A stretch of 64,000 nt of DNA from Pirellulales bacterium (GTDB lineage Bacteria; Planctomycetota; Planctomycetia; Pirellulales; Thermoguttaceae): contig JAFGRD010000100.1 of NCBI GenBank assembly GCA_016935315.1, forward strand, positions 1 through 64,000, read 5' to 3'. This document shows, piece by piece, positions 1 to 64,000 of the stretch; the first letter of the stretch is position 1, and the number at the start of each line of letters is the position of its first letter. The notes under the pieces were generated by a model. It searched no databases and had not been told where the DNA came from. It worked only from the letters and a program-made list of their open reading frames with translations. Both the position numbers and the translations under genes were made by a program.

Positions 1-1
1 A

Positions 2-640
2 CAGTTGGCCTCGGTGGCCGCCGAGCTGGCCGAAGCCCAAGGCAAACTGGCGGAAGGTGGCACGGCGGATCCCGAGGCAGGCAGCCAAATCGAGGAGATT
101 CTGGAAGAGATTCGGCGGGATCGCGACGAGCTGCGCCAAGCCCAGGAAGCAGCTCGCGGCCAGGCCGAACAGTTGGCCTCGGTGGCCGCCGAACTGGCCG
201 AAGCCCGCACAAGGTTGGACGAAAACGGTGTCGCGTCGGTCGAAGGCGACGCACAGCTCCAGCAAGAGCTTCGTAATCTGGAACGGCAACACGCGATGTG
301 GGACCAGGAGCGGACCGTTCTGGAGTCGGAATTGGAGGCGGTTCGCAGCCGGGCGGCGGAGATGTCCGACGCCTTGGCCGATCAGAAGCGCGTCGCGGCG
401 CAACAGCAGGCCCAATGGGCCGAAGAACTCAAGCAGATGCGGCATCTCTTGGAGACCCTGTCGCGCTGCCTGTCCCAAGGAGGGCCGGCGGCGGTGGCCC
501 AGCCCCAGTCGAGCCCGCCTCCGTCGGCGTCCACCGCCCCGCAGCCGGGGACGAACGGCGATCCGGTGCTCGACTCGGTGATGGCCCAGTTCGAGATGCT
601 GCAGAAAGACCTTGCCAAACGACGGGGAACGAAATCCTAG
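2..640 (+). CDS. Coiled-coil protein, C-terminal part (5' end outside window)
   Basis: This open frame runs in from the left edge, so only the last ~212 residues are seen. The visible part is almost entirely Glu/Ala/Leu/Gln/Arg-rich heptads typical of a long coiled coil. It is followed near residue 155 by a Pro/Ala/Ser-rich linker and a short charged tail. A unit beginning QLASVAAELAEA occurs at bases 2-42 and again 168 bp (56 residues) later, so the protein contains internal coiled-coil repeats. No enzymatic motif is visible. It lies 67 bp upstream of the FGS-like gene on the same strand and may belong to the same unit. Its role is unknown; a scaffold is a guess from shape alone. Confidence 0.7.
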   Translation, partial: QLASVAAELAEAQGKLAEGGTADPEAGSQIEEILEEIRRDRDELRQAQEAARGQAEQLASVAAELAEARTRLDENGVASVEGDAQLQQELRNLERQHAMWDQERTVLESELEAVRSRAAEMSDALADQKRVAAQQQAQWAEELKQMRHLLETLSRCLSQGGPAAVAQPQSSPPPSASTAPQPGTNGDPVLDSVMAQFEMLQKDLAKRRGTKS

Positions 641-707
641 GATTCACGGAAAAGGCGTCGGCACCGGCGAAAGACGGTACCTTTTCGTTGCACTATTGGA
701 GACCACC

Positions 708-1967
708 GTGCTACTACTCAACCACTGCGTGATCCTCGCCACGACGATGCTGCTGAGTCTGACCAATCTGGGTCTTGGCTGGTGGACATACAACACGTTC
801 CTGGCCTCCGGCGGGGCCATCGGACTGTGCTACGTTTTGGCGCGCGTGGTCCGCCGTCGTCGTGGAGCGCGGCGGCAAGCCACCGGAATCCAGGTCCCCG
901 CGGCACCGCGCCCGCGGCTGAAGTCCGCCGCCGGGCCGGTCGATCCGAGCGACACGGCCGGGCTGGTGGAGCAGATGTTGGCCCAGGGACGTTTTGCGCT
1001 GCTGCTGCGCCCCCAAATCGCCGACAACCTAAGCGATGTCCACTACCGCCACACGTTGGAGACACTCCAGGAGGCGATGGCTCTGGTCCCCGACGGCGAG
1101 GTCGTTGTGGGCCGGATCGACCAGGCGCTGGACGACGGCAAGCTGAATGACGATGAGATCAACTCGGCTCAAGGCCGGGTCGTCCGCGTGCAACGCTTCT
1201 TTCTGGACCGCTACCCGGTGACCAACCGGCAATTCTACGAATTCGTTGCTGCGGGAGGCTATCAACAGGTGTCCTTGTGGGATCGCTCGATTTGGCCGGC
1301 CGTGCTGGACATGGTCGATCGCACCGGCTTGCCGGGGCCGCGTTTCTGGCAAGACGGCTGCTTTCTGTCCGGCGAGGACGATCACCCGGTGGTGGGCGTT
1401 AGCTGGTACGAGGCGAGTGCCTATGCCCGCTGGATCGGAACGCGGCTGCCCAGCGACGCGGAGTGGGCCAAGGCAGGCAGTTGGCCCGTGCCCTTGTCGG
1501 CCACGTCGCGGATTCAACGCAAGTACCCTTGGGGCGAGAACATGGATCGCACCCGGTGCAATCTATGGGGCTCGGGGCCGAATCGGGTCGTGTCGGTCCA
1601 CGAGTTCGCCGAAGGCGTGAGCGTCGGGGGCGTGTACCAGTTGACCGGAAACGTCTGGGAGTGGACCAGTGCCAACTTCCGCGCTGGCGATCATCCCTCG
1701 GGCGATCTGGTGCTGCCAACGCCGATGAAGAGCATTCGCGGCGGTGCGTTCGACACGTACTTTGACAACCAGGCTACCTGCCAGTTCCAGAGCGGTGAGA
1801 GCCCGCTAGGGCGAAGACACAATATCGGATTCCGCTGTGCGGTCGGAGTGGGCGACCTCGCCCTGGCGCGTTCGGCAGCGGCTGGCGTGGGACCTGAGGC
1901 CGGCGCGCCGCCGGCGCCGCAGGCCGACGAGACAGAAGCTCCCCTTGCCGAGGAGGTGCACGCATGA
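708..1967 (+). CDS. Membrane-anchored FGS/SUMF1-like protein, probably non-catalytic
   Basis: A 419-residue protein. The GTG start at 708 was chosen because GGAG lies just upstream at 698-701; the frame is open further 5'. One or two membrane helices occupy about residues 5-45, followed by a basic cluster (RRRRG). A formylglycine-generating-enzyme-like fold follows at about residues 150-380, with YPVTNRQFYEF, GVSWYEASAYARW, RLPSDAEWAKA, YPWGE, LTGNVWEWT, RGGAF and GFRCA. In the catalytic loop after RGGAF the redox cysteine pair of true enzymes is absent and only one nearby Cys remains, so sulfatase activation is unlikely. Its stop overlaps the ATG of the GTPase gene (ATGA), implying translational coupling. 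FGS domains without catalytic residues occur in predicted NTPase conflict systems. Confidence 0.8.
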   Translation: MLLLNHCVILATTMLLSLTNLGLGWWTYNTFLASGGAIGLCYVLARVVRRRRGARRQATGIQVPAAPRPRLKSAAGPVDPSDTAGLVEQMLAQGRFALLLRPQIADNLSDVHYRHTLETLQEAMALVPDGEVVVGRIDQALDDGKLNDDEINSAQGRVVRVQRFFLDRYPVTNRQFYEFVAAGGYQQVSLWDRSIWPAVLDMVDRTGLPGPRFWQDGCFLSGEDDHPVVGVSWYEASAYARWIGTRLPSDAEWAKAGSWPVPLSATSRIQRKYPWGENMDRTRCNLWGSGPNRVVSVHEFAEGVSVGGVYQLTGNVWEWTSANFRAGDHPSGDLVLPTPMKSIRGGAFDTYFDNQATCQFQSGESPLGRRHNIGFRCAVGVGDLALARSAAAGVGPEAGAPPAPQADETEAPLAEEVHA

Positions 1968-2884
1968 CCAAGGCCGCCATTCAGCCGCTGGAATCCTACC
2001 GGTTGGCCAAGTACGCGGTCCCGATCGCCTGCTACATTTGCGAGACGGACAATACGTTCGACTGCGAGTTCTGCAGCCATTGTGCGGCGCCCATGGCGTT
2101 GGCACATCAGACCAACGACCAGAAGGTTCAGCCGCAAATGGTCGGGGTCATCGGACCCAGCAGCGTCGGGAAGACGGTGTACCTGGGCATGTTGATGGAC
2201 ATGCTCTCGCGGCAGCCGGAACGGCTGCACCTGCTCGCCCGGGGCGCCTTCTCGATCACCCTGCAGCAGACCACGCTCTCCGCGCTGTCGCGGTGCGAGT
2301 TTCCCCACAAAACACCCAACGAGCCGGACCGCTGGAACTGGGTTCATTGCCAAATCCGGCGTCCGCGACAGCGGCGCCCCCTGGAACTGATCATGCCCGA
2401 CATGGCCGGCGAGGCCGTGATCGAGGAAATCGACCATCCTCACACCTTCCGCGTCGTGCGCTCGTTCCTGGAGAAGTGTACGGCCGCGATGATCCTCATC
2501 GACGCGATCCAGGTCAAGGAGGGAGGACGGGACCAGGACTTCTTCACGATGAAGCTGCTGAGCTACCTGAGCGAGCTGGACAACGATCCAAAGCAGGGGT
2601 GGGCCAAGCGGCCGGTGGCCCTGATCTTCAGCAAGGCCGATCAGTGCGAGCAGTGCATGGAAGACCCCGATGCCTACGCCAAGATGCACGCCGCCGGATT
2701 GTGGCAGTATTGCCGGGAACGATTCGTTTGCCACAAGTTCTTCGCCTCCGGGGTGGCCGGAGCCTGCGCCGCGCGCGAATCGCTGTTGGACGGGCACGTC
2801 GAGGTGCCGCTGCGGGTCGAGCCTCACGGCATCGTGGAGCCGTTTGAATGGCTGCTGCAGAATCTCCTCGCCAGGCAGGGATGA
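1964..2884 (+). CDS. Zinc-ribbon P-loop GTPase (double-GTPase / DO-GTPase-like)
   Basis: A 306-residue protein that starts on an ATG overlapping the previous stop. Residues ~23-42 hold two CxxC-type pairs (CYIC, CEFCSHC), a likely zinc ribbon. A Walker A motif GPSSVGKT lies at ~64-71. A Walker B-like PDMAG lies at ~145-149, and a G4-like SKAD at ~225. This order fits the TRAFAC-type GTPases named double-GTPase in predicted bacterial conflict systems; the exact subfamily is inferred. The next gene resembles GTPase-associated protein 1, the usual partner of that group. No transmembrane segment is seen, so it is likely cytoplasmic and may be recruited to the FGS membrane protein. Confidence 0.75.
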   Translation: MTKAAIQPLESYRLAKYAVPIACYICETDNTFDCEFCSHCAAPMALAHQTNDQKVQPQMVGVIGPSSVGKTVYLGMLMDMLSRQPERLHLLARGAFSITLQQTTLSALSRCEFPHKTPNEPDRWNWVHCQIRRPRQRRPLELIMPDMAGEAVIEEIDHPHTFRVVRSFLEKCTAAMILIDAIQVKEGGRDQDFFTMKLLSYLSELDNDPKQGWAKRPVALIFSKADQCEQCMEDPDAYAKMHAAGLWQYCRERFVCHKFFASGVAGACAARESLLDGHVEVPLRVEPHGIVEPFEWLLQNLLARQG

Positions 2885-3042
2885 GCATTTCACCAGGAAC
2901 GTATTTCGAGCGTCAACACACGTTTCAAGCGGGCAGGCCGCCCAAGGCGGATCAGCCGAAACGAGAGTCGAACAAGGGGTGGAGCCGCGTTAGAGTTTCC
3001 GTTGTCGAACTTGTCCAAGAAGACTCGTAAGCACCTAAACGA

Positions 3043-4467
3043 ATGGCATACCTCGAACAAGCCGTCTTCACTTCGGCCGAGACCAGCCGGTCGGCCGGTT
3101 ATCAAGTGGTCGCCCGCAGTCCCGGAATCTGCGAAGCGGACGCCCGGGACCTGTCCATCTGGGGCCCGTCGCACGATTCGATGTTGGAGCTGGGCCCCGA
3201 TGCGGCCAGCATCAACTTCTTCCCGCTTTCCAGCGGCAGTTTCTGCGTTTCCCGAACGACGCCCGCGGGATGGGAATACAGCGGCCGCGGCGGCTATCGC
3301 ATCTACACCCACTGTCTGGTCGTGCCGCCGGAGGTTCTCGGCCGGTTTGCCAACAATCCCTTTGCCGTGGTCCGTGCGGCCCAGGCCAGCGGATGGCTCG
3401 AGGTCCCCGAGAGCATCCCTCATCGGCTCGAGCCGGTCCACATGGCGGGCGGGGCCGCCTCGGTCGACCAGACCTTGCTGGTCCGGCTGGCCGGCAACCC
3501 CGGCGCGTCCCAGGTCGCCGCGCTGGTGCAAGCGGCCCTCGATTCGCCCCGCGTGGCAGTGGCCGGCAAGCCGTCGGCCGGGGAACTGATCGCCGGCCTG
3601 TTCAGCTGTTTGCCGATCGAATGCCGTCGCGAGTTCTCTTTCTCGACCGGCTTGAAGTTCTCCTCCCGTCGGCCGTTTCGTATCATCTCGCTTTCCGGCG
3701 ACCGCACCGAACAGCGCTGGATTGCAAATCAGGACAACATTACGGTGCTGCACCTTGGCGACGGCCCGCCCGATGAAGCCCTGCCCAGAGACGGCTGGGG
3801 CCGTCTGATTGAACGGGTGCTGGCGTCGGGGCGGACGTCGTTCCTGGCCACCCAGTTGTCCAAACGGCGTTTTCACCTCTCGCTCGATGATCTGTCCGCG
3901 TTGGGACTGCAATTCCTTGAAGAATTGGACGCGTCGTCCTTGCGCAAGGACCACGCGCAGCAAGGCGACTCCGACGCCGCCCATGCCGTCGGATCGGGCG
4001 GCGACGACTCGTGCGAAGAGCAGGACGTCGAAGACTCGGGAGTTGCCGGTCCGGATTCCGCCGAATTGCCGGACGTTCAACACGCCCACGCGGCCCACCA
4101 TCGCTTCGAGTCGACCGGCGCAAACGCCTCCGTATCGAAGGTCAAGACGATCGGACCGGCCAGGACGCTTGACCCCAACTCGCCGAGCGTTCTGGAGAAA
4201 CTGGAACTGCTCGACGATCTGGTCTACGAGGCGGTCGGCGGACAGACGGCCGCTCTGGTGCAACTGAAGCAGTTGTGGCCGGAGGTTCTTGCCGAACTGG
4301 GAGAGCAGTTGGTGGCCGAGTCGCGCGAGCAGTACTTGCGCTACGCACTGCTGATCTGGGAGGAGAGCGTCGACCACGGCAGCATCCGCGACCCGGCCCG
4401 CGCCGTGCAGGCCCTCGACGTGCTCTGCGTGCTGTTCGACGAGCCCCAGGCAGTGTCGGACGACTGA
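3043..4467 (+). CDS. GTPase-associated protein 1 (GAP1)-like protein
   Basis: A 474-residue protein that follows the GTPase gene after 158 bp. The N-terminal ~280 residues have the look of the GAP1 N-terminal and middle regions, with YLEQAVFTSAETSR, GYQVVARSPG, LSIWGPSHD, GGYRIYTHCLVVPPE and FSFSTGLKFSSRRPFR. About residues 300-380 are acidic and low in complexity. The last ~90 residues form a compact helical tail. Genes of this family are known mainly as neighbours of double-GTPases, and they were proposed to regulate or couple to the GTPase. That matches the position here. Function in the cell is unproven, and the family call is from memory of its motifs. Confidence 0.7.
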   Translation: MAYLEQAVFTSAETSRSAGYQVVARSPGICEADARDLSIWGPSHDSMLELGPDAASINFFPLSSGSFCVSRTTPAGWEYSGRGGYRIYTHCLVVPPEVLGRFANNPFAVVRAAQASGWLEVPESIPHRLEPVHMAGGAASVDQTLLVRLAGNPGASQVAALVQAALDSPRVAVAGKPSAGELIAGLFSCLPIECRREFSFSTGLKFSSRRPFRIISLSGDRTEQRWIANQDNITVLHLGDGPPDEALPRDGWGRLIERVLASGRTSFLATQLSKRRFHLSLDDLSALGLQFLEELDASSLRKDHAQQGDSDAAHAVGSGGDDSCEEQDVEDSGVAGPDSAELPDVQHAHAAHHRFESTGANASVSKVKTIGPARTLDPNSPSVLEKLELLDDLVYEAVGGQTAALVQLKQLWPEVLAELGEQLVAESREQYLRYALLIWEESVDHGSIRDPARAVQALDVLCVLFDEPQAVSDD

Positions 4468-4633
4468 AAACCCCCCACGGCACACCACGTCCCGCCCACA
4501 ATCCGGAGGGCCTTGGCCTGTACCGGTTTGCAGGTTACCATAGAGTACCTGTGGGTGGTGCCGTCCCGATCCGCGTTGGGTCGCGGGGGCCGGCGACAGC
4601 GGGCCCTCGGGCATCAGTCCGGCACGGCTGAGC

Positions 4634-5260
4634 ATGGAAAGCAATCTCAAGACCAATCTCGCCAGGACCATTCTGGCGTTGCTCGCTCGGTTTCTCAGCG
4701 GGGCCAGTGTGCGCTGGATCGATTCCCAACCGGATACGTGCCAGAGGGTCTACTTCGCCAACCACACCAGCCATCTGGACGCGATTGTGATCTGGTCGGC
4801 CTTGCCGCAAGCCGTCCGACTGTTGGCCCGGCCGGTCGGCGCGAAGGACTATTGGAGCGCCGGGCGAATCCGCCGGTACATTGCCGACGAGCTGTTCAAT
4901 GCGATCCTGATCGACCGGACGGAGATCAAGGTCCACCAGAGCCCGGTCGACCTGATGATCCGCGAGATCGGCGACCGCCACTCGCTGATTGTGTTTCCCG
5001 AAGGCGGCCGGAGTTCCACGGGAGAAATGGGCGAATTCAAAAGCGGCCTCTACTACTTGTGCAAGAAGCGACCCGATTTGGAGATGATCCCCGTCCATAT
5101 CGACAACATGAACCGCATCCTGCCGCGTGGCGAGGTGTTGCCCGTGCCCCTGTTGACGTGTATCAGTTTCGGCCCGCCGATGTGGTTGGAGGCGGGCGAG
5201 CCGAAGATGGAATTCCTGCGACGGGCCCGCCAGGCCGTCCAACGACTCAAGGAAGTGTGA
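4634..5260 (+). CDS. plsC: 1-acyl-sn-glycerol-3-phosphate acyltransferase (PlsC family)
   Basis: A 208-residue membrane-associated acyltransferase that would convert lysophosphatidate to phosphatidate. The catalytic motif I is clear as NHTSHLD (NHx4D, ~residues 44-50), and the substrate-binding motif appears as FPEGGRSS (~120-127). The length is short but within the family range. The gene lies 61 bp upstream of a CDP-diglyceride synthase on the same strand, so two consecutive steps of phospholipid synthesis are encoded together. The ATG at 4634 has only a weak upstream purine stretch. Specificity among PlsC-like acyltransferases cannot be decided from sequence alone. Confidence 0.88.
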   Translation: MESNLKTNLARTILALLARFLSGASVRWIDSQPDTCQRVYFANHTSHLDAIVIWSALPQAVRLLARPVGAKDYWSAGRIRRYIADELFNAILIDRTEIKVHQSPVDLMIREIGDRHSLIVFPEGGRSSTGEMGEFKSGLYYLCKKRPDLEMIPVHIDNMNRILPRGEVLPVPLLTCISFGPPMWLEAGEPKMEFLRRARQAVQRLKEV

Positions 5261-5321
5261 CGACGATCCCCGCGTTCCCCGCTGGAATCGTCGCCCGCAA
5301 CGTGTAAAGGAATCGAAGCCG

Positions 5322-6311
5322 ATGGATCCGAAAACCCTGGGATTGGTCGGTGGGGTGTTGCTGCTGCTGGCCGGCGGCACGGCCGTGGTCCAAGTGTTGA
5401 GGGGCCGCGTCGACAGCGGGATCGATCCGGCCATCCTGGAGACCTTTCGGCTGCGGGTCCGTGCCTGGTGGGTGTTGTTCGCGGTCCTGGTGGCCGCATT
5501 GTTGCTGGGGCGGGCGGCCACCGTGGTCCTGTTTGGGCTGATCTCGTTCTGGGCGCTTCGCGAGTTCATCACGCTGACCCCCACGCGGCCCGGCGACCAT
5601 CGTACGCTCTTCTGGGTCTTTTTCCTCTGGACCCCCCTGCAGTTCGTGTTGGTGGGCATGGAGAATTGCTGGCTGTTCGACGAGAACCACTGGGCCTATG
5701 TGGGAATGCAAAGCTACGATCTGTACAGCATTCTGGTTCCCGTCTACGCGTTCTTGTTCATCCTGGCCCGCGTGGCCATGGCGGGCGACTACAAGCGGTT
5801 TCTGGAACGCACGGCCAAGATTCAGGCGGGGCTTCTGGTTTGCGTCTATTGCCTCAGCTATGCCCCGGCGCTGCTGACTCTCGAGTTGCCGGACGCCGGC
5901 TGGGCCCCCAAGGCCCTGCTGTTGTTCTTCTTCGTGCTGATCGTCCAACTCAGCGACGCCCTGCAATACGCCTGGGCCCAGATTCCCAGCAAGCACGTGA
6001 TCGTGCCGACGATCAACCCCAACAAGACCTGGGAAGGGCTGCTCGGCGGCACCGCCAGCGTGACGCTGCTCGGCGCCGCCCTGTGGTGGGCCACTCCCTT
6101 TTCCGTCCCGGTGGCCGCGTTGATGTCCTTGGTGATTGCGGTGATGGGCTTTGCCGGAGGACTGACCCTCTCGGCCATCAAGCGTGACCGCGGCGTGAAA
6201 GACTACGGCACGCTGGTCGAAGGCCACGGCGGCGTGCTCGATCGCATCGACTCGATGTGCTTCGCCGCTCCCATCTTCTTCCACTTCACGCGGATGTGGC
6301 TCAATACGTGA
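5322..6311 (+). CDS. cdsA: Phosphatidate cytidylyltransferase (CDP-diglyceride synthase)
   Basis: A 329-residue polytopic membrane protein with about eight hydrophobic helices. Near the C-terminus (~residues 285-308) it carries the family signature as SAIKRDRGVKDYG, then HGGVLDRID. It makes CDP-diacylglycerol from phosphatidate and CTP, taking the product of the upstream PlsC. The ATG at 5322 follows a weak AAAGGA at 5308-5313. No gene follows on this strand before the tRNA, and no clear terminator hairpin with a T-run is visible in the 240 bp after the stop. Confidence 0.93.
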   Translation: MDPKTLGLVGGVLLLLAGGTAVVQVLRGRVDSGIDPAILETFRLRVRAWWVLFAVLVAALLLGRAATVVLFGLISFWALREFITLTPTRPGDHRTLFWVFFLWTPLQFVLVGMENCWLFDENHWAYVGMQSYDLYSILVPVYAFLFILARVAMAGDYKRFLERTAKIQAGLLVCVYCLSYAPALLTLELPDAGWAPKALLLFFFVLIVQLSDALQYAWAQIPSKHVIVPTINPNKTWEGLLGGTASVTLLGAALWWATPFSVPVAALMSLVIAVMGFAGGLTLSAIKRDRGVKDYGTLVEGHGGVLDRIDSMCFAAPIFFHFTRMWLNT

Positions 6312-6552
6312 CGCCGCCCGGCTCGTGCCCACAGGGCAGGACAGGACACAAGTCGTGCGCAGGCACGCCGCCCGATCCGCCGAGTGCCAGCCGAGAGTTT
6401 CGGAGAAGCGCGGGCGTATGCGGCCTCGGTGGACTTGGCAAACACGCCAAACGCGACTAGGATTGCCCTTGGGGACCCCGTTCAGGCGGCCTGCATGACG
6501 GGCGTCGGCCCGTCTGCCATTTGGGACACCGTGGCGTCTTGCGGGTCGTTTT

Positions 6553-6626
6553 GCCCCTGTAGCTCAATTGGATAGAGCATCGGCCTTCTAAGCCGAGGGT
6601 TGCAGGTTCGAGTCCTGCCGGGGGTA
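6553..6626 (+). tRNA. tRNA-Arg (anticodon UCU)
   Basis: A full cloverleaf can be drawn. The acceptor stem GCCCCTG pairs with CGGGGGT (with G-T pairs), and the D arm is GCTC/GAGC. The anticodon arm TCGGC/GCCGA encloses the loop CTTCTAA, and the T arm GCAGG/CCTGC encloses TTCGAGT. The discriminator base is A, and CCA is not encoded. The anticodon TCT reads AGA/AGG. The gene is followed at once by a region with IS debris and an AT-rich gene, and tRNA 3' ends are common integration targets. Confidence 0.93.
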
Positions 6627-7146
6627 CTTGTGTCGGCCCGTGCCCACTCGCGCCAAACCCTTCCAAATTAAAGACTTGCGCTGATTCCCCCGACACTTCC
6701 CAAAGACTGGCCGTTGTGTCAGCCTGCGCCCCAATTTGCCCACCTGGGCGCCGTTCTTGGCAAGCTGGTGGCAAGCTGGTGGCAAGGAACGGCCACCCGG
6801 CAACTGGCTTTTTCCTCTGGCGGGGGTTCGACGTGGGGGGCGTTTCCAGGGGGCAGTGCGTCATCGGTCCCCGTCGCCCGCAGCGCCGCAGAATCCCTCT
6901 CCGGCCGGTCGTCAGTGAAGCCGTTCTTCGCGTAGGCCGCTTCGATCTTGAATTCGCGGCTGAACACTCTCCGTTTCGACATCGCTCGTCCTCCTCAGGA
7001 AATCGTGGTATCGTACACCCCTTTCCGGGCGTCCACGATCCCTGGGGAAGGCCAAACCACTATCGCAGATGACGGTAGCTGGCCACAAGGGCAGTTGTAA
7101 CACGGCGGTTTGTTGACGCAGCGCTTTCGACAAGTTGGAGATTAAG
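6627..7146. other. Gene-poor stretch after tRNA-Arg with transposase debris
   Basis: About 520 bp with no intact gene. It contains a short tandem repeat (GGCAAGCTGGT twice plus a partial copy, about 6758-6785) and, on the - strand, the first residues of an IS3-type OrfA (annotated separately). No direct repeat of the tRNA 3' end was found within the next few kb by eye, so boundaries of an integrated element could not be drawn. Confidence 0.5.
6938..6982 (-). pseudogene. IS3-family transposase OrfA remnant (N-terminal 15 codons)
   Basis: The - strand reads MSKRRVFSREFKIEA from an ATG at 6982. It is preceded by a good GAGGAG Shine-Dalgarno at about 6989-6994. This matches the usual opening of IS3/IS911-type OrfA proteins. 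After residue 15 the frame continues into unrelated sequence without the expected helix-turn-helix, so the gene is broken. The sequence further upstream on this strand (to ~7020) may be the left end of the element, but no terminal repeat could be confirmed. Confidence 0.5.
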
Positions 7147-7572
7147 GTGATAAGACAATTCCATGACAATGATATGGAAGCTGTTCTGGAGATTTGGTTG
7201 GAAGCGTCCATCACATCGCACGATTTCGTCGAAGCAGAATTCTGGAAGTCCCAGGTAGAAAACATGCGTAACGTCTACATTCCGGCCTCAGAGGCATACG
7301 TCTATGAACACAACTCCGAAGTTGTCGGCTTCTATGCGCTAAACGGAAATAGTCTTGCTGCAATCTTCGTTTCTCCAGAGTGGCAAAGGCAAGGAATAGG
7401 TAGATCGTTACTCTCTCATGCAAAAGCTCAGAGAACTCAGCTAACGCTTTCAGTCTACAAACAAAATGAAGCAAGTTACCAGTTCTATTTATCTCAAGGT
7501 TTCACGGTAATAAGTGAACAGCCTGATGAGAATACGGGGCAACCGGAGTACACAATGAGTGCAGGCACATAA
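7147..7572 (+). CDS. GNAT-family N-acetyltransferase (YjaB-like)
   Basis: A 141-residue single-domain GNAT protein. The GTG at 7147 is preferred over the in-frame TTG at 7135 because TTGGAG sits 6 nt upstream. The acetyl-CoA loop is visible as the V-x-x-x-x-Q-R-Q-G-I-G motif (residues ~82-92), followed by LSVYKQNEASYQFYLSQGF. The end, DENTGQPEYTM, is typical of YjaB-like small-molecule or self-acetylating enzymes; the substrate is unknown. The gene is clearly richer in A+T than its surroundings and sits between IS debris and a tRNA, so it was probably acquired recently. Confidence 0.85.
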   Translation: MIRQFHDNDMEAVLEIWLEASITSHDFVEAEFWKSQVENMRNVYIPASEAYVYEHNSEVVGFYALNGNSLAAIFVSPEWQRQGIGRSLLSHAKAQRTQLTLSVYKQNEASYQFYLSQGFTVISEQPDENTGQPEYTMSAGT

Positions 7573-7817
7573 CGACCGCTTCAAGTACGTTTGCAGCGCA
7601 TGGCTCTTGGGGCTGCAAGATCCTGGTGGAACTTCCACGAAGTTCTTGCCGGTGCCGCATGGTGTCGGACCGCCTGTCGGCGAGTTGGCTGAACCGATGG
7701 ACTTCGAGCACGTGAAGACGGAAGTGCTGCTCGACACAATCGTACAGGATCATCCCGTACCACGTTTACAAGATGTTCGTTCTCTGCGAACTCATTGGGG
7801 GTGAGGCTGCGAGCAGC

Positions 7818-7877
7818 GAGGAAACTGAAGAAGTTCGTTGCCTCGTGAAAATGCTGCACTGTCTTCCGATGTGCCAT
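7818..7877 (-). pseudogene. Possible REP-associated tyrosine transposase fragment
   Basis: From an ATG at 7877 the - strand reads MAHRKTVQHFHEATNFFSFL. Planctomycete REP-associated (IS200-like) transposases often open with a similar RK..HFHE..... FS pattern. The remainder, including the HUH motif region, is not recognisable in any frame, so at best this is a decayed fragment. The similarity is short and could be chance. Confidence 0.25.
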
Positions 7878-7925
7878 GCTCTGCTTCTACCCACGTAAGC
7901 ACGGAACGTCAACCCACCCGCCGGG

Positions 7926-7942
7926 CACTGGCAGAGCCAGTG
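7926..7942. repeat. Perfect palindrome CACTGGC-AGA-GCCAGTG
   Basis: A 7-bp perfect inverted repeat with a 3-nt spacer. The half-site recurs imperfectly just downstream (CCAGTGCCACCCT at about 7969-7981, and CTGGCAGAG near 8017). It lies between the GNAT region and the Cys-rich gene and could be a transcription-termination hairpin for that - strand gene or part of a repeat family. Confidence 0.5.
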
Positions 7943-7976
7943 GCACCCTATCGGTCAGCCCTTCTCACCAGTGCCA

Positions 7977-8010
7977 CCCTGCCGCATTGAGTGTGTAAGG
8001 GTCAATAAGT
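7977..8010 (-). repeat. Half copy of the dispersed MITE-like element
   Basis: Read on the - strand, this stretch matches the left ~31 bp of the full elements at 26 of 31 positions by eye, including TATTGA at the end and ACACTCAATGCG inside. It then diverges into different sequence (GGTGGCACTGG...). It may be a truncated copy or a related subfamily. Confidence 0.5.
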
Positions 8011-8030
8011 CGCCAACTGGCAGAGTTGGG

Positions 8031-8483
8031 CTAGTTGGTCTGATGATCGCTTGCCGCTGTCGGCCAGCAGAGAGTCCGCTCGCCGCTGCAAGGCGGTGGC
8101 GCCGGACACTTGTAGAAGTCTGGCCAGCGGCACGGCCAGGAAACGCACGGCCCGGGTTTTGGACGGTAGTCGTCGCCGCAACCACACACTGATGGGAGGC
8201 ATAAGCAGGGCGCTCGCTTCGGACAGTAGTCGTCGCAGCAACCGCACATCGGCGGGAGACAGAAACGGGGGCTCGGTTTGGCGCGGTAGTCGTCCGGGCA
8301 CCAGCACGAAAGACAGGAGCGGTTGTACAGATCCGCACAGACTGGGATGCCGCGCGAGGGAGCGTCGGTGGTGAAACGGCTGCACGTGTAGTCTCCGCCG
8401 GCTGCCGGGAGTTCAACTCCCCACGCCGTGGCAGCCGGGCTGGCGCCGAGCAGAACGGCCGCCAGCGTGAAATAGCGTTTCAT
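8031..8483 (-). CDS. Secreted Cys-rich protein with DDY/PKP repeats
   Basis: A 150-residue protein with a clear signal peptide (MKRYFTLAAVLLGASPAATAWG). Three ~22-residue repeats follow (about residues 62-130), each with paired cysteines, a DDY core and a following KP/KR..PC. Cysteines make up roughly one residue in nine. Such CxxDDYxPKPxPC repeats are seen in planctomycete secreted proteins of unknown function; metal binding or disulfide-crosslinked wall structure are guesses. A dispersed repeat element occupies the space just upstream. The ATG at 8483 has a weak GGAA upstream. Confidence 0.6.
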   Translation of the reverse strand: MKRYFTLAAVLLGASPAATAWGVELPAAGGDYTCSRFTTDAPSRGIPVCADLYNRSCLSCWCPDDYRAKPSPRFCLPPMCGCCDDYCPKRAPCLCLPSVCGCGDDYRPKPGPCVSWPCRWPDFYKCPAPPPCSGERTLCWPTAASDHQTN

Positions 8484-8505
8484 GATGCTCAGTTCCGGAA
8501 GGTTG

Positions 8506-8610
8506 TGATTGACGCTTGCACACTCAATGCGCGAGGGCGACCAACGGGAACTCGAATGGTCCGGCCTCCCGTTGGTCGACCTCGATCATTCACCATGCAT
8601 ACATCAATAA
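8506..8610 (+). repeat. Dispersed MITE-like element, copy A
   Basis: About 105 bp. The outer ends ATTGACGCTTGCA and TGCATACATCAAT form imperfect terminal inverted repeats (10 of 13). Inside, CGACCAACGGGA (8538-8549) pairs perfectly with TCCCGTTGGTCG (8567-8578). The right end overlaps the 3' end of the outer-membrane factor gene and supplies its TGA stop. Three further copies lie at 28424, 54920 and 63048. Confidence 0.85.
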
Positions 8611-10319
8611 GTTATGTTGTTGAGGTTGGCCGGCGGCGCCGGCATGGCGGGTTGGGGTCGTGGTTGGGGAATCGGCTGGGCTGGCAGGAGGGGCTCTTCC
8701 TGGAACGGTGTGCTATTCGGGGGCACTGCCGCCGCCGGACCGGGCCGAAAACGCATCTGCCATCCCCCTCCGAGGGCCTTGTACAGCGTGACCAGGCTCA
8801 AGGCCACTTTTCCGCGGCTTTCGGCCAGTGTGTCCTGCTGTAGAACCAGGGCCCGTTGGGAGTCGAGCACGCGCTGGAAATCGATCAGCCCCTGCTGATA
8901 TTGGGCGTTGGCAAGTGCCACGGCGTCGGCCGTGGCGCTGGAGCTTATCTGGAGCGACTTCACGCGTTGCTGTTCACCCAAATAAGCCGCAATCGCGTTC
9001 TCCACTTCTTCGTTCGCGCGAAGGACTGTTTCCTGGTATTGGAGCACGAGCTGGCGAAATCGGGCGTCCTGCACGTCGATGCCGTTGCGGATGCGACCGT
9101 AGTTGAGGATGTTCCAGCGGAAGCCGGGGCCTACCATGCCGGCGATGCTCCCTCCCTTGAAGAGGTCGTCGAACCGCTCGGCTTCGAAGGCAATGGTGCC
9201 GGTGATCGCGATATGCGGATAGAGCTCGCTCTCGGCGACGCCGATCAGGGCGCACTGCGCCGCGGCCTGGCGTTCCGCGCGACGCACGTCCGGGCGGCGG
9301 CGCAGCAGGTCGGCCGGAATGCCCACGGCCACCTCCGGCGGCGGGCTGGGGATGCGGCCGGAATGTCCAAGCTCAGCGCCCACCTCCGCCGGCGGCATCC
9401 CCAGCAGGGTACAGAGTCGGTTCTGCGTTTGGCGATGCGCGGTCTGCAGCACGGGGATCAGCGACTCGGTGGCGCCCAGGATCGACAGCGCCTGCTTCAC
9501 GTCCAATTCGCTCACCACGCCCTGGTTGAACCGATCCTGTGTGATGCGGAAGGTGTTCTTCTGGATCTCCACGTTCTTGCGGGCCAGCGCCAATCGGTCC
9601 TCCAGAGTCCGCAGTTGAATGTAAGTCGCCGCTACTTCGGCCTGGAGAATCACCAGCGCATCGTCGTAGTTCTCGATCTGGGCGTTCAGACTGGCGTCGG
9701 CCGACTCCACTGCACGGCGAAAGCGTCCCCAGAAATCGAGTTCCCAAGCGGCGTCAAAGCCCGCCGACCATGTGTCAAAGGCCATCTTCGGCAGCGGAAA
9801 CTCCCCGAAAGGAAACGAATTCTCGCTGAGTTGGCTGCGCGAGAAGGCGCCGATGGCCCGCTGTTGCTGTGGCAAGAGACTCCCGCGGGCCACGCCCAAT
9901 TGGGCCCTGGCCTCGAGCACGCGCATGCCGGCGATCTTCAGCGGCAAGTTCTGCCGGTAGGCCACTTCGACCAGCTCATTCAGAACGGGATCGTCAAACG
10001 TGGCCCACCAATAGCTGTAGTCGGCCGCCTGCGACCGGAGATTGCCGTCTTCGCCGTCGATCCACCCGTCGGCCACGGGGGCCGGCAGTCGGCAGTAGTC
10101 CGGCCCGACCTTGAAGCCGTTGCGGACCCACTGCACCGGACCGGTCGTGCACCCGGCGTTGGGAAGCACAATGGCCAGTAGCAGAGCCACGCCCGCGATC
10201 ACCCGGACCGGCACGACGGCAAATCGCAAGGATTGACTCGGGCCAGGCCTTTTGCCCTCGGCTGCCCTGATATCCTCGGAAGGACTGACGTGGGCCTGAT
10301 TGACCGTCCGCGTGACCAT
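8604..10319 (-). CDS. RND efflux outer-membrane factor lipoprotein (TolC/NodT family)
   Basis: A 571-residue outer-membrane channel of a tripartite RND pump. The N-terminus is basic and then hydrophobic, ending in a lipobox-like ...LPNAGC at about residues 51-56. Two OEP repeats follow, with VGPDY at the first, ...FDAAWELDFWGRFRR and QARLGVARG/ALSILGATE-like helices. The second half contains GIPADLLRRRPDVRRAERQ and QYQQGLIDFQRVLDSQRALV, both diagnostic. The proline-rich tail is unusual. The ATG at 10319 was chosen over the ORF start 15 bp upstream. The stop codon lies inside repeat copy A. It is divergent from tetR, adaptor and pump genes and would complete that system. Confidence 0.92.
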   Translation of the reverse strand: MVTRTVNQAHVSPSEDIRAAEGKRPGPSQSLRFAVVPVRVIAGVALLLAIVLPNAGCTTGPVQWVRNGFKVGPDYCRLPAPVADGWIDGEDGNLRSQAADYSYWWATFDDPVLNELVEVAYRQNLPLKIAGMRVLEARAQLGVARGSLLPQQQRAIGAFSRSQLSENSFPFGEFPLPKMAFDTWSAGFDAAWELDFWGRFRRAVESADASLNAQIENYDDALVILQAEVAATYIQLRTLEDRLALARKNVEIQKNTFRITQDRFNQGVVSELDVKQALSILGATESLIPVLQTAHRQTQNRLCTLLGMPPAEVGAELGHSGRIPSPPPEVAVGIPADLLRRRPDVRRAERQAAAQCALIGVAESELYPHIAITGTIAFEAERFDDLFKGGSIAGMVGPGFRWNILNYGRIRNGIDVQDARFRQLVLQYQETVLRANEEVENAIAAYLGEQQRVKSLQISSSATADAVALANAQYQQGLIDFQRVLDSQRALVLQQDTLAESRGKVALSLVTLYKALGGGWQMRFRPGPAAAVPPNSTPFQEEPLLPAQPIPQPRPQPAMPAPPANLNNITY

Positions 10320-10457
10320 TATGTACCCCCCCAATCCTTAGGACTCGCCTTGTCGCCAAATCCGCTTTTCTCTGCATCGGCCTAATTTCTGGCACATTCG
10401 CGTTCAATCGGCAGAAGCAGGAGAAGTTCACCCCCCTAATGTGGCTGGGTCGCGTGG

Positions 10458-10480
10458 AAATACCGTCAGAAACGGCATTT
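10458..10480. promoter_or_regulatory. Imperfect dyad between outer-membrane factor and tetR genes
   Basis: AAATACCGT-cagaa-ACGGCATTT is a 9+9 bp inverted repeat with one mismatched pair. It lies 14 bp left of the operator pair and ~140 bp upstream of the outer-membrane factor start, a reasonable place for control of that divergent gene. Binding by any regulator is inferred. Confidence 0.4.
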
Positions 10481-10492
10481 ATTATCGTTTTC

Positions 10493-10533
10493 GACCGATG
10501 GGTCTTGACGGATGACCGAAAGGTCACAATAAT
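10493..10533 (+). promoter_or_regulatory. tetR promoter with two tandem GACC-N4-GGTC operators
   Basis: A -35 TTGACG (10505-10510), 17-bp spacer and -10 AATAAT (10528-10533) form a good sigma70-type promoter. Two identical palindromes GACC-N4-GGTC occupy 10493-10504 and 10514-10525. Their centres are 21 bp apart, i.e. two helical turns. The second, extended to TGACC-GAAA-GGTCA, fills the promoter spacer, where a bound repressor would block polymerase. This fits autorepression by the TetR protein encoded 70 bp downstream. Confidence 0.6.
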
Positions 10534-10605
10534 TGACCGTGTAGTTTTGGGCCTGGAAGAAGAGGAGTCTGCCAGGGCTTTTTGGCCACTGTCCGGGAGG
10601 GAATG

Positions 10606-11214
10606 ATGGCTCGACTTGCCGAGCGACGTAAGAGGCTCGTGACGTCGATGATGAAGCAGGGCATTTACGAGGCGGCCGTGGCAGTGCTTACACGCTACGG
10701 GCTGGAAGGCACGACGATGGACCGGGTGGCCGAACAGGCGGAGGTCGCCAAGGGAAGCCTGTACAAGTACTTTCAGAACAAGGTCGAACTGCTGCAGTTC
10801 GTCCACGAGCGGCTTTTGGAGCCGCTGCGGGAGAGCTCGCAGGAGATTCTGGACGAGGATCTGTCGGCCTTGCCGAAGCTCGAAGCGCTTCTGCGGCACT
10901 GGTTCGAGTACCTTCAGGAACACCGAGGGCTGTTCAACTTCTTCTTCGTCGACCATGCCGTGCGCGCGTTGTTGAGAGACCACGACAGAACGGGGCGGAC
11001 ATCCGCTGTGCAAGACCTGGCCTTGATTATCCGGCAGGGCATCGAGGAGGGGGGCTTCCGAAGGGTCGACGTTTCGTTAACGGCAGAACTGTTGTTTGGC
11101 GCGGTGCGCGACGTGTGTGAGCAACGCATCGAGACGGACGCGGCACTGCCGATCGACCAGTTGATTGAGGGCGTGATGGACTTCTTTCAGCACGGGGTCG
11201 GCGCAGACGAATGA
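10606..11214 (+). CDS. TetR/AcrR-family transcriptional repressor of RND efflux
   Basis: A 202-residue regulator. The N-terminal helix-turn-helix is evident (residues ~20-65: ..GLEGTTMDRVAEQAEVAKGSLYKYF.. split over two helices), followed by an all-helical ligand-binding region with TetR C-terminal character. The ATG at 10606 lies 5 nt after GGGAGG; an adjacent ATG at 10603 is the alternative. It stands directly before the efflux adaptor and pump and opposite their outer-membrane factor, so it likely represses this efflux set and itself through the palindromes in its promoter. The ligand is unknown. Confidence 0.9.
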   Translation: MARLAERRKRLVTSMMKQGIYEAAVAVLTRYGLEGTTMDRVAEQAEVAKGSLYKYFQNKVELLQFVHERLLEPLRESSQEILDEDLSALPKLEALLRHWFEYLQEHRGLFNFFFVDHAVRALLRDHDRTGRTSAVQDLALIIRQGIEEGGFRRVDVSLTAELLFGAVRDVCEQRIETDAALPIDQLIEGVMDFFQHGVGADE

Positions 11215-11241
11215 GGCACGACGCGACAGGTTCTTTTCGCG

Positions 11242-11275
11242 GCCTCCGTGCAACCTGCGTCAGTTGCACGGAGGC
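11242..11275 (+). terminator. Strong hairpin between tetR and adaptor gene
   Basis: GCCTCCGTGCAAC and GTTGCACGGAGGC form a perfect 13-bp stem around an 8-nt loop, starting 28 nt after the tetR stop and ending 54 nt before the adaptor start. No T-run follows directly, so it could be a weak terminator, an attenuator or an RNA-stability element that sets different levels of regulator and pump. Confidence 0.55.
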
Positions 11276-11329
11276 TAGATGGCATGTTTTCTCTTGAGGA
11301 TCGTCGCGAGAAGTGGGAGGCAATTGCTG

Positions 11330-12574
11330 ATGTGTGCACGAAGGCTCATGAGAGGAAGAGGCTTTGCGATCTTTGCCGGTCTGCTCGCCTGTGCCCTTGC
11401 TGTGGCCATGGCGGTGGGAGTCGGCGTTGTTTGGCAAACGCGGAGTGCCGCGGCGGATCCTCAAGAAGGCACGGGTTCCCGGACGGACCAGACCGGCGAG
11501 AAGCGGGTTCCGGTCGTGCTCACGCCGGCCAGGGCAATGACCTTCGAGAGTTGCGTCGTCGTGTCGGGAAGCGTGCACGCCAAGCAGTATGCCATGGTGT
11601 CGGCTCGCATCCCGGGTACGCTCGATGAAGTATTCGTCGACGAGGGCGACCGAGTCGAGGCCGGCACGACAAAGCTCTTCCAGACCGACTCGCTGAAGCT
11701 CAGCAAGGCAGTCGCTATCGCCAGGCAGGATCTCGCGGTGGCCGAGGCTTCGGTGCAGGAGAAGCTGGCGCTGGTCGATAAGGACGTTGCCGCGCATGAA
11801 CAGGCCCTGAACGACCTGAACCGCTACCGAGAACTCCTGAAGACCAACGCCATCGCCGCCCAGGTCGTCGAGCAGCAGGAGTCGAAATTGCGGCAGTGCG
11901 ACGCGGACGTGAAACACACGCAGGCGTTGACCGACTTGTCCAAAGCCCAACAGGAACAAGCCCGGCTGAACCTGACGATCGCGGAGAAGGATTTGGCCGA
12001 TTCGCTGGTCTTGGCGCCCATCAGCGGGTGGATATCGGAGCGTTTTCGCGAGCCCGGCGAAATGGCCGGCGCCGGAACGCCGGTCCTGCGGATCGAGGAT
12101 ACCTCGGTCGTGGAGATCTCGGTCTTCTTGCCCGAGGAACACTACGCTCATGTTCTGCCCGGGAAAACGAAAATGCGGGTCCGCGTGGGAAGCATCGACC
12201 TGGGTGAGCACACCGTGAGCTACAAGAGCCCCACCGTCAACCAGAAGCTGCGGACCTTTGCCGTGAAGGGTCTGGTCGAGTCGCCGCCGGAGGGTGTGGT
12301 GCCCGGCTGTCTGGCCCAAACGGCGATTGTTACCGACAGCGGCCAGGGCATCGGGGTCCCATCCGAAGCCGTCCAAACCCGGGGTGGCAAGAGCATCGTG
12401 TTCACCCTTGCCGAAGGCAGGGCCAAGATGGTCCCGGTCGAGACGGGCCGTGACCTGGATGGTTGGCGCGAGATTCTCGACGGTCTGAACTCCGGCGTGC
12501 CGGTGGTATCCATGGGCCAATTCCTGGTGGAAGAGGGCACGCCGGTTGCAGTCGTCGGGGAGGACGCTCCATGA
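11330..12574 (+). CDS. RND efflux periplasmic adaptor (membrane fusion protein)
   Basis: A 414-residue HlyD/AcrA-type adaptor. The ATG at 11330 follows GTGGGAGG by 9 nt. A single N-terminal membrane helix (residues ~12-35) anchors it. A lipoyl half-motif follows (SARIPGTLDEVFVDEGDRVEAG), then a long alpha-helical hairpin (about 130-235), the second lipoyl half (LVLAPISGWISERFREPGE, cut here) and beta-barrel and membrane-proximal domains. Its stop overlaps the pump start (ATGA), so the two are translationally coupled. It would bridge the inner-membrane pump and the divergently encoded outer-membrane factor. Confidence 0.93.
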   Translation: MCARRLMRGRGFAIFAGLLACALAVAMAVGVGVVWQTRSAAADPQEGTGSRTDQTGEKRVPVVLTPARAMTFESCVVVSGSVHAKQYAMVSARIPGTLDEVFVDEGDRVEAGTTKLFQTDSLKLSKAVAIARQDLAVAEASVQEKLALVDKDVAAHEQALNDLNRYRELLKTNAIAAQVVEQQESKLRQCDADVKHTQALTDLSKAQQEQARLNLTIAEKDLADSLVLAPISGWISERFREPGEMAGAGTPVLRIEDTSVVEISVFLPEEHYAHVLPGKTKMRVRVGSIDLGEHTVSYKSPTVNQKLRTFAVKGLVESPPEGVVPGCLAQTAIVTDSGQGIGVPSEAVQTRGGKSIVFTLAEGRAKMVPVETGRDLDGWREILDGLNSGVPVVSMGQFLVEEGTPVAVVGEDAP

Positions 12575-15500
12575 TTCTGTCCGACGTTTCGGTACGCCGG
12601 CCGGTGGCGATGGGCTGCCTGATCATCGGGCTGGCATTATTGGGGCTCAGTGCCTTTCGCAAGATGGGCCTGGAGATGATGCCCAAGCTGGATGCCCCTT
12701 TTGTCACCGTCGTCACCATTTATCCCGGGGCCTCGCCCGAGGAGCTGGAAACCGACGTGGCCAAACGGATCGAGGACGCGGTGGTGGCGATCGACGGGCT
12801 GAAACACGTCAACTCGACCTGCATGGAGAACGCTTGCCAAACGCTGCTGGAATTCCAGATGGGCGTCGACGTGGACGTGGCGGCCACGGACGTCCGCGAG
12901 AAGATCGACCTGATCCGGGCCGAGATGCCGACCGACGTCGAGGATCCGATCATCCAGAAGTTCGACATCAACGCCACACCGATCGTCAATCTGGCGTTGA
13001 CCGGCGACGTTCCGCTGGACGCGTTGTACGACTATGCCGACAACACCCTTTCCGATCGGATCACGGTCATCTCGGGCGTGGCCGAGGTGCGGCTGATCGG
13101 CGGCGCCGAACGCGAGGTCCACGTCACGCTGAATCGCGAGAGGCTGGCCGCTCGAAGCCTTTCCAGCATGCACGTGGTGGGGGCCATCCAGAACGCCGTG
13201 CGGACGATCCCCTCCGGCCGCGTGCGGGACGATCGGTCGGAATACGCGGTCAAGTTCGACGCCGACTACGACCGCGTTGCCGACCTGGCCGATCTGGAGG
13301 TGGCCAATGAGGATGGGCACCGTTGCCACATCCGCGACGTGGGCCAGGTGGGCATGGCCACCGAGGAAGTCCGCCAGATGGCCACCATCGACGGCCGTCC
13401 TTGCGTGGCCATCAAGGTCATCAAGAAGGCCGACGCGAACGCGGTCCGCGTGGCCGACGCCGTCCGCGACGCGATGAGCAAGCTCAATGAGGAGTTGCCC
13501 GGCGGCATGGAGCTGGTATGGGTCGACGACGACGGCCGGTTCATCGAGGCCAACAACGAGAGTGCCTGGATCAACGTGTTGCAGGGCATCCTGTTGACCG
13601 CGGCGATCCTGTTCCTGTTCCTCTACAACTTCCGCTCGCTGTTCGTGGTGGCCGTGACCATGCCGCTGACCATCGTCATCGGCCTGTTCTTCATGCAGAT
13701 GGCCGGGTACACGCTGAATATGTCGACGTTGATTGCCATCGGCATGTCGGTGGGGATCCTAGTAACCAACTCGATCGTGGTGCTGGAGGCGATCGTCAAG
13801 CGACTGGACGAGAGCGGCGATCCCAAGGGGGCCTCGCGCTTGGGCGCCAAAGAGGCCTTCATCGCCGTGCTGGCCAGCGCCGGCACCAACGTCGTCGTGC
13901 TCTTCCCCCTGGCAACCATGAGCACGAAGCTCGGCATGTTCATCGGCCCCCTGGCAATGACCATGTTCATCATGACGGTCGTTTCACTGTTCATCTCCTT
14001 CACCCTCACGCCGCTGCTCTGCTCGTTGATCCTTCGGCCGCGCAAAGAGGGCTCGCGGTCGCCGCTGGCGGTAATGGAGCGGGGCTGGAACTGGGGATTC
14101 GATCGCGTGGTAACCGGTTACCGCCGCCTGCTGGAGTTCACCGAGCGCCACCGCTGGGCGGCCGTGTTGACGCTTGTCGTGGTTCTCGGCGTCTTCGTCC
14201 ACTCGCTCCGTCTGGCGGGCACGCTCGGTTCCAGCGCCTTTGCCGAGAGCGACATGGGCCGGGTCTACCTCCGGTTGGAGTTTCCCCCGCGCTACAACCT
14301 CAAGGAGACCGTCCGCCGCGCCCGGCAGGCGGAAGCAAGAATCAAGGACTTGCCGGAGCTGAAACACGTGCTGACCACCGTCGGCAAGGTGGAGGCCATG
14401 CTGGGACAGTCGAGCGAGGGCGTCTATCTGGCCCAGATCCTGATGAAGTTCTCCGAGCGCGACCAGCGGAAGATGACCATCGACGAGTTGATGGACCTGG
14501 TCCGCTCGCGGATGGAAGGCTACCCCGATGCGATTATGGCCGTCAGCCTGCCGTCGATTATCGGCGGCCAGAGCAACCCGGTGGAGTTGGAGATCGCCGG
14601 CGACGACCTGACGACGCTCGACGGGCTGGCACTGAGGACACTTCGTCTGGCTCGGGAAACGCCCGGAATTCTCGACCCCGACACCACCGTCCGGCCGGCC
14701 AAGCCGGAGATCCGCATCCAGCCCCGCCGGGCCGTTCTTAGCGACCTGCGATCGCCCGCCATCGGCCTGGGCATGGCGTTGCGCGCCAATCTCGAAGGCA
14801 TTGAGGCCGGGACCTACAAGGAGAACGCCCGAAACTACGACATCGTCGTCAAGTTGACCGAACAGCAGGGCAAGGACCAGATCGACGAGTTCCTCTTCCC
14901 GGGAGCCGACGGTCATCCGGTCCTGTTGGCGAATCTCGGCGAGGTAATCGCGGACGAAATGCCCATCCAGATCGTCCGCAAAGACAAACGCCGCATCTCC
15001 AAGCTGACCTCGCAGTTGGCCGACAGCCTCCCGCTGGGAATCGCGGTCAACCAGATCAGTCAAGCGATCGACGAGAAGGGCAATCTTCCTCCCGGCTACA
15101 GCTACTCGTTTGCCGGCATGTACGAGATGATGGAGGAAGGGCAGCAGGGCCTCGGCGAGGCCGGTATCACCGCAGTCGTGCTCATGGTGCTCACGCTGGC
15201 CGCCATTATGGAGTCGTTCCGGCAACCGGCTCTGATCCTGATCACGCTTCCCTTGGCGCTGATCGGCACCACCTGGGCCTTGGCCCTGGCCGGCGAGAGC
15301 TTCAGCCTCTTCGTGATCATGGGCATCGTGATGATGGTCGGCATCGTGGTCAACAACGCGATCCTGATCATCGACCAGTTCAACGTCCACGTCGCCGAAG
15401 GTATCCCTCGACACAGGGCCATGGTCACGGCAGCCTGCGAGCGTTTCCGCCCCATCGTGATGATCACGCTGGCTGCCGTGTTGGGCATGTTGCCGTTGGC

Positions 15501-15687
15501 CCTGGGCCGGGGGATTGGAGCCGAAATGCGTACCGGCGTGGGGGTCGCCTCGGCCGGCGGAATCCTTGTCTCCGGCGTGCTCACGATGCTAGTCGTGCCC
15601 GTTCTCTACAATCTCTTCACCCGCCGTCAGCGAGACGCCGATGTGGCCCAGGGAAGTCCCGGCCCGGCGGCTGGAACCACGTCCTGA
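12571..15687 (+). CDS. RND efflux permease (AcrB/HAE1 family)
   Basis: A 1038-residue proton-driven inner-membrane pump of normal family length. The start at 12571 overlaps the adaptor stop. Twelve membrane helices are expected. Helix 1 starts near residue 12, two large periplasmic loops follow helix 1 and helix 7, and conserved stretches include YPGASPEELE, GMSVGILVTNSIVVLE and GIVMMVGIVVNNAILI. A helix-4 region with GIL(V)TNS replaces the usual Asp-Asp proton relay G-x-x-x-D-D, so proton coupling may differ from AcrB. It forms a complete RND system with its neighbours; the substrate is unknown. Confidence 0.93.
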   Translation: MILSDVSVRRPVAMGCLIIGLALLGLSAFRKMGLEMMPKLDAPFVTVVTIYPGASPEELETDVAKRIEDAVVAIDGLKHVNSTCMENACQTLLEFQMGVDVDVAATDVREKIDLIRAEMPTDVEDPIIQKFDINATPIVNLALTGDVPLDALYDYADNTLSDRITVISGVAEVRLIGGAEREVHVTLNRERLAARSLSSMHVVGAIQNAVRTIPSGRVRDDRSEYAVKFDADYDRVADLADLEVANEDGHRCHIRDVGQVGMATEEVRQMATIDGRPCVAIKVIKKADANAVRVADAVRDAMSKLNEELPGGMELVWVDDDGRFIEANNESAWINVLQGILLTAAILFLFLYNFRSLFVVAVTMPLTIVIGLFFMQMAGYTLNMSTLIAIGMSVGILVTNSIVVLEAIVKRLDESGDPKGASRLGAKEAFIAVLASAGTNVVVLFPLATMSTKLGMFIGPLAMTMFIMTVVSLFISFTLTPLLCSLILRPRKEGSRSPLAVMERGWNWGFDRVVTGYRRLLEFTERHRWAAVLTLVVVLGVFVHSLRLAGTLGSSAFAESDMGRVYLRLEFPPRYNLKETVRRARQAEARIKDLPELKHVLTTVGKVEAMLGQSSEGVYLAQILMKFSERDQRKMTIDELMDLVRSRMEGYPDAIMAVSLPSIIGGQSNPVELEIAGDDLTTLDGLALRTLRLARETPGILDPDTTVRPAKPEIRIQPRRAVLSDLRSPAIGLGMALRANLEGIEAGTYKENARNYDIVVKLTEQQGKDQIDEFLFPGADGHPVLLANLGEVIADEMPIQIVRKDKRRISKLTSQLADSLPLGIAVNQISQAIDEKGNLPPGYSYSFAGMYEMMEEGQQGLGEAGITAVVLMVLTLAAIMESFRQPALILITLPLALIGTTWALALAGESFSLFVIMGIVMMVGIVVNNAILIIDQFNVHVAEGIPRHRAMVTAACERFRPIVMITLAAVLGMLPLALGRGIGAEMRTGVGVASAGGILVSGVLTMLVVPVLYNLFTRRQRDADVAQGSPGPAAGTTS

Positions 15688-15976
15688 TCGACTGCCGGCG
15701 ACCCGCCCAATTGTCGCTTGTCAGCAGCACCCGCGACGAGCGAAAGCCGCTGAGCGTCCTTGCATCTTCATGTATGCTCGACCAGTTCTTTTGCGAGTCC
15801 TTAGCGCCGCGGGCCGCCGAAGCGTTGTTCGCCCCGCATAGGGGAGGTTGCGGAATCTGGCCCTCCCGAGAATTGAATTCTGGGATCGTTCGTGTGATAA
15901 TCGATTCCGGCCGCTACCGAAACGACCGGCGCGTCCACACTTCTCCGTTCGAACACCTGCCCATTGGGAGGATCGC

Positions 15977-18900
15977 ATGATGAGGAGACCCCTTGCCATG
16001 GCTCTGGTTGTTGGCTGCGCCGCCGCGTTGACGGCACGGGGGCAAGACGTGCAAGCGCCGACGGGCATTTCGGCCCATGTCCCGGTGACGGCGCGGGTGG
16101 TTTCTCTCGATGGCGACGATTGGCTGCTGGCCACCGACGCGCACAACGTCGGGCGCGGGCAGCAGTGGTTCCTCGCCCCGCGCCCGGAAGCCAAACAGAC
16201 CAAGGTGCCCTGGATCATTCAGGACGCCTTTCCAGGCTATCACGGCGTTGCCTGGTATTGGCGCACGTTCACGGCGCCGGAAAACCCACATCGCGGCGGA
16301 CGCTATCTGCTCCGTTTCTGGGCCGTCGACTACCTGGCCGACGTATGGCTCAACGGCAAGCACGTGGGCGGGCACGAGAACGCGGAGACGCCGTTCGTTC
16401 TGGACGTCACCGACGCCATCCATCCCGGTGCTTCCAACCGTCTGGCCGTCCGCGTGCTGAACCCGACGCATGAGCCCATCGACGGCATCGTCTTGAGGCA
16501 GACGCCCCATCGCAACAAGGAGATCCCATATCGGGCAGGCGCGTCCTACAACCATGGCGGGATCGTCGATTCGGTCGAGCTTCTGATTGCCCCGGCCGTG
16601 CGGATCGAGGATCTCCACGTTTGCGCCGATGCCCGGACGGGAATCGTGCACATTCGGGCCAATGTGCGCAACGCGGGGGCTAGGACCGTTGAAGGCGGGA
16701 TCGAACTGACCGTCGCGCCGGCTGCCAGCGGCGAGACCGTTGCCATCGCGCAGTTGCAGCAAAGGCTTCCCCCCGGCGATACGCTCGTCGAGACGGACGT
16801 CAAGGTCGAGGGTCCGCATCTGTGGAACCTGAACGACCCGTTTCTGTATCGCGTGACAGCGCGCGCCCAGGAAACCCCTTCCGAGGTTGACGGCTCGCGG
16901 GAGCAAGATGCGCCTCGACAGCCGGCGGGCATCGCCGCAGTGGACGAATACTCCGTTCGTTGCGGGTTCCGCGACTTCCGCTTCACCAACGGCTATTTCC
17001 GCCTCAACGGCCGGCGGATCTTCCTGAAGTGCTCGCACACGGGCAACCATTGCCCGATCGGGCAGCAATTGCCGCATGACCCCGATCTGCTTCGACGGGA
17101 CCTGCACAACGTCAAGGTCATGGGTTTCAACGCCATCCGCTTCATCGCCGGTGTGGCGACGCGGTATCAGCTGGATCTGTGCGACGAGATCGGTTTGCTG
17201 GTCTACGAAGAGCCGTACGCCAACTGGTGCCTCGAGGACTCGCCCCGGATGGCCGAGCGGTTCGACCGGTCCGTCGGCGAAATGATCCTCCGCGACCGCA
17301 ACCACCCGAGCATCGTGATTTGGGGGCTGCTCAACGAGACCCCGGAAGGGCCCGTCTTCCGCCATGCCGTGGAGACCCTCCGGCTCGTCCGTGGGTTCGA
17401 TGATTCGCGCATGGTCATGCTCAATAGCGGGCGTTGGGACAAGTGGGCCAGCCGGTCCATCGCCGGTATCGACGCCTGGCGACCGGCCGACCGCACCGAG
17501 CCTTGTGTCAATCACAACGGAACCGGTGACACCGTGCGCGGGCTGGGAATCACGTGGGAGCCCGGGCAACTCGGTCTGCATCCCGGCCGCGAGGGCGAGC
17601 CGGCGGTGCTCCGCTGGACCGCGCCGGAGGCGGGAACGTTTGATGTCTCGGCCACGTTCAAAAGCATCGCGACCAGGGCCACCACGGACGTGCACATCTT
17701 GCACAACGGCAAATCGATCTTCCAGCGGAAGATCAACGTCGGCGGCAGCGGGCCCGAGGCGTCGTTCTCCAAGAGGCTGTCGGTCGGGCTGGGCGACCGT
17801 CTTGACTTCGCGGTCGGGTTCGGCAACGGCGACTACGGCGCTGACTCGACCGGCCTGGACCTGACCATCCGATCGGAGCAGGGGCAGGTGCACGACCCCG
17901 CGGTGTCGTTTCGCGTTGCGGCAAACCCCAACGACGTGTGGTCCTACGGGTACTTGCCGGCCGGGCCGGCGTCGGAGTCGCTGGACACTTCGAAGTTCGT
18001 GCCGTTTCCGACGCCGTTGGACGGAAGCAGCGCCGGCGGGATCGGCAGTCTGAGCAATCCCGGCTCGATGCAGTGGGAGGACGTGCTCGACGACCAGCAC
18101 TGCTACCCTCGCGTGCCGCACACGGCCGCCATTATCCGCTCGCTGCGCGAGTATCGGCGCGGCGACAACCCCGTGGATCTGCCTGAGCATGGATTTCCAC
18201 GACGGCCGCCAGTGACGAACCCCCGGCCCGTCTTCCTGTCTGAGTATGGCATCGGAAGCGCGGTCGATCTGATTCGCGTCGTCGGTCTCTACGAGCAACT
18301 CGGCAAGTCCCAGGCGGAGGACGCCCGCTTCTACCACAACCTGCGGGGTCGTTTTTTGGCCGATTGGCAGCGCCATCGGCTCAATGAAGTGTTCGACCGC
18401 CCGGAGGACTTCTTCGCGCAGAGCATCGTCAAGATGGCCGGACAGCGCACGCTCGGGCTCAACGCGATCCGATCCAACCCGAACGTGGTCGCCCACAGCA
18501 TAACCGGCACGGTGGATCAGGGCATGACGGGCGAGGGGTTGTCTACGACGTTCCGAGAGCTTAAGCCGGGTACCGTCGACGCCGTCTTTGACGGGTGGGC
18601 GCCGTTGCGCTGGTGTGTGTTTGCCGAGCCGGGCAACGTCTATCGGAAAACGCCCGTTCGGCTCGAAGCCGTACTGGTCAACGAGGACGTGCTGGCACCG
18701 GGCGAGTATACCGTTGACTTGCAGGTCATCGGTCCCAAGAGGGCACGCGTCTTCGAGCGGACGATCACCGTCGAGGTTCCCCGACAAGAGGGCTCCCGAG
18801 AGCCGCCGTTTGCCCTGCCGGTCTTCGGCGAGGACGTGGTCATCGACGGGCCCTCGGGCAGGTATCGCTTCGTCGCGGCGTTCGAGAAGGGAGCGGCCGC

Positions 18901-19582
18901 CGCGGGCGGCGAGGCCGTGTTCCACGTGGCCGATCCGCGTGAGATGCCGCGACTCGACGGCAAGATCGTGCTGTGGGGACAGGACGACGAGCTGGCCCGG
19001 TGGCTCGCAGAACGCGGCGCCACGGTCGTGCCGTTCGACGCCCGGGTCGCCGCAGCCGCGGAGGTGATTCTGGTTTCCGGCGAACAGGCCGCTTCCGGCG
19101 ACGCCTCCACATTTCCCGAACTGACAGAGCGGATCAAGCGCGGCGCCACGGCCGTGTTCCTCGCGCCCGACGTCTTTCGAAAGGGGGACGACGTCAACGG
19201 CTGGTTGCCGGTCGCCAAGAGGTGTTCGCTGGGCGAGATCCGCGGGTGGCTCTATCTCAAGGACGAGTGGGCCAAGGACCACCCGATCTTCGAGGGCCTT
19301 CCCGCCGGCGGGTTGATGGACTACACGTTCTACCGTGAGATTATCCCGAACCGTTTGTGGTTCACCCAGGCGTCGCCTGACGAGGCGGTGGCCGGCGCGA
19401 TCAAGGCGTCGCAGGATTACGCTGCCGGCCTGACGGTCCTGGTCTACGGGCTGGGCGAAGGGCGCGTGATACTCAACACGCTTCGGATTCGCGGGAACCT
19501 CGGATCGCATCCGGCGGCGGAACGGTTGCTGTTGAACATGATTCGCTACGCCGCCGGCGACGCGAAGTCGCCGCCGACCTGA
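15977..19582 (+). CDS. Secreted glycoside hydrolase family 2 enzyme with inserted domain
   Basis: A 1201-residue secreted beta-glycosidase with a signal peptide ending near TARGQ. The ATG at 15977 lies just after GGGAGGA (15966-15972); ATG 15980 is also possible. N-terminal sugar-binding and Ig-like GH2 domains (about 30-330) include VAWYWRTF and VWLNGKHVGGHE. The catalytic barrel has the acid/base in IVIWGLLNE (E454) and the nucleophile in FLSEYG (E756). Between them, about residues 510-640, is an inserted beta-sandwich-like domain (AVLRWTAPEAGTFDVSATF, DFAVGFGNGDYG). The C-terminal ~300 residues are Rossmann-like or ThuA-like. Beta-galactosidase or glucuronidase are both possible. Confidence 0.88.
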   Translation: MMRRPLAMALVVGCAAALTARGQDVQAPTGISAHVPVTARVVSLDGDDWLLATDAHNVGRGQQWFLAPRPEAKQTKVPWIIQDAFPGYHGVAWYWRTFTAPENPHRGGRYLLRFWAVDYLADVWLNGKHVGGHENAETPFVLDVTDAIHPGASNRLAVRVLNPTHEPIDGIVLRQTPHRNKEIPYRAGASYNHGGIVDSVELLIAPAVRIEDLHVCADARTGIVHIRANVRNAGARTVEGGIELTVAPAASGETVAIAQLQQRLPPGDTLVETDVKVEGPHLWNLNDPFLYRVTARAQETPSEVDGSREQDAPRQPAGIAAVDEYSVRCGFRDFRFTNGYFRLNGRRIFLKCSHTGNHCPIGQQLPHDPDLLRRDLHNVKVMGFNAIRFIAGVATRYQLDLCDEIGLLVYEEPYANWCLEDSPRMAERFDRSVGEMILRDRNHPSIVIWGLLNETPEGPVFRHAVETLRLVRGFDDSRMVMLNSGRWDKWASRSIAGIDAWRPADRTEPCVNHNGTGDTVRGLGITWEPGQLGLHPGREGEPAVLRWTAPEAGTFDVSATFKSIATRATTDVHILHNGKSIFQRKINVGGSGPEASFSKRLSVGLGDRLDFAVGFGNGDYGADSTGLDLTIRSEQGQVHDPAVSFRVAANPNDVWSYGYLPAGPASESLDTSKFVPFPTPLDGSSAGGIGSLSNPGSMQWEDVLDDQHCYPRVPHTAAIIRSLREYRRGDNPVDLPEHGFPRRPPVTNPRPVFLSEYGIGSAVDLIRVVGLYEQLGKSQAEDARFYHNLRGRFLADWQRHRLNEVFDRPEDFFAQSIVKMAGQRTLGLNAIRSNPNVVAHSITGTVDQGMTGEGLSTTFRELKPGTVDAVFDGWAPLRWCVFAEPGNVYRKTPVRLEAVLVNEDVLAPGEYTVDLQVIGPKRARVFERTITVEVPRQEGSREPPFALPVFGEDVVIDGPSGRYRFVAAFEKGAAAAGGEAVFHVADPREMPRLDGKIVLWGQDDELARWLAERGATVVPFDARVAAAAEVILVSGEQAASGDASTFPELTERIKRGATAVFLAPDVFRKGDDVNGWLPVAKRCSLGEIRGWLYLKDEWAKDHPIFEGLPAGGLMDYTFYREIIPNRLWFTQASPDEAVAGAIKASQDYAAGLTVLVYGLGEGRVILNTLRIRGNLGSHPAAERLLLNMIRYAAGDAKSPPT

Positions 19583-19598
19583 CGAAGGGAGTGGTTTC

Positions 19599-19946
19599 GT
19601 GTGGAGAACCTCAACGGACTGCGGATGCGTGCGACTTGTTTTACTGTGCGTCGGATTGGGGATGGGCGCAGTCGGACGGACTCGTTTCGGTTATGAGCAG
19701 AACCCCGTCGGTGCGCTCAATGAGGACCCCGACGTGGGACTGCCCCCCGCGGAGGTCACGTTGGCGGAGCACGTCCGCAACTCGCAACGTGATTTCTCCC
19801 CTTGGGAACTGTATGATCTGGGCACCGATCTCGGCGAATCGGTTGACCTGGCAGAAACGCATCGGGAGACGCGTTGCCGACTGCTGGCGAGCTGGGAAAG
19901 ACTCCGGCAAGAAATGGCTCCCGGGGATGGAAGCGGATCGCAGTAG
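19599..19946 (+). pseudogene. C-terminal remnant of a sulfatase
   Basis: A 115-codon frame starting with GTG at 19599, 8 nt after AAGGGA. The end, WELYDLGTDLGESVDLAETH and the following helix, is the standard C-terminal segment of type I sulfatases (WELYDLxxDPxExxNLA). None of the catalytic domain is present: there is no CxPSR motif and no alkaline-phosphatase-like core. The first ~60 residues could be a fused signal-like stretch of unrelated origin. It follows the GH2 gene by 16 bp, as sulfatases often do in planctomycete polysaccharide loci, so it looks like an internal-deletion derivative. Confidence 0.55.
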
Positions 19947-19960
19947 GTCTGTCGCGTTTC

Positions 19961-20827
19961 ATGATCGAGTTGCTTCCGATGCGTCACTATTGGCAGTTGA
20001 TCCGGCCCGGCGTTCTGGCTGGCGTGCTGTTTTCGACGATGGTTGCCGCCCTGACGGCCGGTCCTCGCGTTCCGCCGTGGCCGCTGCTGGCGCATTTGCT
20101 TCTCGGCACGGGTGTTCTCATGGCGGGGGCTGCTGCCATGAACCAGTTGCTGGAACATCGGTCAGACGCCAAGATGGTACGAACGGCGGGTCGGCCGTTG
20201 CCTAGGCAGACATTGACCGCCCGGCAGGTCACGGCCTTCGCGGTGGTGAGCTCCGTGGCGGCAGCGGTCTATCTTGCGACCTTGACCACGATGCCGGTGG
20301 CCCTGATGGCCGTGCTGAGTTGGGCGGTGTACGTGCTGATCTATACTCCGTTGAAGCGCGTCACCTGCTGGCAGACGCCGGTCGGCGCCGTGGGCGGGGC
20401 GACCCCCGTGTTGTTGGGGGCCGCCGCGGCCGGGGCGGTCCTTTCTCCCATGTCGCTGGTGCTCTTCGGCCTCGTCTTGCTCTGGCAGTTTCCACACACG
20501 ATGGCGATTGCCTGGATCTATCGGCGGCAGTACGCGGCCGGCGGCGTGAGGGTGGCAACGGTCGTGGATCCGACGGGCCGGCTGGCCGGCCGGTTGGCGC
20601 TGCTCGGCGCCGGATCTCTGCTGCCGGTCAGCCTGATTCCGCCGGTGCTGGGCTGGGTGGGCTGGACGTTCGGCGTGGTCGCCATGCTCTTGGGGCTGGC
20701 CCATTTGACCGCCGCTGCCAGGTTCTCGCGACACCCCGAGGAGGGAAGCGCTCTGGTCTTGCGGCGCGTGTCGGCAATGCACTTGCCGGTGTTGCTGACG
20801 GCCCTGCTGCTGGCCGTACGATGCTGA
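19961..20827 (+). CDS. ctaB: Protoheme IX farnesyltransferase (heme O synthase)
   Basis: A 288-residue UbiA-family membrane prenyltransferase with about nine helices. The active-site loop reads NQLLEHRSDAKMVRTAGRPL, close to the consensus NxxxDxxxDxxMxRTxxRPL but with Glu in place of the first Asp. Loop 2 has YTPLKR, and further on comes WQFPHTMAIAWIYRRQY. It makes heme O for the caa3 oxidase whose subunit genes converge on it from the other strand. The start is uncertain: ATG 19961 follows TAGGT, and ATG 19979 is the alternative. It begins 15 nt after the sulfatase remnant ends. Confidence 0.88.
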   Translation: MIELLPMRHYWQLIRPGVLAGVLFSTMVAALTAGPRVPPWPLLAHLLLGTGVLMAGAAAMNQLLEHRSDAKMVRTAGRPLPRQTLTARQVTAFAVVSSVAAAVYLATLTTMPVALMAVLSWAVYVLIYTPLKRVTCWQTPVGAVGGATPVLLGAAAAGAVLSPMSLVLFGLVLLWQFPHTMAIAWIYRRQYAAGGVRVATVVDPTGRLAGRLALLGAGSLLPVSLIPPVLGWVGWTFGVVAMLLGLAHLTAAARFSRHPEEGSALVLRRVSAMHLPVLLTALLLAVRC

Positions 20828-20872
20828 GGGCCCAACACAATGTCGATGGGCGATACGCCTTCGGAGTCCGGG

Positions 20873-21238
20873 CTATCGCGTGCTCTGTTGCCAGGTCTGC
20901 ACGTCGGGATAGTACTCGACCGCATCGAGCATGGTGATCCCCAGGAACAACCCTAGGAAGCCGACGGCGATGACGAAGATCGTCGCATAGAAGGCGTTGT
21001 CGTAGCGCAGATGCATGAAATAGAGCGCCACCAACGTGGCCTTGATCGTGGCCACGCCCAGCGCTACAGAGAGGTTGAAGGCGCCGAAATCGAAATAGGA
21101 CACAGCGACGGTGATCGCCGTAAGCATGATCAAGGCCGCGAAGACGGTCAGCAGTATCCTCAACTCGACGACATGGGCCAGGGGAACGTCGGCCTGGCTG
21201 GCGGAATTGGGCGCCGATGGTGTTTTCGTGTGGTCCAC
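20873..21238 (-). CDS. coxD: Cytochrome c oxidase subunit IV (caa3-type)
   Basis: A 121-residue protein with three hydrophobic helices and a polar N-terminus. The central ...VALGVATIKATLVALYFMHL stretch is typical of subunit IV of prokaryotic caa3/bo3 oxidases, which stabilises the core. It is the last gene of the long - strand respiratory cluster, 22 bp after subunit III. It converges with ctaB with only 45 bp between them; no obvious terminator hairpin is visible in that gap. Confidence 0.88.
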   Translation of the reverse strand: MDHTKTPSAPNSASQADVPLAHVVELRILLTVFAALIMLTAITVAVSYFDFGAFNLSVALGVATIKATLVALYFMHLRYDNAFYATIFVIAVGFLGLFLGITMLDAVEYYPDVQTWQQSTR

Positions 21239-21260
21239 GATCGCGTCTCCCGCGAGGGCT

Positions 21261-22084
21261 TCAATGGATCAGGTACAAGAGCGGAAACAGGTAGATCCAA
21301 ATCAGGTCGACCAGGTGCCAATAGAGACCGACCAGATCGACCGCCGTGAAGCGACGGGGGCCGAAGCGACCCCGGATCGCGCCGACGAGGATCCAAAAGA
21401 TCACGCCCATCCCGATGATTACGTGCAGGGCGTGTAGCCCGGTTAAGGTGAAGTAGATTCCCATGAACGAGCGGAGATTGGCGATGCGCCCTTGAAGCTG
21501 CTCTTCGGTGAGGATCTCCTCGCCCGCATGCGCAAGATGCTGCCGGACGTACTGCCGGTATTGTGCCTGCCCTTCCCCCTCGGGCAGAAACTCCTTCGCC
21601 GGCGGGGCGGAAACGCCGTCGGTCCGCTTCGCGGAGAAGAAGTACTCGATCCTTGCCTGGCCGGGCACGAGACGATGGTGCCACTTCTGCCGGTACTCGG
21701 CGGTTTTCACGCCCAGGAAAACCAGGCCGCAGAGGAGTGTGACGCTCAACAGTCCGATCAGCGGCGCCCGCCTGCCGAGTTGCGCCGAGCGGACCGCCAG
21801 GGCCATGGTCAGACTGCTGAAGATCAGGACGGCCGTGTTGAAGGCGCCCAGCGGCGTTTCCAGGAAGTGATGGCCGTCGACGAACACGTCGGGGTGGTTC
21901 GCCCGAAAAACGGCGTACCAGCAGAAGAGCCCGCTGAAGAACAGGACCTCGGTGATCAGAAACACCCACATGCCCAGCTTGGCCGAATCGTACTGCTGCT
22001 TCAGCGAATCGAAGTGGTGGGCCAACGGGGCGGCGTCGTGGTTGCCGCCGTCGCGGGGCGCGGGCGGTGGTTCTTGGGACTGCG

Positions 22085-22088
<4 letters not shown>
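21261..22088 (-). CDS. coxC: Cytochrome c oxidase subunit III
   Basis: A 275-residue membrane protein with five or more helices. Conserved features are [15 protein letters not shown] near the start, LEHxx-like [23 protein letters not shown] and [17 protein letters not shown] at the end. The soluble insertion at about residues 130-190, rich in charged residues, is longer than usual. The start overlaps the stop of subunit I by 4 bp (ATGA), so the two are coupled. It supports the core oxidase and proton uptake. Confidence 0.93.
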
Positions 22089-23770
<1,682 letters not shown>

Positions 23771-23780
23771 GGGAGACTGC

Positions 23781-24764
23781 CTACTTCAACGTCTTGATGA
23801 ACTCGATCAGGGTGGTAATCTCGTCGTCCGTCACCAGCCCCTGATAGGTCGACATCACCGGCTGGTAGCCGGCGAGGATCTTCGCCTGCGGCTCCAAAAT
23901 GGACTGCCGAATGTAGTTGTCGTCGACCACCACCGTGCCGCCGTCGGCCAGAGTGTGCGTCCGTCCATAGATGCCCAGGAGGCTCGGTCCCGTGCCGGCG
24001 GTCCCGTCGGTCGAGTGACATTGGAAACAGCCCCGGCGCTGGTAGAGGATCTTGCCGGCCTCGGCCGGGGGCAAGGTCGTCAAATAGTCGGCCGCGCCTT
24101 TGAGCCACTCCTGGAAGTCTTCGGCCGAGTGCACGACGACGGCGGCCAGCATGTTGGAATGCTCGTCGCCACAGTACTCCGTGCACAACAGGCGGTAGGT
24201 CCCCTCCTTGTCTGCCCGAAACCAGACGCTCGTGTAGCGCCCCGGCACGAGATCCATCTTCACCCGCAACGCGGGAATCCAAAGGCTGTGGATCACGTCC
24301 GTGGAGGTCATGGTCAGCTTGACCGGCAGATCGACCGGGACATGGAGATTATCGTCGCTGTAGCCGTTGGGGTAGGTGAACACCCATTGCCACTGACGCC
24401 CGGTGACGCGGATCTCGTAACAACCCGACGGGGCGTTCTGCATCTCCATGTACGCGGCAAACCCCTGGTAGAAGATCACGCCCACGATGATCAGGGGGAT
24501 CACGGACCAGACGATCTCCAGCAGCGTGTGGTGCGTGGTCGTCTTCTGCGGTTTCACTCCCGGTCGCCGCGCGTAACGCACGACGAACAGCCCCATCAAG
24601 CCGACAACCAGGAAGAAGAACAGAGCACAGACCGCCAGGATCAGGTAGAAGACCGGGTCCATGGCCGGATCTTTGGTGGCGGCGTCGGGCAACCAGAACG
24701 AACCGCCCGTCTGTGCCAACAGCGGTAATTCGGCGAGCGAATACAAGCCGTCCAGGTCGATCAT
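23781..24764 (-). CDS. coxB: Cytochrome c oxidase subunit II fused to cytochrome c (caa3)
   Basis: A 327-residue subunit with two N-terminal membrane helices (around 20-45 and 75-98) and a periplasmic cupredoxin domain. The CuA site is complete in [14 protein letters not shown] (~residues 190-203). A cytochrome c domain follows, with heme motif CFQCH at ~245 and a distal Met likely in PVMSTY. The fusion defines a caa3 oxidase. Its ATG overlaps the SCO gene stop by 4 bp. It accepts electrons from ACIII or from a soluble cytochrome c. Confidence 0.95.
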
Positions 24765-25624
24765 GGAGTTTCCTCACTCGCGCGGGCACGAGCCTTCGCC
24801 CTTTCGCGGCGCCGAAAGACCCAGACCGCGCCGGCGAGCACCATGACGGTCAGCCCGCCGCCAAGTTGCATCAGCCGGAACGCGGCGGGGCCGTAGCGGC
24901 CCTTTTCCGCATCGTAATGGAAGCAGAACAGCAGAATCTGGTCCACGGTGGATCCGATCTTGCCCTCGCCAGCCTCCAGAAGCGACAGCCGAAGCGTCTG
25001 GGGGTCGTACTGCACGCCGTAGAGATAGCGGGACACCCGCCCGTCGGGCGTGAGGATCATGGTCACGGCCGCATGGAGGTACTGCCGGTCTTCTGCCGAG
25101 TACTTGTAGTGAAAGCCCACTGCGTCGGCCAGCTTCCTGATGTCCTCTTCGCGTCCGGTCAGACAATGATATCCTCCGGCCGCACCGGCGCGCCGATAGG
25201 TTTTCAGGTACTTCAACTTGGTCATCTCGGCACGCTGAGGCGTTTCCAGCGGGTCGATGCTGACGGTAATCATCTCGAACTGGTTGCCGATGTCCCACGT
25301 CATCCGACCCAGCGCGTCGAACAGGCCGTTGAGCTGCAGACTGCAGAGCATGGGGCAATTCGAGTAGTTCAACGTCAGTACGACCGGCCGTTTGCCGTCG
25401 AAGAGCTGTCCCAGGTCGACCGGGCTGCCCTGGGAATCGATGAACTTCAGTTCGCCAGGAACCCGGGAGTCGAGATGTTCCGTCACGCCCACGTCGCGCA
25501 ACTCTTCCGGCAAGGGCTCCTTGCGCTGTTCGGGGTCCGCGGCGGGGGCTGCCGAGGATGCAATCGCAGCTATGGTCACCGACACAACGAACATCCACGG
25601 AATCACAGGTTGTCTACGGTTCAT
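24761..25624 (-). CDS. SCO1/SenC-type copper chaperone for CuA assembly
   Basis: A 287-residue exported protein with an N-terminal signal-anchor, a thioredoxin fold and a C-terminal membrane helix followed by RRRERAKA. The copper-binding cysteines are in NCPMLC (~residue 98-103), and the conserved late His is probably in the LHAAVTMILTPDGR region. It delivers Cu to the CuA site of subunit II, encoded immediately downstream with a 4-bp overlap. It overlaps the preceding small gene by 11 bp. Confidence 0.9.
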   Translation of the reverse strand: MNRRQPVIPWMFVVSVTIAAIASSAAPAADPEQRKEPLPEELRDVGVTEHLDSRVPGELKFIDSQGSPVDLGQLFDGKRPVVLTLNYSNCPMLCSLQLNGLFDALGRMTWDIGNQFEMITVSIDPLETPQRAEMTKLKYLKTYRRAGAAGGYHCLTGREEDIRKLADAVGFHYKYSAEDRQYLHAAVTMILTPDGRVSRYLYGVQYDPQTLRLSLLEAGEGKIGSTVDQILLFCFHYDAEKGRYGPAAFRLMQLGGGLTVMVLAGAVWVFRRRERAKARARASEETP

Positions 25625-25952
25625 CGTGTTCCTCCTCGGTCTTCGGCCCGTTCGCAGCGGCGGCCTGCGGCCGCGACCATTGGGCCACCACCAGTTCCAT
25701 CGCCCGTTGAATCGGAATGGAGACGATTCCCTTCTCGTCGTCGACGGGCCGATAGTCCGCCAGTTGGCTCTCCTGCCTGGCCAACAGGGCTTCCAACTCG
25801 GCCGGCCGGCCGTCGAGACTCTTGGCGGCCTCCAGTCCTGCCTCGTAATGGCGGTAGACTACCTCCAACCCGATGATTGCAGCCACCGTGAGGATCGCGC
25901 TTAACAGGCCCGCGAAAACCACATTCTGCGTACTGACACCGTAGTCGGACAT
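25614..25952 (-). CDS. Small single-helix membrane protein of the ACIII-caa3 cluster
   Basis: A 112-residue protein with one hydrophobic helix at about residues 12-32 and a charged soluble tail containing a short helix. No known domain was recognised. It sits between actF and the SCO gene with a 2-bp gap on one side and an 11-bp overlap on the other, so it is surely co-translated with them. Similar small helical proteins occur in other ACIII clusters; an assembly or linker role between ACIII and the oxidase is an inference from position. Confidence 0.65.
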   Translation of the reverse strand: MSDYGVSTQNVVFAGLLSAILTVAAIIGLEVVYRHYEAGLEAAKSLDGRPAELEALLARQESQLADYRPVDDEKGIVSIPIQRAMELVVAQWSRPQAAAANGPKTEEEHDEP

Positions 25953-25954
25953 GC

Positions 25955-27181
25955 TCAGAAGTTCTCAAATGCCAACGATTCGTCAAGCCGGGGATCTTTG
26001 ACCGGCACGAGTGCCCTGCTGCGGGCGGACCACAGCAGGCCGGCCAGGAACAGGCTTCCGACTCCGAGGATACAACACACGTCGATCAACCCGAACGGCA
26101 AGTGCTCCGGCGCAAAAGTAGGCATCACCAGCCAGTAGAGATCGATCCAGTGGACGACCAGCATCCAAACGGCCCAGGCTCCCAAAAGGAGCTTCCGCCG
26201 TTTGACTTCCCGCGGCAACAGGCCGAAGAAGGGGAACAACAGGTGGCCCAGTAGCAGGCCCAGGCTGACGAAAGTCCACGGTCCGGTCTGCCGGGCCAGA
26301 TACCAGACGCTTTCCTCGGGGATATTCGCGTACCAGATCAACATATATTGCGAGAAGGCCATGTAACCCCAGAAGATGATGAATCCCAGCAGCAGTTTGC
26401 CCAACTCGTGGTAATGCTCGGTGGTGATCGTTTGCGTTACCAGGCCGACCTGCTGCAACGCCAGTGCGAAGAGAATCAACGTGGCAAAGAAGGCCACGAC
26501 GGCCCCGGCGAAGTAATACAATCCGAAGATCGTGCTGAACCAGTCTGGCTCCAGAGACATCAGCCAGTCGAACGCCGCGAAGGTAACGGTCAGGCTGAAC
26601 AGGATCAGGGCAACGGCCGAAAACTTCTCCATCCGTCGGGTCAGCCCCGGGTCTCCGGAGTCGTCCTGCCGGGTCGAGTTGGCTAGGAAGAACCGGGCCA
26701 TCAGCCCCCAGATCAGGAAGTAGACGACCGCACGACCGGCGAAGAAAGGCACGTTCAGGTAGGGCTGCTTCCATTGCAGCAACTCGTCGGCGTCGACGGC
26801 CGCCGGATTCGACCACGCGTAGAGGCTCGAGTTCCCAGCCATCATGGGGCCGAGAATCGGCAGAAAAAGGATCGCCATGCAGAAGGTGTTGGCGGCCAGG
26901 ATCTCCGCCAGCCGGCGCACCGTCACGCTCCAGCCCGCGTGAACCAGGTGCTGCAAGGCGACGAAAAACAACGCGCCCAGCGAAATGCTCAGGAAAAAAC
27001 AGAAGCTGACCAAGTAGGAGGCCAAGAAGCCCTTCAACTCGTCGCCCCGGTTCCATCCGAGCACCAGCCCGGCCACCAGCATACCGATGCCCGCGATCGC
27101 CAACACGGCGCAGACCGCCGGCCGTGTGCCGGAAAGCGTGAGCCGGTCGTCGTCAACGTTCGGTATCCGGTGTTCGCGCAT
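25955..27181 (-). CDS. actF: Alternative complex III membrane subunit ActF
   Basis: A 408-residue protein with about ten membrane helices, homologous in layout to the NrfD-like ActC and ActF quinol subunits. Recognisable stretches are FLASYLVSFCFFLSISLGALFF, cut here to its core LGALFFVALQHL, and ILGPMMAGNSSLYAW. Others are SLEPDWFSTIFGLYYFAG and FWGYMAFSQYMLIWYANIPEE (shortened: YMAFSQYMLIWY). It would form the membrane part of the quinol:electron-acceptor oxidoreductase with ActC. The start overlaps actDE by 29 bp. Confidence 0.9.
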   Translation of the reverse strand: MREHRIPNVDDDRLTLSGTRPAVCAVLAIAGIGMLVAGLVLGWNRGDELKGFLASYLVSFCFFLSISLGALFFVALQHLVHAGWSVTVRRLAEILAANTFCMAILFLPILGPMMAGNSSLYAWSNPAAVDADELLQWKQPYLNVPFFAGRAVVYFLIWGLMARFFLANSTRQDDSGDPGLTRRMEKFSAVALILFSLTVTFAAFDWLMSLEPDWFSTIFGLYYFAGAVVAFFATLILFALALQQVGLVTQTITTEHYHELGKLLLGFIIFWGYMAFSQYMLIWYANIPEESVWYLARQTGPWTFVSLGLLLGHLLFPFFGLLPREVKRRKLLLGAWAVWMLVVHWIDLYWLVMPTFAPEHLPFGLIDVCCILGVGSLFLAGLLWSARSRALVPVKDPRLDESLAFENF

Positions 27182-28409
27182 CGCCTTGTAGGGCCGTGTC
27201 CAAGTGTCTTCTCAATTCCGTCGGAACGTCTTCGAGCGTTGCGTGGCGACCCCGCTGCAGGGCCAGAACGTAGAGCACAACGGCCCAGCGGTCCTCCACG
27301 GAAATCTGTGAGCTGTAGCCCGGCATCGTGCGTATGCCGTCCGAGATCGTCTGGAACAGTTGCCCCACGGGTTGGTCGCGCACGACCTGGCTGTGGACCG
27401 ACAGCGGCCGCACCCACTTGGGCTCTTCGCGCTCGAAGGCCAACTGCGAGGTGATCCCGTCGCCGTCGCCCGCCAGGCCGTGGCACGTCGCACAGTAGAT
27501 GTCGTAGCGGCTCCGTCCCCGCTTCATTCTATCGGACGTGACGGCAACGGGGAATGTGGTCGCAGGCTGGCCCTCCACTTCGCCGCGAAGCAGATGAGGA
27601 TCATCTCCGCGCTGGTCGACGGCCATGGTGCCCTCGACCGGCGGCCGCATAGCCCGGCCGTCGCCAAACAGCGGGCTCGACTGCTGCGGGAGATACTTCG
27701 GCTGGAAGTCCATGTCGGAGACCAGATGGAGCCGCGGCGACGCGCTTCGCGTGGCACGGACCCTGGCGATCCACAGCGGCGGCAACAGGGCCAGGCAGGC
27801 CGCAACCACAACCGCCATCACGAGCGGTCGCGGCACCTTCTGCTCGGTCCGCGGGCGGTCGTAGAGCTCGGTTTCGCCGGCGCCAAGCGACCGCAACAAC
27901 GCGGCTGTCCGCGACTCGTCGAACTGCGGGTCGGATGCGTCGATGCCGAGGAAGAAACCGTCGGTCGTGGCCCGGCGGAACCTCGCACAACTCAGCAGCG
28001 GGTGGAACAGCTCCGGCAATCCGCTCAGTGCCAAGCCGCCGCCAAACGCCGCCAACGCGCTGAGCAGGATGATCGCCTCGAAGACGACCGGGATATTCGC
28101 CGGGAGACTGAACCAGGGCTTGCCGCTGATCAGGTAGGGGTAGTCGACCGCATTGGTCCACCATTGCAGAAGCAGCGCGCCAAGGCCCCCGGCGATTCCG
28201 CCACCGAGAACCAACCACGGCAGCAGCGTCCGGCGGCGGCCCATGGCGGCGTCGATGCCGTGGACGGGAAAGGGGCTGTACGCCTCGAACCGCGTGTAGC
28301 CCGCCTCACGCACACCCGAGGCAGCCGCCTTCAGCGCCTGCGGACCGTCGAACTCCGCCAGAAGGCCGGCGACCTGCTTCGAATCGGTTTCGCGGGCAGC
28401 TTGGTCCAT
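27153..28409 (-). CDS. Fused ActD-ActE: DUF3341 membrane protein plus c-type cytochrome
   Basis: A 418-residue fusion. Residues ~1-175 are ActD (DUF3341): GVREAGYTRFEAYSPFPVHG, then two membrane helices and LSGLPELFHPL. A further helix follows near residue 205. From ~230 on comes the monoheme cytochrome ActE, with LVSDMDFQPKYLPQ, the heme motif CATCH and a distal Met in RTMPGYSSQI. In better-studied species ActD and ActE are separate genes. The ATG at 28409 has AGGAA 5 nt upstream. The 115-bp gap before it holds repeat copy B. ActE would carry electrons from ACIII towards the oxidase. Confidence 0.9.
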   Translation of the reverse strand: MDQAARETDSKQVAGLLAEFDGPQALKAAASGVREAGYTRFEAYSPFPVHGIDAAMGRRRTLLPWLVLGGGIAGGLGALLLQWWTNAVDYPYLISGKPWFSLPANIPVVFEAIILLSALAAFGGGLALSGLPELFHPLLSCARFRRATTDGFFLGIDASDPQFDESRTAALLRSLGAGETELYDRPRTEQKVPRPLVMAVVVAACLALLPPLWIARVRATRSASPRLHLVSDMDFQPKYLPQQSSPLFGDGRAMRPPVEGTMAVDQRGDDPHLLRGEVEGQPATTFPVAVTSDRMKRGRSRYDIYCATCHGLAGDGDGITSQLAFEREEPKWVRPLSVHSQVVRDQPVGQLFQTISDGIRTMPGYSSQISVEDRWAVVLYVLALQRGRHATLEDVPTELRRHLDTALQGDARTPDTER

Positions 28410-28423
28410 GGGTTCCTGTCCAC

Positions 28424-28515
28424 TTATTGATGTTTGCATTGTGAATGAACGGGAGGCCGGAAAAATCGGGCTCCCGTTGGTCGCCCTCGCGCATGGACTG
28501 TGCAAGCGTCAATAG
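28424..28515 (-). repeat. Dispersed MITE-like element, copy B
   Basis: About 92 bp filling the gap between actC and actDE. On the - strand it runs from TATTGACGCTTGCACAGT to ATGCAAACATCAATAA, the terminal repeats matching at most positions. It has lost about 14 bp of the right arm, so the internal hairpin keeps only CGGGAG/CTCCCG plus one flanking pair. It is oriented with transcription and leaves the actDE ribosome-binding site intact, 10 bp outside its edge. Confidence 0.85.
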
Positions 28516-28524
28516 GATTCGTTT

Positions 28525-29928
28525 TCAATCGACTTCGACCGCTGGCGCCGGGCCCCGGTCTGGCGGCAGAACAGCCTTCACTTCGGCCATGGCCACCATC
28601 GGCAAATAGCGGCAAAACAGCAGAAACAGCGTGAAAAACAACCCGAAACTCCCCACCAACATCATCACGTCGACGGCCGTCGGTTTGAACATTCCCCAAC
28701 TCGACGGCAAAAAATCGCGCCCCAGCGAGCTCACGATGATCACGAAACGTTCCATCCACATGCCGACGTTGACCAGCACGGCGATGAGAAACATGATCCA
28801 GGGCGTCGTGCGGCACTTCCTGATCCAGAACAACTGGGGAACGATTACGTTGCAGGTAACCATCAGCCAATATGCCCAGGCGTATGGTCCCAAGGCCCGA
28901 TTGGCGAAGGCGAACGCTTCGTACATATTGCCGCCGTACCACGCCATGAACACCTCGACCCCGTAGGCGTAACCCACCAGCAGGCTGGTGCCGAGAATCA
29001 GCTTGTTCATGTTGTCCAGATGCCGCATGGTGATCAGCGACTTCAATCCGAAGTAGGCCCGGGCAGGCACGGCCAGTGTGACCACCATGGCGCACCCGCT
29101 GAAGATGGCCCCCGCGACGAAATACGGCGGGAAGATCGTCGTGTGCCATCCGGGCACCTGGGCCACGGCAAAATCGAAGCTCACCACCGAATGAACGCTG
29201 AGCACTAGGGGCGTGGCCAACGCGGCCAAGAGCAGGTAGGCCCATTCGAATCGATGCCATTGCGTCGCCGAACCGCGCCAGCCCAACGCAAACAGACCGT
29301 ACAGGAGCTGCCGCCATCGCGACGTCGCCCGATCACGCAAGGTGGCCAAATCCGGGATCATGCCCAGATACCAGAACAGCGCCGACACGGTCCCGTAGGT
29401 ACTGATGGCAACCACGTCCCACAGCAACGGACTGCGGAAATTGGGCCACAGGTCCATCTGGTTCGGATAAGGCGCCAGCCAATAGACCAGCCAGATTCGC
29501 CCCACGTGGACCGCGGGAAAGACGCCGGCGCAAGCCACGGCGAAGAGGGTCATGGCCTCGGCGAAGCGATTGATACTGGTCCGCCACCGCTGGCGGAAAA
29601 GGAACAAGATGGCCGAAATCAGCGTGCCCGCGTGCCCGATGCCGATCCAGAACACGAAGTTGACGATCGGCCAGCCCCAATACACGGGGCTGTTGTTGCC
29701 CAGCACGCCGATGCCCGTGACGATCAAGTATCCGACGGCGGCGAAGAGGCCGCCGGTCAGCGCGACCGACACCGCGAACGCCACGTACCACGAAGTCGGC
29801 GGACGAGGACGTTCGGCGATCTCGCAGACGGTCTGGGTCACCGACGCCAAGTCCGCGTCGCCAAGAACCAGCGGCGCCCGACGCGTGGGATCCTGCACCG
29901 TGTTGTCGTCAACCGGGATGGCCGTCAT
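28525..29928 (-). CDS. actC: Alternative complex III membrane subunit ActC (NrfD-like)
   Basis: A 467-residue NrfD/PsrC-type protein with about ten membrane helices. Conserved segments include [57 protein letters not shown] and [13 protein letters not shown]. The His/Asp residues around the quinol site are present. It binds and oxidises menaquinol or ubiquinol and passes electrons to the Fe-S centres of ActB. Its start overlaps the actB stop by 20 bp. Confidence 0.94.
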
Positions 29929-32900
29929 GCTCTGGGTCGGTGGCTTCGAGTTGAGGGTTCGGGTTACGAATCCGTGCCAGGTAGATCGTGCGCGGCCGGA
30001 TGTTCAGCTCACCCAACAGGGCGTAGGCGCGATCCGATCCGTGCAGCTTCAACACGTCGCTTTCCCGGCCGTCTTCGTCCTCGGCCAGGTCGCCGAAGAC
30101 GATCGCGCCGGTGGGGCAGACCTGCTGGCAGGCGGTGCGAATCTCGCCGTCGCGGATCGCACGCCCGGCGTTTTTGGCCTCGATCTTCGCCGCCTGGATC
30201 CGTTGCACGCAGTACGTACACTTTTCCATCACCCCGCGGCTCCGCACGGTGACCTCGGGGTTGTACTTCATCTTGGCGACTTCGTTGTCCGGGTCCTCAA
30301 GATCCTTGTGGAAATCGAGGTAGTTGAACCGTCGGACTTTGTACGGACAGTTGTTTGCGCAATACCGCGTGCCGACACAGCGGTTGTAGACCATGTCGTT
30401 GAGCCCCTCGCGGCTGTGTACGGTTGCCGCCACCGGACAAACCTGCTCGCAGGGAGCCAACTCGCACTGCTGGCAGGGCAGCGGCTGGAAGGCGACCTCC
30501 GGAGCGTCCTCCCGGCCCCGGAAGTAGCGATCCACCCGCAGCCAATGCATCGCCCGGCCCCGCAGCACCTGCTGCTTGCCGACGATCGGGATGTTGTTTT
30601 CCGCCTGGCAGGCGACCACACACGCCCCGCAGCCGATGCACCTCGACAGGTCGATCGCCATGGCCCAGCGATGGCCTGCGAACGCGTGCTCTCTCCAGAG
30701 CGACTTGAGGTCCGGGTGGTGGACGGCGTGTTTCGCGAAATCGGGGTGTTGGCGGTAGTGCTCCAGCGTCGCCTGGCGAATCAGGCTCCCCAACCGCTGC
30801 TGCCGGCCACGGCGTCCCACCGTGTCGATGGCGTGGTGGTCCTGCGTGTTTCCCAGCCGATAGGGCTCCCCGGTGGGCTCGACCTTCACGCCGGTGACAA
30901 CCGTCATGGCGCTCGTGCCACGCAAGGGATAGACGTCGACGCCGACCGCCGCGACGTTGTCCGCTGTGTCCCCGCCTATGTGTCCGGCGGCCGTGCGCCC
31001 GTAGCCCAGCGACACGGCAATCGAACCTCGTGCCTGGCCGGGCATCACCCAGGCAGGCATGCGAATCTGCCGATCGCCGACCTCGATCGTCATCAGCGTC
31101 TCGTTCTCAATTCCCAACTCCGCGGCCGTAGCCGGGCTCAACAGCGCCGCGTTGTCCCAGACGAGCCTGGTCAGCGGGTCGGGCAGCTCTTGGAGCCAGC
31201 CGTTGTTGGCGAAACGGCCGTCGTAGACCGATGCATCGCGGCAGAAAACGAGTTCCAGCCCACCGTCCTTCGATTCGCCCTCGGCCGGTGTGGCTTCGAG
31301 TTTCGGGCCGCCCGGGGCCGACACGGTCTCCCACGGCCAACGACTCTCGGCAAGCAGCCCGTCGCGAAGGGTCTGCCGCCATGCGGCGCCCTCGTCATGG
31401 GCAATCTCCTGGCAGAACGTGCGACGCACCAACTCTTCAGGTCCGGCGGCCGGCTGCTTCGCCTCGCGGGCGGCGTCGAGGACGACGGCCAGGACCTCGA
31501 TCGGCGACCGACCGCCAAACAACGGTGCGATCATCGGCTGGACGACGCTGTAGGTTCCGTCGTAGGAGCAGACGTCGCCCCACGATTCGAGGAAGTGCGA
31601 CCGGGGCAGGTGCCACGTACACTGCCGCGACGTCTCGTCGCGGTAGAGACTCAGATGGACCGAGGTCTCGACCGCCTGCAGGGCCTCGCCAAAGGCCAGA
31701 TCGGCCGGTGCGTTGTAGACCGGGTTGCCGCCCAGAATCAGCAGCGTGCCCACGCGGCCGGCGCGGATCTCGTCGGCCAGCGCCTTGATGGCCTCGGTGT
31801 GCGAGGGACGGTTGGGATGCGGGACCCGCGTGTAGCCGACGGGCCTGTCCTCACCCACGTTTTCCAGCAGGGCGTTCAAGCGGTGAACCGCCGCGTGGGC
31901 TTCCGCCGCCTGCCCGGGACCGATGCAAACGGCACCCCGACCACGGTTATCGAGCAAGTCCTTGGCCACCGCGTCGACGAATCGCCGGACCGGCTCCGAC
32001 GGCGCCTCGCCAAGGTCTCCGCTGCCGGCCACGACACTCTCCAAGATGGCCAGAAAGGCCGGGATCTCGGTCGATCGCAGCGCGAGCCGATGATCGGCCG
32101 CTGCGCCGGTCAGCGACAGGGAACTCTCCACGGCGTAGAGACGGTTCATTTGTCCCGCCGTCGCGTTCCGATGGGCCGCGAAATCGCGGGCGTAGCGGAG
32201 CGCTGCCGGATGAGCCCCCAGTGGATCCGCGTCCAGGCAGAGGACAACCTGTGATGCATCCAGCGCCAGGTGCGTACGAAGCGGTCGGCCGAAAGCCAGC
32301 ACGGCCCCTGCCCGCTGGTGGTCGTCGCCGATCGGATCGAACTCGAACCAGCGTGCCTTGGGAAACGATCTCAGAAACTCCGCGTGCAGCGCGTCGAGCG
32401 TGGGCGAGCTGTGGGCCTCGGTCAGCACGCAGAAACCGGCCCCTTCGGCCTTGTGCAAACGGTCTGCCTGTTGGCGAAACGCTGCGAGGAACTCATCCCA
32501 ACTCCGCGGGCCTTTCTCCTTGCCGGATCGCAGGCATACGTTCCGGCTGCGGTCGGGGTCGTAGAGTTCGAGGAGCGCGGCCTGAGCCAAGAGGTCGGTT
32601 GCCCCCAGGCTCTGAGGATGGCGCGGGTTCCCCTCGATCTTCACTGGTCGGCCGTCGACCGTGGTGACCTCCAGCCCGATAGCGGCGTCGCCCAACGGCA
32701 TGGCCGTGGTGAAGCGTCGCGGCTTGCCGGGCACTCGTCCGTCGGGCCGTTTGGCGAACGGACGGATCTCTTGCTCTTGCCAGCGGCAGCCCGTCGCTCC
32801 GGCCAGCGCCAGCGAGGCCCCCATCAACTGCAACCATCGGCGGCGGCTGATCCCGCCAGGGTCGGCCTCGGCCGGGAACTCGGCATCGAGGAGCGCGCGG

Positions 32901-32977
32901 AACCGGGGCGTGTCAGCCAATTGTTCCAGGCTGCGCCACCAACTCTCCGTGCTCCGCTGTTCGTCTACCGATGACAT
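29909..32977 (-). CDS. actB: Alternative complex III iron-sulfur subunit ActB
   Basis: A 1022-residue protein. The ATG at 32977 gives a 13-bp overlap with actA. Residues ~45-63 carry a Tat-type signal with SRRRWLQ and an end resembling a lipobox (ALAGATGC). A molybdopterin-oxidoreductase-like domain (~70-740) follows; in ACIII this part lacks the cofactor. A ferredoxin domain from ~775 has four Cys clusters: [35 protein letters not shown] and CTYC...CQQVC. These would bind one [3Fe-4S] and three [4Fe-4S] centres or similar. It relays electrons from quinol at ActC to the heme subunits. Confidence 0.95.
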
Positions 32978-33693
32978 GTCGAGCAATCCGTGGAGGGAGA
33001 AATCCCGTGGTCCTTCATCAGCCGCCGGCCCAATGCGCGCGGGTCCTCGTTGGCGATCCAGGTCAGATCCGTGACGAACTCGGACGACCGCAGGCGGGGC
33101 GCCGGATCGCGGTGGCACTCCAGACACCAGGCCATGCTCAGCCGCTCGGCCTGATAGACCTGCTCCATGTGGTCGATTCGCCCGTGGCAGGAGACACAGC
33201 TTACGCCGCGGCTGACGTGGGCACTGTGGTCGAAGTACACGTAGTCGGGCAAGTCGTGTACGCGGACCCACCGAATCGGGTCACCGCTTTCGTCGCTTTG
33301 CAGAAGCGGCTGCAACTCGTTGACGCCCTCGCCGATGGTCCGATGGCAGTTCATGCAGACCGACGTCGGCGGGACCGCCGCAAACGCGGCCGTCTCTACC
33401 GTGGTATGGCAGTAGCGGCAATCGAGGCCCATCTGGCCGGCGTGTTGTTCGTGTGAAAAGGGTATCGGCTGCTTGGGGGAATAGCCGACGTCGGTGGTCG
33501 TCGGGGAGCCGCCGAAATAGAGGAGAAAGACCAGGTAAGCGGGAATGCCCGCCAAGCCGGCTCCCGCCAGCGGCTTCACCCGATTCACCCACTCTGGAAA
33601 CAGAAGTCTGCCGGTCGTCAAGCGAAACCCGCCGAACCAAGGAATCCGTCTGCTGCCAATAGTTATTGTCTGGCCCGCAACTACTTCCGCCAT
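32965..33693 (-). CDS. actA: Alternative complex III pentaheme cytochrome ActA
   Basis: A 242-residue membrane-anchored multiheme cytochrome with a helix at about residues 40-62. Exactly five heme motifs are present: CRYCH, CMNCH, CVSCH, CLECH and CSTCH, the last at the very C-terminus. This matches the pentaheme ActA of known ACIII enzymes. The start is uncertain: ATG 33693 has a weak upstream GGTGGAG about 20 nt away, and a TTG nearer the first helix is possible. It is the first gene of the ACIII-caa3 cluster. A candidate promoter lies just upstream. Confidence 0.93.
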   Translation of the reverse strand: MAEVVAGQTITIGSRRIPWFGGFRLTTGRLLFPEWVNRVKPLAGAGLAGIPAYLVFLLYFGGSPTTTDVGYSPKQPIPFSHEQHAGQMGLDCRYCHTTVETAAFAAVPPTSVCMNCHRTIGEGVNELQPLLQSDESGDPIRWVRVHDLPDYVYFDHSAHVSRGVSCVSCHGRIDHMEQVYQAERLSMAWCLECHRDPAPRLRSSEFVTDLTWIANEDPRALGRRLMKDHGISPSTDCSTCHR

Positions 33694-33721
33694 ACGCAAC
33701 GACGAATTGCAGGCTCCACCG

Positions 33722-33749
33722 ATTCTAGCAGTCGACGAGCAACTGCCAA
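33722..33749 (-). promoter_or_regulatory. Candidate promoter of the ACIII-caa3 cluster
   Basis: On the - strand TTGGCA (33749-33744), a 16-bp spacer and TAGAAT (33727-33722) form a reasonable sigma70-type promoter 29 bp before the actA ATG. A second TAGAAT is found at about 33788-33783. Both are weak predictions without mapped transcripts. Confidence 0.35.
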
Positions 33750-34193
33750 GTCGGCAGACGAGGTACACGCTCGTTATCGACAATTCTAGACACATGGGCG
33801 ACCCCCTATTGGCGCTATATGTATGCCCCCGCAGTGCCGTCGGCCAACATACATCACACCCCCGATAGACAATAGGGGCACGCCAATGGCACCTGCCGCG
33901 ATTCTACTTGCTCGACGAACTGAAGCGGATCGGTGCCGCGACGGTTGATTTGGCGCCCAAAGCAAAAGCTGTTGCTGGCAAAAGAAGAGGCAACGGAAGA
34001 AGCGGCGTGGGAAGCAGTCGAGAGGCCGGAACCACGCTCGCCCATGCCCGGTTCCGGGCGGCGCTCTGTTTCGTTTCAGCACCATGGCCGAAGGCCCAAG
34101 GTCAACTGCCAGCTCAACACTGTGCCCTCTGTTCCGAAAAAGCCGTGAATTGTGCGCCGGCGGCAACGGGAAAGCTCAATCACACCGATCTGG
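33750..34193. other. Intergenic region between divergent actA and RND adaptor operons
   Basis: About 440 bp between divergent operons with no convincing gene. It contains the long dyad at 33803-33878 and a degenerate sequence at about 33930-34150 that reads as a Lys/Glu/Ala-rich peptide in one frame but has no recognisable domain. Stretches near 33721 and 33898 share GATTCTA..(T)CGACGA..ACTG, suggesting a decayed duplication of the actA promoter area. Confidence 0.4.
33803..33878. repeat. Long interrupted dyad CCCCTATTG ... CAATAGGGG
   Basis: Outer arms CCCCTATTG (33803-33811) and CAATAGGGG (33870-33878) are perfect inverse repeats. Inside them ATGTATG (33819-33825) and CATACAT (33848-33854) pair again. 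The arrangement could fold into a cruciform or RNA hairpin of ~76 nt or represent a small palindromic mobile element. Confidence 0.5.
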
Positions 34194-34223
34194 TTGCAGC
34201 CGCGACGCGCCACTGACTATACT
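34194..34223 (+). promoter_or_regulatory. Candidate promoter of the second RND operon
   Basis: TTGCAG (34194-34199), 18-bp spacer and TATACT (34218-34223). It lies 19-25 bp before a strong GGGAGGAG ribosome-binding site and the leader ORF, so the transcript would have a very short untranslated region. The -10 box is good; the -35 box is moderate. Confidence 0.5.
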
Positions 34224-34247
34224 TGAGTCTACGGGAGGAGTATGCCG

Positions 34248-34319
34248 ATGGCTGCCGCGAGTCCGTTCCGGTTTCCTTGCCTTGGACTTGCCAGGTTTCA
34301 GAAGGCCGGTGTCGAGTGA
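34248..34319 (+). CDS. 23-residue leader peptide upstream of RND adaptor
   Basis: ATG at 34248 follows GGGAGGAG with ~7 nt spacing, the best ribosome-binding site in this neighbourhood. It encodes 23 residues (M-A-A-A-S-P-F-R-F-P...A-G-V-E), ending with TGA at 34317-34319. The adaptor ATG begins 1 nt later. The adaptor itself lacks an equally good site, so translation is probably coupled through the leader. An in-frame ATG at 34242 is too close to the site. No homologue is recognised, and the peptide itself may have no function. Confidence 0.5.
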   Translation: MAAASPFRFPCLGLARFQKAGVE

Positions 34320-34320
34320 G

Positions 34321-35637
34321 ATGAGCAGTGTCAAGCAGAGACAAACCGTATTGGTCGGCTCCGTCGGCCTCAGCGCACTGCTAGTGGGCAGTCTCGTCGG
34401 TGGGCTGGCCATGTGGCGCAGTGCCCGCGAGCAGATGCGAGACCCCGCGTTTCTGCGAATGCAACTCGAAAGCGTCAGCCCGGAGAGCGACAGTCCCGAC
34501 GCCGGTTCTCCGCCGGCGCTGGTGAGAGTGGGTGTGGCCCGTCGGAAGGCGATTCAACCGCAACGGCCGATCATCGGTCGTCTGGTGGAAGTTCGCAAGG
34601 CGACTCTGGCCAGCGAGGTTACGGGAAAGATCGTCGACCTTCCCGTGGAAGAGGGAACGCCCGTGGTCGCCGACAAGACCGTGCTGGCCCGGATCGACGA
34701 CGTTTGGTGCAGTCTGGCCTTGGAACGCTGCCAGACCCAGGAGGCATCCATTGCGGCGCGGCTGGATTTCGAGCGACTGGAATTGCAGCGGCAGCAGCAG
34801 CTCAGCGACCGGGGGGCCATCTCCCAGAGCGAACTGCAATCGAAGCAGGCCACCGTGGACGAATTGGAAGCGAGCCTGGCCGGATGCCGGATCGCGCAGA
34901 AGGAGGAAGGCGAACGGGTCCAGCGGTCCGAGATTCTCGCCCCCTTCGACGGCACGGTGATCGCCAAGCACGCGGAGTTGGGAGGGCACGTTTTGCCGGG
35001 CACGCCGATCGTTGACATCGTTTCTCGGGGGCAAGTGGACGCCCGGCTCATGGTTCCCGAGTCGGTGGTCAATCTGGTCAGCCTCGGCCAGGTGCTCCCG
35101 ATCCGCGTCGATCCCTTAGGCGACGAGGTGCAGGGAAAGGTCGTCTCGGTGACCCCTTACGGCCCGACGGCCTCGCGCACGTTCCCGGTTCGCGTGCGGT
35201 TCGACGACCAACAGGGACGGCTGAAAGTCGGAATGAGCGTGACCGCTCTGATTGCCATGGGGCCGGAACGGGAGGCGCTGGTCGTCTCCAAGGACGCCGT
35301 GCTCGTCCGCCCCGACGGCTCGACGGTTTGGGTCGCCGTGGCCGGAGAGGCCGAACAGGCCGCCGAAGTCCAGCCGGTTCCCGTGCAGATCAGCGCCCGA
35401 ATGCAGCAGGAGTACGCCGTCGAGCCCGAGACGGAGCGGGGCCGTCAACTGCTCGCTCCCGGGGCCCAAGTTGTGGTGGAAGGCGCCGAGCGGCTGATGC
35501 CGGGCCAACAGGTCCGCATCGTCACCCTGGACGGCGGCCCCGACGAGGTGGCCGGACCGAGTCGATCCCGGCGGCAGCCCCGCCCGATCACGCCGCAAGA
35601 CTCGGCAGGTGGCCGGACGGGCGACGAGGAGAGCTGA
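34321..35637 (+). CDS. RND efflux periplasmic adaptor, second system
   Basis: A 438-residue membrane fusion protein. It has an N-terminal membrane helix (residues ~9-32), a lipoyl half LASEVTGKIVDLPVEEGTPV, a helical hairpin (~140-200), the returning strand LAPFDGTVIAKHAELGGHV, and beta-barrel and C-terminal domains. The last ~90 residues are longer and more acidic than usual, ending in a Pro/Arg/Asp-rich tail. It starts 1 nt after a leader ORF and is followed after 2 bp by the pump gene. No outer-membrane factor is encoded here, so it probably shares one from elsewhere. Confidence 0.9.
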   Translation: MSSVKQRQTVLVGSVGLSALLVGSLVGGLAMWRSAREQMRDPAFLRMQLESVSPESDSPDAGSPPALVRVGVARRKAIQPQRPIIGRLVEVRKATLASEVTGKIVDLPVEEGTPVVADKTVLARIDDVWCSLALERCQTQEASIAARLDFERLELQRQQQLSDRGAISQSELQSKQATVDELEASLAGCRIAQKEEGERVQRSEILAPFDGTVIAKHAELGGHVLPGTPIVDIVSRGQVDARLMVPESVVNLVSLGQVLPIRVDPLGDEVQGKVVSVTPYGPTASRTFPVRVRFDDQQGRLKVGMSVTALIAMGPEREALVVSKDAVLVRPDGSTVWVAVAGEAEQAAEVQPVPVQISARMQQEYAVEPETERGRQLLAPGAQVVVEGAERLMPGQQVRIVTLDGGPDEVAGPSRSRRQPRPITPQDSAGGRTGDEES

Positions 35638-35639
35638 CC

Positions 35640-38600
35640 GTGGACCCGATCCGCTTTTCGATCGAGAATCCGGTGAAGGTCGCCGTCGGCGTGATCCTGG
35701 TCCTGCTGTTCGGACTGATCGCCCTGAGGGCGGTTCCCATCCAGCTTACGCCCGACGTGGACCGGCCGGTGGTCACCGTCCGAACGGAGTGGCCGGGCAG
35801 AAGTCCGGAAGAGGTTGAGGAGTCGATCCTCGTCGAACAAGAGGAGAAGCTCAAGACGCTCCAAGGGCTGTACAAGATGACCTCCACGGCCGAGTTGGGG
35901 CGGGCCCACGTCACGTTGGAGTTTCACGTCGGTTTCGACATGTCACGGGCGCTGCAGGAAGTGGCCAACCGGCTGGACGAGGTGCGGGCCTATCCCGAGG
36001 ACGTGGATCGCCCGGTCATCCGGGCGTCGGACACCGCCAGCGACGACGCCATCGGCTATTGTCTGCTCCAGGCCGAGGACCCGAGTTTCGAGGCCGCCGA
36101 ATTCTACGATTATGCCGACCGCTATCTGAAACCGGAGTTGGAGCGGATTCCGGGGGTCGCCGAGATCGGCATCTACGGCGGACGCGAGCACCAGGTGCAA
36201 GTGCAATTCGACCCGGTGGCCTTGGCCCAACGGGGAATCAGCGTGATGGAGTTGCGCAACGCCTTGCAGTCGGACAACGTCAACGAATCGGCGGGCGACA
36301 TGGCCAACGGCCGCCAGGACGTCCGGTTTCGCGTGCTCGGGCAGTTCGACTCGCTCGATCCGCTCCGACGGACCATCGTGCAATACGATTCCCACGGCGT
36401 TCCCATCCGCCTCGAAGACGTCGCCGACGTTCAACTCGTGCTGGAGAAGAAGGTCCACTTCGACCAGTGCAAGGGCAGGACGTCGATGACGATCTTCATC
36501 AAGCGGGAGACCGGAACCAACGTGGTGGACATCATGCGGGACGTCCGCCTGGCGATCGACAATCTCAACGCCCCCGGCGGCCTGCTCTCGTTGTTCAAGA
36601 ACGACCGGTACGGGATCCGCCTGCGCTTGGTCGTCGACGATACGTATTACATCCACCGGGCGGTCGGGCTGGTGCAGGAGAATCTGCTGCTGGGGGGAAG
36701 TCTGGCCGTGCTCGTGCTGTTGCTGTTTCTGCGCAGCCCCCGCGCCACGCTGATCATTGCCGTGGCCATCCCCATTTCGGTCATCGGCACGTTCGTGGTC
36801 ATGGCCTTGACGGGTCGCAACCTCAACGTGATCTCCCTGGCAGGGCTGGCCTTTGCCGTGGGCATGGTCGTCGACAACGCGATCGTGGTGCTGGAGAACA
36901 TCGACCGCCACATGGCCATGGGCGAGAAGCCTTCGGTCGCCGCCTACCGCGGCACGAAAGAGGTTTGGGGTGCCATCCTCTCTTCCACCTTGACCACGGT
37001 CGCCGTCTTTGCACCCGTGCTGACGATCAAGGAGGAAAGCGGCCAGCTCTTCTACGACATTGCCCTGGCCATCTGTGCCGCGGTAACCCTTTCCCTGCTG
37101 GTGTCGATCAGCGTGATTCCCACGGCCGGGGCGAAGTTCTTGCGGAGCCACCGCTCGGCAAATGGGCCGATCGCCGGGGCCGTCGGCTCGTTGTTCGGCT
37201 TGACCTGGCTGCTCCAGCGGGGCGTCGACGCCTATTCACGGCTGATCTATCTGATGACCTTTCCCAGCCTGGCCGGGGCCTGGCTCCGCGTGGTCGTGAT
37301 CGCGGTTGTGACCGTGGTGGCCGTGGGGGCGAGTTGGATGCTGATGCTGCCGGCCAGCTATCTTCCGGACGGGAACAAGAACTTCACCTTCGGGTTGATG
37401 TTCAACCCGCCCGGCTATTCCCTCGAACAGAACACCCTGGTTGCCGAACGGCTGGAAGCGTCCGTCCGCCCCTACTGGGAGGCGAACGACTCGCGCGAGG
37501 CGACCGCCATTGCCCCGCTGGTCGACATGCAGACGGGAAAGCCGATCGCCGAGGTCCCCGCGCTGGACGAGTTCTTCTTCGTCGTTTCGCGGGGCCGCGT
37601 GTTCATGATCACCACCAGCAAGAATCCGGGGAACGTCCGTCCGGTCAAGTCGATCCTGACCCGGGCCATGAACGAAATCCCCGGCAGCTACGGCTACGCC
37701 TCGCAGCGGTCCATCTTCGGCCGGAACGCGGGCGGCTCCAACTCGGTGGAGGTGGAAGTCGTGGGCAGCGACATGCAGCGACTGAAGGCCAGTGCCGCCC
37801 ACCTGCAGGGAAAGCTCATGGGCGAGTTCTCCAAGTTTGCCGTGCGCAGCGATCCGATGACCTTCAACGAGGCCGGCCCGGAGCGACAAATCGTCATCGA
37901 CCAGGTCCGCGCGAAAGAGCTGGGGCTAAACGTTCAATCGCTCGCCCTGGCCGCCCGGGCGATCGTCGACGGGGCGATCGTCGGCGACTTCGATTTTGAG
38001 GGGGACAACATCGATCTGGTCATCATCCGCGACCCCGACGTCGAGCTCACTCCCGATACTCTGGCAAGCGTCCCCCTGGCCATCACCGAGGAGAGCGGTC
38101 GGAAGACGATCCTGCCGTTGGGTGAATTGGTGCGCTTTGTCGATGCGGACGCTTCGCAGTCCATCCGCCGCGTGGAACAGCGGCGGGCCGTGACGTTCAC
38201 CGTCAATCCCCCGCCCGAGATGGCCCTGGAAGAGGCCCAGGCGAGAATCGAGGAGCTGGTCGCCGACTCGCGCCGGGAAGGCGGCATGACCTCCGACGTG
38301 CGGGTGAACATGTCGGGCAACGCCGACAAGCTCACGCAGACGCGCACGGCGCTTTTGGGCCGCTGGAGCGGATGGAACCTCGAATCGCTCAGCAGCGTCG
38401 GCTTCAGCCGCTTCTTCCTCGCCCTGGTGATCACCTACCTGCTGATGGCCGCCCTGTTCGAGAGCTTCCTTCATCCGCTGGTCATCTTGTTCAGCGTGCC
38501 GCTGGCCACGGTGGGCGGCTTCGTCGGGCTCCGCCTGGTGCGAGTCTTGGATCCCACCCAGCAGTTGGACACGCTGACCATGCTCGGCTTCATCATCTTG

Positions 38601-39107
38601 ATCGGGGTGGTGGTCAACAACGCGATCCTGCTGGTGCACCAGGCGCTGAACTTCATGCGGGGGATCGGAGAGAGCGAGTCGGCCGTCTGCCAACCGTTGC
38701 CGCCGCGAGAAGCCATTCGCCGGTCGGTCAAGACGCGAATCCGCCCGATCTTCATGACCACCGCCACCAGCGTCTTTGGCATGCTGCCCTTGGTGCTGGC
38801 TCCCGGAGCGGGCAGTGAGCTTTACCGCGGGTTGGGCACCGTCGTGGTCGGCGGGCTGGTCTGCTCGACGCTGTTTACGCTGGTTGTGGTGCCGCTGCTG
38901 TTGAGCCTCGTAATGGATGCGAAAACCCTTGTCGTCCGTACACTGTTCGGGAGACAGGAAGTAGCCACGGAAACCGAGCCCGGCCGGGACGCGGCCGCGC
39001 CGCCGGCCGAGGTGACGAAACCGCTGCCCGCCGGGCAGATTCTGGGCTGCGGCGACGCGCCGGAACCGGTTTGCGACCGATCCGCTTCGGCCGGAGAGAC
39101 TGCATGA
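35640..39107 (+). CDS. RND efflux permease, second system (AcrB/MMPL-type HAE family)
   Basis: An 1155-residue pump starting with GTG at 35640, 8 nt after GAGGAG. Typical features are MDxxRFSIENPVKV-like start, TEWPGRSPEEVEESI, two periplasmic loops, AGLAFAVGMVVDNAIVVLENI with the Asp of the proton relay, and MLGFIILIGVVVNNAILLVHQ in the second half. The extra length comes from a larger second periplasmic loop and a ~70-residue Pro/Ala-rich cytoplasmic tail. It is distinct from the pump at 12.5-15.7 kb, which lacks the Asp. The substrate is unknown. Confidence 0.92.
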   Translation: MDPIRFSIENPVKVAVGVILVLLFGLIALRAVPIQLTPDVDRPVVTVRTEWPGRSPEEVEESILVEQEEKLKTLQGLYKMTSTAELGRAHVTLEFHVGFDMSRALQEVANRLDEVRAYPEDVDRPVIRASDTASDDAIGYCLLQAEDPSFEAAEFYDYADRYLKPELERIPGVAEIGIYGGREHQVQVQFDPVALAQRGISVMELRNALQSDNVNESAGDMANGRQDVRFRVLGQFDSLDPLRRTIVQYDSHGVPIRLEDVADVQLVLEKKVHFDQCKGRTSMTIFIKRETGTNVVDIMRDVRLAIDNLNAPGGLLSLFKNDRYGIRLRLVVDDTYYIHRAVGLVQENLLLGGSLAVLVLLLFLRSPRATLIIAVAIPISVIGTFVVMALTGRNLNVISLAGLAFAVGMVVDNAIVVLENIDRHMAMGEKPSVAAYRGTKEVWGAILSSTLTTVAVFAPVLTIKEESGQLFYDIALAICAAVTLSLLVSISVIPTAGAKFLRSHRSANGPIAGAVGSLFGLTWLLQRGVDAYSRLIYLMTFPSLAGAWLRVVVIAVVTVVAVGASWMLMLPASYLPDGNKNFTFGLMFNPPGYSLEQNTLVAERLEASVRPYWEANDSREATAIAPLVDMQTGKPIAEVPALDEFFFVVSRGRVFMITTSKNPGNVRPVKSILTRAMNEIPGSYGYASQRSIFGRNAGGSNSVEVEVVGSDMQRLKASAAHLQGKLMGEFSKFAVRSDPMTFNEAGPERQIVIDQVRAKELGLNVQSLALAARAIVDGAIVGDFDFEGDNIDLVIIRDPDVELTPDTLASVPLAITEESGRKTILPLGELVRFVDADASQSIRRVEQRRAVTFTVNPPPEMALEEAQARIEELVADSRREGGMTSDVRVNMSGNADKLTQTRTALLGRWSGWNLESLSSVGFSRFFLALVITYLLMAALFESFLHPLVILFSVPLATVGGFVGLRLVRVLDPTQQLDTLTMLGFIILIGVVVNNAILLVHQALNFMRGIGESESAVCQPLPPREAIRRSVKTRIRPIFMTTATSVFGMLPLVLAPGAGSELYRGLGTVVVGGLVCSTLFTLVVVPLLLSLVMDAKTLVVRTLFGRQEVATETEPGRDAAAPPAEVTKPLPAGQILGCGDAPEPVCDRSASAGETA

Positions 39108-39160
39108 CGCGAAGATGATCTGTGCTCCACGCGAATGCCCAAGCTCAGAGACTCCTTTCC

Positions 39161-39286
39161 ATGAGATGTCTCAGTGGTCTTGGCTTCGGGCTGCTCCTCG
39201 CAGCGGCTGTCGTTCTCGCCGGACTCGTTCCCGCCGCAGCCGCGGCCAGTGCTCGACGTTGTCCAAGGAAAGTGATGCCGGCTTAG
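39161..39286 (+). CDS. 41-residue orphan signal-peptide ORF
   Basis: ATG at 39161 opens a 41-residue frame that is almost purely a signal peptide: a short polar start, then LGFGLLLAAAVVLAGLVPA followed by AAAA and a basic tail, stop TAG at 39284-39286. No good ribosome-binding site is seen. It ends 4 bp inside the 3' end of the convergent PQQ-repeat gene. It may be the stump of a secreted-protein gene whose body was lost, or a small exported peptide. Confidence 0.35.
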   Translation: MRCLSGLGFGLLLAAAVVLAGLVPAAAAASARRCPRKVMPA

Positions 39287-40557
39287 GACCGGACGTCATA
39301 GCAGGAAAGGGCGTCGTGATAGCGCAGGTAGAGCTTGCCGTCACAGATTACCGGATGGGCCCAGACGTCTTTCTTCCCCTCGACGAACGGAAAACTGCCG
39401 ACAGTCCTCAGACTCTCGTTCGTCAACTCCTGCAGCAGCATGGTGCCACGCTCCGTGAGGAAGTAGTATCGCCCGTCGGCATGGATGAGCGAACCGGGGA
39501 GCGATTCGCCGACGCCCGTCGGCCTGCCGGTGGCGGCATCGATTGCGACCCAGCCTTTGACGGCGCCGAGGCTGCTAACGCCGCAAACACGGCCATCGAC
39601 GCACACCATTCCGCCCTGACTCGCCTTCAGCTCCACGGACCACACCCGATCGCCTGGCACATCTGCCAGCCGCACACCGTAGATTCCGCCGAAGTTGCGG
39701 CTGGAGTTCGTGAAAACCACACGGCCGTCCGAGAGAATCGGCGTCGTAGCGATCGTGTTCTGCGGGTCCAAGTGCCTCATCGTCCAGCAGAGATCGCCGC
39801 TCTCGGCGTCCACGGCAAAGGCGTGTCGCGATCCGCTGTTGAGAAGCAATCGACGCGGACCCACGGCGATGAGAATGGGCGACGCATACGACGGGTCCTC
39901 CCCGTCCAGCGGCGGGCTGGCCCAGACCGTCGCCCCCGTCCGTTTGTCGAGCGCCGCCATGAGCCCCTTGGTGCCGGCCGGCGTCACAAACACCCGGTCG
40001 CCGTCGACCAACGGCGATTCGCTGATCCCCCAAGTGATGTTCTTCCCCTCGAAGCGATCGAGCATGTTGACCGCCCACAGTTCGGTTCCTCCGGCCGCAT
40101 CCAGGCAAGCCACCCGGCCGTGCGCGTTCATGTGGTACAGCTTGCCGTCATCGTAGGTGCAGGAGGACCGGGCGCCGGGGTAAGAGCGCTGCCAGGCAGC
40201 CCCGTTTCTCGACCGCCACCGTGGCGAGCCGTCCAGCGAGAATGCGCGGATGACCAGGTCGTCCCCGTCATCGCCGGTAACGTAAAGCGTGTCGTTGACG
40301 ACGATCGGCGATGAATAGCCCCCGCCGATCCCCGAGACGGTCCAGAGGCGCTTTGGTCCCTCGGCCGGCCATGAGCTCAAGAGGCCCGTCTCGTCGCAGA
40401 CGCCGTCGCGGCGAGGACCGCGCCACTGCGACCAGCCGGGCGTGGTCGAGCGGACCAGGGTTGGCGACTGCTCCTCCCCTGCCATGGCCAGGTGTGTGCC
40501 GAGAAGAAAAGCGGCGATCCACGCGATGCGTGCTGGACGGCTTGAGTGTCTGTTCAC
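39283..40557 (-). CDS. Secreted PQQ-like beta-propeller protein
   Basis: A 424-residue protein starting with GTG at 40557, preceded by AGAGGAA. A signal peptide (to about residue 26, ending AMAGE) is followed by WSQWRGPRRDGVCDETGLL, the standard opening of planctomycete quinoprotein-like propellers. Seven to eight blades follow, with repeated W/V..LD..TG..W/VWA elements (for example LDKRTGATVWASPPL, IDAATGRPTGVGE). No PQQ-dehydrogenase catalytic residues were recognised, so a binding or scaffold role (BamB-like fold) is more likely than an enzyme. Confidence 0.85.
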   Translation of the reverse strand: MNRHSSRPARIAWIAAFLLGTHLAMAGEEQSPTLVRSTTPGWSQWRGPRRDGVCDETGLLSSWPAEGPKRLWTVSGIGGGYSSPIVVNDTLYVTGDDGDDLVIRAFSLDGSPRWRSRNGAAWQRSYPGARSSCTYDDGKLYHMNAHGRVACLDAAGGTELWAVNMLDRFEGKNITWGISESPLVDGDRVFVTPAGTKGLMAALDKRTGATVWASPPLDGEDPSYASPILIAVGPRRLLLNSGSRHAFAVDAESGDLCWTMRHLDPQNTIATTPILSDGRVVFTNSSRNFGGIYGVRLADVPGDRVWSVELKASQGGMVCVDGRVCGVSSLGAVKGWVAIDAATGRPTGVGESLPGSLIHADGRYYFLTERGTMLLQELTNESLRTVGSFPFVEGKKDVWAHPVICDGKLYLRYHDALSCYDVRS

Positions 40558-40792
40558 AGCGTCGGTTCCTCTTGAGTGTCTGGGGAATGATCACCGGGGA
40601 GCGAGAAGGCGCGACTCACCGGCATCCGGTGTTCTCGCAAGAGGTTGTGTCTGCCTCTCAGCGAAGATTGTACGAGACGGACACGGTTGCTGCAACTGGC
40701 CGGTTCGCGACGGGGGCGGCGCGAGAGACGAACCGCGTCAAGCCATGATCCGTGAGCCAACGCTCCTTGAACAGAGGGGGCCACGTGCCCGG

Positions 40793-41917
40793 TCAGTCGA
40801 AGCAGAAGCACTCGGTCTCCACGCACCGGTGCAATTCACACCAGCCGGCGCCGGGGACCTTGCTCGCCACCGTTTCCGGCTCAACGGGCTCCCGGCGGTC
40901 CAGTTTGAGCCCCTCGACGATCGGCGGCACGAAGTGCGCATCGAGTTGGGCCGTATCGCCCCGATTGGCCGAGACGTAGAAGTTGATGGCCTCGTGCAAC
41001 GCGGCTCGCCGCGCCGCGGGTGACCATTCCGGCGGCGTTCGATGTCGGTGGAGAATGGCCAAGGCTTGCCAGCGGTAAGCGTGCATGCAATGCTGCTTCA
41101 CGGCAATGCGCAACGATTCCTGCTCCAGGGTGCACGTCGCATCGCCGTGATTGCGGCCGAGCCCCAGGACGTCCGACGGCACGAGTCGGAGTTCCGGCGC
41201 CGCGGTGGCACAAAACGCGCTTTTCAAAACCGCAGGCAGCCGCCCGTAGCTGGTCGTCTCCCGCGGCAATGCGAGCGTCACGCGGGGGACTCCCATCGCG
41301 GCAAGCCGTTGCCAGCGTCGGGCGCTCATGTTCCTGGAAGCGCCGCCGATGGCCGCCACGTTGTCCAGACCGCGGGATTGCAGCGCCAAGGCGTCCAGGA
41401 CGTCTTCGACCAGGACAAGCTCGCCACCGGCCCCGGCCCGAAACGCCTCGTGTAGTCCGATCACCGCTACTTGCACTCGCCAATCCCTGTTCAGGAACAG
41501 ATCCTTGCCCGCCGTATCGCTCACATCACGGGCCCAGAAACCGACAATACGGCCGCCCCGATCGCGAATCGGTCCGACCAGCCGCCCGGGCAAACGCTGA
41601 TCGGCCAGGAGCTTCGAGGCACGGATTTCGGCTGCGCCGAACCCAGCCTGCCGCAGCTTTGCCCGGATCGCTGCCGCCTCGACGAACAGCCCGACCGGCA
41701 ACTGGTGCAGGCAATCGAGTCGAACGCCGCGAGCCCCGAGACGGCGGCAGGCGGCTTCCCGCATGGTGCCGCCGGTTGTGGGATCTGCGAGCATGCGGCG
41801 TGCCAGCGCAAGAAAGGCCTCCATCAAACGGGCAGGCCGGGCAGGGTATCGCAGGCCCGGCGCCGGTGCCGACTGTCGGACGCGGTGATAGAGGAGAAAA
41901 CAGTCTCTCGTCGGCAT
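40793..41917 (-). CDS. DnaG-like primase/TOPRIM protein, apparently degenerate
   Basis: About 374 residues from ATG 41917; the frame is open to 42190 and a GTG at 41998 is another option. It resembles the middle of DnaG: CLHQLPVGLF, GFGAAEIRASKLLADQRLPG, LVGPIRDRGGRIVGFWARD, then IGLHEAF and a TOPRIM core ELVLVEDVLDALALQSRG. Where active enzymes have the DxD of the second TOPRIM motif, this protein has LALPRETTSYG. No CHC2 zinc finger precedes it. The tail ends with several cysteines (GWCELHRCVETECFCF). It is likely an inactive or specialised paralogue of primase; function unknown. Confidence 0.55.
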   Translation of the reverse strand: MPTRDCFLLYHRVRQSAPAPGLRYPARPARLMEAFLALARRMLADPTTGGTMREAACRRLGARGVRLDCLHQLPVGLFVEAAAIRAKLRQAGFGAAEIRASKLLADQRLPGRLVGPIRDRGGRIVGFWARDVSDTAGKDLFLNRDWRVQVAVIGLHEAFRAGAGGELVLVEDVLDALALQSRGLDNVAAIGGASRNMSARRWQRLAAMGVPRVTLALPRETTSYGRLPAVLKSAFCATAAPELRLVPSDVLGLGRNHGDATCTLEQESLRIAVKQHCMHAYRWQALAILHRHRTPPEWSPAARRAALHEAINFYVSANRGDTAQLDAHFVPPIVEGLKLDRREPVEPETVASKVPGAGWCELHRCVETECFCFD

Positions 41918-42116
41918 CGCCCCCGCGGTGTGGGCCCGAGACCATTTGTGCCAGTTCGTGTTTTGACCGCAGTACACGGCATCCCTCGTCGAAGTCACGA
42001 GGAATTCGTCACAGCCACCCCCCGGGGCGAAGAACTCCCCAAAGACGGAAGGATAGCCAAAAGGGATTGCCGAACGCAATCCCAATCGACCCGGCGAGCC
42101 ATGCGGCCGGACCAGA

Positions 42117-45100
42117 CTACACGCCGGCGATTTCGGCCGTGTTTGAGGGGCAAGCACGTCGGCGTCGGCGTGAGGACCGGCGTCTGGCAAGCACCCAGAG
42201 ACCGCAAAGGCCGGTCGCGGCCAGCAGTGCGCTGGACGGCTCAGGGACGACCATTACGGCCGCGCGATAAACGCCGCTTGCTCCCTGAATCGTGTAAGTC
42301 ATCGTCAAGTCGTGCACCAGGTCGAACGGCTCACCCGACACGCCCGTCCACTGAATTCCCATCACGTCGCCCAGAAAATGCTTGCCCCCCAGTTCGAAGG
42401 CAAAACCGCCGGCGATTCGGCCGTTCGTGTCCTCCTGAAAAAGTCCCAGGTTGCGGGCCGGCTCGCCGGTGAAAACGCCTGCGGTCGACGTGAGCACGTA
42501 GCTGTTGAGAATCCCATCGCCGAGTTCGATATAGACGCCTTCACCAGGAACGACCATGACCTGCGCTGCGGCCGTGGCGGTGGCGGGAGGCGACTGCGCG
42601 GCGTAGAGGCCGTGGCCGAAGAGGTTCGCCGCCAGGATTGCCTGGATGTCGTTGCCGTTGACGTAGCCGTCGCCGGTGAAGTCGCCCTCAGGCCAGTCGG
42701 GCGGCCAGAGGCCCGTGCCGGGGTCTTCCTCGATGGCGAACAGGTTGGCGGCCAGAATCGCCTGGATGTCATTGCCGTCGACGTGCCCGTTACCGTCGCA
42801 GTCGCCGTCGGCGGCCTGGAACAACTTCACGTCCACCTGTTGCGCGTCGTAGGTGATTTCCCGGCAGAAGAGGCCATACCCCAGATGCGCGTTCTCGCCG
42901 GGCGCCTCGGCAAACGTTCCCAGGACCTGGCCAGCGCTGAGGACGGTTCGCGACGCGTTGCCCCTGGCCGGCAGCCGCTGGGTGGCTTTGACCGTCAGCG
43001 CTGCCTGCCCTAAAGCGGCGTTTCCCGCGACGTCCACGCGATCGCCGGTCAAGGCGCCCAAGTGGCAGTAGTATTCGAAACCTTCTTCTGCGTCCAGATT
43101 GCCGTCGATGATCAGCGTCCCGTAAGGTTCGCCCGGTGCGAGCAGACCGCGCACCCGGAGGTCGCCGCGAACCGTCCCCAGCCCGCCACTGTGCAGGTCA
43201 GCGACGGAGAGCGCCGCTCCGGCGATCGTCAGCTCCACGCTCTCCTGTAGCGACAAGTTGCCCAAAGCGGCCGAATCCGGTGTGTTGAGGTGGAGCATGG
43301 AATCGGCGGCGACGGCCAGATTCACCCCGGGCATGTCCACCGCCGCCTTGGCACCCACCGACATGTCGGCCAGCACGTTGGCCAAGAGCGTCTGGAAGTC
43401 TTCGGTGACGAAGTCGGCGAAGTCGTAGTCGTCCACCGCGTAGTTCCAGTGGCTGAGGAATGCCCGCCGTTGGCCGGTGGTGCCGCAAACCAGCGGGCCT
43501 CCCTGGTCGAGATCGAAGCCCGCGGGAATATCGATCAGGAAGGGGCTGCCGTCAAACGTGCCGACCAGATGGGACGGGTCGCGCAAGGTGCCGGGGGCAG
43601 GCAACCGAACGCTGTCCGGGGCCTGGCCGTCCGGGGCCTCGCTCCAATCGAACACGGTAAGCGGGCCGGTCAGGCCGGCAACGAATGGATGCATCTGGCA
43701 GCCGGACGCGATCAGCATCTGATCCTCGGCCAGGTCCGTGGCGACACAATCGCCCGTTGTCCAACCCCAGCGGATATTCCCTCCTCCGCGCGTGAGATAA
43801 CCGGTCATCAGCACCAGGGGCGTCATCAGCTCGTTCCATTGGAGGCGATCGGCGTCATACATCGGGCTGTAGGCGTTGCGACTGACCAGCACCAGGTCGG
43901 CATTGTGCAGGCTCTCGGCCAGCAGAGGTTCCGCAAACGGATCGTGCGTCTCCTGCATTGCCCCGGCCATGCCCGCGGTATCCACCACGTAACCGAGCGA
44001 CTCGATCAGGGCCACCAGGGCATCGTCTCGACCGCCGGGGGCTTCGTCGCTGACCAGCAGCACCGTGGTGGGCCCCGTGTGGATCGGGGCGACGGAGAGG
44101 GTTCCTCCGGCCAGCGTCAGGTCCGCCGCGTTGCGTAGAATCGAGCCGGTGGCAGTCAACGTATTGCCGGGGCTGATGCTCATCCGCACGCCGTCGAGTT
44201 GAAGACGCTGGTGGACCATGACCTGGTTCGGTCCGGCGCTGACCATGCCGCTGATTACCGACAGAGAGTCGACGCTTAGATGAGCCGCGTCCAGTTGAAC
44301 GGCGCCTCCGGCGACGTTCAGATCGGGGATACTGGCCGTAGGCGTCTCTCCGCTGTCGCGCAGCGCGACCAATTCAGGCAAAATCAACAGGTCGCTGCTT
44401 TCGGTGTCCGAATTGATGCCGTGCAGTGCCAACAGGTTGGTTCCGGCGTGGAGACGGCCGAGATGGGCAGACAGGTCGAAGTCCTCGAAGACTCTGGCCT
44501 GGGAATCGGGATGTCCGTCGGCCTCCGAATCGAACGAGGGCGTTCGGCAGTCGGAGAAGTAGGCACGCCGCACTTCCACGCCGTTTAGATAGGCCACGAA
44601 CCCATCGTCGTATTTCATTCGCAAGGTGAGCCCCGCCAAGGCGTCCAGATCCGCCGGGTCGTCGATGGTAAACGGGATGCGCAGGAACACGGAGGTGCAG
44701 TCGGGCCCGTGGTCCTGGGGCCGCACGTTGGTTCGGATCAGGCTGGCGTAATCGCTGCCGGAGTCTTCGTAGCCCATGCCTGTCTTTCCCACGTCCCACG
44801 CATCATCAAGAAACCCCGAGCCGGCCCATCCGGTCCCCAATGAACCGTCGGTAGGGACGTGATAACTGGCATCGGTGACGCCCGGTTCACCGGAGATTAG
44901 CGTGGCGGACTCGAGCAACGGATCGGCCTCGATGGTGAGCGTTCCGCGATCGTGCGTGATGCTCGCGTCTTGAAGCAGATCGAAGCCGTCCACCTGGAAC
45001 GTGTCGCCGGGACTGATGGAAACGTGGGTATTGCCCATGTTCAGAAGCTTGCCGACGTGCAAATGGTTCGCGCCCGCCTCGAGCATGCCACCGGCCACGG

Positions 45101-46901
45101 TCATCGTGGCGACGGCCAGGTCGGCGGCCTGGAGATGGACCGTCCCGTCGGTGAGGTTCAGGCCGGGCAACTGATTGCTGTGCTGTCGGGCAACCAGCTC
45201 AGGCAGGATCAACATATCGCTGCTGCCGGAGCTGCCGTTGAGCCCATGAATCGCCAGCAAGTTGGCCCCGCTTTGCAGTGCGTCCAGATGATCGGATACG
45301 TCAAAATCCTCGAACCGGACGGCCTGCCAATCGGGATGGTCGGACGCCCTGGTGTTGTACGAGGGCGTGCCCGAGACGTTGGCGCGGCACACTTCGACCC
45401 CGTTCAGGTAGGCGACGAACCCGTCGTCGTATTTCATCCGCAAGGTCAAGTCGATCACCTCGGCGGCGTCGTAGACGTTGAAGGGAATCCGCAACAACGT
45501 CGAGGTGGCGCCCGCGGCGAAGTCTTGCGGGCGCACCGTCGTGCGGATCAGGCCGGCATAGTCCCGGCCTGAGTCTTCGTAGCCCAGGGCCATGGCGCCG
45601 GTCGACCAGGCATCGTCGTCGAACTCCAACGCGGTCCACGTCGTCCCCAGAGCGTTGTTGGCGGGCAGATGGTAGCGCCCCTCGGTGGCGCCGGGCGCGC
45701 CGGAGAGCAGCGCGCTGTTGTCGATGAACTGGCCGGGGGCAATGCTGAGCGTTCCGCCGGCAACCTCGATCAAGGAGACCTCGAGCGTCGAGGTGTCTTC
45801 GACCACGCAGGAGGCTCCCGGCATCAACGTGAGCTTCTTCTCCGGCGAGATCTCGAGCCGGCCTTGCACGTGCAGGGTGCCGCCATTCTGCACGTCGACC
45901 GTCCCCGTGGCCAGCCCGTAGTCGGGAGCGACCACGACGGCACCGCCACTGAGCGTCAGGCTCTTGGCCAGGGCATCGTCGTCGCAGATCTCCACGGTGC
46001 CCTGGCTGACGGTCACGTGCGTGTCTTCGCGTGGCGTCGGTCGCTGATAAAGGGCCGTCTGGAAGCGGTTCGTCCACCGATCGGCGCCCGAATGCCAGGT
46101 GTCGGTCGGGCTGCCGGCCCAAGTGGCGACAATGCTGTTCTGGTCGACGGCGTCGCCGTCGATGGCGTAGACGCCGCTGCGCTGCGTCAACTCGCCGTAG
46201 GGAATCGTACCGTAGCCGTCCCCGTTCCAGCCGGCGCCCCAACTGTTCTTGAAGATCCAGTGGCCTTCGGTGCCTTCCGGGTTGGTGTCGACGTAGCCGA
46301 CCAGAGTGACGACGTGCGACCATTCATGGTGGACCGACGCGAGCGGCCCATGCTCGATCAGGGCCTGCTTCAGGATCCACTCTTCGCCGACGTCGGCCAG
46401 TTGGATAAAGTGGGAAAGCGTGGCCGAACGCTCCTGCCAGCCGTCGGCCAGCGGCCACAACGGCGACGTGTCGGCGGCGCGATAGGGCAACTCCGTCTCG
46501 AAGACGATCCCGCCCTGATCGCGGATGTACTCCAGGGCCACGTCGTGCCAACCGCCGTCGCAGGAACCGCCGCCGTCGCAATCGCTGACGAGCTGCTGCT
46601 CGGAGAGATCGGGATTGAAGCTCGGATCGCCGGCACACAGCTTCATGCGGGCTTCCAGGGCTCCCACGGCGCCGAAGGCCCAGCAACTACCACAACCGCC
46701 CTGATCCCGTACCGGTGTGACCCAATCGCCGGTCACCCATTGCGGCTCCGCTTCGGTGCCGGTATTGACCGTGGCGTTTCGCCAGTCAAAGCTACTGGGC
46801 AGCTCGGTTTGGGCAAGTGCCGGCGCGGCCGACGAGAGCAACACCGCGACCAGCAGGGCCGCTACCGGTTGTGTCCGGCACATGGCTTTCATGTATGACA
46901 T
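42117..46901 (-). CDS. Secreted papain-family protease with dockerin repeats and PEP-CTERM
   Basis: A 1594-residue exported protein. The ATG at 46901 follows GGAGG by 11 nt; ATG 46892 also fits. A signal peptide ends near ALAQ. The C1A protease domain (~40-240) has the Cys in QGGCGSCWAFG, the His in WSHVVTLVGY and the Asn in FKNSWGAGWNGDGYG. Long beta-rich repeats follow, with two ~175-residue copies (~395-570 and ~664-845) sharing LTLRMKYDDGFVAYLNGVEV. A ThuA-like segment lies at ~940-1100. Two dockerin type I loops (DGDCDGNGHVDGNDIQAIL and its second copy) lie near ~1375-1425. The PEP-CTERM anchor VVPEPSSALLAA plus a basic tail closes the protein. Confidence 0.88.
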   Translation of the reverse strand: MSYMKAMCRTQPVAALLVAVLLSSAAPALAQTELPSSFDWRNATVNTGTEAEPQWVTGDWVTPVRDQGGCGSCWAFGAVGALEARMKLCAGDPSFNPDLSEQQLVSDCDGGGSCDGGWHDVALEYIRDQGGIVFETELPYRAADTSPLWPLADGWQERSATLSHFIQLADVGEEWILKQALIEHGPLASVHHEWSHVVTLVGYVDTNPEGTEGHWIFKNSWGAGWNGDGYGTIPYGELTQRSGVYAIDGDAVDQNSIVATWAGSPTDTWHSGADRWTNRFQTALYQRPTPREDTHVTVSQGTVEICDDDALAKSLTLSGGAVVVAPDYGLATGTVDVQNGGTLHVQGRLEISPEKKLTLMPGASCVVEDTSTLEVSLIEVAGGTLSIAPGQFIDNSALLSGAPGATEGRYHLPANNALGTTWTALEFDDDAWSTGAMALGYEDSGRDYAGLIRTTVRPQDFAAGATSTLLRIPFNVYDAAEVIDLTLRMKYDDGFVAYLNGVEVCRANVSGTPSYNTRASDHPDWQAVRFEDFDVSDHLDALQSGANLLAIHGLNGSSGSSDMLILPELVARQHSNQLPGLNLTDGTVHLQAADLAVATMTVAGGMLEAGANHLHVGKLLNMGNTHVSISPGDTFQVDGFDLLQDASITHDRGTLTIEADPLLESATLISGEPGVTDASYHVPTDGSLGTGWAGSGFLDDAWDVGKTGMGYEDSGSDYASLIRTNVRPQDHGPDCTSVFLRIPFTIDDPADLDALAGLTLRMKYDDGFVAYLNGVEVRRAYFSDCRTPSFDSEADGHPDSQARVFEDFDLSAHLGRLHAGTNLLALHGINSDTESSDLLILPELVALRDSGETPTASIPDLNVAGGAVQLDAAHLSVDSLSVISGMVSAGPNQVMVHQRLQLDGVRMSISPGNTLTATGSILRNAADLTLAGGTLSVAPIHTGPTTVLLVSDEAPGGRDDALVALIESLGYVVDTAGMAGAMQETHDPFAEPLLAESLHNADLVLVSRNAYSPMYDADRLQWNELMTPLVLMTGYLTRGGGNIRWGWTTGDCVATDLAEDQMLIASGCQMHPFVAGLTGPLTVFDWSEAPDGQAPDSVRLPAPGTLRDPSHLVGTFDGSPFLIDIPAGFDLDQGGPLVCGTTGQRRAFLSHWNYAVDDYDFADFVTEDFQTLLANVLADMSVGAKAAVDMPGVNLAVAADSMLHLNTPDSAALGNLSLQESVELTIAGAALSVADLHSGGLGTVRGDLRVRGLLAPGEPYGTLIIDGNLDAEEGFEYYCHLGALTGDRVDVAGNAALGQAALTVKATQRLPARGNASRTVLSAGQVLGTFAEAPGENAHLGYGLFCREITYDAQQVDVKLFQAADGDCDGNGHVDGNDIQAILAANLFAIEEDPGTGLWPPDWPEGDFTGDGYVNGNDIQAILAANLFGHGLYAAQSPPATATAAAQVMVVPGEGVYIELGDGILNSYVLTSTAGVFTGEPARNLGLFQEDTNGRIAGGFAFELGGKHFLGDVMGIQWTGVSGEPFDLVHDLTMTYTIQGASGVYRAAVMVVPEPSSALLAATGLCGLWVLARRRSSRRRRRACPSNTAEIAGV

Positions 46902-47001
46902 TTGCTGCAATGCCTCCGGTCTTGAGTCGAATGGCGGCCACAGCGGATCGCCGTGGAAGCGGGGTAGAAAGGTACACCGTCCGGGGACGTATCTTCCGGA
47001 T

Positions 47002-47029
47002 AGCATAGTCAAAACGCTTCGCGGGTCAA
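47002..47029 (-). promoter_or_regulatory. Candidate promoter of the protease gene
   Basis: On the - strand TTGACC (47029-47024), 16-bp spacer and TATGCT (47007-47002), about 100 bp upstream of the protease start. It lies in an otherwise featureless 260-bp gap between the protease and the GH5-like gene. Confidence 0.4.
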
Positions 47030-47161
47030 GGTTTCTGAGCTGGATTTCGCCGCCGTCCCCCGTGGAATTCCGGCCTCGACCCGATCTCGTGCCTGCAAAG
47101 CAACAGGGCGGGCACTCCCTTGGGAAGAGAGTGCGATGTGCCGGGGGAGGAGAGGTTTGGA

Positions 47162-48349
47162 TCACCTTGTCTGGCGCCGGATGTAATCCACTTCGGCCTG
47201 GCGGTATGGCGAGCCATCGCCGCGGAAGATATCGTGGAACCAGATGTCGGGCTCGGCCGAATAGCGCTTGGTCCACGTTTCCCAAGGATAGATTGTCTGG
47301 GTCTTCCCGTTGACCAGTCCCCAGTTGTAAGCGCCGACGTGCTGGCGCTTCAAATAGCCCAGCAAGGGGTCGAAGGTACTGCCGCTGCCGCGAGACATGT
47401 ACTCGGTGCAGAGGATTGGGCGGCCGTATCGGCGCAGGTTTTTGACGCACGCCTGCATTTGGGGCGGTCCGCCATAGCAGTGGAAGCTGATCACGTCCGA
47501 CTGTTCGAGCATCAGTCGATTGCAGGGCGAGAGCCGGTCGTGGCTCGACCAGTCGTCGCGCCACACGCCAGCCGTGAGAGGTTGCGTCGGAGCCACTTCC
47601 CTGGCCCAAACAAACAGCTTCGCCAGCAGTCGGGTGGCCATCTCGGCCTTGACGTCTTCGGGAAGTTCCGTGCGAGTGCCCTCCGCGCCGTACGAGTTGC
47701 GGTTGGGATTGTCCGGCTCGTTGAACAGGTCCCAAACCTGGATGCGGCAATCGTCGCGGAAACGGCGGATCACTCCTTGCACGTAGGGTTTCAACTCGTC
47801 GTGCCGTTTCGGATCGCGCAGCAGGGCCGCACCCGGCGCCTGCAGCCAGCCCGAATTATGGACGTGTGGCTTCGGGTCGCGCTGCTTGCCCAAGGCCGGA
47901 TTGGGGTCCCACACGCCGTCGAGCGGGACCATCATTACGCCGATCTTGTGTTTCTCGGCGATGTCGAGGAACTGCTCGATTCGTTTCAAGAAGCCCTCGC
48001 GATCTTGTTGCCAGAGCAGGTCGTGCAGAAAGACGCGCACACTGGTGAAGCCCAGGCCGGCAGCCCAGCCCAGCTCCCGATCGATCGTGTCGGGATCGAA
48101 GGTGTCTGGCTGCCACATCTCCAGTTGGTTGATGGCCGTGCTGGGGATGAAGTTGGACCCGACCAGCCACGGTTGCGTGGCAGACCACGCTTGGGCCTGC
48201 TCGGACGTCCAACGGTCGCGAGAGTACGCCGCGATCGGCGAAAGGCCCAGCACGAGCAAGGCAAGCAGCAATGCCCGTCGAACAAGAATCGGCCGGTTGC
48301 GGTGGGAGCGGGTCGCGTCGTGGGGGGAACGGATTGCGTGAGGGCTCAT
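47162..48349 (-). CDS. Secreted clan GH-A glycosidase (GH5-like)
   Basis: A 395-residue exported enzyme with a signal peptide ending near AAYSR. It looks like a (beta/alpha)8 barrel: WLVGSNFIPSTAINQLEMWQ at strand 1, GFTSVRVFLHD, KIGVMMVPLDGVWD, the acid/base in WDLFNEPDNP, and the nucleophile in PILCTEYMSRG. This layout fits clan GH-A and especially GH5-related enzymes of planctomycetes that are usually annotated as cellulase or xylanase without proof. It lies between secreted protein genes on the same strand, but 260 bp from the protease start. The substrate is unknown. Confidence 0.85.
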   Translation of the reverse strand: MSPHAIRSPHDATRSHRNRPILVRRALLLALLVLGLSPIAAYSRDRWTSEQAQAWSATQPWLVGSNFIPSTAINQLEMWQPDTFDPDTIDRELGWAAGLGFTSVRVFLHDLLWQQDREGFLKRIEQFLDIAEKHKIGVMMVPLDGVWDPNPALGKQRDPKPHVHNSGWLQAPGAALLRDPKRHDELKPYVQGVIRRFRDDCRIQVWDLFNEPDNPNRNSYGAEGTRTELPEDVKAEMATRLLAKLFVWAREVAPTQPLTAGVWRDDWSSHDRLSPCNRLMLEQSDVISFHCYGGPPQMQACVKNLRRYGRPILCTEYMSRGSGSTFDPLLGYLKRQHVGAYNWGLVNGKTQTIYPWETWTKRYSAEPDIWFHDIFRGDGSPYRQAEVDYIRRQTR

Positions 48350-48405
48350 GGCAGCACCTTTCTCATCTCATGGTTACACGGGTTCTGTTGACGTTTCTTT
48401 CGGCC

Positions 48406-48440
48406 AGGCGCGCGTTGCGCCTGCCGGTTGAGGCAACCGG
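48406..48440 (-). terminator. Double hairpin directly after the beta-helix enzyme gene
   Basis: Directly downstream of the stop at 48441-48443, CCGGTTG-cct-CAACCGG (48440-48424 on -) and then AGGCGC-AACGC-GCGCCT (48422-48406) form two adjacent perfect stems of 7 and 6 bp. No T-run follows. The position suggests transcription termination or 3' end protection of the upstream gene. Confidence 0.45.
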
Positions 48441-49895
48441 TCACTCGTCGTCGCGGTCCACCTGTCGGACGTCCTTCAGCACCAGTGGCGCCACGCCCTC
48501 AGGCGGAGAAGTGTATTGAAGGCTGTGCAGCCGCAGCCGCCCGACGCCGTCGGCGATCAAAACGGGGCGCTGGTCCGGCTCCTGCGTGGTCAGACGTACC
48601 CGATCCAGCGTGAGTCCTTGCACACCGCGGAGGTAGAAGCCCCACGCGGGCAGCTTGCGCGCATCCACGCCGGGCCGGCGAACCGGGGGTTGAGCATCCG
48701 CGGCGGCTCCACCTCCCTGATACTGAAGTTCCACCTCGCGGAAGACGACGTCGTCGAAGGTCGGTTCGCCCCAGCTTTCGACCGAGGCGGCGGCGCGATA
48801 GACGCCCGTGGCCCGCACCCGTTCAAAAGTCAGCCGCCTGGCCGTGTTGCCCGGTCTAGTCACCACGTGAAACGCGCAACTGACGTTGCGCATCGTCAAG
48901 TCGCTGGCACGGACGTCTTCCAACGGTCCCGGCTGCTTATCCCATGCCGACGGCTGGAGACACAGTGCGGCCAGCATGTTGGTGCGTCCGCCGGTGCGGT
49001 GCTCGAACTTGCCCGGCCCGTAAAACTCGCACCGCGAGAAGCTCAGCCGCCGCGCCGGGCCGATCAGACGTACGCCGTTGCACGACGAGTTGATGGTGCA
49101 GTTTTCCACGGCCGCGTCTTCGAGGTAGTGGCCCGCGATGCTGTCGTCGCCGGTGAAGAACCGGCAATCGGTAATCCGCACGTCGCGGTTCCAGGCGTCG
49201 GGCGAGCCGCGGAAATGCACGCCGTCCCAGCCCCCCTCGAACGTGGCGTTCTCCACCCGCACCTCCTGACTGTGCAGGAAGAAGAAAGCATAGTTGGCCG
49301 AATCTCGCAACGTGAGGTCGCGCAGGCTGACTCCGCGACAATGGCCGAGGAGGATCGTGTGCGGGCCGCGCATCTTCTCCTCGCCCCGGGGGTCGAAGAC
49401 CTTGTTGCCGTCAATCACTCCGGCGCCGGTGAAGGCGATGTCGTGCAGATGCTCGCCCACGATCAGCCCGCGGTGCCAGCGGCTTTGCGGCAGCGGCGGA
49501 GTGCCTTCCTCTGTCTCGAAGCCGCCGTAGGCGTCCAGCTCGGTGGTTCCCACCAGTCGTGCCCCTTCGGCCAGGTGCAACTCAACGCCGCTCTGCAATC
49601 GCAACGTACCGGACAGATACTCGCCGGCCGGAAGCAGGACGCGGCCGCCGCCGGCTTCGCCGCAGGCCACGATCGCTTGCTGGATGGCGGCCGTGTCGAG
49701 CGTCTGCCCGTCGCCGCGGGCGCCGTGCGCGCGGACGTCAAACGTGCGCTGAGGTGAATTTTCCGCCGGCGCGCCCCGAGCGGGCAAGGCAAAGCCGAGC
49801 AGCAGCAGACAGGCGATTCGAGTTGCCGTGGCGGGCAGCGCGGAGGTTCGGGCGGGTGCAAGATCCAACGGGCCGGCCGCGAGGTAGTACGACAT
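48441..49895 (-). CDS. Secreted right-handed beta-helix enzyme (GH28/pectate-lyase-3-like)
   Basis: A 484-residue protein. The ATG at 49895 lies 7 nt after GGAGG. The signal region runs to about residue 45 (LLLLGFALPARGAPAE). The start FDVRAHGARGDGQTLDTAAI is typical of the pectate lyase 3 / GH28 superfamily, followed by GGGRVLLPAGEYLSGTL and coils of a parallel beta-helix. WDGVHFRGS and CRFFTGDDSIAG recall the catalytic Asp cluster of GH28, although the exact residues cannot be aligned by eye. It likely acts on acidic plant or algal polysaccharides. The preceding gene region contains CATGGTAGC repeats. Confidence 0.8.
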   Translation of the reverse strand: MSYYLAAGPLDLAPARTSALPATATRIACLLLLGFALPARGAPAENSPQRTFDVRAHGARGDGQTLDTAAIQQAIVACGEAGGGRVLLPAGEYLSGTLRLQSGVELHLAEGARLVGTTELDAYGGFETEEGTPPLPQSRWHRGLIVGEHLHDIAFTGAGVIDGNKVFDPRGEEKMRGPHTILLGHCRGVSLRDLTLRDSANYAFFFLHSQEVRVENATFEGGWDGVHFRGSPDAWNRDVRITDCRFFTGDDSIAGHYLEDAAVENCTINSSCNGVRLIGPARRLSFSRCEFYGPGKFEHRTGGRTNMLAALCLQPSAWDKQPGPLEDVRASDLTMRNVSCAFHVVTRPGNTARRLTFERVRATGVYRAAASVESWGEPTFDDVVFREVELQYQGGGAAADAQPPVRRPGVDARKLPAWGFYLRGVQGLTLDRVRLTTQEPDQRPVLIADGVGRLRLHSLQYTSPPEGVAPLVLKDVRQVDRDDE

Positions 49896-49925
49896 GGGTT
49901 GCCTCCGTAAACGGCATCTCTGGCT

Positions 49926-49967
49926 CATGGTAGCCCCGGTGCATGGTAGCCCCTGGTGCATTGTAGC
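49926..49967. repeat. Short tandem repeat of CATGGTAGCCCC(T)GGTG
   Basis: Two full units (49926-49941 and 49942-49958) and a partial third (CATTGTAGC, 49959-49967), followed by a perfect palindrome CCGACGC-A-GCGTCGG at about 49990-50004. It fills the ~110-bp gap between two secreted protein genes. The CATTGTAGC core reappears at 63164. Confidence 0.6.
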
Positions 49968-50006
49968 GACTGTTGCGCCGCTTTGCAGCCACCGACGCAG
50001 CGTCGG

Positions 50007-52259
50007 CTACTGCCCGATGGCAGCACGGTAGTAGCTGTCGTCGTGTTTCTGCTTCCAGCCATCGGTGGGCACCTGGAGGGTCGGCCGGTGCCTGGCCCAC
50101 ATCTCGTTGACGAACGCATCCCAGGCCTGACCCTGTCGCGCCCAGTCCTTGTCATGGTCGTTGCCGGTTTCTTCTTTGATGGTTTTCACGAACGCGCCGT
50201 CGTCCTCGTGCATCCAACGGTCGACGTAATCGAGGAAGGCGTCGTGTCCCCAGGCCTTTTCGGCGTGTATTAGCCGCAGGGCCAGCGCTTGGGCCACCCA
50301 ACCGACGCTGGTGCAGCAGCGGCGATAGGACTCGCTGGTGTTTTGGCCCTGCTTCCACTGCGAGGGGTGCATGTGCTCGTAAGGCCCCCAGCCCGATCCG
50401 CGAACGCGGCCGATGCCGGTAGCCGCGTCGATCCCCGAATGTCCGGCGAAGACCACTTTGGCCCCCGTCCAAGCGTCGCCGTACGCGGTCTGCTCATCCT
50501 CGCCGAAGCTCGCCTTGGGAAACGACCGGTTGACGTTGGCCAGCTCATCGTCGCCGAGCAGCAGTCCGGCAAGGACGATGGGCAGCTTGCGCCCGCTGCC
50601 GTGCCCGCCCCAGGCCGTCCACCCGGGATGGCCCGCGCGGACCATGCCCCCCAGGTCGATACCCACCTGGACGAAGTTGACCAACAGCGGCTCCTTCTGC
50701 TGCGGCGCCAGGTCGGTGCACAGAAGCAGCGCGGAGATGCCGGCAACGCGGCCGTACTCCAGACCGTACTGCGGCATGTTTTCCACGGGCTCTTCGAACC
50801 CGAAGAAGCACGTCCCCACCCAAGGCCGCCGAGTGAAGCGGACATACCGCGAGATCGCAGGCATGTTCTCGGTCGCGGCGGCCGTGGGCAGAAGCTCACG
50901 TTGGAGGTTGCGGGCCAGGTAGATCTTCTGGTGGCGGTCGCAGAAGGCCGGCCGGAAGGCGTCGGCCGGCTGCGGCCGGTCCACACAGGTGAGGATCGCG
51001 GCGGTGCGGATCGGGCTGCTGTCGTCCACCCCCCGCTCAATCTTGTTCCGCAATTGGGCGGCCAGCACCAGGTTTTTGGGCATGCTGATCGTGGAGACCA
51101 GGGAATCGCCGGGACGCATCGCCACGGGCAGCTTCTGAATCAGCGACGGATCGAACCAGTTGCGAACTCCGCTGTCGTAGGCCACTTTCATCTCGGGCGG
51201 CGGATTGAGCATGAAGCCGTTGCGGACGCGGTGTTCCGGCTTGCGCTCCTTGTCCATAGCGTCCAGCTCGCGCCGGGGGATCTGGGCGTCGTAAAGCGGC
51301 TCGGGATCGATCGCCTTGACCGTCGCCGGCCCGACAACGTACCAGTCGCCGCCGACGAACTGCCCCACACGAGCCGCCTCCTGGAACGTCCAGGTAATGC
51401 CGTACTGCGAGACACTCTCCTTCAGCGGCAACTCGTCAAGCTTGGGCGTGGCGGGGGCATTCTCCTTCGTGTAAACGGCGGTAGGACGGCTGGTGCTCGT
51501 CTCCGCGGCGATGGCTTCCGCATCGTACGGATCCGCTTCGACTACGGCGGCGACCATCACCGGACCGCCCAGGCTTACGGACATGTCGTCCACCCAGATG
51601 GTCTGCCCCTGGCCTTCTCCGCTGTCGCCCCAGATCGCAACCGCGTTGAATCCCTTCAAGCCCACCTTGCGGGAGTCGACCGCAGTGACCTCCTTGTCGT
51701 TATGGAAGACCAGGAGTCCCGCCTCCGCGTCGAAATCGAAGGTCCACTTGTGCCACCCGGCCGGCGCGCGACGCACGCCGAGCCAGAACAACTGGTCGAA
51801 CCAGCTCTTGCCGTCGTTGGCGCTGGCCGTATACCCTTCGTCCCCGCCGAGGTAGCCGGCGTAGAGGATGCCGGTGGCCAACACGTGCCCGTCGCCCTGC
51901 ACCAGCCCCCATCGCGGGCCGATTCGATGGGCCTTGGCGTTTTCGGGCGTAGCGCCGTCGTCGTAAACCCACATCTCGACCTTGCCCGACTCGTCTCGAT
52001 CGCGGAGGTTCAGCAAGGCCTTGCCACCGGGACCGATTTTCAGCGTCCCGCCCGTACCCTGGCGGTTCTTGGTCGCGTCGACCGTCACGTCGCCGGTGGT
52101 CGTCCAGCCGGACAAGGCATCACGTTCCTCAAAGGTGAACACCGTGGGCCGCCCCTTGGCAGGCTGCCCACCGGTGCTTTCCTGCTGACTCCAGATCGGG
52201 CCGGCCGAAACGGCAATGACCACTGCACACAACGCAAATGCCGGTAGTTGTCTCGTCAT
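50007..52259 (-). CDS. Large secreted protein of unknown function
   Basis: A 750-residue protein. The ATG at 52259 follows AGGAG by 6 nt, and a signal peptide ends near GPIWSQQ. Residues ~40-230 resemble a LamG/concanavalin-like sandwich (VEMWVYDDG, WHKWTFDFDAEAGLLVF, IWVDDMSVSLGG). The C-terminal ~450 residues have several W/G-rich helical segments (GIDLGGMVRAGHPGWTAWGG, GWGPYEHMHPSQW) that suggest an alpha-helical barrel of the polysaccharide-lyase type, but no catalytic motif was identified. It lies among secreted carbohydrate-active genes on the same strand, so a role in polysaccharide breakdown is plausible but unproven. Confidence 0.6.
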   Translation of the reverse strand: MTRQLPAFALCAVVIAVSAGPIWSQQESTGGQPAKGRPTVFTFEERDALSGWTTTGDVTVDATKNRQGTGGTLKIGPGGKALLNLRDRDESGKVEMWVYDDGATPENAKAHRIGPRWGLVQGDGHVLATGILYAGYLGGDEGYTASANDGKSWFDQLFWLGVRRAPAGWHKWTFDFDAEAGLLVFHNDKEVTAVDSRKVGLKGFNAVAIWGDSGEGQGQTIWVDDMSVSLGGPVMVAAVVEADPYDAEAIAAETSTSRPTAVYTKENAPATPKLDELPLKESVSQYGITWTFQEAARVGQFVGGDWYVVGPATVKAIDPEPLYDAQIPRRELDAMDKERKPEHRVRNGFMLNPPPEMKVAYDSGVRNWFDPSLIQKLPVAMRPGDSLVSTISMPKNLVLAAQLRNKIERGVDDSSPIRTAAILTCVDRPQPADAFRPAFCDRHQKIYLARNLQRELLPTAAATENMPAISRYVRFTRRPWVGTCFFGFEEPVENMPQYGLEYGRVAGISALLLCTDLAPQQKEPLLVNFVQVGIDLGGMVRAGHPGWTAWGGHGSGRKLPIVLAGLLLGDDELANVNRSFPKASFGEDEQTAYGDAWTGAKVVFAGHSGIDAATGIGRVRGSGWGPYEHMHPSQWKQGQNTSESYRRCCTSVGWVAQALALRLIHAEKAWGHDAFLDYVDRWMHEDDGAFVKTIKEETGNDHDKDWARQGQAWDAFVNEMWARHRPTLQVPTDGWKQKHDDSYYRAAIGQ

Positions 52260-52451
52260 GGGATTCTCCTTTCGGGAGGGCTTTCGAAGTCCAGCGGACA
52301 CCGGATTCTCTGCGGGCATAAAGCACCAACCAGTCTACGCGTGCCTACCTCGAAAGCAAGACAAACCCGGAGAAAACCGCAAATGGCCTTCTCGGCAGTG
52401 CGGCTTGCCTGACCTGGCCATACGCCGCAAGATCTCCGGGGCCGCGTGTCC

Positions 52452-53918
52452 TCACGCGGTGTCCGGCTCCGGGCCGAGGCCGTACTGCTCCCAGCGCTCG
52501 CTGACCAAATGAGCGATCTGCCGGCTCATCGCGGCCAGACGGGGCGGCACGCCTTGATGCTCTCCGGGCAGCTTGGCCGTGGCGTCGATTGCCAGCTTCT
52601 GTCCCAGGGCACCTTGCGGCGTGGTCAGGTCGGTTGGATCCGGCGGGCCCTGCTGTGTGAATACGTCGCGGTCGGGATGGACGTGGTTGGCGATCGCCGC
52701 GAGCACCTGCCGGTGATCGTGAACGTCGACGTCCTCGTCGACCACCACCAACCACTTGGCAAGCACCAACTGGCGCAGACCCCAAGCGGCATGAACGACG
52801 CGACGGGCCTGGCCGGCATACGTCTTTCGGATCGAAACACTCGCCCAGTGTCGGCCGGCACCGAACATGGGCAACTCGTAGTCGATCAGCTCCGGGATCG
52901 CCAGCTTGACCAGCGGCAGGAAGACCCGCGACAGAGCCCGCTCGATCTGGTAACTCTCGTGGGGCGGCCTGCCCGGGATCACGGCCGGATAGACCGGATT
53001 GGCCCGATGGGTGATCGCCGTGACGTGCATTACCGGGGCCGGCCGCCGCGAGCGGTAGTATCCCGAGGACGCACAGAGCGGGCCCGCTTCGGCTGCCGGC
53101 TCGGCCGGATCAACGTAGCCTTCGATCACGATCTCCGCGTCGGCCGGCACCTCCAGGTCGACACTTCGGCAAGAGACCACATCCAGAGGCTTCTCTCGCA
53201 ACAGACCGGCCAACGCACACCGGTCGACATGCTCCGACACGGCCGAGCACGCCGCCAGCAAGACGGCCGGGTCGCCGCCGAGGACGGCCGCCAAGGGCAT
53301 CTTCTCACCCCGCCGACGATATTCGGCCAGCAAACGGGCCGGCTCGTCGTGGTCGGCCCAACAGCCGACCAGCCGATCGGGCGCCTGGAGTTGAAGATCA
53401 TAGCGGCCGGCCGACTGCCCGTGCGTGTCGGGATCGGCCGCGAATAGGGCGGCGGCCGTGATCGTACGGCCGGCTTCGTCGGGCGCAGACTGCACGATCG
53501 GGAGTGCCCCCAAATCCACGTCTCCGCCCAGCCGCACCACTTGTTGACATGCCGCAGTCTTCACCCGGCGCGGCGGCAGCTCGCTCAGCGCGGCCACATG
53601 GGGAGCCGTCTTGAGCTTTTCGAACCAGCCTTCCGGCTGCGTGGGATTGGCCAAGGCCGCGATTCGACCCGCCATTTCGTCGAGCGAGGCGACGCCCAAG
53701 GCACGGCAGATGCGAGTCTCGCTGCCCAGCAGGTTGGTCAACAGGGGCATCTCGTGCCCGGCAACCGCTCCGAACAGCAACGCAGGCCCCCCATTATGAG
53801 CCATTCGCCCCGTGATCTCAGCGACCTCGAGCTCTGCTTGGACTTCGGTCTCAACGCGGGCCAGTTCCCCGGCGTGCCCCAGTTCTTCCAGAAAATCGGC
53901 CAGACAGCGATGCGACAT
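52452..53918 (-). CDS. UbiD-family (prenylated-FMN) decarboxylase
   Basis: A 488-residue protein of normal UbiD length. Visible motifs are GPALLFGAVAGHEMPLLTN near residue 45, then LP(I)VQSAPDEAGRTITAA. These are followed by GRYDLQLQAP, IVIEGYVDPAEPAAEAGPL (the E-x-P loop) and VVDEDVDVHDHRQVLAAI with acidic residues of the active site. It is expected to decarboxylate an aromatic or unsaturated acid using prenyl-FMN. No ubiX flavin prenyltransferase is present in this window. It is divergent from comB, with 45 bp between the starts. The substrate is unknown. Confidence 0.9.
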   Translation of the reverse strand: MSHRCLADFLEELGHAGELARVETEVQAELEVAEITGRMAHNGGPALLFGAVAGHEMPLLTNLLGSETRICRALGVASLDEMAGRIAALANPTQPEGWFEKLKTAPHVAALSELPPRRVKTAACQQVVRLGGDVDLGALPIVQSAPDEAGRTITAAALFAADPDTHGQSAGRYDLQLQAPDRLVGCWADHDEPARLLAEYRRRGEKMPLAAVLGGDPAVLLAACSAVSEHVDRCALAGLLREKPLDVVSCRSVDLEVPADAEIVIEGYVDPAEPAAEAGPLCASSGYYRSRRPAPVMHVTAITHRANPVYPAVIPGRPPHESYQIERALSRVFLPLVKLAIPELIDYELPMFGAGRHWASVSIRKTYAGQARRVVHAAWGLRQLVLAKWLVVVDEDVDVHDHRQVLAAIANHVHPDRDVFTQQGPPDPTDLTTPQGALGQKLAIDATAKLPGEHQGVPPRLAAMSRQIAHLVSERWEQYGLGPEPDTA

Positions 53919-53963
53919 GGCGATATTGTAGACTGGTACGGCAGAGGGCGGAAGGAGCGGGAT

Positions 53964-54740
53964 GTGTCGATGGCCAATGTGCTGAATGTGCACGCGAAAC
54001 CGAGCCTGGTCGATCCGCAAGAACTGGTCGGAGCGACGGTGGTGGTGGTCGACGTCTTGCGGGCTTCGACGACGATCGTCTACGCACTGGAGGCGGGGGC
54101 CGAATGCGTGGTTCCCTGTGTGGAGGTGGACGAGGCTCGGGAAATCGCCCAGCGTCATTCGGGCGGCCAGGTCCTTTTGGGGGGCGAGCGGAACGGCCTG
54201 CCCATCGACGGTTTCGATCTGGGTAATTCGCCCGCCGAGTATTCAGCCGAGCGGGTCGGCGGCAAGACAATCGTCTTCACCACGACCAACGGCACCGGCG
54301 CATTGCAGCGGGCCCTGCCGGCCGATCGGATCCTGATCGGGGCTTTCGTCAACGCGTCGGCGATTGTCGAGCAACTGCTGAATCAGAAGCGGATTCACGT
54401 GCTCTGCGCGAGCACCCGCGGACAGTTCAGCACGGACGATATTCTGCTGGCAGGCATGCTGGTCGAGCGGGTGCAACGACAAGGAAGCCTGTTGTACGAG
54501 CAGAATGCCCAGGCGATAACGGCCCGCGAGAACTGGTTGCACAGCTTCGCGCTGCCGTGTGCCTTGGGCGCCGAGCCGCTTCAGCCACAGCGGCTGGCCA
54601 AGGAGTTGCGGAAGAGTGCGGGCGGGAAGAACCTGGTGGCAATCGGCATGGAAGACGACATCCTGGCGGCCTCCCAGATCGATCGCTTCAGCGGGGTGCC
54701 CGAGTTGGACGGCAAGAGGCTGCGGATCGAGTTGGCATAA
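53964..54740 (+). CDS. comB: 2-phosphosulfolactate phosphatase (ComB family)
   Basis: A 258-residue ComB-like hydrolase. GTG 53964 lies 6 nt after AAGGAG; ATG 53970 is the alternative start. The family signature is clear: VHAKPSLV, VVVVDVLRASTTIVYALEAG, GERNGLPIDGFDLGNSPAEY and KTIVFTTTNGTGAL. The Mg-binding Asp is in the VVDVLRA motif. In methanogens ComB dephosphorylates phosphosulfolactate for coenzyme M, but in bacteria it may serve sulfolactate metabolism or another phosphate ester. No other coenzyme M genes are nearby. Confidence 0.9.
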   Translation: MSMANVLNVHAKPSLVDPQELVGATVVVVDVLRASTTIVYALEAGAECVVPCVEVDEAREIAQRHSGGQVLLGGERNGLPIDGFDLGNSPAEYSAERVGGKTIVFTTTNGTGALQRALPADRILIGAFVNASAIVEQLLNQKRIHVLCASTRGQFSTDDILLAGMLVERVQRQGSLLYEQNAQAITARENWLHSFALPCALGAEPLQPQRLAKELRKSAGGKNLVAIGMEDDILAASQIDRFSGVPELDGKRLRIELA

Positions 54741-54919
54741 CCGCTGGCGGCCTCGTCGACCGGTGTCCGGCGCCCGCTTCGGACGGCTTGCGCGGGGACA
54801 AACCCCGCGGCTCGCTGGTTTGTCGGTTTCCTGGCTCGCCGCGGCGGCGACCGTCGACTTGTCCCCTTCGTGTTTCTGGGAGAGCGCCCCCTGGCTGAGT
54901 CGTGTTTACGAAGCTATAC

Positions 54920-55022
54920 TATTGGCGTTTGCACAGTCAATGCGCGAGGGCGACCCACGGGAGCCCGATTTTTCCGGCCTCCCGTGGGTCGACCTTGATC
55001 ATCTGCAATGCAAGCATCAATA
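54920..55022 (+). repeat. Dispersed MITE-like element, copy C
   Basis: About 103 bp with ends TATTGGCGTTTGCA and TGCAAGCATCAATA. Its internal stem is the best of the family: CGACCCACGGGAG (54951-54963) pairs perfectly with CTCCCGTGGGTCG (54979-54991) around a 15-nt loop. Relative to copies A and B, both arms carry a matching A-to-C / T-to-G change that keeps pairing. It lies 59 bp upstream of glyS, just after a TATACT box at 54915-54920, in the orientation of transcription. Confidence 0.87.
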
Positions 55023-55081
55023 GTCGGTTTGGCTGTCTTCCTGTCTGTAGCGATCCTCAGCCGCTGGAGTGTGCTGTCGCC

Positions 55082-56692
55082 ATGCAAATGGACCAATTGG
55101 TTGCCCTGTGCAAACGTCGCGGATTCCTTTTTCAGTCGAGCGAGATTTATGGTGGTCTCCAGGGCTTCTGGGACTACGGCCCGCTGGGGGTCGAATTGAA
55201 GCGGAACGTTCGCGAGGCCTGGTGGCGCGATATGGTCACGTCGCAGGACGAATTGGAGGTTCCGCCCGGCGCCCCTTCGACCTACGAAATGACAGGGCTG
55301 GATTGCACCATCATCATGCACCCGCAGGTCTGGAAGTGCTCGGGCCACTACGACCTGTTCCACGACTACATGGTCGATTGTCGCGAGTCGAAGCGGCGCT
55401 ATCGCTACGACCAGATCCAGGGACGCTGGGCGGAATCGGACGGCAAGCGGGTTTTTGTGGCGACCAACGTCTCGGGCGACGAGGGGCTGGAGGAGACCCA
55501 GCGCAAGGCGCTGAAGTTCTTCAATCTCCGCGCCAAGAATGCCGACCGGTTGCAGTGGGGCGGCCCGCTGGTCTGCCTGACCACGGTGGAGAACCTCGCC
55601 GAGGTGCTGGGGCCCGACGCCAAAGAGCCGGGCACGCTGACCGAGCCGCGTGAATTCAACCTGATGTTCAAGACGATCGTGGGCGCCTTGGGCGGCGAGG
55701 AAGACACCGCTTTCCTGCGCCCGGAGACGGCCCAGGGCATTTTTGTCAACTTCAAGAACGTGCTCGACAGCACGCGCGTGAGAGTCCCTTTCGGCATCGC
55801 CCAGATCGGCAAGAGCTTTCGCAACGAGATCACGCCGCGGAACTTCACCTTCCGCTCGCGGGAGTTCGAGCAGATGGAGATCGAGTTTTTCTGCCGGCCG
55901 GAGACGTCGCCCGACTGGTACAAGTATTGGCGCGATCGCCGGTTCCAGTGGTACATCGATCTGGGGCTGGCCGGCGACCGGTTGCGATTGCGGGATCACG
56001 ATCCGGACGAGTTGAGCCACTACTCGTGCGGCACGGCCGACATCGAATACGCCTTTCCGTTTCTGGCCGACGGCGAATTCGGCGAACTGGAGGGCGTGGC
56101 CCATCGGGGCGACTTCGATCTGCGCAGCCACATGGAGGGCAAGCTGGTCCGTCAGGGCGATCAGTTGGTCGTGGAAGAAAACGAGCACGGCCAGCCGCGT
56201 CACCGCGGCAGCGGCAAGGACCTCTCCTACTACGACGACCAGACCAAGGAGCGGTTCGTGCCGCACGTGATCGAGCCGTCGGCCGGGGCCGACCGGGCCA
56301 CGCTGGCGTTTCTGTGCGAGGCCTACAACGAGGACGAAGTGCCCGACGAGAAGGGCAAGCTGACCAAGCGGGTGTTCATGAAATTCCATCCCCGGCTGGC
56401 CCCGATCAAGGCGGCCGTCTTTCCGCTGGTCAAGAAAGACGGCATGCCCGAGGTGGCCAAGGAAATCTACAGAACGCTCAAACCGCATCTGACCGCCTTC
56501 TATGACGAGAAAGGCGCGGTGGGCCGTCGCTATCGCCGACAGGACGAAGTGGGCACGCCGTTTTGCATCACGGTCGACGGCCAGACGATGCAGGACGGCA
56601 CGGTCACCATTCGCGACCGAGACACGCTGGAACAGTGGCGCGTGAGCAAGGAAGACTGCCTGAGCGAGTTGCAGCAGCGGCTGAAGGCGTAG
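55082..56692 (+). CDS. glyS: Glycyl-tRNA synthetase (dimeric class II type)
   Basis: A 536-residue alpha2-type enzyme. The ATG at 55082 was chosen because homologues start with MDxLVALCKRRGF-like sequence; the frame is open upstream through the repeat element. Class II motifs are present: RGFLFQSSEIYGGLQGFWDY at the start, LRPETAQGIF, then FGIAQIGKSFRNEITPR (motif 2). EFEQMEIEFF and the glycine-recognition region around SCGTADIEYAFPF follow. The C-terminal anticodon-binding domain includes LAPIKAAVFPLVKKDGM. It charges tRNA-Gly and is essential. Confidence 0.95.
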   Translation: MQMDQLVALCKRRGFLFQSSEIYGGLQGFWDYGPLGVELKRNVREAWWRDMVTSQDELEVPPGAPSTYEMTGLDCTIIMHPQVWKCSGHYDLFHDYMVDCRESKRRYRYDQIQGRWAESDGKRVFVATNVSGDEGLEETQRKALKFFNLRAKNADRLQWGGPLVCLTTVENLAEVLGPDAKEPGTLTEPREFNLMFKTIVGALGGEEDTAFLRPETAQGIFVNFKNVLDSTRVRVPFGIAQIGKSFRNEITPRNFTFRSREFEQMEIEFFCRPETSPDWYKYWRDRRFQWYIDLGLAGDRLRLRDHDPDELSHYSCGTADIEYAFPFLADGEFGELEGVAHRGDFDLRSHMEGKLVRQGDQLVVEENEHGQPRHRGSGKDLSYYDDQTKERFVPHVIEPSAGADRATLAFLCEAYNEDEVPDEKGKLTKRVFMKFHPRLAPIKAAVFPLVKKDGMPEVAKEIYRTLKPHLTAFYDEKGAVGRRYRRQDEVGTPFCITVDGQTMQDGTVTIRDRDTLEQWRVSKEDCLSELQQRLKA

Positions 56693-56745
56693 GGCCTGTC
56701 AGCCAATAACGTCCATCCGGCATTCTCGATGGTGCGTTCTCTTTC

Positions 56746-57531
56746 TCAATGCTGCATCTTGCCAATCTTCATCGCCAGCAGATCGAGCTGGCTCTTCAGA
56801 TCCGACAGCAGCAGGTCCGGTCCGGCGCCATCGGCCAGATGGGAGTAGAACGCGCTGGAAGGCGAGCTGTGGCTGGTGCTGAGCCGGGTAGTGGCCGCTT
56901 TCAATTCGTGGAGCTGCTGGTCGACGTCGTCGAGCTTGCTCGACGCACGGCGGCTGTCGTGCCACAGGCGATCCATCTGCAGGACTAGGCCCAGCAGCAA
57001 AGCGATCTGGCCGCAAAGCGTCACCGGCATGCCGATGGCCCACAGCTCCTCGCGGCTGCTGACGACGGACCATCCCAGGAGAATTCCACCACAGACGAAG
57101 GCCGTGGTGCCCAACGATAATGTGGCCCACGAGAAGAACGCCAAAACGGGACGGGCTGTCGAGCAGCTTGACCTCGAGGCGTGGCCCGGCTCACCCTGGA
57201 CAGAGGGATGCCAACTGGCCGGCTGCATATGTGCCGAGTCGAGCCGGGCCTTTTCCTCCTCGCAGACCGCTTCGGCCCGTTGGCGGTGGCCCTTTCCTAC
57301 GTCCAGCACGCGCTCGATGTGCTGCAACTGCTGGTCCAGCTCCCAGCGGTCGTAAGTGGTTGGGCTCGAGCCGGATTCCACGTCGGTCGCTGCGTCGCTG
57401 GCCAATGGCCCGTCTACCAGCGGAATTCCAGTGGGCTTTCGGAGCCTGCCGGCACAGCGGGGACAACAGTATTCCCCCTTGTCTGCCGAGGCGATTCCGG
57501 GCACATCCTGTTGACACTGCTTGCACCACAT
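56746..57531 (-). CDS. Zinc-ribbon, two-helix membrane protein of unknown function
   Basis: A 261-residue protein. The N-terminus has a zinc ribbon with MWCKQCQQDVPG and CCPRCAGRL (two CxxC pairs, residues 3-29). A linker rich in Ser/Thr follows, then a coiled-coil stretch (~65-100), two membrane helices (about 128-150 and 165-185) and a C-terminal coiled coil (190-260). This layout recurs in planctomycetes without known function. It converges with glyS, 53 bp apart. Position gives no clue to its role. Confidence 0.65.
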   Translation of the reverse strand: MWCKQCQQDVPGIASADKGEYCCPRCAGRLRKPTGIPLVDGPLASDAATDVESGSSPTTYDRWELDQQLQHIERVLDVGKGHRQRAEAVCEEEKARLDSAHMQPASWHPSVQGEPGHASRSSCSTARPVLAFFSWATLSLGTTAFVCGGILLGWSVVSSREELWAIGMPVTLCGQIALLLGLVLQMDRLWHDSRRASSKLDDVDQQLHELKAATTRLSTSHSSPSSAFYSHLADGAGPDLLLSDLKSQLDLLAMKIGKMQH

Positions 57532-57766
57532 GGTGTTCTTACCATCGGCCGCCGCCTTGTGAAACTGGACGGAATTCGTAGATTTTGCGGGCGCACCGGA
57601 GGGCCGGATGAGAAACTGCGTAGCCGAATGGTAGGCTGAGTAGCCCAGCGAATCCGCGCAAGACGAGAGGCTGGCGTCGAGGCCACGGGGAGTTCGGGAT
57701 GATGGCAGGCGTGGAGTCTATTGGTCTTTGCAGGGTAAATATCAATAGACACGCCCGCCGGCGCGT

Positions 57767-59575
57767 TCACTCGTCGTACCACTCGCCGCGAAGCCAGTCG
57801 ACCAACAGCCCCAACTGCTGCTCGGTGAGTTGGTTTTTCGCCGGCTCGTCGGGGAACTCGGCATAGGCCGGCATGCGGTCGTTTTCGTCGCCGTAGAATC
57901 GCTTGTGGGCCGGGTTGCCGATAATTCCCATCAGCCACTCGCCAGAGGCGTAGCCGGTCAGATCCGGCGCCGAGCCCAGTTGGCCCTTGTCGTGAAACCT
58001 GTGACAGCCGGTGCAGCCGAAGAAGTCGTCTAACATATCCCGGCCCTCGGCAATCTGGGAAGACTGTTTGGCATCCACCTCCTGCTGTGATCTCAGCCGG
58101 GCCTCGGCCGAGAGGGCAGCGATCGCCTTTTGCAGATCGGTCTTCTCCTCGTCATCCAGATCGTTCAGCGAATCGCGAACGAAGGCCGCCATGTCGCCCT
58201 TGCGGAACTTGGTGTTGCCGAAGTATTGCGGCGAAGTGATCCGTTTCGGATCGAGCAGCCCGCTCAGCCACTGGCGGCTGCCGTACGCATGGAGGTTCGG
58301 TGCGGAGGACTCTTCGGCCGCAATACCCTGGCCTTCGGCGTCGAGGTAGTCGTGGCAACTGGCACAATGGGTCTTGAAGAGGATCGGCCCCTGCGTTTTC
58401 GGGTCGTTGCGCAGCAGGGTCAGGGCACCGGTCGCCGGAATGCCGCTGGGGGCGCGGGCGAGCTGGCGAACTCGCTCCGCCTGTTGGTGCCCTTCGGCCA
58501 AGGCGGCCTGATGCTCTTTGTTGGCCCGATCGTGAGCCAACGAGCGGAAGGAGAGTGCCACAATGCCGATGAGAATCACCGCGGTGAAGCCAACATTGAA
58601 CCAGTGGCCTGCCGGACTGCGGCCGATAAAGGGCATCAGAAAGACGACGCAAACCAGCAGTCCGGGCACGAGGAAGATGGGCACGATCTTCAGTTCGCCC
58701 GGGAAGAGGTTGGAGAACTCGTACAGTCCAAGGAAGGCCCATTCCGGTCGTGCGGCGGCGTAGAAACTGGACGGATCGGGATCGGCCGGAGCCCCGAGTG
58801 CCACGCCGGCATGATCGCCGGACATGCCGTGCTGCAAGGCCAGCAACAGGACGACCACGAGGACTGCCAGATTGGCCACGGCGTTGCGCAACGCTTGCTG
58901 GGGCCAGAACGGGGCGGCCTTTCCGCCAGCAGCGGCTTCGGCCGCGTCCGTACGACGCAACAGCAGACCGTGCAGCACCAGCAACACGGCGAAGATGGCC
59001 GAGAACAACCCGATGTGCAACGCGAGAAACCTGGTGAGTGTGAGATGCCCGAACGCCGGACCGCCGGCCGCCAGCTTGAACAGGCCTCCGCCGATGCCCG
59101 GGATGAGCGTCAGGAAGCTCACGCGCACTTGCGTGGCGGCGTAGCTGTTCTGATCCCAAGCCAGCAGATCGCCGGTGAGCATGAGTCCCAGAGTGAAAAG
59201 CCCCATGAGCACGGCGACCCAGAACACGAGCTCGCGGGGCGCCCGATACCGCCACGTGACGATCAGTTGAATCAGGTAGACGCCGATCAGCACCAGCAGC
59301 ACCTGGGCGGAATAGTGGTGCACCGCCCGCAGCAGCCAGCCACCGACGACCTCGTGCTGGACGAAGTAGACGCTTTCCCAGGCGGTTTGGGCGCTGGGGC
59401 TATAGAACGTCCAGAGGAAGAAGCCGGTGACCGCCTGCACGCAAAAGCTGAAGAGGATGGCACACGGCCAGACCCGGCTCCAGCGGGCACCGCCGGGAAC
59501 AGGGCTCTCGAGGCATCCGCGCAACACGGCGCTGCAACCGCTGCGGTCTTCGATCCAACGGAATAGGGCTTTCAT
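57767..59575 (-). CDS. Cytochrome b6/subunit IV fused to a diheme cytochrome c domain
   Basis: A 602-residue quinol oxidase subunit. Residues ~30-210 are cytochrome b6-like. His86, His187 and His202 fall at the numbering of plant b6, but the fourth ligand position, 100, is Tyr (VLIGVYLIQ). The quinol-site motif PEWAFLGLYEF follows at ~280, then three more helices (subunit IV). The C-terminal ~230 residues are periplasmic cytochrome c with CASCH and CTGCH. Its start overlaps the Rieske gene stop by 4 bp. With the Rieske protein it forms a bc-type complex in addition to ACIII. Confidence 0.92.
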   Translation of the reverse strand: MKALFRWIEDRSGCSAVLRGCLESPVPGGARWSRVWPCAILFSFCVQAVTGFFLWTFYSPSAQTAWESVYFVQHEVVGGWLLRAVHHYSAQVLLVLIGVYLIQLIVTWRYRAPRELVFWVAVLMGLFTLGLMLTGDLLAWDQNSYAATQVRVSFLTLIPGIGGGLFKLAAGGPAFGHLTLTRFLALHIGLFSAIFAVLLVLHGLLLRRTDAAEAAAGGKAAPFWPQQALRNAVANLAVLVVVLLLALQHGMSGDHAGVALGAPADPDPSSFYAAARPEWAFLGLYEFSNLFPGELKIVPIFLVPGLLVCVVFLMPFIGRSPAGHWFNVGFTAVILIGIVALSFRSLAHDRANKEHQAALAEGHQQAERVRQLARAPSGIPATGALTLLRNDPKTQGPILFKTHCASCHDYLDAEGQGIAAEESSAPNLHAYGSRQWLSGLLDPKRITSPQYFGNTKFRKGDMAAFVRDSLNDLDDEEKTDLQKAIAALSAEARLRSQQEVDAKQSSQIAEGRDMLDDFFGCTGCHRFHDKGQLGSAPDLTGYASGEWLMGIIGNPAHKRFYGDENDRMPAYAEFPDEPAKNQLTEQQLGLLVDWLRGEWYDE

Positions 59576-60156
59576 GCTTTGACCACCTTCTTGGCAGTGC
59601 CGGTTTCAAAACTCTGGAACTTCACCAGGACCTCCCCGTCGCTTTCGACCTTGACGTCGAGCGTATCCAGGTCGCGCGGGCTGGGCGACGTTTCGTCCAG
59701 GCGCTTGCCCGACAGGTCGAAGCTCGCGCTGTGGCAGGGACAGAAGAACTTCCCGCCGTCGTCGGTCGCCTCGTATTGAATCGAGCAGCCTGCGTGAGGA
59801 CAAACGACTTGCAGCGCCTCGACCTTGTCCGGCTTCACCCGACGCAGGAAAACGGCCCCGATCGGCTCGTTTGGGAAGCGGTTCCAGGCGTCGGTCCGAT
59901 CGGCGATCACGGGGAACTTCCGCGGCGTGCCGTCCTCGGGCAGCACGTCCAGGGACGTCAGCCGCATGAACCGGCCTGCCTGGCCGTGCTGTCGCAACGG
60001 ATTCAGAAAAGAGACGATGCCGACGACTGCCGGCACCAGCAAGGTCACGGTTCCGAGCACCAGCGAGATCGCCTGGGCCAAGAAGCCGCGACGCTGTTCG
60101 GCCGCAGCCGGCCCGGCAGAGTTGTCCTGGGGTGGAGTTGGGGAGGGCGTTTCCAT
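59572..60156 (-). CDS. Rieske [2Fe-2S] protein of a bc-type complex
   Basis: A 194-residue membrane-anchored Rieske protein with one N-terminal helix (residues ~28-52). The cluster ligands are in CPHAGC and CPCHSASF (~120-150), the normal two Cys and two His. The ATG at 60156 has AAAGGT upstream. The stop overlaps the cytochrome b start (ATGA), so both are translated together. It passes electrons from quinol bound at cytochrome b to the c-type hemes. Confidence 0.95.
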   Translation of the reverse strand: METPSPTPPQDNSAGPAAAEQRRGFLAQAISLVLGTVTLLVPAVVGIVSFLNPLRQHGQAGRFMRLTSLDVLPEDGTPRKFPVIADRTDAWNRFPNEPIGAVFLRRVKPDKVEALQVVCPHAGCSIQYEATDDGGKFFCPCHSASFDLSGKRLDETSPSPRDLDTLDVKVESDGEVLVKFQSFETGTAKKVVKA

Positions 60157-60216
60157 ATCGTTACCTTTGGGAGGCAGTGAGTCGTGCACGGTGTTTTGCG
60201 GCGGCCAGGCCTCGCA

Positions 60217-61197
60217 TTATTGCATCGCCGCACGAACCGCGTCAAGCACCCTGGCTTGCGCCGAGCGGAGCGGCTCGTCGAGGAACGCTCCCGCCGCTTT
60301 CTTGTGTCCTCCTCCGCCGAACTGCCTGGCCAGAAGGCTGCAGTCCAGCTCGTTGCGGCTGCGGAAGCTGATCTTGAAGCCGCCGGTGACTTGTTCCACG
60401 AAGATCACGGCCGCCTCGGTCCCGCCTACCGCAAGGGTCATGTTGATCATGTCTTCGCTGTCAGAGGGGTGGGCCGCGGCAGCCTCGAAGTCTGCCCGTT
60501 CGATGTAGGTGTGGATCAGTCGACCGTCCAACTCCGTCTGTGTTCGAGCCATGGCGCGGCCCAGCAAGTGGAGCCGTGCGAGCGTGTCTTCTTCGTACAA
60601 TTGACGGTACAGGTCGGCCGGCAACGCGCCGGCATCGACCAGCCGGGCGGCCAGGCGCAGCGTCTCGCTGGTTGTCGAGGAGAAGCGGAACCAGCCGGTA
60701 TCGGTGGCCAGCGCGGCAAAAGCGTATTGTGCGATCTCCGGCGTCAACGCCACGCCCAGCTCGTCGGCCGCTTCGACCACCAGCCGGCCGGTCGCCTCGG
60801 CCCCGGTGTTCTTGAACAACTCGGCGCCCAAATCGTCGCCGCTGACGTGATGGTCCAATACGACCTTCACCGCCTTGGTCGAGCGAATCACGTCACCCAT
60901 CGTCCCCAGTTGCGCCCAGGCCGTCGTATCGAGCACGATCAAGACCTCGTAGTCGTCGAGTTGCTCCGAAGTGACGTCGACACCCAACTGCTTGATCCTC
61001 CGCTGCGGGTCCAGGAACTCGGCGTCGGGCGGCGTGGCAAAGGCGTTGACCACCAACACCTCTTTGCCGAGGCTTTCGAGAATGGCCGCCATGGCCAGCT
61101 CGCTGCCCAACGCGTCACAATCCGGCCGGACGTGGCTGGTCAGCAAGAACCGCTGGTGGGATCGGACAACATCGACAAATCGGGACCAGTCAGGCAT
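60217..61197 (-). CDS. nrnA: DHH-family nanoRNase / pAp phosphatase (NrnA)
   Basis: A 326-residue DHH-DHHA1 protein. Metal-binding motifs are visible: TSHVRPDCDALGSELA (~18-33), VLDTTAWAQL, the DHH box VVLDHHVSGDD and ATDTGWFRFSST. The DHHA1 end has FGGGGHKKAAGAFL. It degrades very short RNA oligomers and/or 3'-phosphoadenosine 5'-phosphate. ATG 61197 was chosen over an upstream in-frame ATG that would overlap ribF. It follows ribF by 37 bp in the same direction. Confidence 0.93.
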   Translation of the reverse strand: MPDWSRFVDVVRSHQRFLLTSHVRPDCDALGSELAMAAILESLGKEVLVVNAFATPPDAEFLDPQRRIKQLGVDVTSEQLDDYEVLIVLDTTAWAQLGTMGDVIRSTKAVKVVLDHHVSGDDLGAELFKNTGAEATGRLVVEAADELGVALTPEIAQYAFAALATDTGWFRFSSTTSETLRLAARLVDAGALPADLYRQLYEEDTLARLHLLGRAMARTQTELDGRLIHTYIERADFEAAAAHPSDSEDMINMTLAVGGTEAAVIFVEQVTGGFKISFRSRNELDCSLLARQFGGGGHKKAAGAFLDEPLRSAQARVLDAVRAAMQ

Positions 61198-61234
61198 TTT
61201 CCGTTTCCGATTCGGGATCGCACAAATGTGGTGT

Positions 61235-62179
61235 TCAGGGCTTGCGGGCAGCGCGGTCGCGCTGGAAGATCTCACACGCCGAAGCGACATCGCGATCCAT
61301 CTGCGCGGTCAGTTGCCCCACCGAGCCAAACGTCTTAATATCTCTGAGCCAGGCCAGGAAGTCAAGCTCGACCGTTTGCCCGTAGAGATCCCCGTCGAAG
61401 CCGATCAGGTAAGCCTCGATCTTCAGTTCGGCCTCCGCAAAGGTCGGATTGGGGCCGACGCTGACGGCTGCCGGCCAAAACGTGGCCCCGGCCTGGAATT
61501 GACCGGCGTAGATCCCTTGCGCGGGAAGCAGCGTGTCGACGCGACCGAGATTCGCCGTCGGAAATCCCAGGCTCCGGCCCCGCCCCGCACCGCGAATCAC
61601 CTCGCCGCGGATCCGATACGGCCGCCCGAGCATCACCTGCGCCTGCTCGACGTCGCCGGCGGCAATCAGCGATCGGATCCGGGAGCTGGAGACGTTCAGG
61701 TGACCGATCTGCACCGGCTTGACCACCTCGACGGCAATCGACGCCTCTGCGCAGAATCGCTGCAACACGTCGATGTTGCCCGAACGGTCGTGGCCGAAGA
61801 AGAAATTCTCGCCCTCGACCATAGCCCGAGCGTCGAGCTGCTGACGAATCATCCGGTCGAAGAACTGCCGGGCTTCGAGTTGCAGGAACGCACGATCAGT
61901 CGGACAGGCCAGGACGGCGTCGGCGCCGAGCTCCGTGAGCAACTGCGCTTTTCGCTCGGTCCAGGTCAGCGGTGTCGGCGCGCGCTCCGGGTGGAGGATC
62001 GTCGCCGGGTGCGGGTCAAAGGTGAAGACAACCGCCGGTCCGCCGACTTGCCGGGCCAACTGGGCCAAGAGCCGAATAATCCGGGCATGGCCCAAGTGGA
62101 CGCCGTCGAAGTTGCCGATTGACACTGCACCGTGGCAAAACGAATCGGGAAGCTGGTTCAGATCGCGGAAGAGATTCAC
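61235..62179 (-). CDS. ribF: Bifunctional riboflavin kinase / FAD synthetase
   Basis: A 314-residue enzyme starting with GTG at 62179; the upstream sequence is C-rich on this strand and no clear ribosome-binding site is seen. The FAD synthetase half has SIGNFDGVHLGHARI (~20-34) and the late VSSSRIRSLIAAGDV. The kinase half has GRGRSLGFPTANL and GIYAGQF, plus the end PTFAEAELKIEAYLI. It makes FMN and FAD from riboflavin. nrnA follows on the same strand. Confidence 0.95.
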   Translation of the reverse strand: MNLFRDLNQLPDSFCHGAVSIGNFDGVHLGHARIIRLLAQLARQVGGPAVVFTFDPHPATILHPERAPTPLTWTERKAQLLTELGADAVLACPTDRAFLQLEARQFFDRMIRQQLDARAMVEGENFFFGHDRSGNIDVLQRFCAEASIAVEVVKPVQIGHLNVSSSRIRSLIAAGDVEQAQVMLGRPYRIRGEVIRGAGRGRSLGFPTANLGRVDTLLPAQGIYAGQFQAGATFWPAAVSVGPNPTFAEAELKIEAYLIGFDGDLYGQTVELDFLAWLRDIKTFGSVGQLTAQMDRDVASACEIFQRDRAARKP

Positions 62180-62245
62180 GGGGGGGGCGCCAGGTGTTCG
62201 GATTCTGATCTGCTACTGACTCTCGTTGGCGGAGGGCCCGGTCCA

Positions 62246-63028
62246 TTACACGCTCTCGTCCGAGAGCTGCCGAATCTCGTCGCGCAGCCGGGCAGCTTCC
62301 TCGAACTCCTCGGCCGCTACGGCCGCCTCTAGCTTGTTGCGGAGGATCTGGACCGCCGTTTGGGGACGCGATGCCCTGGCACGCTGCTCCTTCAGGACGA
62401 TCTCATCCCGCCAGTGCTCCAAGCTCATCAACTCGGCGCACTCCTCCACACGGTGCGACTGCTGGTACTCGTCCAGAAAGTCCCGGATCGCGTCGATTCC
62501 CGATTCGATCACCTGCAAGGCCTCCTCGTAATGTTTCTTCTCGATCAACGGCGTGGCGACGGACCGCGTGTACATCATCCTCACGTAGGGGCGCCACTGG
62601 TCGAACTGCAGTTTGTGACGGTCGTCTTTGGCGTACTCACAGACGAAACCGAACAGTTGCAGGTTCCGCTGCGTGTCGCGGGCACAAAGCTCGTAGAGCT
62701 TCAGATGCCAGAAGCTCAAGTAGCGGTGGTAGTACTGAACCCCCTCGCCCCACAGCCGAACGCAGTCGTCCTCGTCGAGTTGGAAGGCGGCCGAGTCGGG
62801 ATGGGCCTCGTCGTGGGCCCCTTGGCGCTGGAGGTAGTATTCCAGCCACGATTCGCACCCTTCGGGGCGCGACCCGTCGGGCCGCCCGTCTCGTTCCATT
62901 TGCAGCACGCCCAAGTCCATGCGCAACTGGATCTTCTCACGACCATCGTCCCCACGGATCGTCCGGACGGTCACCTCGTTGGGGTCGTAGTCCCAGCCCT
63001 TCAGAATCTTCGACAAGTCTTTCGACAT
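62246..63028 (-). CDS. UVR-domain protein of unknown function
   Basis: A 260-residue protein. ATG 63028 is used; a TTG codon lies directly before it. The main body (residues ~1-210) is helical with no recognised enzyme motif: KGWDYDPNEVTVRTIRGDDG opening, a long acidic helix bundle, and YHRYLSFWHLKLYELCARD. The last ~35 residues form a UvrB/UvrC (UVR) motif, LRNKLEAAVAAEEFEEAARL, followed by RDEIRQL. Such proteins are conserved in planctomycetes; the UVR motif mediates protein contacts. Repeat copy D starts 20 bp upstream. Confidence 0.7.
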   Translation of the reverse strand: MSKDLSKILKGWDYDPNEVTVRTIRGDDGREKIQLRMDLGVLQMERDGRPDGSRPEGCESWLEYYLQRQGAHDEAHPDSAAFQLDEDDCVRLWGEGVQYYHRYLSFWHLKLYELCARDTQRNLQLFGFVCEYAKDDRHKLQFDQWRPYVRMMYTRSVATPLIEKKHYEEALQVIESGIDAIRDFLDEYQQSHRVEECAELMSLEHWRDEIVLKEQRARASRPQTAVQILRNKLEAAVAAEEFEEAARLRDEIRQLSDESV

Positions 63029-63047
63029 CAATTCGCCTGATCGGGCT

Positions 63048-63147
63048 TATTGACGTTTGCAGCGTCCATGCGCGAAAACGACCGCCGGGATCCCGACTCT
63101 CAGGCCTCCCGTTGGTCGGCCCTGGTCATTCGCACCCCTCGCAAGCT
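63048..63147 (+). repeat. Dispersed MITE-like element, copy D (diverged)
   Basis: About 100 bp. The left end TTATTGACGTTTGCAG and the CATGCGCGA segment are well kept. The internal arms CGACCGCCGGGA and TCCCGTTGGTCG pair with one G-T wobble and one mismatch. The right terminal repeat is decayed (CTCGCAAGC). It sits 20 bp upstream of the UVR-domain gene on the other strand. Confidence 0.75.
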
Positions 63148-63163
63148 GCCAGTTGGATACTGC

Positions 63164-63197
63164 ATTGTAGCAGCCGTGTCATTGTAGCAGCAGTGTA
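63164..63197. repeat. Two tandem 17-bp units CATTGTAGCAGC(C/A)GTGT
   Basis: Units at 63164-63180 and 63181-63197 differ at one base. The CATTGTAGC core is shared with the tandem repeat at 49926-49967. It lies 16 bp beyond repeat copy D in the gap between the UVR-domain and DUF4912 genes. Confidence 0.55.
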
Positions 63198-63345
63198 CAT
63201 CGACAATGGAGAGAGGGCGAGGGCGGGCCAGAGAGGGGGAGGTTCGGAATGGTACGATTGGCGGGGTATCATCCGGCATTCCGGAAGGATCTCGACGACC
63301 GCTCGCCGAGACCTGTTCCTGCACCGTGCCAATCATCCGTGCCAA

Positions 63346-64000
63346 TCATTCGCCGAGATCGCGGATGACCGGTTCCATCACCTTCGTATTACGGTCCACC
63401 GCCAGAACGATCGTGCGCTGTTCGACCCCGTCGCTGCTGCTGGCCACGACGGGGAGAACGTGGCGTCGATCGGGAAGGTTGAAGCGGACCGCAAAGGTTC
63501 CGTCGGGACGCAGATGGATCGGCTCCCCCCGCAAGGTGACGTGGGCGCCGGGATCGGTGACCCCGTGGACGATCAACTCCGTGTCAATCTCGACGTTCAA
63601 CTCCTCGCGTTTGTCGCCGGTGGTCGCCCCTAATCCGAACTGGGTTGCCATCGGATCGCCCATCGGCCGGCGGAGCCGCTCCTCGAAGATCTCCTTCAAC
63701 TCGTGGTTGCTCTCGCGTTCTTCGTAGCCGCCGCTCATGGCGTAAATCCGGTCGAAATCCTTGGCCACTTCAGACCAATTGTGGTCGAAGGAATCGCCGG
63801 AGGAGGCCTGCGGTGTGCTGACCAAGTTGCTGCGGGCGACCGAGTAAAACTTCCCGCAGGCGGCCAAGTAGCCGATCTCGAGTTGGTAGCTGTTCGGCGG
63901 ATCTTGAACGTCAACGTACCAGTTGTTCACTCCGCCATGGATATCGATATCTCGGACGATCCGGGTCGCGGTGCTGGTCGTGCCGTTTCGAGTCACTTCG
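63346..64000 (-). CDS. DUF4912-domain protein (5' end outside window)
   Basis: The C-terminal ~218 residues of a gene on the - strand that begins beyond the right edge. The segment DIHGGVNNWYVDVQDPP, followed by YQLEIGYLAACGKFYSVARS, is the DUF4912 beta-sandwich-like domain. A helical stretch follows, and then another beta domain (VIVHGVTDPGAHVTLRGE-type Ig-like fold: IVHGVTDPGAHVTLRG, LRPDGTFAVRFNLP). The Ig-like domain suggests carbohydrate or protein binding. The N-terminal region, often helical and basic in this family, is not visible. Function unknown. Confidence 0.75.
   Translation of the reverse strand, partial: EVTRNGTTSTATRIVRDIDIHGGVNNWYVDVQDPPNSYQLEIGYLAACGKFYSVARSNLVSTPQASSGDSFDHNWSEVAKDFDRIYAMSGGYEERESNHELKEIFEERLRRPMGDPMATQFGLGATTGDKREELNVEIDTELIVHGVTDPGAHVTLRGEPIHLRPDGTFAVRFNLPDRRHVLPVVASSSDGVEQRTIVLAVDRNTKVMEPVIRDLGE

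Follow-up and report, generated by a model that had tools for sequence, protein, structure and literature searches.

A near-constant planctomycete gene block that may encode a membrane-linked GTPase switch, with a candidate arginine finger in its GAP1 protein

Four adjacent genes of a Pirellulales bacterium, encoding a coiled-coil protein (CC), an FGS protein with a putative membrane anchor, a zinc-ribbon GTPase and a GAP1 protein, recur in nearly fixed composition in relatives, and we propose that they specify a mainly vertically inherited, membrane-linked GTPase switch in which GAP1 acts via Arg82 (R82) as regulator. We rate this reading slightly better than an even bet (probability about 0.52). 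Planctomycete GAP1-N2 systems with FGS 'effectors' are mentioned already in the available text of Kaur et al. 2020 (PMC7159879); new beyond that text are the near-constant gene order, the longin-DENN-like fold predicted for GAP1 and the R82 loop. The stretch of DNA analysed, referred to here as the window, comprises the first 64,000 nucleotides of contig JAFGRD010000100.1.

Gene arrangement and conservation

All four genes lie on the forward strand in the order CC, FGS, GTPase, GAP1, and this arrangement is confirmed. CC is represented by its 3' part at positions 2 to 640 (ORF <2-640, with the 5' end off the contig), which has homologues in the same order and strand in relatives. FGS occupies 696 to 1967 (likely start TTG at 696 or GTG at 708, stop at 1967) and has an FGE-sulfatase fold (Pfam, 2.1e-41). 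It is followed by the Ras-like DO-GTPase at 1964 to 2884 and by GAP1, assigned to the GAP1-N2 type by Pfam, at 3043 to 4467. The ORF list and Pfam show that the interval highlighted by the original prediction, 708 to 4467, consists of FGS, GTPase and GAP1. That prediction named the three families correctly (FGE-sulfatase, DO-GTPase1/2 and GAP1-N2 in Pfam), as it did the overlap of two genes (the GTPase start and FGS stop share 4 bp, ATGA), the coiled-coil gene just upstream and the want of a recognisable nuclease or toxin, none being found above cut-off in the four proteins with Pfam and NCBIfam. Its expectation of Pfam domains held for FGE-sulfatase, DO-GTPase2 and GAP1-N2 (1.4e-16, 61.2 bits against a cut-off of 24) but not for the rest of GAP1: GAP1-M stays under its cut-off (0.0021, 18.7 bits against 24) and a GAP1-C match is not listed, though the C-terminal region is conserved among relatives.

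The conservation of neighbourhood that had been suggested as a check turned out to be very strong. Where the contig leaves room, FGS stands beside the GTPase at 62/62 named loci, which is more than chance would give, with CC at 53/53 (49 by HMM, 4 by eye) and GAP1 at 58/61; a class-wide sample of 20 yielded FGS in 20 and GAP1-N/M in 16. A cultured carrier of the block is Blastopirellula marina DSM 3645 (L190). Genes at relatives' loci were called with a home-made codon-score caller, and several starts are unsure. The GTPase occurs without GAP1-N/M at L204, L206, L207, L274 and three loci of family f5. Conversely, GAP1 is present without the GTPase in six close orthologues, a persistence that suggests some additional role for GAP1. 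No constant neighbour outside the four-gene block was seen among the relatives' loci compared. The PlsC and CdsA genes that follow downstream were dropped as possible associates of the block, tblastn of both against the 40 f1 loci having given no match at E 1e-3.

The 5' part of CC apparently lies at the end of another contig of the same genome, C5, whose end matches window positions 12-98 at 98% and encodes an N-terminal helical domain resembling that of relatives' CCs; we infer from this overlap that the two contigs join. Upstream of it, C5 carries a glycosyltransferase and a radical-SAM gene, a pair found at the same place in four relatives and replaced by different genes in others, and the suggestion that an effector lies upstream of the window was given up on these grounds. 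At its other end CC carries a conserved C-terminal peptide, DPVLDSVMAQFEMLQKDLAKRR (560 to 625, forward strand), recognisable in the tails of relatives and missing from five short CCs whose genomes have no FGS and GTPase beside GAP1. A pattern for this tail matched 36/48 tails, and the remaining 12 show a like motif by eye in 11 and a weak one in L210. Among the four CCs taken by eye, L206 has the motif, while L207, L194 and L199 have only a basic tail of weak likeness; L202 was counted as a CC on a weak N-domain match alone. In PADLOC, CC matches coiled-coil-rich models weakly (best 7.6e-6). CC may be listed in the figures or source data of Kaur et al. 2020, which stand apart from the available text.

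FGS and the GTPase

In the window FGS, two hydrophobic segments lie in the N-terminal region (about 705-761 and 795-851, forward strand), whereas none is found in the window's GTPase, GAP1 or CC part; a hydrophobic segment is absent from 9/53 testable FGS N-terminal regions. In an alignment to the formylglycine-generating enzyme 6muj, two Cys positions, which we take to be the catalytic pair, correspond to a gap and a Phe, and an active enzyme was dropped as a candidate on that account. A DTYF motif is invariant in 18 rows. DGR-diversified FGS was likewise dropped, the C-terminal region being strongly conserved, not hypervariable, and the organism's own draft genome giving no match to reverse transcriptase (PF00078).

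The GTPase matches both DO-GTPase1 (5e-13, 49.4 bits) and DO-GTPase2 (1.2e-12, 48.4 bits) above the cut-off of 27. Its CxxC...CxxC ribbon at residues 23-40 (2030 to 2083, forward strand), which presumably binds zinc, has C37 and C40 in 95/95 rows, C23 and C26 in 94/95 and all four in 7/7 further rows; the four are also invariant in a 21-row alignment. The P-loop, G64-T71 (2153 to 2176, forward strand), retains G64, G69, K70 and T71 in 95/95 and 7/7 rows. Besides the zinc-ribbon Cys and GKT, the conserved positions include D146, G149, K224 and D226. The model is nearest to Rab, Arl, Rag and YcjX structures, yet Z is at least 8 for all 999 chains compared. Comparing the 95 rows with the 7 that lack GAP1-N/M, we found 7/58 conserved positions missing from the majority of the latter, six of these positions at residues 96-159; the test is weak, since the 7 rows are deep branches.

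GAP1: the Arg82 loop and the predicted fold

In GAP1 the candidate arginine finger is R82 (3286-3288), in the loop E78-Y79-S80-G81-R82 (3274 to 3288, forward strand), placed between predicted strands 67-77 and 85-94. R82 occurs in every GAP1 cluster paired with the GTPase (72/72) and in none of the close orthologues from genomes that lack the GTPase (0/6); of the conserved positions, S80 and R82 alone are missing from all six. A history with two losses of the loop is favoured by the tree, though fully supported branches do not force it. In L051, the neighbour of the window GAP1 in the tree, 2/30 conserved positions are changed, S80G and R82H; with duplicates removed the changes number 3/29, of which the one at 47 also occurs in the window, and L044 then has 4/29. 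A simple draw from 30 would place the changed positions in the loop with a chance of 0.023 (L051) or 0.0025 (L044), values that become somewhat larger after duplicate removal (29 positions) and are not to be read as probabilities, because the rows are related. In L044-L046, which belong to one genus and make up three of the six GTPase-less rows, the loop is shortened and has an Arg at position 80 that may stand in for R82.

R82 was chosen post hoc, from the table that ruled out the first candidate, R86, which is R in only 58/94 paired rows. GAP1-N2 is found in 22/294 genomes sampled over the phylum, and the pattern [DE][YHF][STV]xR in 21/25 of the phylum-wide matches, 3 of these 21 (L299, L301 and L308) coming from genomes with the same GTPase. 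Among far GAP1s not adjoining the GTPase R82 is kept in 2/14, and several such genomes have DO-GTPases elsewhere.

By its position in the predicted fold, this Arg belongs to the longin part of GAP1, where the loop takes the form E-Y-S-x-R. In the known longin-DENN GAPs the arginine finger comes from the longin domain, as Arg147 of SMCR8 and Arg78 of NPRL2 (available text of PMC8213707 and PMC8534245). An invariant R82 that is lost with the GTPase fits such a finger, and GAP1 probably acts through it in this way.

In the model, residues 1-290 are longin-DENN-like, residues 317-373 have pLDDT under 50 and residues ~381-465 form a helical C-terminal region. The best fold match of residues 1-290 is DENND1A (Z 8.6, rmsd 5.1, 243 residues aligned), followed by DENND1B (Z 8.3), DENND10 (8.0), TagF (6.8) and chains of the FLCN-FNIP2 complex (6.5-6.6; rmsd near 28.6 in two rows); best values of Z 7-8 are typical of models without a clear match, and the 8-8.6 of GAP1 are slightly above. 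Further matches are GATOR1/SEA complex chains and the Lokiarchaeal, Lst4 and Ykt6 longin domains, and the Foldseek list also contains Bcs1 and LOV/PAS chains. The fold comparison supports a two-part order, longin then DENN, in one chain, as a prediction whose Z is near the level of unrelated models. A search of the sequences of solved structures with GAP1, up to E 10, gave neither a longin nor a DENN chain, and GAP1 is not classed as a longin-DENN member because sequence homology is not detectable.

These moderate Z scores and the missing sequence match leave room for a different, rather improbable account in which GAP1 is a non-catalytic adaptor and its likeness to longin-DENN proteins reflects a commonly occurring layout of sheets and helices; its retention without the GTPase in six orthologues suits this too. 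However, the 15 best VIA rows are all DENN proteins, longin domains, longin-bearing complex chains or TagF, with unrelated rows below at Z 5.2 or less (absence of a fold from the VIA list being no evidence against it), and the loss in L051 is specific to S80 and R82. It is similarly unlikely that GAP1 is an exchange factor (GEF) or effector of the GTPase, bound in DENN-like fashion with R82 as a binding residue. The best fold matches do include DENN-type Rab GEF domains, the DENND1 proteins are exchange factors, so that GAP1 could be one as well, and longin domains serve GEFs too (available text of PMC8534245). R82 could also have a binding function instead of a catalytic one, by analogy with TagF, where Fha binding requires the S, D and R of a comparable stretch (available text of PMC5995506). 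An invariant loop Arg lost together with the GTPase nevertheless fits an arginine finger, which a GEF does not need.

Comparison with known systems

GAP1 resembles DENND1/10, FLCN-FNIP, C9orf72-SMCR8 and the longin-bearing NPRL2/3 in its predicted longin-then-DENN-like order, its loop Arg and its Ras-like GTPase neighbour; it differs in being bacterial, in its undetected sequence similarity and in its extra helical C-terminal region. TagF, a repressor of type VI secretion, matches the fold over 236 residues and has D-x-x-G-R in 12/15 planctomycete TagF loci, located where hhalign aligns TagF with the GAP1 loop; these alignments fall short of significance (0.1% and 1.5%), D-Y-S-G-R being placed on D-x-x-G-R in the 1.5% path. 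The known target of TagF is Fha and not a GTPase, whereas GAP1 is paired with a GTPase gene. MglA-MglB likewise joins a bacterial Ras-like GTPase to a GAP partner, of the roadblock/longin-related class (available text of PMC3521125). The GAP partner is here a predicted candidate, and MglB is a roadblock protein, while GAP1 has a two-part longin-DENN-like body in an FGS/CC setting.

As in the GAP1-N2 systems described by Kaur et al., a zinc-ribbon DO-GTPase adjoins the GAP1-N2 protein, and the original prediction was right to connect these families with published NTP-dependent conflict systems. Those systems have variable effectors, FNIII repeats and a conflict role; here there is a nearly fixed CC-FGS-GTPase-GAP1 unit, with no highly variable effector component. 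Pfam detects no FNIII protein in the block, nor is one among the 25 Pfam families, out of 133, that are listed for the 104 flanking proteins; the available text describes the FNIII component for GAP1-N2 systems generally and does not state the status of the FGS subset (PMC7159879). The terms longin, DENN, folliculin and GTPase-activating are absent from the main text as available, whose two uses of 'arginine' refer to MoxR.

A conflict role

The core families are the same as in the GAP1-N2 systems, which Kaur et al. connect with a multicellular habit and with conflict, and the available text of PMC8195603 proposes FGS as an invader-sensing lectin. A conflict system of this type, in which FGS would detect an invader, a threshold would be set by GAP1 together with the GTPase, and the FGS/CC assembly itself would respond, has in our view a low probability. 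The GTPase is patchy (26/61 genomes of the family), and among 104 flanking proteins 5 hit PADLOC models (PD-T4-6 and others) and 2 hit Pfam AAA_21, described as a putative AbiEii toxin. However, most of the PADLOC families listed (25 of 69) are models hit by at most the same five flanking proteins, and a Pfam kinase domain occurs in five flanking proteins, so that generic kinases explain most of the flank matches. Genome size is lower where the GTPase is missing (36 genomes, median 4.2 Mb) than where it is present (25 genomes, median 5.6 Mb; p 1.6e-5), which suits loss by genome reduction; draft completeness may contribute to the difference. The GTPase tree, which largely follows taxonomic families, needs 10 label changes where the minimum possible is 9 and the shuffled mean 34.1, pointing to mainly vertical inheritance. 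A single GAP1-N2 was found in the own draft genome, that of the window, and none of the 40 candidates scored, of 139, was a further copy of the locus DNA.

The conflict half of the earlier 'conflict or signalling' proposal is thus weakened, by fixed composition, largely vertical inheritance and the conserved FGS, and because FGS, GTPase and GAP1 matched 0 PADLOC families at E up to 1, viral contigs gave no confirmed relative and a reverse transcriptase was not found in the own draft genome. These results lend phage defence no support, though a novel type of defence retains a low probability; a membrane-linked sensor or signalling role is the better half.

Proposed mechanism and significance

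In the GTPase switch that we prefer, an N-terminal hydrophobic hairpin would hold FGS in the membrane with its non-enzymatic, lectin-like domain in the cytoplasm, where it could be a platform or a ligand-binding sensor. The zinc-ribbon Ras-like GTPase would be the switch and GAP1 its cognate, longin-DENN-like regulator, binding the switch regions and stimulating GTP hydrolysis with Arg82, inserted from the longin loop. The parts may be tethered by the long CC, its N-terminal domain associating with GAP1 and its C-terminal peptide with FGS/GTPase. The output would likely be local organisation of envelope or membrane, and not killing.

Planctomycetes are known for unusual internal membranes. A bolder and rather doubtful extension is that GAP1-N2 (and TagF) represents a bacterial longin-DENN lineage, so that bacteria would possess a Rab/Rag-type GTPase together with a longin-DENN GAP bearing an arginine finger, a platform in the membrane and a coiled-coil tether, a module that in planctomycetes would organise membranes. 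The proposal turns 'GTPase-associated protein 1', a name given without stated mechanism in the available text of Kaur et al., into a candidate GAP with a named residue. If true, it would place a DENN-like device for GTPase control in bacteria, provide a bacterial model for the FLCN, GATOR1 and C9orf72 class and offer a likely mechanism for the wider GAP1-N2 family, with TagF as a possible relative.

Gene content and gene order of the block

The block comprises four genes, all on the + strand. The ORF for the coiled-coil protein CC (<2-640) is cut off by the contig start and is followed by ORFs for the membrane protein FGS (696 or 708 to 1967; Pfam FGE-sulfatase), a zinc-ribbon GTPase (1964-2884; DO-GTPase1/2) that overlaps FGS by 4 bp, and GAP1 (3043-4467; GAP1-N2). 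These Pfam matches lie far over the cut-off, with a further match of GAP1 to GAP1-M falling under it. The ORFs and Pfam matches bear out the original prediction of FGS, a zinc-ribbon GTPase and GAP1 with a coiled coil upstream. The block is a GAP1-N2 DO-GTPase system, a known kind; what is new is its fixed four-gene form and the mechanism proposed below. The window makes up the first 64000 bases of the 146 kb contig C142 in a draft genome of 7.1 Mb and 172 contigs, in which a second GAP1-N2 was not found. Further downstream, genes for an outer membrane efflux protein, a TetR regulator, an HlyD-type fusion protein and an AcrB-type pump (8604-14000) have the appearance of a standard RND efflux cluster.

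When window positions 1-400 were searched against the same genome, 12-98 matched at 98% to the extreme end of contig C5 (107902-107988; locus L327). The CC reading frame on C5 opens with an N-terminal domain resembling that of its relatives' CC proteins, so that the gene is apparently split over C5 and C142, perhaps owing to its internal repeats. From this we infer the C5-C142 join. It had been suggested that an effector gene might lie upstream of the window, but no toxin or nuclease is seen 5′ of CC on C5. Genes for a glycosyltransferase and a radical-SAM protein are found there instead (L327:6270-9093), with homologues of both at the same place in four relatives (L035, L036, L038 and L039; 50-54% and 66-70% identity, respectively).

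Among 61 sampled genomes of the family, GAP1 is present in 47 (32 of 40 genera, counting distant forms) and the GTPase in 26 (23 of 40 genera; one match is weak). Scanning named genomes with GTPase alignment A1 gave 63 GTPase loci, a set that favours close kin, since the scan relied on exact peptides, and that is not independent of the family set, at least 19 contigs being common to both. All titles are planctomycete except one Nealsonbacteria bin and one plain 'bacterium', and the carriers include the cultured Blastopirellula marina DSM 3645. The three genes linked in the original prediction do co-occur: where the contig leaves room, FGS adjoins the GTPase in 62/62 loci and GAP1 in 58/61, and CC is present in 53/53 (49 by HMM, four by eye). 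Class-wide, the GTPase was detected at E ≤ 1e-20 in 53 of 248 genomes. Twenty loci sampled from these have FGS adjacent in every case, CC by HMM in eight and GAP1-N/M in 16; of the four without GAP1-N/M, three show a GAP1-C match only and one lacks GAP1 altogether. In L275, L276 and L277 (family f5), a GAP1-C match occurs as a small separate ORF beside the GTPase, with no GAP1-N/M. In L133, a GAP1-C match comes after CC and FGS with the GTPase absent, and in L134 it is all that is present of the block.

The arginine loop of GAP1

Within GAP1 residues 1-240, thirty positions reach 90% conservation or more among the 95 rows paired with the GTPase. Of these, only S80 and R82 of the loop E78-Y79-S80-G81-R82 are missing from each of the six close orthologues that lack the GTPase. 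Removal of copies leaves 75 distinct sequences, which fall into 72 clusters at 95%; R82 is found in 72/72 against 0/6. The six genomes concerned, which are drafts (that carrying L051, G025, is 94% complete), yield no match to the GTPase and no DO-GTPase2 over the cut-off, with one weak partial match in G013. In L044-L046, the loop is shortened and an Arg replaces S80. Two separate losses are the history favoured by the tree: one in L044-L047 with L049 (100/99), the other in L051, beside the window GAP1 (93/97). Only one loss is required by fully supported branches, and 4% of bootstrap trees show a single loss. The L051 protein is 61% identical to the window GAP1 and, among the 30 conserved positions, is changed at S80 and R82 only. 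R82 is kept in 2/14 far GAP1s that do not adjoin this GTPase, although these are not clean controls because several of their genomes hold DO-GTPases elsewhere. Across the phylum, the pattern [DE][YHF][STV]xR occurs in 21 of 25 loci with PF20013 (GAP1-N2) matches, three of the 21 being from genomes that also have the GTPase.

A predicted longin-DENN-like fold for GAP1

An AlphaFold2 model of GAP1 (mean pLDDT 81.3, pTM 0.64) was compared with solved structures using Foldseek and VIA-align. The sole Foldseek match at E ≤ 0.001 was a chain of the FLCN-FNIP2 complex (8.4e-4); weaker matches included more FLCN-FNIP2 chains, TagF, the Lst4 longin, DENND10 and GATOR1 chains, with Bcs1 and LOV/PAS chains interspersed. 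VIA-align, whose table gives complexes rather than subunits, placed DENND1A first (Z 8.6, rmsd 5.1, 243 residues), followed by DENND1B (8.3), DENND10 (8.0) and TagF (6.8). FLCN-FNIP2 complex chains scored 6.6 and 6.5 (rmsd 28.7 and 28.6), and lower rows held GATOR1/SEA complex chains, a Lokiarchaeal longin and the Lst4 longin. As a best Z of 7-8 is typical of models without a clear match, it is how uniform the list is, together with the length covered, that supports the predicted longin-DENN-like fold of GAP1. Searching solved-structure chains with the GAP1 sequence gave no longin or DENN chain at E ≤ 10. The main text of Kaur et al. (2020; PMC7159879) describes the DO-GTPase-GAP1 pair as having no close relatives elsewhere, and the words longin, DENN and folliculin do not appear in it. 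Among the papers listed in an open-licence library, those on longin-TagF and bacterial or prokaryotic longin/DENN included, none was seen to tie DO-GTPase/GAP1 to longin-DENN.

NPRL2 carries its arginine finger, Arg78, on a longin-domain loop (PMC8534245), and that of SMCR8, Arg147, is also supplied by the longin domain (PMC8213707). In TagF, S79, D81 and R85 are reported to be required for Fha binding (PMC5995506); judging by their spacing, these are probably the S, D and R of an S-x-D-x-x-G-R stretch. D-x-x-G-R precedes an [FY]P stretch in 12 of 15 planctomycete TagF loci (L310-L319, L321 and L324; the other three have the wrong ORF or no match), an arrangement resembling the GAP1 loop.

FGS, GTPase and CC proteins

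The nucleotide motifs of the GTPase are conserved. The structures nearest to its model are Rab32 (Z 17.4), YcjX, Arl2 and Rag/Gtr, but with Z 8 reached by every one of 999 compared chains, the comparison marks it as Ras-like and no more. In FGS, a gap and a Phe stand at the positions of the two Cys of the FGE 6muj, and all 18 aligned rows have DTYF. The 62 FGS regions, taken from stop to stop and hence with approximate starts, have two hydrophobic N-terminal segments in 23 cases, one in 21 and none in nine; nine are cut. As the draft genome yielded no reverse transcriptase, FGS is probably not a diversified receptor.

In CC, a conserved N-terminal domain is followed by a coiled coil of repetitive sequence and then by a C-terminal peptide. 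In five loci with GAP1 but without FGS and the GTPase, three of them from one genus, CC has only 94-110 residues and lacks the C-terminal peptide, which suggests that its N-terminal part serves GAP1 and its tail FGS/GTPase.

Function and inheritance

Our preferred reading, to which we give a probability of about one half, is that the block encodes a membrane-linked GTPase switch in which GAP1 would use R82 to act upon the GTPase, with GAP activity its most probable mode of action. That the block is instead a defence system seems to us improbable. FGS, the GTPase and GAP1 have no matches in PADLOC. Among 104 flanking proteins scanned, two match AAA_21, which Pfam describes as a putative AbiEii toxin, and five, from the flanks of L033-L058, have a Pfam kinase domain, a share that may not exceed the planctomycete background. 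None of the PADLOC families listed (25 of 69) is matched by more than five of the 104.

The genes flanking the block vary between loci, and no confirmed relative was found on viral contigs. In the tree of the GTPase, built from 62 rows of which 61 differ, ten family labels require ten label changes, against a minimum of nine and a shuffled mean of 34.1; f2 and f8 are split, so that transfers are possible in these two families. Median genome size is 5.6 Mb with the GTPase (25 genomes) and 4.2 Mb without it (36 genomes; p 1.6e-5). Rather than a mobile island, the block looks like a module that is mainly kept vertically and lost in smaller genomes.
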